From positions 4,854 through 31,416 of IMG/VR virus record IMGVR_UViG_3300037963_001078: a stretch of 26,563 nt of DNA. One strand, 5' to 3'. Made by a program: the position numbers and the translations under genes. This DNA is from a virus. The notes under the pieces are model-generated. The model saw only the letters and a program-made list of their open reading frames with translations. It made no database searches and was not told the origin of the DNA. Below, in pieces: positions 1 through 26,563 of this stretch (the first letter of the stretch is position 1; each line of letters begins with the position of its first letter).

Positions 1-2
1 CA

Positions 3-140
3 GCAAGATTTGCTGGCATGAAAGGACCCCTAAAGGATGAAAAGGGTAGACCAACAAGACTTGCTTTAGCACTCAGGGCTTGGGGTTTTAGAAACAAAGA
101 AAGTGCTAGAAACTTTGCACAAAGGCATAAAAAAACATGA
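3..140 (+). CDS. C-terminal end of a small conserved phage protein (5' end outside window)
   Basis: An open frame enters from the left edge and ends at TGA 138-140, leaving 45 visible residues. The fragment reads ARFAGMKGPLKDEKG, then RPTRLALALRAWGF and a basic tail. This resembles a small phage protein family that I recall as DUF6321, often found just upstream of portal genes; the family name is from memory. Its function is unknown. The stop codon overlaps the portal start as ATGA (137-140), so the two genes are translationally coupled and the fragment belongs to the virion operon. The true start is not visible. Confidence 0.7.
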   Translation, partial: ARFAGMKGPLKDEKGRPTRLALALRAWGFRNKESARNFAQRHKKT

Positions 141-1732
141 TGAATTTAGACGCAAGGCAAGTAATGGATAGGTCAAAGAAAGCGTTTGCACGAAAAGACC
201 TATGGCGTACCATTTATGAAGATTGCTACAGATACGCACTTCCCCAAAGAAATCTTTATGACGGATACTACGAAGGCAATGTACCTGGTCAAAACAAAAT
301 GAACATGGTTTTTGATAGTACAGCTGTACATTCAACCCAAAGATTTGCTAACAGGATACAGTCAGGACTGTTTCCACCATACAAGAAATGGTGCAGGCTA
401 GAGCCAGGAGAGGATATACCTGTGGACAGCAGGGCAGAGGTGCAGCAAGCCTTGGACATTTATCTTGATAAGATGTTTACAGTATTACGTCAGTCAAACT
501 TTGATTTGGCTATGGGAGAGTTCTTGCTTGATCTATGTGTTGGCACAGCAGTCATGCTGGTTCAAGAAGGCGATGATGTAAACCCTGTGCAGTTTACACC
601 AGTACCACAATACTTGATTGCCTTGGAAGAAGGTCCTTACGGAACTGTGGATAATGTATATCGTAAGTATAAACTAAGAGTAGAAGCAATACAAAGACAG
701 TTCCCTGACGCAGAAATACCAGAGAGTCTAATAAATTTAATGGAAAGAAAACCACAAGAACAAGTAGAGCTATGTGAGGCTGTTATTGTGGACCCAGAGC
801 GTAAGGATTACTCTTACCACCTAATTTACGAGAAAACTGGCGAAGAGTTATTGAAGAAACGCATGGATGAGTCCCCTTGGATTGTATCACGATACATGAA
901 AGTAGCAGGAGAAACTTTTGGAAGAGGTCCTTTGGTATCAGCTATTTCAGACATCAAAACACTCAATAAAACACTAGAATTACTATTGAAGAATGCATCC
1001 ATAGCTTGCGCAGGTGTTTACACAGCAGCAGATGATGGTGTGATAAATCCATCCAATATTAGAATTACCCCAGGATCCATAATCCCAGTAGCTAGAAATG
1101 GTGGACCACAAGGTGCCTCACTCGCACCACTACCTCGCTCTGGTGATTTCAATGTCTCTCAGATCGTTATCAATGATTTGAGAATGAACATAAAAAAGAC
1201 ATTGCTAGATGACACGTTACCACCAGATAATATGTCTGCTAGGTCTGCTACTGAGATTGTGGAGCGAATGAAAGAATTAGCGCAGAATATGGGTTCTGCT
1301 TTTGGCAGACTGATTACAGAAACTATGACACCAATAGTGACAAGAGTCCTATCTATAATGGATAAAAAAGGAATGATCCAGTTACCACTCAAAGTCAATG
1401 GACTAGAAGTAAAAGTTGTTCCTGTAAGCCCACTTGCTAAAGCACAAAATCTTGAAGAGATAAATGAGATTATGCAATTTGTACAGATAGCAGGATCACT
1501 AGGACCTGGTGGTATAGCTGAGATGAAACCAGATGAAATAGCAACATACATCGGTGATAAGTTAGGTATACCTTCTAGCTTGAGAACAACCCCACAAGAA
1601 AAACAAGCCATTATTCAGCAGAGTATGCAGATGGCAATGCAAGGTCAGGGTATGGCACAAGGGGGTCAGCCACCTGAACAACCACCTATGGAAGAACCAG
1701 CTAGCGCAGTAGCAGAAGAGGTTAGTGCATGA
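137..1732 (+). CDS. Portal protein (head-tail connector, T7 gp8-like)
   Basis: 531 residues, very close to T7 gp8 (536). Portal proteins form the dodecameric ring at the capsid vertex through which DNA is packaged and ejected, and which nucleates procapsid assembly. The sequence fits the podovirus head-to-tail connector family. It has an N-terminal helical segment with aromatic and basic residues (WRTIYEDCYRYALPQRN), an F-N-R-I-QSGLFPPYKKW stretch near residue 75, a central FGRGPL motif, and a late DDTLPPDNMSARSATEI stretch typical of the stem and crown region. The C-terminus is Met/Gln/Pro-rich and low complexity. The start overlaps the upstream stop (ATGA). The next ATG codon is directly adjacent, so the first residue could be either Met. 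The position immediately before the Bbp19-like gene and the scaffold supports the call. Confidence 0.93.
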   Translation: MMNLDARQVMDRSKKAFARKDLWRTIYEDCYRYALPQRNLYDGYYEGNVPGQNKMNMVFDSTAVHSTQRFANRIQSGLFPPYKKWCRLEPGEDIPVDSRAEVQQALDIYLDKMFTVLRQSNFDLAMGEFLLDLCVGTAVMLVQEGDDVNPVQFTPVPQYLIALEEGPYGTVDNVYRKYKLRVEAIQRQFPDAEIPESLINLMERKPQEQVELCEAVIVDPERKDYSYHLIYEKTGEELLKKRMDESPWIVSRYMKVAGETFGRGPLVSAISDIKTLNKTLELLLKNASIACAGVYTAADDGVINPSNIRITPGSIIPVARNGGPQGASLAPLPRSGDFNVSQIVINDLRMNIKKTLLDDTLPPDNMSARSATEIVERMKELAQNMGSAFGRLITETMTPIVTRVLSIMDKKGMIQLPLKVNGLEVKVVPVSPLAKAQNLEEINEIMQFVQIAGSLGPGGIAEMKPDEIATYIGDKLGIPSSLRTTPQEKQAIIQQSMQMAMQGQGMAQGGQPPEQPPMEEPASAVAEEVSA

Positions 1733-1992
1733 GCAAAACTGGGTGGGAAGGTATAGAGGTTTTGAATGAAAAACCCTTACCTACAAAAGACAATCAGCTT
1801 GAACTAGATAAAGCATTCGCTAGAACTTTTGAAACAGAAGAGGGCAAGAAGGTACTCAAGTACCTAACTGCCAGAACAGTACATCAACCTACTTGGATTC
1901 CAGGAGGTGATACTAGCTTTGGCTTTGCTAGGGAAGGACAAAATAGCATAATAAGAGAAATACAATCTAGAATAGAGAGGGCGAAAACATGA
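1729..1992 (+). CDS. Small Bbp19-like virion-module protein
   Basis: 87 residues. The C-terminal half (KVLKYLTARTVHQP, then FAREGQNSIIREIQSRI) matches what I remember of the Bbp19-like phage domain, a small helical protein encoded between portal and scaffold/capsid genes in many podoviruses. The pattern is an F-x-TEEGKKVLKYL helix, an aromatic/Gly middle, and a REGQ-x-x-I-x-x-EI helix. A role in head or connector assembly is inferred from position only. The start overlaps the portal stop by four bases (ATGA, 1729-1732), and the stop overlaps the scaffold start in the same way at 1989-1992. These features indicate one tightly coupled transcript. Confidence 0.75.
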   Translation: MSKTGWEGIEVLNEKPLPTKDNQLELDKAFARTFETEEGKKVLKYLTARTVHQPTWIPGGDTSFGFAREGQNSIIREIQSRIERAKT

Positions 1993-2807
1993 ACGACCAA
2001 GAACAAGAACAGATACAAACACAAGAGGGACTGGTGGCAGATACACCACCCATTCCAGCTGAGCAACAGCAACCTGATGAAACTGAGGTAGAGGTGCCAC
2101 ATAAGGTTGATGACAGTCCAGAGGATCAGATTGAGCCAGCTTCAGAGGATGAGGTGTTAGAAAAACCAGAGTTTCTAGAAGATAAGTTTTGGGATCCAAA
2201 AGAAGGGGTCAAGGTAGAGGACTTGAACAATTCTTACAAAGAGCTACAAAAACAGTTTTCTATGGGCAAACACAAAGCGCCAAAAGAATACGACCTATCT
2301 GTCTTTGAAGGTATCGATGTAGATGAGGATCCATTAGCAAAAGAGTTTGTTGATTGGGCAAATGAAAATAAACCCACACAAGAGGCTTTTGACAGACTTG
2401 TAGGTAAGTTCCGAGAAATGGCAGATAGTCAAGAAGAGGCTGAGTCAATAAACATAGAAGAGGAAACAGCAAAGCTAGGACCAAATGCTACACAGATTAT
2501 CAATGGTATTAAGCAATGGGGACAAGGTTTGGTTTCTAAAGGCGTGTGGTCAACAGATGATTTTGAAGAGTTCAAAGTATTTGCTGCAACAGCGAGTGGC
2601 ATCAACGCATTGAACAAAGTCCGTAAGTATTATGGGGAACTACAGATACCTACAGCTACAGTCGAGATGGATGGTATGCCAAGTCAAGATGAGTTGTACG
2701 AAATGGTAGCTGATCCAAAGTATAAGTCAGATCCAGCCTTCAGGAGACAAGTAGAACAGAAGTTTGCACAGGCGTTTCCTGGTAGTGTAGATACTGGTGA
2801 AATATAA
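1989..2807 (+). CDS. Capsid assembly scaffolding protein (T7 gp9-like)
   Basis: 272 residues, highly acidic and hydrophilic. The first ~60 residues are Glu/Gln/Pro-rich and probably disordered. A conserved-looking core follows: FLEDKFWDPKEG, then VEDLNNSYKELQKQF and KAPKEYDLSVF. A helical, basic C-terminus contains DPAFRRQVEQKFAQAFPG. This is the usual layout of podovirus scaffolds, which co-assemble with coat protein into the procapsid and leave before DNA packaging; the basic C-terminal helix normally contacts the coat. It lies directly before the major capsid gene, as in T7 (gene 9 then gene 10). The start overlaps the preceding stop as ATGA. Confidence 0.87.
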   Translation: MNDQEQEQIQTQEGLVADTPPIPAEQQQPDETEVEVPHKVDDSPEDQIEPASEDEVLEKPEFLEDKFWDPKEGVKVEDLNNSYKELQKQFSMGKHKAPKEYDLSVFEGIDVDEDPLAKEFVDWANENKPTQEAFDRLVGKFREMADSQEEAESINIEEETAKLGPNATQIINGIKQWGQGLVSKGVWSTDDFEEFKVFAATASGINALNKVRKYYGELQIPTATVEMDGMPSQDELYEMVADPKYKSDPAFRRQVEQKFAQAFPGSVDTGEI

Positions 2808-2965
2808 GACTTGTAATCACTTACAAAATATATTATTCTTATATCCGAGATAACGAATGTTCTATTCGCCTCTGGCTGGTGTGGAAGTGCATCATTTTTT
2901 TAGCCGAGGTTCCCTCGATAACTAAAGTATATTTTTTTTAATTTGTGTTAAACAAGGAGTAAACT
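2808..2965 (+). promoter_or_regulatory. Hairpin-rich leader upstream of the major capsid gene
   Basis: This is the longest non-coding gap in the virion module (158 bases) and holds no credible gene. Three perfect short inverted repeats are visible: TTGTAA-TCAC-TTACAA (2811-2826), CGAAT-N5-ATTCG (2854-2868) and CGAGG-TTC-CCTCG (2905-2917). The last is preceded by a T run (2895-2901) and followed after about 14 bases by another T run (2932-2939). A strong ribosome binding site (AAGGAG) precedes the capsid ATG. The element could be an mRNA-processing or stabilising leader, a weak terminator, or a promoter region for high capsid expression. The sequence alone does not say which. Confidence 0.5.
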
Positions 2966-3817
2966 ATGGCACAGTCAATCACTAATGCTTTTGTTACTTT
3001 GTTTGATGCCGAGGTGAAACAAGCCTATCAAGGAGAATCAGTTCTTCTTAATAGCGTAAGGCTAAGACAAGGTGTACAAGGCAACACTTACAAGTTCCCA
3101 AAACTTGGTAAGGGTAGTGCGACTGCTCGTATTCCACAGACAGATGTAACTCCGTTAAATGTTACTTACTCACAAGTAACTGCAACAATGAGCGACTTCA
3201 ACGCTGCTGAATACTCAGACGTATTCCACCAAGCAAAGGTGAACTTTGACGAGAGGTCAGAACTTGTCCAAGTAGTTTCAAAAGCTATTGGGCGTAGAAT
3301 GGACCAACTAATCATTGATGCACTAGATGCAGAATCATCACCATCAACAGTTGCAAATACTGTTGTTACAACTGGTTCAGCAACTGCGTCAAACTTGAAC
3401 GTAGGTAAGCTAATAGCTGCGAAGAAAGCACTAGACGCTAAGAACGTTCCGTTTGATGACAGACACATTGTGATTCACGCTAACTCACTATCTGGGCTAC
3501 TAGGTGATGAGAGAGCAATCTCAAGTGACTTTGCATCAATCAAAGCTCTTGTTTCTGGAGAAATCAATACATTCCTAGGTTTCAATTTCCATGTACTTGG
3601 AGATAGAGACGAAGGTGGTCTAGCTATTGATGGCTCAAGCGACAGGAAAGTATTCGCCTATCATCGTTCTGCAATCGGTATGGCAGTCAACATGAACCAA
3701 AAAACAGAAATCAACTATGTACCAGAAAAGACATCTTTCTTGGTCAACAGTATGTTCTCTGCTGGTTCTGTGTCTATCGATGGCGATGGTATCGTAGAAA
3801 TCACTTGTAGAGAATAG
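2966..3817 (+). CDS. Major capsid protein
   Basis: 283 residues, shorter than T7 gp10A (345). It fits the HK97-fold coat proteins of marine podoviruses. Visible features are an N-terminal helix (FVTLFDAEVKQAYQ), the segment GNTYKFPKLGKGSATAR followed by a beta-rich stretch with a conserved DFNAAEYSD motif, and the helical RRMDQLIIDALDAE that corresponds to a spine helix. After these come an A-domain-like part (KVFAYHRSAIGMAVNM) and a closing SIDGDGIVEITCRE strand. It has its own strong Shine-Dalgarno (AAGGAGTAAACT-ATG) behind a structured leader, which fits the most abundant virion protein. Its position after the scaffold and before a small decoration-like gene agrees with the call. Confidence 0.9.
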   Translation: MAQSITNAFVTLFDAEVKQAYQGESVLLNSVRLRQGVQGNTYKFPKLGKGSATARIPQTDVTPLNVTYSQVTATMSDFNAAEYSDVFHQAKVNFDERSELVQVVSKAIGRRMDQLIIDALDAESSPSTVANTVVTTGSATASNLNVGKLIAAKKALDAKNVPFDDRHIVIHANSLSGLLGDERAISSDFASIKALVSGEINTFLGFNFHVLGDRDEGGLAIDGSSDRKVFAYHRSAIGMAVNMNQKTEINYVPEKTSFLVNSMFSAGSVSIDGDGIVEITCRE

Positions 3818-3827
3818 GAGGAATATT

Positions 3828-4109
3828 ATGGCTTTTGATTCAACAGGACTACAACCAATCGGTGGTCAAGCTAAAGCTGGCAATGCTCCTCAAATGTGGA
3901 GCTACACATCTACAGATGCCAAGACAGCTATAGATGCCTCTGGTTACTTCAATGATGCATCAGGCGTATTGAAGGTCGGAGACCTAATCTATATCCATGG
4001 CGATACAGGTGGGACAGCAACATTCTCGTTGCACCCAGTTGTAAGCAACGCATCTGGTGTAGTAGACATTGGGGATGGCACAGCTATCTCAGCTACTGAC
4101 TCAGACTAA
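3828..4109 (+). CDS. Small capsid-associated protein, possibly a head decoration protein
   Basis: 93 residues, preceded by AGGAGGAATATT-ATG and only ten bases behind the capsid stop, so it is expected to be made at a similar level. The sequence is Gly/Ala/Asp-rich and beta-prone. It has an N-terminal AFDSTGLQPIGGQAK segment, a central motif (VGDLIYIHGDTGG) and a C-terminal VVSNASGVVDIGDG stretch. I recall similar small proteins directly after capsid genes in marine phages, without an established function. A decoration or cement role is an inference from size, position and expected expression. It has no cysteine, signal peptide or membrane segment. Confidence 0.6.
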   Translation: MAFDSTGLQPIGGQAKAGNAPQMWSYTSTDAKTAIDASGYFNDASGVLKVGDLIYIHGDTGGTATFSLHPVVSNASGVVDIGDGTAISATDSD

Positions 4110-4115
4110 GACTAT

Positions 4116-4137
4116 GGGGAGGTGTAACAGCCTCCCC
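4116..4137 (+). terminator. GC-rich hairpin between capsid and tail genes (possible partial terminator)
   Basis: GGGGAGG (4116-4122) and CCTCCCC (4131-4137) form a perfect 7-bp stem with an 8-base loop in an otherwise AT-rich gap. No T run follows, so it is not a canonical intrinsic terminator. In T7 the late terminator lies at the equivalent point, after gene 10 and before gene 11. A leaky terminator or an mRNA-stabilising 3' structure that raises capsid transcript levels is plausible. Confidence 0.5.
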
Positions 4138-4155
4138 TAACTACAAGGACTGACT

Positions 4156-4788
4156 ATGGCAAGTGGTGATACAAACATAACTATCTGCAACCAAGCACTC
4201 AATCTTCTAGGTGCAGACACAATATCTTCTTTTACAGACACAACAAATGATGCAGCAACTGTGTGCAACAACATCTATGAAACTGTGAAGAGGCAAACAT
4301 TATCTCTATACCCTTGGTCATTCGCACTAACAAAACTACAACTATCACGATCTTCAACAACACCAATCAATGAGTGGTCTTATCAATATGATATGCCCTC
4401 AACCTCAATAAGTGGGACACCTTTACAGGTATACAACTCAAGTGCAACAAGAGTGCTGCCAGTAAATGACTATGAAATACTTTACACGGCAAGTGGTCCA
4501 ACTATAGCTACACATGAAACTAGCGTATACATTGATTATGTTACATCAGCAATAACAGAAGGTGTTATGCCCTCATACTTTGTACAACTTCTTGTATATA
4601 TGATGGCGTGGCATTTAGCTGAACCTGTTACTGACCAAACAACTAAATCAGATTACTGGAGGACCATAGCTCTAGGTGGAGTGGGAGAAAATGGCAGAGG
4701 TGGATATCTAAGGCAAGCAATGAACATAGATGGTCGTGGTAGACCAAGCTATGCAATAGTAGATTTCCCACTAACAGATGTGAGGTAA
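4156..4788 (+). CDS. Tail tubular protein A (T7 gp11-like)
   Basis: 210 residues (T7 gp11 has 196). The N-terminus ITICNQALNLLGADTI, followed by a helix with CNNIYETVKRQTL and the motif LYPWSFALTKLQL, is the typical signature of the tail tubular A family. This protein forms the dodecameric adaptor (gatekeeper) ring under the portal in short-tailed phages. The middle carries the usual N-EWSYQYDMPS segment and a C-terminal half with YVTSAITEGVMPSYFVQLLVYMMA split by helices. The gene lies directly before tail tubular B, as in all T7-like phages. It follows the 4116-4137 hairpin, and its ribosome binding site is an AAGGACTGACT spacer region. Confidence 0.92.
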   Translation: MASGDTNITICNQALNLLGADTISSFTDTTNDAATVCNNIYETVKRQTLSLYPWSFALTKLQLSRSSTTPINEWSYQYDMPSTSISGTPLQVYNSSATRVLPVNDYEILYTASGPTIATHETSVYIDYVTSAITEGVMPSYFVQLLVYMMAWHLAEPVTDQTTKSDYWRTIALGGVGENGRGGYLRQAMNIDGRGRPSYAIVDFPLTDVR

Positions 4789-4792
4789 TGGC

Positions 4793-7099
4793 ATGACTAG
4801 GGCTGTTACTATCCAAACTAACTTTACAACAGGCGAGATTGATCCGTTGTTAGCTTCAAGGATTGATATAGGTCAATATTACAATGGTCTAGACAAAGCT
4901 AGAAATGTCACGATCCAACCACAAGGTGGGGTGGAAAGAAGGCAAGGGTTACAATTCATCAAACAAATAGATAGTGGTGGTTCACCAGAGAATGGTACAA
5001 GGCTGATACCTTTTGAGTTTTCCACTACGCAAAGTTATATGCTTTTATTTGTAAACAACAGAATGTATGTATACAAAGACAAGGCTCTGGTCACAAATAT
5101 TAATGGTAGTGGCAACGATTATCTAACGACAGCAATTGGATCTGCACAATTATCCACACTAGATTTTGCACAGTCTTTTGATACATTAGTTCTTGTTCAT
5201 GAGGACTTGACTCCTTTCAAGCTAGTGAGAGGTGGCAACGACAGCACTTGGACTATATCAGCAATAAGTTTTGAACACGTTCCTTTTCATGCTTTTACAA
5301 CATCAACTACAGAGCCATCCACAACTGTTACCCCATCGGCAGTAGATGGTAGTATTACTATTACAGCAGGTTCATCTATCTTTGATGCTAATAGTGTCAA
5401 CCAATACATAGAGGTAAAGGATGGTCTAGGCAGGGCAAGGATTGTAAAACTAAACTCTGGCACAGTTGTTGAGGCTATAGTAGAGATACCATTCTTTGAT
5501 ACCAACGCCATAGCTAGTGGTGATTATGTAGTTGAGTCTGGTTATGAAGTTACTTGGTCTGGCACTAGGGGCTACCCAAGGACAGCTACATTCCATGAGG
5601 GTAGATTGTATCTAGGTGGTACTAAGTCAAGACCAAACACATTGTTTGGTTCAAGGGTGGCTAGGTTCTTTGACTTCAATCCAGGCGAAGGACTAGATGA
5701 TGACTCAATCGAAGCAACCTTAGATACGGACTCTGTCAATGCTATCATAGGACTGTTTAGTGGTAGAGACTTACAGATCTTTACTAAGGGTGGTGAGTTC
5801 TTTGTACCTCAGTCATCTCTTGACCCTATTACACCTAGCAACATTGTAATCAATGGTTCGACAAGAAGGGGTGCTAAAGAAGGCATCAAGCCTGTAGGTG
5901 TAGAAAGTGGTACATTGTTTATACAAAGAAGTGGCAAAGCTGTCAGAGAGTTTTCTTTTAGTGATACTGAGCTTTCTTATGTGTCAGCTAACGTATCATT
6001 ACTATCTTCACATTTACTAAATACACCATTAGACATGGCTTTGAGAAAAGCCACTTCCACAACTGAAGGCGATATGCTTATGATAGTCAATACTGATGGA
6101 ACTCTAGTCATGTACTCTATTCTAAGAGATCAAAATATTACAGCACCATCACTAGCAAGCACAGGTCCAGATGTTGCAACCATAACAGTATCAGACTATG
6201 CAAACATAGCTGTAGGTACAGAGCTTACATTTACAGATAACAATGGCACAGTCATTACGTTACAGTCAGAGGCAGTAGGTAGTTCAGATCCATCATCTGC
6301 ATCTGGCAACACACACTTCTTTAGACCAAACTCATCTAACAATACAACAGCAGATAACCTCTTTACTGCCTTTGGTAACATCAGTCAGTTTGTAGTGAAG
6401 AACCCAGCAGCAGCAGTCGTAACAGTCAAGCGTGTGGTTCCAGGAGACGACAACTTAACAGTAACCACAACTGACAGCACAAGACTAACTGTTACAAACT
6501 TTGCCAAAACAGATAAGTTTTTGAATGTAGCTGTAGATGTAGAGACTGTTTACTGTGTGGTCAAGCGTTCTATCAATGGTTCAGATGTTTACTATGTAGA
6601 GGCTTTCAATGATGATAACACAACAGATAGCGCCATACTTTTTACAGGTGGAACATTACCAGGTAGCACATCTCTAAGTGGCTTGTCGCACCTTGAGGGA
6701 GAAACAGTCAAGGTCATAGTTGATGATGCAATGCAAGCAAACAAAGTGGTATCTTCTGGTGCTATAACATTAGATGCAGTACCAACATCTTATGTGGAGG
6801 TAGGATTGGATTATACACCGAAAGTAAAGACTTTGCCTGTAGAATTAAAACTTCCAAGTGGTAACATTGTAGCGCAGAAAAAAAGGATTGTAGAGACTAC
6901 GGCAAATCTGTATCTTTCACAAAATCTAACAGTCAATGGTAATGATCTAGCTTTTACAGCTGCAACATTTTTTACTGGTAAGAAAAGAAGAAAGCCAATG
7001 CTAGGGTATGATCGCAATGGACAGATTACATTTTCACAATCCCAGCCATTATTTTTTAATTTATTAGGTATTGAGTATAAGGTAAGTGTAGGTCAATAA
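4793..7099 (+). CDS. Tail tubular protein B (T7 gp12-like nozzle)
   Basis: 768 residues, close to T7 gp12 (794). It forms the hexameric nozzle of the short tail. The N-terminus has the family pattern: FTTGEIDPLLASRID, then YYNGLDKARNVTIQPQGG and VERRQGLQFI. A later block, RGYPRTATFHEGRLYLGG followed by RPNTLFGSR, is also characteristic. The remainder is beta-rich and repetitive, as expected for the nozzle's propeller-like platform. The start codon is supported by GAGGTAATGGC upstream. The stop overlaps the next start by a single base (TAATG at 7097-7101), giving coupled translation with the first internal virion gene. Confidence 0.93.
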   Translation: MTRAVTIQTNFTTGEIDPLLASRIDIGQYYNGLDKARNVTIQPQGGVERRQGLQFIKQIDSGGSPENGTRLIPFEFSTTQSYMLLFVNNRMYVYKDKALVTNINGSGNDYLTTAIGSAQLSTLDFAQSFDTLVLVHEDLTPFKLVRGGNDSTWTISAISFEHVPFHAFTTSTTEPSTTVTPSAVDGSITITAGSSIFDANSVNQYIEVKDGLGRARIVKLNSGTVVEAIVEIPFFDTNAIASGDYVVESGYEVTWSGTRGYPRTATFHEGRLYLGGTKSRPNTLFGSRVARFFDFNPGEGLDDDSIEATLDTDSVNAIIGLFSGRDLQIFTKGGEFFVPQSSLDPITPSNIVINGSTRRGAKEGIKPVGVESGTLFIQRSGKAVREFSFSDTELSYVSANVSLLSSHLLNTPLDMALRKATSTTEGDMLMIVNTDGTLVMYSILRDQNITAPSLASTGPDVATITVSDYANIAVGTELTFTDNNGTVITLQSEAVGSSDPSSASGNTHFFRPNSSNNTTADNLFTAFGNISQFVVKNPAAAVVTVKRVVPGDDNLTVTTTDSTRLTVTNFAKTDKFLNVAVDVETVYCVVKRSINGSDVYYVEAFNDDNTTDSAILFTGGTLPGSTSLSGLSHLEGETVKVIVDDAMQANKVVSSGAITLDAVPTSYVEVGLDYTPKVKTLPVELKLPSGNIVAQKKRIVETTANLYLSQNLTVNGNDLAFTAATFFTGKKRRKPMLGYDRNGQITFSQSQPLFFNLLGIEYKVSVGQ

Positions 7100-7596
7100 T
7101 GAGTTTATTTTTTACAGCATTATCAGTAGCATCATCAGTTACACAGGCTTTTGCAGCAAGACAACAAGCAGCTGCTATGAAGGCGTACTATGATTCACAA
7201 GCTGATATATCACGATTACAGTATGAGAGCAAAAGAGTAGAGGCAAGAGAGCAGGGTGTGCAAGTTCTGAAGGCTGTCAATCAAGCTATGGGTAGTGCTT
7301 TAGCTCAGGCAGCAGCAGGGGGAATATTAGCTACAGAGGGATCTGCGTTACTTGGTCAAACAAACTCTTTCAAAGAAGGCATTAGAGATTTTAGAATGGC
7401 AAACTTAAATCAAGAACTACTACAAAACATGAGCGAACTTGAGTATAATAATCTTAGACAAGCTGGTATAATAAAAGCAGAGATGGGAACGATAGATGCT
7501 CTTGCAGGTCTAGGAACAGATCTAGTTGATATTGAAAAGGCAGGTTTGTTTGAGCCAGCAAAAAATTTATTTACTAGGAAGAAGGCTGAAGAATAG
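7099..7596 (+). CDS. Internal virion protein, T7 gp14-like
   Basis: 165 residues (T7 gp14 has 196). The N-terminus is hydrophobic (LFFTALSVASSVTQAFA). An Ala/Gln-rich helical segment follows, then a central Gly/Ala patch (ALAQAAAGGILATEGSALL) and a charged C-terminus. This resembles gp14-type ejection proteins, which leave the head with the genome and insert in the outer membrane to start the trans-envelope channel. The position directly after tail tubular B and before a ~725-residue protein matches genes 14-15-16 of T7. It shares one base with the upstream stop and is separated by two bases from the next gene. Confidence 0.8.
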   Translation: MSLFFTALSVASSVTQAFAARQQAAAMKAYYDSQADISRLQYESKRVEAREQGVQVLKAVNQAMGSALAQAAAGGILATEGSALLGQTNSFKEGIRDFRMANLNQELLQNMSELEYNNLRQAGIIKAEMGTIDALAGLGTDLVDIEKAGLFEPAKNLFTRKKAEE

Positions 7597-7598
7597 TA

Positions 7599-9776
7599 AT
7601 GGCAAAACGTAGAGATATTTATGGAGGAAGTCAAGTTCGTGCAGTAAATGTTCCAGGAATTGATGCTATACAATTCAAAGAACAAGCTGGTGCTTTTGAT
7701 ACATTGCAAAAAAGGATTGATGTAGTCAAGCAATTCGCCATGGATCGTGGTCAAGAACGTGTTGAGGTAGCTGCTGAAGAGTATGCGAGGTCAAGCTCAA
7801 ATCCAATGACTATTGATGCGTTCATAAGTCCAGGAGTCTCACAGCAAGAGAAAGAAGAATTGATGGGTAATCAATTTGGCAATGCTTATCAAAAGAAGAT
7901 ATATGATACAAACCAAGAGATACTCAAACAGGAGTATGAAAATTTAGGTAAAGTCTTACTACAAACAACTTATGATGAAAACCTTGATACAGACGGAGGG
8001 CTAGATGATTTCTATAAACAATCTAGTGGTCAGATAGATGCAATGCTAGAGGGCTTAGAATCTGTATCACCAATACTGTCAAGCAATATAAAGAGTGGAT
8101 TGTACGCAGAGTTGTATGAGAAGTACCTTGAGTATGGGACTGAGTATAACAAAAAGATAAAAGAAAGAAATGGTGATGCACTAGTAACTAGGGTCAACAC
8201 CATTACACCTAGCTTTGGTAGACTTTTAGCTGGGGATGTAACAAGTTTGTCAGGATTAAAGATTGTAGTAGAAAACGATATTAGGAATGAGGCTACAAAT
8301 ACCGATCTAACAAGACCAGAGGTAGATGCCTTGGTTGAGGCATCACTTGCAAACATTGACGAAAAGTTAAAAAAATATGCAATAGATGTTGCAGAAATAG
8401 CCGACAAGGGTGGTGACGTAAATGCTTTGGCTATAGCATTTCAGACTGGTGATTTTAGTGAGTTTGCCGACCCCAATGATCCATACGCTAATGATAACAT
8501 GACGTTTCATATGATGAATACTCTGTATGATGTGCTGAATGAAGAAGAGAGGTTGTCTTTAGAACAATCAGTAAACGATCACATGAACCAGCTAGAAGAG
8601 ACTAGAGAGCAACTTGCAAATGCAGAAACAGATAGCGTCAATAGACTAACGAAGAAACTTGAAAAAGTGTTACACCCACACAATTTTCCTAAATATTTTA
8701 AAGGCGATGATGGTGGGGAACTTACAAGAAATCAAATTATTACAGGCACAGGCACAGTAACCATAAACAATCGTGAATATAGCTATAGCGAAGCAAAGCA
8801 ATTTTTCTATGATATTGACCCAGCAAGCGCAGAAGATTATTTTAAAAGCAAAGGTGTTACAACCTTTACAACACCTGGTGCTGACGATTGGTTAAAGTCT
8901 AGGGTAGATATAGCTACTGCAAGTGCTTATGTACCAGATAGTATAGCACATGAACTTTTTACAAGACTTAAATCAAATGGGGGTGTTCTGAACAAGCAGG
9001 ATTGGGATGAAATAACAGGGGGAAAACTTGGAGATTGGGATGAAAATTATGGTGGTGATAGTATGTTCTTTGGTATCCCTGCCCAGGGCGATATAGCAGA
9101 ACACATCGACAATGTTCAAAGTGAAGCCTACCAAAACATATCAAAGTTGGTTGCCTTAAAATTATCTGACCCAGACATATTAGCTTTTGTGAATGATAAT
9201 GCGCCAAGGACACTTGATACTGATCTATTGAATATGGATATAGGGAATGTGCAACAATATCAAGAGTTGCTAGACACACAAAAAGGAGAGTTTTTTGTGA
9301 CTGTCATGACCAATATTGAACAGAGGCTCATTGAAGCAGAGAGCGATAAAAAAATTATAGATCTAGATAATCTTATGCAGTCAATAGTTCCATCAATATT
9401 CCAAGATCAATTCAACACAAAAAGAGTAGATTTTAACAGAAGGATAACAGATCTATTTCCAAAAACAAATAAGTCCACCGAGTTACGAGACGGACAGAGG
9501 TATTTTATTTTCCATGAGGCTAATGGTTTAGCACGAGCAGAAATAAAATATGACATCTTTGATAAAGATCCACAAGTAGCTTTGGAAAGCGTAGATAATA
9601 TTTTGGCAGTTTTTGCGCAAGCAGATTTTAAGCTAGTGGAACCAAATAATTTAAAAGACAATGTAATGGTAAGCTCACCGAAACAATTGCAACAAGAACT
9701 GATAAACTACCAAGAGCTTTTGAGGTTAGAGATTGATACTATGGCACAGGTAAACACAGGGGCAATAGATGGTTGA
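7599..9776 (+). CDS. Internal virion protein, T7 gp15-like
   Basis: 725 residues, similar to T7 gp15 (747). It is charged, predominantly helical, and has no signal peptide or obvious membrane segment. It opens with MAKRRDIYGGSQVRAVNVPG, a typical start for internal core proteins of podoviruses. A long Glu/Lys/Gln-rich helical body follows. In the T7 system gp15 forms the periplasmic part of the ejection channel with gp16. The assignment rests on length, composition and order; sequence similarity to T7 gp15 itself is not evident by eye. The stop overlaps the next gene by eight bases. Confidence 0.75.
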   Translation: MAKRRDIYGGSQVRAVNVPGIDAIQFKEQAGAFDTLQKRIDVVKQFAMDRGQERVEVAAEEYARSSSNPMTIDAFISPGVSQQEKEELMGNQFGNAYQKKIYDTNQEILKQEYENLGKVLLQTTYDENLDTDGGLDDFYKQSSGQIDAMLEGLESVSPILSSNIKSGLYAELYEKYLEYGTEYNKKIKERNGDALVTRVNTITPSFGRLLAGDVTSLSGLKIVVENDIRNEATNTDLTRPEVDALVEASLANIDEKLKKYAIDVAEIADKGGDVNALAIAFQTGDFSEFADPNDPYANDNMTFHMMNTLYDVLNEEERLSLEQSVNDHMNQLEETREQLANAETDSVNRLTKKLEKVLHPHNFPKYFKGDDGGELTRNQIITGTGTVTINNREYSYSEAKQFFYDIDPASAEDYFKSKGVTTFTTPGADDWLKSRVDIATASAYVPDSIAHELFTRLKSNGGVLNKQDWDEITGGKLGDWDENYGGDSMFFGIPAQGDIAEHIDNVQSEAYQNISKLVALKLSDPDILAFVNDNAPRTLDTDLLNMDIGNVQQYQELLDTQKGEFFVTVMTNIEQRLIEAESDKKIIDLDNLMQSIVPSIFQDQFNTKRVDFNRRITDLFPKTNKSTELRDGQRYFIFHEANGLARAEIKYDIFDKDPQVALESVDNILAVFAQADFKLVEPNNLKDNVMVSSPKQLQQELINYQELLRLEIDTMAQVNTGAIDG

Positions 9777-10737
9777 TATAAAGAAAAAAATTAGAGAATA
9801 TATAGAAGAAAGCAATACAATAGGTGAGGAGCCTTTTGGGTTTGCACCAAATCAAATTTCTGAGTTGTTAGAAAACGAAGTTATTATGGATAGCGTACCA
9901 AGTGAGGAAAAAGTATTTTCTGTTGATACATACGGAAGATCAAAAACCACCATCAAGGAGAGCATGAGTAATGTCTTTGCTCAATATGGTGAGTCTATGG
10001 CAGACTTCTCTGCTGGACTCTCTACAGGTGGTGATTTAGGTAAAAGGATTTCAAAGGGAACTGGCAAAGGGCTAGTTATAGGTTTTGCAAATGTTGGAGA
10101 TGGCATACTTGCACCACTCAATGAAGCAACAGGTGGATCTTTGACATTACTTGATCAATACATAGATAGCAAACCAATACAAACATATATGCGTAAAATT
10201 TTACCAGAAGAAGATCTTGGCACAGCAGGCACAATAGCCTCAGACTTTGCTGCTTACTTACCTGGATACATCCCAGGATTTAGATTAGCAGGAGTATACA
10301 CAAAAAGTATTTTCTTAAAATCTTTAGCAGCATCAGTTTTGGCACCTTGGTTCTATGGCGAAAGCGAGAACCCTAATATAGCTACTGTTGTCAATATGCT
10401 GACAGGTGCAAGTGAGGAACAGAATAAGACAATCGTAGAAGCTATTGTTGATTGGGCTGATAGTGGACAGGAGGCAGACACATTTGATGCTAAGATCAAA
10501 ACTGTAGTATCAGATGCCCCTTTTGAAGCATCTTTTGTGGTGTTACTGAAGGGTCTAGCTCAAACATACAAATATTTTAAATCAAATCCAGCCATAGCAA
10601 AGCAAGTTGCAACAGCCTACAACATGATGGATGGAGATGTTATGGTTGAGGATGCGTTCGGAAACAAGTATGATAGTGATGGGAAGCTAATATCCCTAGG
10701 CACAGATCCTGAAACCAACCAAGGAGGATCAGATTAA
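9769..10737 (+). CDS. Internal virion protein, probable N-terminal part of a split gp16-like ejection protein
   Basis: 322 residues. A short acidic N-terminus (IREYIEESNTIGEEPFG) is followed by Gly-rich amphipathic or hydrophobic stretches: GTGKGLVIGFANVGDGILAP, the nearby IASDFAAYLPGYIPGFRLAG, and LKSLAASVLAPWFYG. These look membrane-active, as in the ejection proteins that cross the inner membrane. There is no transglycosylase motif like that at the N-terminus of T7 gp16. The start lies inside the previous gene (eight-base overlap) and the stop overlaps the next start (TAATG). With the following 1113-residue protein the pair sums to about 1435 residues, near T7 gp16 (1318), which suggests a split or co-functioning gp16 equivalent. 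This is an inference. Confidence 0.6.
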   Translation: MVDIKKKIREYIEESNTIGEEPFGFAPNQISELLENEVIMDSVPSEEKVFSVDTYGRSKTTIKESMSNVFAQYGESMADFSAGLSTGGDLGKRISKGTGKGLVIGFANVGDGILAPLNEATGGSLTLLDQYIDSKPIQTYMRKILPEEDLGTAGTIASDFAAYLPGYIPGFRLAGVYTKSIFLKSLAASVLAPWFYGESENPNIATVVNMLTGASEEQNKTIVEAIVDWADSGQEADTFDAKIKTVVSDAPFEASFVVLLKGLAQTYKYFKSNPAIAKQVATAYNMMDGDVMVEDAFGNKYDSDGKLISLGTDPETNQGGSD

Positions 10738-13700
10738 TGGTAGGTCCGATAATAAAAACAGGTATTACATCTGTTGGAAAAAGAATAGGTAAAGAGGTAA
10801 TAGAAGAGGCTGTAGAAAGCACAGTAAAAGGTTCTAAGGTTGTTGGAGACAAAAGAACTAAGGATATAAAAGATCTTGAACAACAAAAAAAGGCTGATCC
10901 AGTAGAAACAGAGCCAGTTGTTACAATAGAAGAAGAAGCTGCAATACTGGATAACAACACCCCACCAGAACCCCCAGGTGGAGGTGGTACGCCACCCCCT
11001 GGTGGCAGCTCAGGTGATCCTGACTTACCTGGGTCGCAAGAAATATTATTTGGAAAAGATGGCATTGTTAAAGATGTCAAAGAGAATACACCAGATCGGT
11101 TCCTGTACACATACAAAAACATACAAAGAGTTGTTGAAGAACTTGATGATGCTGAGTTTGAGGAAATTCTTAAATTAAAACCTGTACAACTTGAGGATCT
11201 AAAGAAAGTATTAAAAGAAGCTGAGTTTGATTTGCCACCTGGTTTCGGAGAAGAAAGTTTTGATAGAATTAGCAATGTAGTTGTTAGTTCGAAAAAGCTA
11301 GATGTAAAATCAATAAAAACTGTCAACGAAGTCAATGACTATGTTGATTATATGCTCAAACGTATTACTAAAGCATTTGAGAGAGAAGGTGTTGATCTTG
11401 GCAAAACAAAATACAGTATGGCTGAAATGGTTGAGCAAGCTAATGAAATCCCACAAGCAGAGGCTGTTAGAGCAGCATTAGCAAAACCAGGTGGTGTCTC
11501 ATTTATAAACTCAGCAGATATGATAAAGATGTCTGTTATAGAAAATGAGCTATATAAAAACACTTTGGTTGCTGCAAAACGCCTTACTAATCTAGGCAAA
11601 AAAATAAAAGGCAAAAACACAAAAGAAATACAACAACAATTAGACGAAGCTACTTTACAATACGAGTCAGCAGTCAAAATATTTGCTTATGTAGAAAATA
11701 GAAATACTAGGTCAGCTAGTGAGCTTGGTAGGATGTTATATCTCCGTGGTAAAGTGACAGAAGTTTTAAAACAACCAAACAAAAACTCTAATATAATGAA
11801 CTCTGTTAGAAAAGAATTGAATAATTCAAACGCTATCGCTCATGCAGATTTTTTACTCAAAGCATCAGCCGACCAAAAGAGTGGCAAAGTCTTTATTAGC
11901 AGAACATACGATAAGCTGATGAATGGAAAGTTTGGTCTAAGACAAATGTCAGGAGCTTGGGTGCAAAGTTTATTGGGTAGCGTTCATATGCACATTGCCA
12001 ACTTCGTAGAAAACTTTGCTAACTCAAATCTATTGTTCATGCTTGAAATGGTTCCTGGTGCGCTTATAGGAAACGCAAGGAATTTAGCGAGAAAGGCATT
12101 TCAGGTCCACCCTTGGACAAGAAACATTTTTAAAACAAAAACGGATTATGCACAGTTTAGAGATATTATCACCACGTTCCACGCAGAGGCGCACTCACTA
12201 GGCAATGCCATAAAAAATTCAAGAAAGTCTTTTGTAAAGAACAGACCAATAGACCCTTTGACAAAACTATACCAAAGTGAAAGGGAGTTGTTTGTGCCTA
12301 CTACTGACCCTGATAGATTAGCTAAGCAGTCGAAAGGAGTGCGTTTATACAATAAAATGTTGCATACATTAGTAAATATGCCAGGCAGAGCAATGACATC
12401 AGCTGATGAGTTCTTTGCAACAAAACTTTTTAACAGAGAGGCATTGATACAAATTGGTAGAGAGATTGATGACATAATCTTAAAAACTGGCGATGTTGAA
12501 AAAGCAAAAGTACACGCAAGAAACAGGATAGAGGAGTTTGATACAGCTTTTGCTGATGATATACTAAGAGACACTAGGAAAGCATTATACAAAGATGAGG
12601 GAAAACTTAGTGATCCAAGCGTCATTGAGAAAGGCATTGATAATTTTGTAAGAGCCATGAACAATCCTATTGTAAAAACACAAATACCATTTGGTAAAGT
12701 TTACATTAATATTATGGCGCAGGTAATGAAGAGAACTCCTGCTGCTTTCGCAACCCCAGGCTTTTATAGAGACCTAGCGAGAGGGGGTAGGCACACAGAC
12801 ATGGCAATTGGTAGGCTAATGTTTGGCACAACAATTCTATCGATGGGGGCTTACGCTGCTAATGGACAGTTCCGTGAAGATAATAATATGATTATCGTAG
12901 GACACATACCTAAGTTTAGAAGGACTACTAAGGATTCAAAAATAAAATATTCATTACAAAGAAACTATGAGAATATGGGTCTTGACAAAGAAAAAACTAT
13001 ATACATAAAAAAAGAAGGTGAAGAAACTTTCCGTGATGCAAAAAGAATACCACTACGTTCACTAGGTATACTCGGTGAACTGTTATCAATGGGTGCAGAC
13101 TACTCGATGTGTGTTAACTACAGCGATGACTTGGGTGCTTTAACAAAATATGTGTTTTGTGCTGCCAATGCGCTCTACAATGAATTAGGTAGTTTACCAT
13201 ATATTGATGCTGGAAATTCTATTCTTGATCTGGCTTACGTTCGTGATTCAAATGAGATTACTGATAAATTAGGTGAGTTTGTTGTAGAAAAGGTAGAGAG
13301 ACCAATAGGAAATAGCTTACTACAAGTTGGCACAGGTGGTATTGTTAATGTAGGTTTTTGGAATAGTATTGATCGTATGTGGGTAAAAGAGGGTGAAGAG
13401 GTAGCACCAAGAGACTATACAGTTAATGACTATGACGTGGTTCCAGTTGTAGGAGAAAGCACAGATGAGGCATTGCAAAAAGCGTTACGTCATGTATTGA
13501 ATACATTTGAAGCAACACCTTTCGTGGATGAGCAAACAAGAAGAAGAGACAGATTTGGCAGAACTCTAGACCACGACAGACATTTGTTGGAGTTTAGGAT
13601 AAGCAAGGAAGAAAAGCCAAGCTACAACTATTCGAACTACGCAGATGTTACTCCAGAGAACGATCCAGTAACGAGACAACTGTTTGATGACAATATAGCA

Positions 13701-14078
13701 ACATATGTAGATGCGCCACTTAGAGTTAAAAATGTTAAGTTAACAAAATATGAAAGACAGATCTATCACTATAGGTTTACAACAGAGCCTTTGGAGGTTG
13801 TTTATAAAAATGGTACGCCTATCTTCCCAGGGAAAGGTCCAATGACTTGGTACGATACCTTAAATGAATTGTTTACTGGCGATAGTGAGTTCTCACAATT
13901 ATATAGAGACACAAGGGTTATGTCTCTAAAGGAAGAGTTTAATGCACCAGTATCAGCAACAAGAAATAAAATTGTAGCAGTTTTAGAACAACAATTTACA
14001 CAGAGCGTAGAAAAATATTTATTAGACCCAAACAACGGAAACCTTTACTATAGAATACAATATAAAAGAGGTAAATAA
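10737..14078 (+). CDS. Large internal virion protein, T7 gp16-like
   Basis: 1113 residues, the longest protein in the window. The first ~75 residues are charged and helical. A Pro/Gly-rich linker (about residues 77-100, PPEPPGGGG then TPPPGGSSG) follows, and the rest is a long mostly helical body. Notable segments are SLLGSVHMHIANFVENFANS (about residue 410), a hydrophobic LFGTTILSMGAYAA-like stretch near residue 695, and a cysteine pair around residue 795. Length and order, immediately before the tail fibre, match T7 gp16, the inner-membrane and DNA-translocating ejection protein. No lytic transglycosylase domain is recognisable. The start overlaps the previous stop by one base. Confidence 0.75.
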   Translation: MVGPIIKTGITSVGKRIGKEVIEEAVESTVKGSKVVGDKRTKDIKDLEQQKKADPVETEPVVTIEEEAAILDNNTPPEPPGGGGTPPPGGSSGDPDLPGSQEILFGKDGIVKDVKENTPDRFLYTYKNIQRVVEELDDAEFEEILKLKPVQLEDLKKVLKEAEFDLPPGFGEESFDRISNVVVSSKKLDVKSIKTVNEVNDYVDYMLKRITKAFEREGVDLGKTKYSMAEMVEQANEIPQAEAVRAALAKPGGVSFINSADMIKMSVIENELYKNTLVAAKRLTNLGKKIKGKNTKEIQQQLDEATLQYESAVKIFAYVENRNTRSASELGRMLYLRGKVTEVLKQPNKNSNIMNSVRKELNNSNAIAHADFLLKASADQKSGKVFISRTYDKLMNGKFGLRQMSGAWVQSLLGSVHMHIANFVENFANSNLLFMLEMVPGALIGNARNLARKAFQVHPWTRNIFKTKTDYAQFRDIITTFHAEAHSLGNAIKNSRKSFVKNRPIDPLTKLYQSERELFVPTTDPDRLAKQSKGVRLYNKMLHTLVNMPGRAMTSADEFFATKLFNREALIQIGREIDDIILKTGDVEKAKVHARNRIEEFDTAFADDILRDTRKALYKDEGKLSDPSVIEKGIDNFVRAMNNPIVKTQIPFGKVYINIMAQVMKRTPAAFATPGFYRDLARGGRHTDMAIGRLMFGTTILSMGAYAANGQFREDNNMIIVGHIPKFRRTTKDSKIKYSLQRNYENMGLDKEKTIYIKKEGEETFRDAKRIPLRSLGILGELLSMGADYSMCVNYSDDLGALTKYVFCAANALYNELGSLPYIDAGNSILDLAYVRDSNEITDKLGEFVVEKVERPIGNSLLQVGTGGIVNVGFWNSIDRMWVKEGEEVAPRDYTVNDYDVVPVVGESTDEALQKALRHVLNTFEATPFVDEQTRRRDRFGRTLDHDRHLLEFRISKEEKPSYNYSNYADVTPENDPVTRQLFDDNIATYVDAPLRVKNVKLTKYERQIYHYRFTTEPLEVVYKNGTPIFPGKGPMTWYDTLNELFTGDSEFSQLYRDTRVMSLKEEFNAPVSATRNKIVAVLEQQFTQSVEKYLLDPNNGNLYYRIQYKRGK

Positions 14079-14080
14079 AC

Positions 14081-16711
14081 ATGGCAAGTTTTGACATAAA
14101 TGAAGTAGCAAGAAGAGTACAGTCTACATCGACTGGACAAGATGGACCATACACATTTAACTTCCAAGTCAATGCAGCAAGTGAGATACAAGTATTTAGA
14201 AACGACACACTACAGACAGAAAGCACACACTATAATACAACTCTCAATGCAGATGGCACAGGCTCTATCACATTCATAGATACCTCTGGGAGTGGTGGGA
14301 CAGACCACAGCCCAACAAGTGGCGATGTCATTACTATCATAGGAGACCAGCCACTATCAAGAACCACAGTCTTTTCTACAGGTTCTGTCAATCAACCAGC
14401 TACACTAGAGACAGAGTTTGACAACGTAGTCATAAGACAACAACAGCTCAAAGAGATGATGGATAGGTCCATACAACTCAAAGCATCAACAAGACGTACA
14501 GTTACAGGCACAGGTACTTCTGGTCCACTACAGTTCCCTTATGATGATACAGCCTCGAACAATGCAAGTAAGGTTATAGCTTACGACAGCAATGGTACAT
14601 CACTAGAGCTTGGACCAACAACAGCCAACCTAACGACACTAGCAGGTATTGCAAGTGATATAAGTACAGTCGCAGGTATCTCAAGCAATGTTACAAGTGT
14701 CGCAGGTAATGCAACCAACATCAATACTGTAGCTGGTATCTCAAGCAACATCACAACAGTTGCAGGGATATCAAGTAACGTAACCACAGTAGCAGGTATC
14801 AGTTCTGCTGTATCTACAGTAGCCTCTGCAAACTCAAACATATCTACAGTCGCTAGTGCTATCTCAAATGTAAACACAGTTGCTGGTAGCATATCAAATG
14901 TAAACACGACAGCAGGTAGTATCTCAAACGTCAATACAGTTGCAGGTTCTATATCTAACGTCAACACAGTCGCATCAAATGTAACTGGGGTAAACAGCTT
15001 TGCAGAAAGATACAGGGTGGGTAGCTCAGACCCTAGCTCTGATAATGACGCAGGAGACCTGTTCTTCAACACCACAAGCAACACACTCAAGTTCTACGAT
15101 GGTAGCTCTTTCAACGCCATTACCTCTGGTATAGCCGATGATGAAGTAACAACAGCTAAGATAGCTGATAGTGCTGTAACCACAGCAAAGATAGCAGATA
15201 CTGCTGTAAGCACAGCGAAGATTGCAGACAATGCTGTAACTACAGCCAAGATAAATGCAGATGCAATCACAGGTGCTAAGATAGCAGATGATGCTATAGA
15301 CTCAGAACACTACACAGATGGCTCTATTGACACAGCACACATAGCAGATAACCAAATAACAAATGCCAAGATGGCAGATGATAGTGTGGGTTCAGCAGAG
15401 CTGATTGACAACTCAGTTGGGGCAGCAGCACTCAACATATCTGGCAATGGCTCAAGTGGGCAGATGATTGTGTCTGATGCAGATGGTTCGTTCTCCTATG
15501 CAGACCAACCAAGTGGTGGTGGATTTAGTTTGGCATCAGCATTGTCTGGTACAACACCTACTATCAACTGGTCTAGTGCCACAGCTTTTAGCCACACTCT
15601 TTCTGGCGATACAACCTACAGCTTTTCTAATGTGCCAAGTGGAGGAGAGATAGAATTGTTCTTGAAAAATGTAGGTAAGACTATGGATGTGCTTACTTTC
15701 AATGCGTCAACAGATTTGAATGCGACTAGCACCCTATCTACTGGTGGTAGTTTTGGCTCTTGGTTTAACAATGATGGCAGTCGTTGGTATACAACTGATA
15801 ACACTACTAATAACCCAATACATGAATTTAATCTTAGCACCAACTACGATATATCAACAGCTAGTTTTTCACGTTCCTCATCTGGTAGTATGCCAAATAC
15901 ATTACGTTACTCTTGTGAGTTCAATGGGGATGGCACGAAGTTGATTGGCTATAAGGCAGACCTAGTAGAACATACCCTTTCTACTGCATATGATATCAGC
16001 AGTTTATCTACATCTACCAATCATACAATAGATGTTGATGCACTATTCCAATCTAGTGGTGGTGGCGATAGTGTTACAGGTTTTGGTGGTGGCACTATCA
16101 GATTTAACAATGATGGTACACGATTGTTTATATCACATAGAGATACAGATGATATTGAAGTGCCAAGAGCAATAGTTGTAAAACTATCTACAGCTTACGA
16201 TATTGATAGCACACTTACTGTAGAGAGTGAATGGTTTGCACAGCCACATAAAGATGGTCTTGGTACGAGTGGCTCAAAGATTACTTCTGTTATGTCTTAT
16301 GATGGCACAACAATAGTTTGTGCAGAGCATAATGACCAAGCAGGTGAAACTGGTCATGCAGTATTTTGGCATTATAATTTAAGTGTCCCATGGGACTTAT
16401 CTAGTACACGTTTCGTAGGTAGTGTAAAGCAAGACCTCAATGCCTCGGCAGCAACTGGTATTGAAAATTTACACATTACCCCAGATAATAAATTTATGTA
16501 TTTTACAGAGTTTAAAGTATCAACTTCAGACAATGGTTACTTCCAAGTTTTTGATATACAAGGAGATTACAAAGTTACTTTGCCAAGTGGTGTTACAACA
16601 TTACCAGCATCATTTGGTGATGGCGAGGACCCAACTACAACTAGCTATCTAAGATTAGTCAGCCTAGATGGTAGTAACGTTCTGATAACTGACCATAAGG
16701 AGATACTATAA
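14081..16711 (+). CDS. Tail fibre with T7 gp17-like N-terminus, decapeptide repeats and a C-terminal beta-propeller-like region
   Basis: 876 residues. Residues 1-150 match the T7 tail fibre N-terminal domain (EVARRVQSTSTGQDGPYTF, a beta sandwich, then DNVVIRQQQLKEMMDRSIQ), which attaches the fibre to the tail. Twelve 10-residue repeats of the VAGISSNVxT type occupy residues 187-306. A fibre motif with DAGDLFFNTTSNTLKFYDGS follows, then ten units of the IADxAVTTAK type at residues 351-450. After residue ~480 a beta domain begins (TINWSSATAFSHTLSGDTTY). It is interrupted by a region of five visible DG-type blades (FNNDGSRW, FNGDGTKL, FNNDGTRL, YDGTTIV, TPDNKFMYF), spaced 52-65 residues and linked by LSTAYDIS turns. 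The C-terminus (YKVTLPSGVTTLP) resumes the beta domain. The distal part probably binds the host receptor. The stop overlaps the next start (TAATG). Confidence 0.9.
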   Translation: MASFDINEVARRVQSTSTGQDGPYTFNFQVNAASEIQVFRNDTLQTESTHYNTTLNADGTGSITFIDTSGSGGTDHSPTSGDVITIIGDQPLSRTTVFSTGSVNQPATLETEFDNVVIRQQQLKEMMDRSIQLKASTRRTVTGTGTSGPLQFPYDDTASNNASKVIAYDSNGTSLELGPTTANLTTLAGIASDISTVAGISSNVTSVAGNATNINTVAGISSNITTVAGISSNVTTVAGISSAVSTVASANSNISTVASAISNVNTVAGSISNVNTTAGSISNVNTVAGSISNVNTVASNVTGVNSFAERYRVGSSDPSSDNDAGDLFFNTTSNTLKFYDGSSFNAITSGIADDEVTTAKIADSAVTTAKIADTAVSTAKIADNAVTTAKINADAITGAKIADDAIDSEHYTDGSIDTAHIADNQITNAKMADDSVGSAELIDNSVGAAALNISGNGSSGQMIVSDADGSFSYADQPSGGGFSLASALSGTTPTINWSSATAFSHTLSGDTTYSFSNVPSGGEIELFLKNVGKTMDVLTFNASTDLNATSTLSTGGSFGSWFNNDGSRWYTTDNTTNNPIHEFNLSTNYDISTASFSRSSSGSMPNTLRYSCEFNGDGTKLIGYKADLVEHTLSTAYDISSLSTSTNHTIDVDALFQSSGGGDSVTGFGGGTIRFNNDGTRLFISHRDTDDIEVPRAIVVKLSTAYDIDSTLTVESEWFAQPHKDGLGTSGSKITSVMSYDGTTIVCAEHNDQAGETGHAVFWHYNLSVPWDLSSTRFVGSVKQDLNASAATGIENLHITPDNKFMYFTEFKVSTSDNGYFQVFDIQGDYKVTLPSGVTTLPASFGDGEDPTTTSYLRLVSLDGSNVLITDHKEIL
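14639..14998 (+). repeat. Twelve in-frame 30-bp repeats in the fibre shaft (VAGISSNVxT type)
   Basis: The coding DNA holds twelve consecutive 30-base units encoding LAGIASDIST, VAGISSNVTS, VAGNATNINT and so on to VASNVTGVNS. The most alike units are VAGSISNVNT (three near-identical copies with synonymous changes). The exact 10-residue period suggests a fibrous trimeric shaft. The units differ at synonymous sites, so the array is not a recent expansion. Confidence 0.85.
15131..15430 (+). repeat. Ten in-frame 30-bp repeats in the fibre (IADxAVTTAK type)
   Basis: A second array of ten 10-residue units runs from IADDEVTTAK through IADSAVTTAK, IADTAVSTAK and IADNAVTTAK to a degenerate LIDNSVGAAA. 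It has the same 30-base period as the first array but an unrelated consensus. Similar AKIADxAVTT repeats are common in phage fibres and are thought to form a trimeric stalk. Confidence 0.85.
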
Positions 16712-16911
16712 TGGCAGACAGTAGACCATCAATGAAAAGTATAAGTGAGAAGTTGGACCATATGCACTCCGATATCGAGAAGAACTCAGCAGACATACAC
16801 AAGCTACAACTAGAGATGTCCTATGGTCGTGGTGCTGTCAAGTCAGTTGCATGGATAGGTGGCTGTGTGGCTGTCATTGTAGGTCTTATGAGAATATTTA
16901 ACGGAGGATAA
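16711..16911 (+). CDS. Small coiled-coil protein with C-terminal membrane segment (XhlA-like shape)
   Basis: 66 residues. The N-terminal half is a charged helical coil (ISEKLDHMHSDIEKNSADIH). One hydrophobic segment follows (VAWIGGCVAVIVGLMRIF, about residues 45-62), and the protein ends with a few residues. This topology matches small XhlA-type or holin-accessory membrane proteins. It sits between the tail fibre and a holin-like gene, which supports a lysis role, but no family-defining motif is visible. Start and upstream stop share one base (TAATG). The stop lies one base before the next ATG. Confidence 0.6.
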   Translation: MADSRPSMKSISEKLDHMHSDIEKNSADIHKLQLEMSYGRGAVKSVAWIGGCVAVIVGLMRIFNGG

Positions 16912-16912
16912 T

Positions 16913-17326
16913 ATGTTACCATTCTTAGGCTTTCTATCAAACCCAATCACAAAGCTAGTAGCTGACAAGGTTATAGGTGCAGCCACTCATGCTATGGAGA
17001 AGAAAAAAATTATACGACAGGCAGAGATAGAGGCTACAGCTAACATAGACTATGCCAAGATAGAGGCACAGAAAGCAGTACACAAAGCAGAACAAGCTGT
17101 ACTAAAGCAACAAGTCAAGTCTAGTGAGAAAAGCTGGAAGGATGAATATTTGTGTGTGGTATTTACGATCCTGCTGATTTGCCATTTCATAGAACCACTA
17201 CAGCCAAGCATGATGAAAGGATGGGAGATGTTGGGTACAGCTCCAAAAGAATTTTGGTATATCATAATGACTATTGTGGCAGGCAGCTTTGGCGTATCAA
17301 CATTAAGTAAATGGAAAGGCAAATGA
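16913..17326 (+). CDS. Holin-like membrane protein (GTA holin, 3TM family type)
   Basis: 137 residues. An N-terminal weakly hydrophobic segment is followed by an Ala-rich charged coil (residues 30-72, with EIEATANIDYAKIEAQKA). The signature SWKDEYLCVVFTILLICHFI comes next (about 74-93), then a second membrane segment with FWYIIMTIVAGSFGVSTLSKW (about 114-134). The SWKDEY start of the first helix and the GSFG-x-STL-x-KW end closely resemble the 3TM holin family described for gene transfer agent release, common in alphaproteobacterial phages. Holins form inner-membrane lesions that time lysis. The gene follows a small membrane protein and overlaps the next gene as ATGA. No endolysin is recognisable nearby. 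Confidence 0.75.
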   Translation: MLPFLGFLSNPITKLVADKVIGAATHAMEKKKIIRQAEIEATANIDYAKIEAQKAVHKAEQAVLKQQVKSSEKSWKDEYLCVVFTILLICHFIEPLQPSMMKGWEMLGTAPKEFWYIIMTIVAGSFGVSTLSKWKGK

Positions 17327-17955
17327 AACAATCAAGACTAGATAAGATACTATCGTACATTGCATGGGCAATAATAGTTATATGGATGCTTGTTATTATT
17401 ATTGTTCCTACAGAGGCAAACGAAAACACAAATGTCTCTGGAGACAACACGATTATCTCTGGTGGATACACAAGTTCCTCAAGTACAACGTATGAGTCTG
17501 GCAGTAGCTCCAATACTACTAGCACTAGCACCACTAACAACACGAGCAATATCAAAAGTTTTCCACCAACAGCCTCTGCCCCACCCACGGGAGCAGGCAT
17601 TGATACTTGTAATCTTGGCACTTCGTTTGGATTGCAAAGCAGTTTCATTGGATTGTCTGGCAGTAGCCATGAGACAGACGAGACCTGTGAACGTATCAAA
17701 CTAGCAAGAGAGCTATCAACAGTACACCAGATGAAGGTGGCAGGGATTGCTATACTGTGTCAAGATCCTAGAGTATTTACAGCTATGATGGAGGCAGGAA
17801 CACCTTGCCCATTTGAAGGTCAGATAGGACCTGATGCTGAGAGACTCTGGGCAAAGTATGATGAGCTAAGACCAGACTACGAAGAACACAAAGAAAGAAT
17901 GAAAACAAAAGAGAAGATACAAGCTGAACAAGTTATGTATAGTACTGGCAAATGA
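17323..17955 (+). CDS. Exported or membrane-anchored protein of unknown function with Ser/Thr linker and four cysteines
   Basis: I prefer the start at 17323 (MKQSRLDKI), which overlaps the holin stop as ATGA and has AAAGG upstream; an in-frame ATG at 17311 would add four residues. The product has 210 residues. An N-terminal hydrophobic segment (YIAWAIIVIWMLVIIIVP) acts as signal or anchor. A Ser/Thr/Asn-rich low-complexity stretch of about 40 residues follows, then a compact domain with ASAPPTGAGIDTCNLG, SSHETDETCERIKLARE, ILCQDPRVF and GTPCPFEGQIG. The four Cys are spaced as expected for two periplasmic disulfides. I recall similar proteins in marine phages, always without function. The C-terminal tail is charged and helical. 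Its place after the holin suggests an envelope-related role. Confidence 0.7.
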   Translation: MKQSRLDKILSYIAWAIIVIWMLVIIIVPTEANENTNVSGDNTIISGGYTSSSSTTYESGSSSNTTSTSTTNNTSNIKSFPPTASAPPTGAGIDTCNLGTSFGLQSSFIGLSGSSHETDETCERIKLARELSTVHQMKVAGIAILCQDPRVFTAMMEAGTPCPFEGQIGPDAERLWAKYDELRPDYEEHKERMKTKEKIQAEQVMYSTGK

Positions 17956-19160
17956 GATGCTTGGTATACTTATTCCTTATCTTATCTGTGGTAGTACTTG
18001 CAAGTGCAAAGACAAGTGCAGACTCAACAGGTAACTTACTATCCAATAACTTTCAACAAGATTGGACTGGCACCAATGATCACTATCATGGACCTACCAT
18101 ACTAGCTGGGGTACACAACGAGTACAGAGAAACAACTACTACCCTGTCTGACCACATGGACTCCATAGAGATACAAGGTATAACAGCTAGTGAGTTTACT
18201 GCTGATATCTGGATATGGAATAGCTACCCTCAATCAGTTGACATGACACAGGAAATCACAGATAGTAATGGCGTGGAGTATAGCAATACCATAACCATAT
18301 CTGGAACCTGTAATAGTTGGAATGGCTGTGGCTATGAGGCATCTCCAAGTAATACAATTTACATAACAGATGTGGCAGATGATTATGATATTATTACTCG
18401 TTTCAGCTTTAGCGTACCTAGTCGCCCTAATTACCATTATGCAGCAGACGTCAAGGATCCCTCCCTCGTTATACATTTTGATCCATACACCTTGGATATT
18501 GCAACAACACAAGACGTTGAGGACTGGCTCCAAGAGTTTGAAGAAGAATACATAGATATATTTGAGGAGCAAGAGCTGTTCTTGATAGACGAGCCAGACC
18601 CTTTTGTTGAAGAGTTCTTGATGTATGAACCAGAGGTCTATGATTTCTTTGAAGAGATAGAATACTACGAGCCAGAGATAGAAGAGCTACCAGAAGAAAT
18701 CATAGAAGAGATGCCAGAGGAAGTTATAGAAGATATGCCAGAAGAGATTATAGAAGAAGAGATTATAGAAGATCTACCAGAAGAGATAGTAGAAGAACAG
18801 CCAGAGGAGATTAGTGAAGAGCCTAGCATGCAAGAAGAGCCAGAAGAGATAGACGCAGGTGGCCCAGAGCAGGGTGATATAATGATAGGCAAAACAGTAT
18901 TTGCACAAGCGATAGAGGTAGACAAAGTTACACTTAGTATTATGTTACAGGAGCAACCTATAATGCAAGACGCTAATTTTTATGCACCAATAAATATTTA
19001 TCCAGATCAAATTACAATCTTTGACGACAGACAAATATATGGTAATATTAGCTATGTCGCTAATGATCCAGTAACTGTGCATAATAATTTAATTGTAGGG
19101 AATTTAGAGCGGCAACAAGAATTAATACAAAAATTAGAAAGTATGCAATGGAGAAACTAA
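17952..19160 (+). CDS. Secreted acidic repeat protein of unknown function
   Basis: 402 residues. A clear cleavable signal peptide (CLVYLFLILSVVVLASA) is followed by a beta-rich N-terminal domain (about residues 25-170). This domain contains NNFQQDWTGTNDHYHGPTI and a Cys pair (SGTCNSWNGCGYEAS). Residues ~185-310 are extremely acidic, with Glu/Pro/Ile units of the type PEEIIEEMPEE repeated irregularly, and probably form an extended stalk. The C-terminal ~90 residues return to mixed composition and end in a short coil (LERQQELIQKLESMQ). There is no lipobox Cys and no transmembrane segment besides the signal. The architecture suggests an exported two-domain protein with an acidic spacer. The gene overlaps both neighbours (ATGA at the start, 13 bases at the end). 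Confidence 0.65.
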   Translation: MRCLVYLFLILSVVVLASAKTSADSTGNLLSNNFQQDWTGTNDHYHGPTILAGVHNEYRETTTTLSDHMDSIEIQGITASEFTADIWIWNSYPQSVDMTQEITDSNGVEYSNTITISGTCNSWNGCGYEASPSNTIYITDVADDYDIITRFSFSVPSRPNYHYAADVKDPSLVIHFDPYTLDIATTQDVEDWLQEFEEEYIDIFEEQELFLIDEPDPFVEEFLMYEPEVYDFFEEIEYYEPEIEELPEEIIEEMPEEVIEDMPEEIIEEEIIEDLPEEIVEEQPEEISEEPSMQEEPEEIDAGGPEQGDIMIGKTVFAQAIEVDKVTLSIMLQEQPIMQDANFYAPINIYPDQITIFDDRQIYGNISYVANDPVTVHNNLIVGNLERQQELIQKLESMQWRN

Positions 19161-19501
19161 AAAATAATCTAGCTGGTATAGTTAGTCTAATCGGTGTAGT
19201 GGGTGCAATAGGAGCAGGATTTACTACCTATGGCAAATTACTTGGTAGTATATCTACGCTAGAAGAAAAAGTATCAGACCTTGAATCAAAGCAATATGTA
19301 ATAAATGAAACAGTAGATCTAACTGATACAAATAACAAGATAAACGACAATTATGTAGCTGTTACAGATCGTATTACAGAATTACAAAATGACCTAAATG
19401 CGTCTGCAAACAATCTAGGTATATTAGAAACTAGAATAGACTTAATGCAAACACAAATAGAAGAGATGAAATTAGAAAACAGCAATCCAATGATGAGATA
19501 G
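19148..19501 (+). CDS. Membrane-anchored coiled-coil protein, i-spanin-like in shape
   Basis: 117 residues. A short basic-amphipathic start precedes a membrane segment (residues ~9-28, LAGIVSLIGVVGAIGAGF). The rest is a periplasmic coil with heptad-like spacing: ISTLEEKVSDLESKQ, then ITELQNDLNASANNLG and LMQTQIEEMKLE. N-terminal anchor plus coiled-coil is the layout of inner-membrane spanin subunits, which connect to an outer-membrane lipoprotein in the last lysis step. No o-spanin lipoprotein is visible next to it, so the call is by topology only. A structural or chaperone role for the adjacent secreted protein is an alternative. It overlaps the previous gene by 13 bases. Confidence 0.5.
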   Translation: MEKLKNNLAGIVSLIGVVGAIGAGFTTYGKLLGSISTLEEKVSDLESKQYVINETVDLTDTNNKINDNYVAVTDRITELQNDLNASANNLGILETRIDLMQTQIEEMKLENSNPMMR

Positions 19502-19509
19502 GAGAAAAA

Positions 19510-19653
19510 ATGTTAGAAAAACTAAAAGAAATCGCCCATAAATTGCCATACAGCCACGTTTGGTACGATAAATGTGCTTGTGGTTACAAAAAACACAAAC
19601 GCGCTGTGTGGGTTGCTCTGGCTGTTCTAGGACTAATTCTATTTTTAGCGTAG
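19510..19653 (+). CDS. 47-residue tail-anchored peptide with CxC motif
   Basis: A short frame begins at ATG 19510 behind AGGAGAAAAA (a good ribosome binding site) and ends at TAG 19651-19653. The product starts MLEKLKEIAHKLPYSHVW. It has a small Cys/basic centre (YDKCACGYKKHKR) and ends with one hydrophobic helix (AVWVALAVLGLILFLA). The spacing (eight bases after the previous stop, four before the next start) fits the operon. It looks like a phage membrane peptide, possibly related to lysis or host-membrane modification; the function is unknown. Confidence 0.65.
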   Translation: MLEKLKEIAHKLPYSHVWYDKCACGYKKHKRAVWVALAVLGLILFLA

Positions 19654-19657
19654 TAAA

Positions 19658-19924
19658 ATGGCCAAGAAAGATCCAAGACTAGTAAGAGCAGGTGTCAGTG
19701 GTTACAATAAACCAAAAAGGACACCTAACCACCCAAAAAAATCACATGTGGTTGTTGCTAAAAAAGGCGACAAAATAAAAACAATACGTTTTGGACAACA
19801 AGGCAAGACAGGCGACAAGACTATGACACCAAGAGCAAGGTCATTCAAAGCACGTCATGCTAAAAATATAGCAAGAGGCCCAATGTCGGCTGCATATTGG
19901 GCAAACAAAACTAAATGGTCGTAG
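19658..19924 (+). CDS. Small basic conserved phage protein, function unknown
   Basis: 88 residues, strongly basic. The sequence is orderly and conserved-looking: MAKKDPRLVRAGVSGYNKPK, then RTPNHPKKSHVVVAKKGDK, TIRFGQQGKTGDK, and KARHAKNIARGPMSAAYWAN. I recall near-identical small proteins in many marine podoviruses and siphoviruses, annotated only as hypothetical. High charge and a PKKSHVVVA strand pattern suggest nucleic-acid binding, but no named domain is recognisable. The stop overlaps the next start by ten bases, which couples it with the DUF1937-like gene. Confidence 0.75.
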   Translation: MAKKDPRLVRAGVSGYNKPKRTPNHPKKSHVVVAKKGDKIKTIRFGQQGKTGDKTMTPRARSFKARHAKNIARGPMSAAYWANKTKWS

Positions 19925-20280
19925 ATATTAGCTATTTGGCAGCACCATATAGTTTAGGTGGTATTAGCACAGAATACGACAGGATGCAAAGATACGGTAT
20001 GATAACCAGACAGGCATGGTTATTATTCAAACAAGGCATTAACATTTACAGTCCTGTTACATTACATCACACAATACAAAAATATGGCAGAGTAGATCTA
20101 ACCACTAGACAGTGGATGAAATACGATTGTGCTTATTTGCAACACTGTAAAGATATGTATGTATTAATGTTAGATGATTGGGATGTTAGCACTGGTGTAC
20201 TAGCGGAGATAGATTTTGCAAAAACAAATCACATTCCCATATTATTTATTGAGCCTAATGAATTTGTGTTGAATGGTTAA
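19915..20280 (+). CDS. DUF1937-like protein (nucleoside deoxyribosyltransferase-related fold)
   Basis: 121 residues. The N-terminal motif (DISYLAAPYSLGG), the R-x-x-x-x-x-x-x-A-x-x-L-x-x-QGINIYSPVT segment, the W-x-x-YDCAYLQHCKDMYVLML segment and the end GVLAEIDFAKTNHIPILFI are the typical layout of the DUF1937 / nucleoside 2-deoxyribosyltransferase-like family. That family has a Rossmann-like fold acting on nucleosides or nucleotides. A role in nucleotide salvage or modification during infection is inferred; substrate residues cannot be assigned. It is the last gene of the rightward late block. Its stop TAA (20278-20280) shares the palindrome TTAA with the stop of the convergent metallophosphoesterase gene. 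Confidence 0.75.
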   Translation: MVVDISYLAAPYSLGGISTEYDRMQRYGMITRQAWLLFKQGINIYSPVTLHHTIQKYGRVDLTTRQWMKYDCAYLQHCKDMYVLMLDDWDVSTGVLAEIDFAKTNHIPILFIEPNEFVLNG

Positions 20281-20975
20281 ACTATAGTTTTTATCCAGTC
20301 GCCATCATCATTTAGTACCATAGGCAATAATCTTGGCATACCTTCTATGATTATGCCACATCCTAATACAAATCTTGTGGAAAAATTTTTAGCATAACTA
20401 AATGCCATAGATTTTTGATTGATGAGGCAACCAACCTGCATACCCCAGTACAAATCATCTGGGTTGGCCCAGTATCCGATACTAAATTTTGTATGATAGT
20501 GTCCTTGCACACAACACATGCCCATAGTCTGTGATACTTTCAACACATCTGCTGATTTGCCATGTGTAAAGTATACACTTTTACCATTGCTCATTACAAG
20601 TTTTAGATCGTCTACCCATTGCCATTTTTTTGTGCCAAGAAACTCACCGTATGGTCGCAAAAACTGTGCTGACATACCATATTTTATGGCTCTTCTATAC
20701 ACTAAAGAGCTATGGTTACTGTGGACTTCGGTTACATTTGGGTATATTGATTCTAATTCTTTAATATAATCTTTAGATATTGTAAGCTCATCTCCTATAG
20801 ACGGTAGATCTGGATTGTGTTCATGGAAACTTATTGCATGAAAATCAAGCAAATCGCCTATATTGACTACAAAATCTGGTTTAAATTGTTTTTTTATTTC
20901 TCGTAAAAAATCAAAGCTATCCTTATGATGGTAAGGAATATGCAAATCTGAAATTACTAGCACGCATCTATTCAT
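20277..20975 (-). CDS. Calcineurin-like metallophosphoesterase
   Basis: 232 residues from the start I choose: the ATG at 20975, which has a strong GAGGAGGGCAAT ribosome binding site. A longer frame to 21044 would run through the divergent promoter and lacks a site. Metal-binding motifs are in order: D-x-H at SDLHIPYH (D10, H12), GDxxD at NIGDLLDFH (D41), NH at HSNHSS (N87, H88), THG near residue 150 and GHYHT near residue 172. The GNHD/E motif is reduced to SNHS. These phage enzymes belong to the family of phosphodiesterases and protein phosphatases that use two metal ions; the substrate is unknown. The gene is transcribed leftward from a palindromic divergent promoter. Confidence 0.85.
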   Translation of the reverse strand: MNRCVLVISDLHIPYHHKDSFDFLREIKKQFKPDFVVNIGDLLDFHAISFHEHNPDLPSIGDELTISKDYIKELESIYPNVTEVHSNHSSLVYRRAIKYGMSAQFLRPYGEFLGTKKWQWVDDLKLVMSNGKSVYFTHGKSADVLKVSQTMGMCCVQGHYHTKFSIGYWANPDDLYWGMQVGCLINQKSMAFSYAKNFSTRFVLGCGIIIEGMPRLLPMVLNDDGDWIKTIV

Positions 20976-20976
20976 A

Positions 20977-21028
20977 TTGCCCTCCTCGCAATTTGTGTTA
21001 TAATAACACTGTTCGTAACTAATAACAA
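20977..21028. promoter_or_regulatory. Overlapping divergent promoters within a perfect palindrome
   Basis: GTGTTA-TAA-TAACAC (20995-21009) is a 6-bp inverted repeat holding overlapping -10 elements. Rightward: TTGCCC (20977-20982), 16 bases, TATAAT (20999-21004), leading to the 42-residue gene at 21043. Leftward: TTGTTA (complement of 21023-21028), 17 bases, TATTAT (complement of 21000-21005), leading to the metallophosphoesterase. Only one polymerase could occupy the site at a time, and a dimeric regulator could bind the palindrome. Confidence 0.6.
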
Positions 21029-21042
21029 GGAGGACAGTTAAC

Positions 21043-21171
21043 ATGCCTATGGGTAAAGGAACTTATGGCTCAAAAAGAGGTAGGCCAGCAAAGAAAAGTG
21101 GTATGACTAAAAAACAAAAGACATTACCACCAGCACTTAGAAAAGCTATTATGAAATCGAAGAAAAAGTAA
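21043..21171 (+). CDS. 42-residue basic protein
   Basis: This small frame has a strong ribosome binding site (AAGGAGGACAGTTAAC-ATG). The product is very basic: MPMGKGTYGSKRGRPAKK, then SGMTKKQKTLPPALRKAI and a Lys tail. The GSKRGRPAKK stretch resembles an AT-hook-like (GRP) DNA-binding core, and the C-terminal LPPALRKAIMKSKKK is a motif I recall from many small phage proteins. Its stop overlaps the next start by one base (TAATG). Nucleic-acid binding is inferred from charge and the GRP motif. Confidence 0.75.
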   Translation: MPMGKGTYGSKRGRPAKKSGMTKKQKTLPPALRKAIMKSKKK

Positions 21172-21323
21172 TGGCTAAAAGAGGACTATACGCTAACATA
21201 CATGCCAAGCGTAAAAGAATAGCGGCAGGTAGTGGAGAACGTATGAGAAAAAAAGGTGCTAAAGGCGCTCCAACAGAGGCTAACTTTAGAAGAGCTGCAA
21301 AAACTGCAAAGAAAAGAAAATGA
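21171..21323 (+). CDS. 50-residue basic conserved phage protein
   Basis: The start shares one base with the preceding stop, and the stop overlaps the next start as ATGA (21320-21323). The product begins MAKRGLYANIHAKRKRIAAG and continues SGERMRKKGAKGAPTEANF, ending with a basic helix. I recall this GLYANIxAKRKRIxAGSGE pattern as a very common small phage protein in T7-like and marine phages, without known function. Its charge suggests association with nucleic acid or the virion. Confidence 0.8.
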   Translation: MAKRGLYANIHAKRKRIAAGSGERMRKKGAKGAPTEANFRRAAKTAKKRK

Positions 21324-21475
21324 AGTGTTGGTATTGCGCTAACGATCTTATCTGGGGAGGCGACCACGACATTGAAGAAGAGGATGAAGAGTATGTTATG
21401 GAAACAAACTTATCATGCCCCAACTGCAATGCCTTTGTGTTGACTTTTTTACCTAAAGATCAGGATCATACTTAA
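21320..21475 (+). CDS. 51-residue zinc-ribbon-like protein
   Basis: The product begins MKCWYCANDLIWGGDHDIEE and later has LSCPNCNAFVLTFLP. The two CxxC knuckles (residues 3-6 and 33-36) form a compact four-Cys zinc ribbon, separated by an acidic loop. The IWGGDHD motif is one I recall from small conserved phage proteins. The start overlaps the previous gene as ATGA. The last 23 bases overlap the 3' end of the leftward gene 21453-21671. Regulatory or adaptor roles are possible; no catalytic residues are visible. Confidence 0.8.
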   Translation: MKCWYCANDLIWGGDHDIEEEDEEYVMETNLSCPNCNAFVLTFLPKDQDHT

Positions 21476-21671
21476 TTAAATCTTTTAGTTTTTCCAGATA
21501 AACTATTGCATCCCACAATTCTTCTTGGATATCTACTATCCAATGTGTTGTACGTTTGGTAGCATCTTTCATAGTATCACCGTATGTAACCATACCGTTG
21601 TTTGCTCTGTCGTTTGCGCGTTGTATTATTGACGCTACCAGCGGATCTTTAGTAAGTTTAAAATCTGTCAT
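21453..21671 (-). CDS. Small helical protein, possibly related to all-alpha NTP pyrophosphohydrolases
   Basis: 72 residues from the ATG at 21671, which overlaps the upstream nuclease stop as TGATG; an alternative TTG start lies one codon earlier. The sequence includes DPLVASIIQRANDRANNGMV, then YGDTMKD, and a helix with HWIVDIQEELWDAIVYLEKL. The EE-x-WDA-x-VYLEKL helix recalls the MazG/dUTPase-like helical NTP-PPase families, but the remaining metal-binding helices are absent. A truncated or partner form, or an unrelated phage family, is equally possible. It is the last gene of the leftward SSB-like / nuclease operon. Confidence 0.65.
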   Translation of the reverse strand: MTDFKLTKDPLVASIIQRANDRANNGMVTYGDTMKDATKRTTHWIVDIQEELWDAIVYLEKLKDLIKYDPDL

Positions 21672-22561
21672 CAAAACTCCGTGTTATTCCAATGTGAACA
21701 AAATTTGTTGACTGCACAATAGTGAGCGCAACGAGTGTCCTCGCCTTTACGTAGCACAATCAAACATCCTTTGCCCTCTGTCATATTATTGTTGGCCATG
21801 TATTCTTTAGCCTCTTCTAATGTAGGCAACAATCTAACAGCTGACTTCCTGCCATCTTTCATTACAGCATACTGATCGTCTTTACGCCAACGTTCTTTTG
21901 GAGTACAAATAGGTGGCTCTTCTTGGCTCTCTGCTCGTTGATGTAAACGTATACGTTCTTTGATGTAAGCGTCTTGCTCTTCTGGTTTCCAACGTTTTAT
22001 AGGTATCATAACACTTTGTTGCTTTGGATAGTTTTCAGAAGTCATTGACTTTAACTTACTCCAATCACGTAATATAGCCATGATCTGTAATGATTTTACT
22101 TTTATGTTAATCTTGTCATCTGTGTTTCTGATTAGCCAGTCTAGTATGTTTAGTTGCGCCTCCCATTCTGTTTTACCAGTGGTTAGCGCATCCATAGCAG
22201 ACCATGCAGAGGTAACTTTGAAGTCAATAAGTTGTCCGTCTTTTGACAAGTAATCAAATGTGCCAGATAGTTTCCAACCATTTGTTATCTCGTTATTAAC
22301 AAACACCCTACGTTCTGTTATGTCCTCTGTGTTTTCAGAAGCACGTTCAATGATGTGATGGACAGACTGTCCTAGCAAACTCCATATCCGATCAGACACA
22401 TCCTCTTGCAAGACTTCCCAAAACCTTTGTTCCAACACTCTTATACGTGGTGGTTTTAGTAATCTTGTAGCGGATATGTCGCTACCTTGTGAGTCGTAAG
22501 GATCGTTAGCTACTGCGCGTACAATTGCTTGTGGCAGCTTTTGTGTATTAGTAAGTTCCAT
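21671..22561 (-). CDS. PD-(D/E)XK nuclease with C-terminal cysteine cluster (Cas4/RecB-like)
   Basis: 296 residues. A helical N-terminus with LGQSVHHIIE (about 63-71) precedes the nuclease core: GTFDYLSKDGQLIDFKV, giving D103, D113 and K115, and Q136 in WEAQLNIL. The C-terminal part has PPICTPKERW (C219) and the cluster RCAHYCAVNKFCSHW (C278, C282, C288), with an additional C266. Cas4- and AddB-type exonucleases hold a 4Fe-4S cluster with four Cys, and this arrangement could do so. Phage relatives are usually called Cas4-like or RecB-like exonucleases and act in recombination or end processing. The gene is downstream of an SSB-like gene with a GGGAG site before its ATG. Confidence 0.85.
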   Translation of the reverse strand: MELTNTQKLPQAIVRAVANDPYDSQGSDISATRLLKPPRIRVLEQRFWEVLQEDVSDRIWSLLGQSVHHIIERASENTEDITERRVFVNNEITNGWKLSGTFDYLSKDGQLIDFKVTSAWSAMDALTTGKTEWEAQLNILDWLIRNTDDKINIKVKSLQIMAILRDWSKLKSMTSENYPKQQSVMIPIKRWKPEEQDAYIKERIRLHQRAESQEEPPICTPKERWRKDDQYAVMKDGRKSAVRLLPTLEEAKEYMANNNMTEGKGCLIVLRKGEDTRCAHYCAVNKFCSHWNNTEF

Positions 22562-22576
22562 ACTCCCAACTCCTTA

Positions 22577-23194
22577 CTAAAACGGTACGCGATCAGAATC
22601 TGTGAAGTCTGGCAAGTCTGTACCATTATTACTATCTCCAAAATCATGCGAGCCAGAAAGTTCTTTGCTCCTAAGTATAATGTTTCTTATACCCTCTGAT
22701 AGCTGATTAAAACTATCACGATCACCTTTTTGATAGTCGTCTATAGAAAACATTATGCTGTCGTGGTGCTGGTCATCCATAGCTTCTTCCTTTGGCAAAG
22801 GCATGATAGAGGCAACTCTTGGCCTACCGTTCTTACCCTCCATAACGTTGAGGTAACATGGCACGCCTAACAGCTTAGTAATATCAAATCCTTTTTTTTC
22901 TGTTTCTGTAAATGCCCTGCCCCTCCATGCAGATAAGTCTGCACCAAGATTAGATTTCTCGTGTAATGATAATGTATAAAACTTGCTTAGTGTAAGCGGT
23001 TCTCCGTTCATATCATTTTTATGTGCTGGCACTTCCCAGATAATCATGCACTGCCTTTTGTATGTAACATTGCCATCATAATTATTCTCTTGTGTTCCAA
23101 GATCTATAACGTTTACACACCTCGCCTTATGCACGCCAGTTGGCACTTGTGGAAATGTTGATTGTTGTTCGTTAGTTGTAGCTATAATATTCAT
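22577..23194 (-). CDS. Probable ssDNA-binding (SSB-like) replication/recombination protein
   Basis: 205 residues. The N-terminal two-thirds is beta-rich with VPTGVHKARCVNVIDLG, VTYKRQCMIIWEVP and FYTLSLHEKSNLGADLSAW, then LLGVPCYLNVME. This fits an OB-like phage protein often encoded next to Cas4-like nucleases. The C-terminus is Asp/Ser-rich and ends DFTDSDRVPF, resembling the acidic SSB tail (DDDIPF in E. coli) that recruits partner enzymes. SSB function is an inference from this tail and the context. The ATG at 23194 has AAAGGATAAAACA upstream and is the first gene of the leftward operon. Confidence 0.7.
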   Translation of the reverse strand: MNIIATTNEQQSTFPQVPTGVHKARCVNVIDLGTQENNYDGNVTYKRQCMIIWEVPAHKNDMNGEPLTLSKFYTLSLHEKSNLGADLSAWRGRAFTETEKKGFDITKLLGVPCYLNVMEGKNGRPRVASIMPLPKEEAMDDQHHDSIMFSIDDYQKGDRDSFNQLSEGIRNIILRSKELSGSHDFGDSNNGTDLPDFTDSDRVPF

Positions 23195-23232
23195 TGTTTT
23201 ATCCTTTTTTTATATTTACTATTATGTGGATT

Positions 23233-23260
23233 ATTATGATGATTATTAACGTTAAGTCAA
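23233..23260 (-). promoter_or_regulatory. Leftward sigma70-type promoter for the SSB-like/nuclease operon
   Basis: On the minus strand TTGACT (complement of 23255-23260) is followed by 16 bases and CATAAT (complement of 23233-23238). Transcription would start about 30 bases before the ATG at 23194. The -35 lies in the left half of the 23254-23275 inverted repeat. Confidence 0.65.
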
Positions 23261-23275
23261 TAGAATAGTTGACTT
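23254..23275. promoter_or_regulatory. Inverted repeat overlapping both -35 elements: candidate repressor operator
   Basis: AAGTCAA (23254-23260) and TTGACTT (23269-23275) form a perfect 7-bp inverted repeat with an 8-base spacer, giving a 22-base site. Its two halves are the -35 elements of the leftward and rightward promoters. Just left is another perfect palindrome, TTAACGTTAA (23246-23255). A dimer of the adjacent Cro/YdaS-like protein is the obvious candidate ligand; it would switch both promoters at once. Confidence 0.6.
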
Positions 23276-23297
23276 TAATTAAGTTATTTTATAATAT
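23269..23297 (+). promoter_or_regulatory. Rightward sigma70-type promoter for the Cro/YdaS-like gene
   Basis: TTGACT (23269-23274) is followed either by TATAAT at 23290-23295 (15-base spacer) or TAATAT at 23292-23297 (17-base spacer). The gene starts at 23323 with a TGAGGT ribosome binding site, so the leader is about 20 bases. Confidence 0.65.
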
Positions 23298-23322
23298 GTT
23301 TTTATTAACATGAGGTAACATT

Positions 23323-23541
23323 ATGAGTGAATTATACGAACTAGCTAAAGAGCGCAAGATAGAGATTGTGTCAAAATATGGTGGGAGAAATTTAGCTAGG
23401 ATCTTGAACATCAGCCACCCTGCTGTTTCTAAGTGGGAAGTTATACCACCATTAAGAGCTTATCAGATTGCACACTTGGGCGATTATGACTTGGAGTATA
23501 TGAGGCCAGATCTAATTGAGGCATTGTCAATAAACACATAG
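23323..23541 (+). CDS. Cro/YdaS-like helix-turn-helix regulator
   Basis: 72 residues. An N-terminal helix (LYELAKERKIEIVSKYG) is followed by a helix-turn-helix: GRNLARILNISHPAVSKWEV (residues 21-40), where NISHPAVSKW is the recognition helix. After this come IPPLRAYQIAHL and the closing EYMRPDL that is typical of the Cro and YdaS families. Such proteins bind operators as dimers and govern lysis/lysogeny or early gene timing. No larger CI-type repressor or integrase is present in the window. It lies directly next to a 22-base inverted repeat that overlaps its own -35 and that of the divergent operon, so autoregulation is likely. Confidence 0.82.
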   Translation: MSELYELAKERKIEIVSKYGGRNLARILNISHPAVSKWEVIPPLRAYQIAHLGDYDLEYMRPDLIEALSINT

Positions 23542-23562
23542 AGGGAAGCCGAAACCTCCCTC
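23541..23562. terminator. Hairpin between convergent genes
   Basis: GAGGGA (23541-23546) and TCCCTC (23557-23562) form a 6-bp stem with a 10-base loop, starting at the last base of the regulator stop codon. The leftward gene ends at 23579, so the hairpin separates two convergent transcripts. A clear T run is absent on either side, so an intrinsic terminator is only tentative. Confidence 0.45.
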
Positions 23563-23578
23563 CATGCTTGGGGTTATG

Positions 23579-24043
23579 TTAACACATGCTAACTACTTTG
23601 TCTTGTAAGCGCTCTTCTAACTGTGTGTTGTCCTTTGCTTCAACAACACAAGCAGTATCCATTGCTTGCAAGCACGCTACCTTTAACTTTGCAGTATAAC
23701 AAGGCGCGTTGTAGTTAGCCTTTTTACATCTTCCCATTTTTGGAATAGTTACGGTGTATTCAGTCCATCCGTGTCTTTCTATATTCTGACACAGGTTAGA
23801 TCCGTTACCCAGATCTTTACGGACTTCAGTACCGTAAACTCTCCAATGGATACTGTCAAACTTGCTGTCGTCCAGTACAAAAACTGGTAGTACAGTCCAG
23901 TCAAGTTGTCCACTTTCAAATTCTGTAGACCACTGACTGACGTAAGCACGTACAGCCATAGTAACAGCATCCAAATGGGATGCTTGTTGCCAAGCACAAG
24001 ATGTAAATTGGTGGTTAACATAACCTAGATATGATCTAGGCAT
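23579..24043 (-). CDS. Protein of unknown function with several cysteines
   Basis: 154 residues from the ATG at 24043. I prefer this to the ATG at 24055 because a GGAGGG ribosome binding site lies inside the first four codons of the longer frame, five bases before the second ATG. The sequence begins MPRSYLGYVNHQFTSC. It is rich in Trp, Tyr and Cys, with RHGWTEYTVTIPKMGRC, then KKANYNAPCYTAKLKVACL. The cysteines are scattered rather than paired as CxxC. There is no signal peptide or membrane segment, so it is probably cytoplasmic. I do not recognise the family. It is transcribed alone, away from the origin-like region and toward the regulator gene, which suggests an early accessory role. Confidence 0.6.
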   Translation of the reverse strand: MPRSYLGYVNHQFTSCAWQQASHLDAVTMAVRAYVSQWSTEFESGQLDWTVLPVFVLDDSKFDSIHWRVYGTEVRKDLGNGSNLCQNIERHGWTEYTVTIPKMGRCKKANYNAPCYTAKLKVACLQAMDTACVVEAKDNTQLEERLQDKVVSMC

Positions 24044-24087
24044 GTGGCCCTCCATTTTTACACGCTACCAAAATTAGTAGCATGTAT

Positions 24088-24117
24088 ATTTTAGCACGAA
24101 AGGTTAACAAAAGTCAA
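24088..24117 (-). promoter_or_regulatory. Leftward promoter for the unknown gene at 23579-24043
   Basis: On the minus strand TTGACT (complement of 24112-24117) is followed by an 18-base spacer, containing GTTAAC, and TAAAAT (complement of 24088-24093). A hairpin follows in the leader. The -35 has the same AAGTCAA/TTGACTT heptamer as the regulator operator, so the same protein could act here. Confidence 0.5.
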
Positions 24118-24251
24118 CAAAATAATATTTATTCAATGATTACAATGACTTATGTGTATGGCACTGCTATCGATCTGCTATGACTTTGACATGATTTTGA
24201 CAATAGCAAAGTATAGCTCTTCAACTGCACCTGCAACTACTAACAAGATAG

Positions 24252-24269
24252 TAATACATATAATACATA
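24252..24269 (+). repeat. Tandem 9-bp direct repeat
   Basis: TAATACATA occurs twice without a gap (24252-24260 and 24261-24269), 54 bases before the DUF1376 gene and beside its promoter. It is an iteron-like element within the candidate origin region. Confidence 0.7.
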
Positions 24270-24275
24270 AAACGC

Positions 24276-24303
24276 TTGACATTGGTTAACTGATGATTAA
24301 AAT
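24276..24303 (+). promoter_or_regulatory. Rightward promoter for the replication genes
   Basis: TTGACA (24276-24281), 16 bases, TAAAAT (24298-24303), then ATG at 24323 with GAGG upstream. The -10 lies within the inverted repeat GATTAA-N5-TTAATC (24295-24311), and the spacer contains GTTAAC; both are plausible operator sites. Confidence 0.6.
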
Positions 24304-24322
24304 CGTTAATCGAGGTTAAGAT

Positions 24323-24694
24323 ATGAGAAAAAGATACAATGACGAGCAATCGCCAGCGTTTCAATTTTACGCGAACGATTGGATCAGCGACACAAATAGA
24401 CTAAACATGTCATTAGACGAGCAAGGTATATACATACTATTGTATTGCCACTGCTGGCGTGTCTACAAACTTCCACACGACAACAAAGTATTAGCAAAGA
24501 TCTGCAACACAACCAGCGGTGTTATGAAACGTGCATGGCCCAAGATGGCACATTTGTTTTACGTAGAAGATGGTTACATACATTGTGTGCAAGCAGAAGA
24601 AGAACGTGAGCGACAAACACAAAACAGATTAAAGAAACAAAGAGCAGGTAAAAAAGGCGCAGAAGTAAGGTGGGGTGATGACAGATCAGATTAA
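24323..24694 (+). CDS. DUF1376 (YdaU-like) replication-associated protein
   Basis: 123 residues. The N-terminus has the family signature: SPAFQFYANDWISDTNRL, then MSLDEQGIYILLYCHCW, LPHDNKVLAKIC, and a winged-helix-like WPKMAHLFYVEDGYIHC segment. A basic charged C-terminus follows (QNRLKKQRAGKKGAEVRW). DUF1376 proteins are common in phage replication modules, next to or fused with initiator and helicase-loader proteins, and probably bind DNA at the origin. Here the gene directly follows the repeat-rich gap and overlaps the primase gene by 17 bases. The ATG is preceded by CGAGGTTAAGAT. Confidence 0.82.
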   Translation: MRKRYNDEQSPAFQFYANDWISDTNRLNMSLDEQGIYILLYCHCWRVYKLPHDNKVLAKICNTTSGVMKRAWPKMAHLFYVEDGYIHCVQAEEERERQTQNRLKKQRAGKKGAEVRWGDDRSD

Positions 24695-25523
24695 ACAATA
24701 CGCTAGGTTTTTAAATAGTTTCGGCACACATCATAGTTTCCAGACTTTTGGCGATAAAGGACTAGACAAAAGATTGATAAAGCAACTGCATGGCACGATT
24801 GACGAGCATGTTGACAAGTTGCAGGAGCTAAACAAAAAAGGTGCTGGTGTATTTTTTACAGTAAACCGTACAGATCTGCATGGCAGAACGACAAAGAATA
24901 TAAAGTCTGTACGTGCAGTGTTTATAGATTTAGACGGTACGCCATTGCCTACAAGGTTTGAGTTGCAGCCAAATTTGATTGTCAATACATCTCCAGATAA
25001 ATATCATTGTTACTGGTTAGTTGATGACATGCCATTGCAAAGTTTTGTACTGTATCAAGAGGCGTTAGCATTAAAATTTAACAGCGATCCAGTCGTCAAA
25101 GACCTGCCAAGAGTTATGAGGGTAGCTGGTTTCTATCACAATAAACACAAACCATATCCTATAAAAATTGTAGAGGAATATAATACAAACAAACCATACC
25201 ATACAGATGAAATACGTGATAAACTAAAATTAGAACGTCCAAAAAGTAAAATGATTATCGGTAGAATGTTACCGAGAACTACAACTTACAAGCGCAACGG
25301 TATCATAAACGGAGCGTCAAAAGGCAACAGACACGAAACACTAGTTAGAATGTTAATCTCTATGAGATTACGTGGCGAAACACTAGAGTATGCAAGGAAC
25401 GAGGCTATTGCATTTGCAAACGCGTGTGATCCACCAGAGGACATACGTGAAGTCATGTTCCAACTAAACGATATATGGAGTAGATATGAGGCTAAGAGAA
25501 TACCAACTAAAAGCAATGAGTGA
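24678..25523 (+). CDS. RepB-type DNA primase (archaeo-eukaryotic primase fold) with PriCT-like C-terminus
   Basis: 281 residues from ATG 24678 (GTG at 24675 is a possible start; the AAGGTGGGG site fits the ATG better). Catalytic motifs of the RepB-primase family are visible: GVFFTVNRTDLHG, then VRAVFIDLDGTPLP (D84, D86), YHCYWLVDD (H110), and DLPRVMRVAGFYHNK (R145). The C-terminus, with GASKGNRHETLVRMLISMRL followed by a helix and NACDPPED, resembles PriCT domains that help start primer synthesis. It would make primers for phage DNA replication at the origin. It starts within the DUF1376 gene and ends within the helicase gene, indicating one translationally coupled unit. Confidence 0.87.
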   Translation: MTDQIKQYARFLNSFGTHHSFQTFGDKGLDKRLIKQLHGTIDEHVDKLQELNKKGAGVFFTVNRTDLHGRTTKNIKSVRAVFIDLDGTPLPTRFELQPNLIVNTSPDKYHCYWLVDDMPLQSFVLYQEALALKFNSDPVVKDLPRVMRVAGFYHNKHKPYPIKIVEEYNTNKPYHTDEIRDKLKLERPKSKMIIGRMLPRTTTYKRNGIINGASKGNRHETLVRMLISMRLRGETLEYARNEAIAFANACDPPEDIREVMFQLNDIWSRYEAKRIPTKSNE

Positions 25524-26563
25524 TGTGGCCGATAAAGGCTGGAAACACAAAAAAATATTATTAGTAGCACCGACTGGCAGTGGTAAAACTGTGATAGCCA
25601 GTGCGCTGATACAAGTAGCGTTAGAAAAAGGACACAAGTGTCTGTTTGTCGCGCATAGACGAGAGTTGATTATGCAGTGCAGTAAAAAGCTACACGACTT
25701 TGATGTCAATCATGGCGTAATTATGGCAGGCAAATCAGCAACACCCAGAGCAAAAACACAAGTTGCCAGCATACAAACATTTACTATACGGAGTAAAAAA
25801 GAAGATTTTATTAAACCAGAGGCTACACTAATTATACTTGACGAGGCACACAGAAGTGCCAGCAAGTCATTTCAAGATCTTATGGATCTTTATCCCAACG
25901 CTATGTTTATAGGTTTGACAGCGACACCATGTCGCAATGACGGTAAAGGACTTGGATCTATTTACACAGAGATGGTTGAGTGCAGTAACATAAAAGAGCT
26001 GACAGAACTTGGTTTTCTTGTGCCTACAAAAATTATTGCGCCAACACTACCAGACCTGCAAGGACTACGTATGTTAGCTGGCGATTACGAAAACCGTGGA
26101 TTAGACAAGAGAGTGAACACGCCTAAGTTAGTAGGCGATCTTGTTACACACTGGTTACGTCATGCCAAAGATAGAACAACTGTAGTCTTTGCAGTTTCCA
26201 TAGCGCACAGTAAATACATAGCTAAAATATTTAATGAGAACGGTATACCAGCTGGGCATATTGATGGAGAGATGGACGAGTTAGAAAGAGAACGCGTCTT
26301 GCATGATCTAAAAGTGGGCCATATAAAAGTATTGTCTAACTGCCAAGTGCTTACAGAGGGGTGGGATATGCCCATAGTGTCTTGTGTTGTGTTGGCTAGA
26401 CCGACAAAATCTTATGGCATGTATTTACAAATGGTAGGCAGGAGTTTAAGACCAGCAGAGGATAAAGAGGATACACTAATATTAGATCATGCTGGCTGTG
26501 TTTACGAACATGGTTTCCCAGCAGATACACCAGAGTGGGAACTTACGAAAAGTAAAATAAAAA
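25486..26563 (+). CDS. SF2 DEAH-box helicase (SSL2/RecQ-like type), 3' end outside window
   Basis: An open frame runs from ATG 25486 to the window end (359 codons) without a stop. The start has GGAGTAGAT-ATG and gives an N-terminal LREYQLKAM Q-motif; a later ATG at 25516 would delete it. Motifs in order are I APTGSGKT (28-35), Ia AHRREL (56-61), II DEAH (119-122), III TATP (145-148), then IVLSN-like KVLSNCQVLTEGWDMP (V) and QMVGRSLRP (VI). This is a complete SF2 helicase core like the phage SSL2/UvsW-type family, which unwinds or remodels DNA and branched intermediates. It overlaps the primase gene by 38 bases, suggesting coupled expression with the replication proteins. The C-terminal domain is not visible. 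Confidence 0.9.
   Translation, partial: MRLREYQLKAMSDVADKGWKHKKILLVAPTGSGKTVIASALIQVALEKGHKCLFVAHRRELIMQCSKKLHDFDVNHGVIMAGKSATPRAKTQVASIQTFTIRSKKEDFIKPEATLIILDEAHRSASKSFQDLMDLYPNAMFIGLTATPCRNDGKGLGSIYTEMVECSNIKELTELGFLVPTKIIAPTLPDLQGLRMLAGDYENRGLDKRVNTPKLVGDLVTHWLRHAKDRTTVVFAVSIAHSKYIAKIFNENGIPAGHIDGEMDELERERVLHDLKVGHIKVLSNCQVLTEGWDMPIVSCVVLARPTKSYGMYLQMVGRSLRPAEDKEDTLILDHAGCVYEHGFPADTPEWELTKSKIK

Follow-up and report, generated by a model that had tools for sequence, protein, structure and literature searches.

We describe a cassette of three overlapping genes, A, B and C, which recurs across numerous unrelated phages of the ocean, the majority with SAR11 as host, and which, judged from its sequence, probably helps the phage to break through the outer envelope of its host. 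The window analysed here is the whole 26,563-nucleotide stretch of viral DNA. Sequence and translations confirmed the coordinates, lengths and overlaps given in the earlier note; the genes and their neighbours, whose products in the cassette are all exported, are as follows.

16711..16911, plus strand: 66-aa protein with a coiled coil and a C-terminal transmembrane segment, XhlA-like (translation); upstream lysis-module neighbour
16913..17326, plus strand: holin-like protein (phrog_2524, E=2.9e-23), overlapping A by 4 bases
17323..17955, plus strand: gene A, exported 210-aa protein with four invariant Cys (translation; alignment A5, 87 sequences)
17952..17955, plus strand: A/B start-stop overlap, ATGA
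17952..19160, plus strand: gene B, exported 402-aa protein with a Sec signal in the window (translation)
19148..19160, plus strand: B/C overlap of 13 bases
19148..19501, plus strand: gene C, 117 aa, N-terminal transmembrane segment and coiled coil, i-spanin-like topology (translation, alignment)
19510..19653, plus strand: 47-aa protein with a C-terminal transmembrane segment (translation)

Relatives of A number at least 597 in IMG/VR, and B and then C follow A in every fetched IMG/VR contig that reaches far enough downstream. The same order, mostly with overlaps, is repeated in more than 70 contigs, which argues against a chance arrangement; a B/C overlap is present in 66 of 81 loci, and the divergence of A is correlated with that of C (Mantel r 0.71, null maximum 0.12). 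Co-conservation, gene overlap and correlated divergence thus strongly support the earlier suggestion of a co-made exported set. Cultured pelagiphages that are unrelated in type also have the A-B-C order: podoviruses, an autographivirus, a tape-measure phage and a Kyanoviridae myovirus. Cultured representatives of the cassette are HTVC023P, HTVC033P, HTVC202P, HTVC115P, Baldr and Mosig. For an envelope function, such a spread over several unrelated phage types with a shared host is expected. In Roseobacter phages A and C are retained, with a different secreted protein as the middle gene and without B, and in two distant relatives (L110 and L115) extra secreted proteins lie between A and C. Matches to A in genome contigs were considered as cellular genes and rejected: as several of these contigs carry capsid, tail, lysozyme or T4-like genes, we read them as viral contigs in MAG bins. 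Searches of Pfam, PHROG, NCBIfam, PADLOC and PDB sequences gave no match that explains A, B or C, and a literature search found no description of the cassette, in line with the earlier statement that no such combination is known from a phage system.

Gene A encodes three conserved segments.

17422..17592, plus strand: Ser/Thr/Asn/Gly-rich segment, residues 34-90, NxSGxNTxIxGGY...SGSSSNTT...PPTASAP
17608..17688, plus strand: C96-C122, enclosing an 18-residue uncharged, Gly-rich hydrophobic loop
17677..17880, plus strand: C-terminal helical Cys domain, DxxCExIKLxxxL...MKVAxxxxLCQDxRVFxAM...GTPCP...G

A second possible ATG start lies at 17311. The protein had been described as signal-anchored, with a Ser/Thr linker and four Cys; the Ser/Thr stretch and the cysteines stand, whereas a cleaved Sec signal is more likely than a membrane anchor, given the ordinary cleavable signal peptides of A homologues. 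There are exactly four cysteines (C96, C122, C146 and C162), invariant across 87 homologues. Residues 34-90 are predicted to be disordered (pLDDT <50), and columns N37-Y49, G60-S61 and P81-P87 are nearly invariant in the same 87 sequences. None of the 87 homologues has more than one charged residue in columns 97-115, which are 30% Gly, and the C96-C122 loop is possibly a membrane-inserting hairpin. Invariant columns of the Cys domain include D119, C122, E123, K126, M137, V139, C146, Q147, D148 and C162, and its helices (120-178) are predicted with a pLDDT of about 80-86. The AlphaFold model of A is of low confidence (pTM 0.34) and its structure found no match in the PDB, and we therefore leave the fold open. 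By sequence, A matches phrog_20531 (E=4.2e-11), annotated as of unknown function. Matches to Pfam New_glue, YxzE and NCBIfam surface proteins fell below cut-offs, were caused by Ser/Thr composition and were rejected. CRP-810 carries, directly upstream of A, a lipoprotein paralogue of A's helical domain (0 of 500 shuffles were as good).

Gene B comprises a folded domain, a linker and a conserved C-terminus.

18021..18491, plus strand: jelly-roll domain of carbohydrate-binding-module type, residues 24-180 (AlphaFold pLDDT about 85-98)
18570..18941, plus strand: acidic Glu/Pro/Ile linker, D+E 37%, K+R 1%, disordered
18978..19157, plus strand: conserved C-terminal region, FYxPxxIYxxQxxIFDxRxIY... 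followed by a leucine-patterned helix

These features bear out the earlier picture of a secreted protein with a beta domain and a Glu/Pro/Ile repeat, the latter now predicted to be disordered (residues 207-370, pLDDT <50). A lipoprotein signal is the minority state among B homologues, 5 of the 82 complete ones having a lipobox. Foldseek placed the domain near the Fbs1 sugar-binding domain, CBM22, CBM6, CBM16 and CBM61 (E 1e-5 to 1e-3, best 1.2e-5), and CBM_4_9 was matched by 3 of 68 homologues (best E 6.5e-4); in predicted fold, and fold only, it is a jelly roll like those of CBM families. A strong structural match to spanins or fibres, which had been named as evidence against a new system, did not appear, the predicted fold of B being closest to carbohydrate-binding modules. 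Towards the C-terminus, Y363, Y368 and D372 are invariant in the alignment and F343, Y344 and Q353 nearly so, and a helix is predicted at residues 373-397.

The predicted carbohydrate-binding fold of B would suit adhesion or exclusion equally well as release, and together with the Ser/Thr/Asn-rich A it raises the idea that the cassette alters or coats the surface of the infected cell, with A and B outside and tethered via C, blocking superinfection or making cells stick. In some relatives (L109 and L113) the N-terminal part of A is indeed expanded into long stretches rich in Asn, Thr and Ser, and the secreted proteins added between A and C in distant relatives would fit as well. However, the cassette is grouped with genes for holin, endolysin and terminase and not with early ones, no match beyond chance to exclusion or defence families was found, and surface display needs no periplasm-facing, membrane-anchored coiled coil such as C, which makes this explanation unlikely.

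As the earlier note had it, C is an anchored coiled-coil protein, with a single N-terminal hydrophobic segment followed by a leucine-patterned coiled coil. It ends in a motif that is invariant in all 78 distinct C homologues.

19484..19492, plus strand: C end motif NP(L/M), NPM in the window

PHROG matches of C are weak coiled-coil ones, including the Rz-like spanin phrog_739 (E=7e-4); these, along with coiled-coil family and padloc matches, were rejected as too weak for family evidence. In a heptad shuffle test, 17% of shuffles were as good for the C-terminal helix of B and 23% for C, a tendency only, so that B-C pairing is inferred.

The cassette lies near holin and endolysin genes or just upstream of the terminase, where T7 has its spanins. 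In HTVC023P, HTVC033P, Mosig and a Manatee Spring phage it adjoins genes for endolysin, holin or both; it stands between holin and terminase genes in S28-C10, and is directly upstream of the terminase in HTVC202P and Baldr, like T7 18.5/18.7; in Baldr it is on the other strand, far from holin and endolysin. In 24 loci, as many as 11 endolysin and 9 holin-type genes (phrog_2524) were counted as neighbours. The holin-like protein of the window has relatives in 73 phage records and matches PF11351 (GTA_holin_3TM) weakly (E=0.0067, below the cut-off), while the gene preceding A in Mosig is above that cut-off. A gene of the 66-aa type is also found upstream of the holin in HTVC033P (L003) and S28-C10 (L009), and the 47-aa protein after C occurs in the closest relatives only (a cluster of 7 loci). 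No endolysin of three common families was found in the window's own record, but as this is a joined record we draw no conclusion from it. Rfam and tRNA scans of the window gave no matches. A tail-fibre gene is near the cassette in the window and in S28-C10, and jelly rolls are common in tail proteins, both of which would suit structural proteins of the virion or associated with the tail. The virions of tailed phages are assembled in the cytoplasm, whereas A, B and C all bear export signals or a membrane anchor, and the same cassette is shared by phages with different tail types; a structural role is very improbable. A literature search yielded no proteomics for these phages.

Our leading, if tentative, explanation is that A, B and C form a trans-envelope complex that does the job of a spanin without belonging to a spanin family. 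As a late cassette, its products would assemble across the Gram-negative envelope and aid the release of progeny. C would sit in the inner membrane, its coiled coil reaching into the periplasm, and exported B would probably be held at the outer membrane or envelope glycan by its carbohydrate-binding-type domain (in some homologues by a lipid anchor), the acidic linker spanning the periplasm so that the C-terminal helix can pair with C. A would be exported and disulphide-bonded, and its uncharged Gly-rich loop may insert in the outer membrane. After holin and endolysin have acted, the complex would link and disrupt the outer membrane.

Like the two-component spanins (lambda Rz/Rz1, T7 gp18.5/18.7), the cassette has overlapping genes (B/C), and C shares the i-spanin layout of N-terminal membrane anchor and periplasmic coiled coil; with T7 gp18.5/18.7 it has in common the position before the terminase large subunit. 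The lipoproteins among B homologues and the CRP-810 paralogue point the same way. In contrast to these spanins, it comprises three proteins including a separate Cys protein, its B is a large, exported partner that has a domain of sugar-binding type and a long acidic linker, and it shows no significant sequence similarity to them, only weak coiled-coil matches. It also lacks a small Pro-rich lipoprotein: in the window record, A, B and C have no lipobox, the defining o-spanin feature, and the scan found no credible small lipoprotein. The strand and position in Baldr and the roseophages lacking B speak against a spanin-like role as well. It is conceivable, though less likely than not, that the cassette is instead a new trans-envelope release machine unrelated to spanins. 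In that case A would be an exported disulphide protein whose loop is membrane-active, B a sugar-binding tether across the periplasm and C an inner-membrane coiled coil ending in the fixed NP(L/M) tail; the machine would have spread between unrelated ocean phages and been adapted to the envelope of each host by swaps of the middle protein.

A lipobox scan, in whose controls T7 and SIO1 the T7 o-spanin and the SIO1 u-spanin were recovered, as was that of CRP-345, detected few lipoprotein spanins in cassette genomes: none in 6 of 8, with one unannotated 54-aa lipobox ORF in Baldr. The unimolecular spanin (T1 gp11; CRP-345 gp68 and SIO1 relatives) is a single lipoprotein with a C-terminal membrane segment, a combination that none of A, B and C has, yet it shares both phage group and genome area with the cassette. 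Within the HMO-2011 terminase group, CRP-345, CRP-1 and CRP-9 carry a u-spanin and CRP-207, HTVC033P and HTVC115P the A/C cassette; no genome examined had both, the control phages having been chosen for their spanins. The cassette-less HMO-2011 and HTVC103P had no recognisable spanin in the stretches examined, indicating that loss of the cassette is not always compensated; replacement by a spanin in HTVC103P, the nearest relative of HTVC115P, was thus rejected, this phage simply lacking the cassette. A literature search found no description of a spanin for pelagiphages. Of the roles proposed earlier (lysis, superinfection exclusion or a surface appendage), lysis fits best on account of genomic position, the i-spanin-like topology of C and alternation with the u-spanin within a single group of phages; exclusion or a surface structure keeps the low probability given above.

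Neighbouring small membrane proteins might instead achieve outer-membrane lysis alone, leaving A-B-C another late envelope function such as lysis delay, envelope stabilising or sensing. The membrane coiled coil phrog_20984, which could be the true i-spanin, is paired with an exported protein of 69-72 aa in HTVC019P, which lacks A-B-C, and also within about ten of the A-B-C loci; this pair is missing from most cassette loci, the window included, and we consider such a division of labour improbable. The pelagiphage curli (type VIII secretion) cluster is likewise an exported multi-gene module spread across SAR11 phage families (Wittmers et al., 2022, PMC9599517; Zaragoza-Solas et al., 2020, PMC7029224; Melnitz, PMC9004378). 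Its genes are CsgF-CsgG-CsgA/B together with FecR and a histidine kinase, it is mobile between families of phages (PMC9599517), and a lysis-timing role was proposed for CsgGF of Melnitz (PMC9004378). That A-B-C, exported and repeat-like, is a variant of it is hardly credible: its proteins and genes are different, no Pfam or PHROG match to CsgG, CsgF or curlin at E<=1 was obtained for A, B or C, ruling out a curli identity, and the curli cluster is reported among genes absent from cultured HTVC023P-type phages (PMC9599517), whereas A-B-C is present in cultured HTVC023P.

SAR11 are the ocean's most abundant bacteria, and pelagiphages rank among Earth's most abundant viruses; the cassette may bear on how these phages breach the SAR11 outer membrane. 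Conservation across unrelated phage types with a shared host, a clear architecture and cultured representatives make the question directly testable. If our proposal is true, a function would be gained for the three families, whose current annotations are hypothetical protein or, seemingly in error, lysozyme, OmpA or TonB. In the Vibrio T5-like phages pVp-1 and Brizo, in which no A, B or C was recognised, a trio of exported late proteins (pilin-like, chaperone-like and phrog_37374, the pilin and chaperone labels by inspection only) lies just upstream of holin and endolysin, and the same trio is found between A and C in L110 and L115.

The earlier note had proposed, from the sequence alone, that three genes for exported proteins (A, B and C) form a set following the holin, and this placing was borne out, as the coordinates, lengths and overlaps all match the sequence. 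A and B overlap in an ATGA, and B and C by 13 bases:

16913-17326, + strand, holin-like gene upstream of A (phrog_2524, E = 2.9e-23; GTA_holin_3TM model matched weakly)
17323-17955, + strand, gene A, 210 aa
17952-19160, + strand, gene B, 402 aa
19148-19501, + strand, gene C, 117 aa

The window corresponds to the late half of the genome of a marine phage resembling T7, with portal, capsid, tail tube, internal virion protein and tail fibre genes. Its tail-fibre-like gene (14081-16711) carries tandem repeats of the SNVNTVAGS(I) type. The 60.6-kb IMG/VR record that contains the window comprises two related phage genomes joined together; another A gene, together with the first part of another B, lies at L119:13199-14596, elsewhere in this record. 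As terminases, portals, and capsid and tail sets are all doubled, in addition to A, the record looks like a chimera or concatenate rather than a single phage. No endolysin of the lysozyme (PF00959), peptidase M15 (PF08291) or amidase (PF01510) type was found in it.

By tblastn, the phage records matching A number 11: six come from cultured pelagiphages, two from roseophages, two from Manatee Spring phages and one from an uncultured Mediterranean phage. The pelagiphages and the Mediterranean one have the genes in the order A, B, C. The carriers are unrelated genome types, including the autographivirus S28-C10, podoviruses, the Kyanoviridae myovirus Mosig, and HTVC202P, which has a tape-measure gene. 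IMG/VR holds at least 597 relatives of A; B is present in all kept loci reaching at least 1 kb past A, C follows B in all those reaching at least 2 kb past A, and the B and C genes overlap in 66 of 81 loci. Pairwise distances are correlated (r of 0.71 for A-C, 0.50 for A-B and 0.43 for B-C, with null maxima of about 0.1), which indicates that A, B and C are passed on as one set. Among 84,980 prokaryote genomes searched, there were 12 matches to A, none of them in SAR11 genomes; genes of capsid, tail, lysozyme or T4-like type are present on several of the matching contigs, which are interpreted as viral sequence within MAG bins.

Homologues of A have ordinary, cleavable signal peptides, followed by a Ser/Thr/Asn/Gly segment of conserved pattern (NxSGxNTxIxGGY...SGSSSNTT), PPTASAP and a domain with four invariant Cys. 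Within this domain, C96-C122 encloses an 18-residue Gly-rich segment with at most one charged residue, at the segment end, in all 87 sequences, the pattern of a membrane-inserting loop. Since the AlphaFold model of A was of poor quality and gave no PDB matches, insertion itself is something we infer. The Ser/Thr/Asn part expands to at least 200 residues in some distant relatives, and the very long Asn/Thr/Ser-rich stretches of two of these (L109:7260-8417 and L113:7332-8345) are prion-like in composition. For B, AlphaFold gave a confident jelly roll (residues 24-180), an acidic disordered linker (207-370) and a C-terminal helix. The top PDB matches of the jelly roll are the sugar-binding domains Fbs1, CBM22, CBM6, CBM16 and CBM61 (E of 1e-5 to 1e-3), and Pfam CBM_4_9 was matched weakly by 3 of 68 homologues. 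Conservation in B is highest over the last 60 residues, where Y363, Y368 and D372 are invariant. C has a single membrane segment at its N terminus, then a coiled coil that varies in length, and ends in NP(L/M), a motif found in 78/78 distinct sequences and kept in roseophage and other divergent C proteins.

When the nearest neighbours were tallied over 24 cassette loci, as many as 11 endolysin-family and nine holin-type proteins were among them. The cassette's neighbour in Mosig is a GTA-type holin, in HTVC023P a peptidase M15 and in a Manatee Spring phage a lysozyme, while HTVC033P has both an amidase and a holin-like gene beside it. In both HTVC202P and Baldr, terminase follows immediately after the cassette and the endolysin is not adjacent, and in S28-C10 the cassette sits between holin and terminase; in T7, this same slot is occupied by the spanins 18.5/18.7. 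Between A and C, two divergent loci (L110 and L115) encode several further exported proteins. Of those in L110, three (165, 123 and 141 aa) are related to a gene trio that directly precedes holin and endolysin in pVp-1 and Brizo, two T5-like phages of Vibrio; this again ties A/C-type loci to lysis regions. One product of the trio looks pilin-like and another chaperone-like by eye, and the third gene (phrog_37374) occurs in 180 Vibrio records:

L128:3139-4294, exported-protein trio, Vibrio phage pVp-1
L110:2970-4245, exported-protein trio, between A and C
L115:4971-6234, exported-protein trio, between A and C

A trans-envelope complex acting at lysis is the best-supported, still tentative, reading. 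Conservation, gene order, export signals, folds, genomic positions and the lack of detected spanins in most carriers are what the computation shows. On this reading, A, B and C would bind one another, with B extending to the outer membrane or cell-wall glycan and A inserting into the membrane, and the outcome would be rupture of the outer membrane. The two main rivals, surface modification or exclusion on the one hand and another late envelope role on the other, both appear unlikely.

By the features that define spanins (whose types are summarised in PMC9636201), the cassette is not a spanin, because the o-spanin lipoprotein is missing from the window and most homologues, although it may work like one. 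A lipobox (LASC or LLSC) occurs in 5 of 82 complete B homologues, and two more (in loci L018 and L111) are lipoprotein-like in appearance. A lipobox scan, in which the o-spanin of T7 and the u-spanin of SIO1 were both picked up, gave no credible lipoprotein spanin in HTVC202P, HTVC033P, HTVC115P, CRP-207, S28-C10, the window's record or the first 60 of the 60.9 kb of HTVC023P. The sole find in Baldr is an unannotated 54-aa lipobox ORF in the early region, and CRP-810 encodes an 86-aa lipoprotein, which is in turn related to the helical domain of A. Among phages sharing the HMO-2011 terminase, CRP-345 (where it is named spanin2), CRP-1 and CRP-9 have a u-spanin, whereas CRP-207, HTVC033P and HTVC115P have the A/C cassette, and no case of both was found among those examined. 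As HMO-2011 and HTVC103P show neither within the stretches examined, this alternation is suggestive, not proof.

Our literature searches found no account of the A-B-C cassette, and the cassette is distinct from the pelagiphage curli cluster. In GenBank, the genes are named hypothetical, lysozyme (C of CRP-207, L008:3292-3873, and of CRP-810, L010:7162-7584), OmpA family (A of CRP-810, L010:5776-6531) or TonB (middle gene of a Manatee Spring phage, L007:6227-7333); the latter three labels are apparently wrong. In two entries, B is annotated as a putative carbohydrate-binding protein.

Two other gene pairs were observed. In Chosvirus KM23-C739, a membrane coiled-coil gene and then a small lipoprotein gene follow the holin (L135:20802-21257), which looks like an unannotated Rz/Rz1 pair. 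A recurrent pelagiphage pair, seen in HTVC019P gp54-gp55 (L121:5127-5701; phrog_20984 and phrog_24646), encodes a membrane coiled-coil protein and an exported protein of 69-72 aa; pairs of this type occur in pelagiphages with or without A-B-C and are a candidate second outer-membrane lysis pair.
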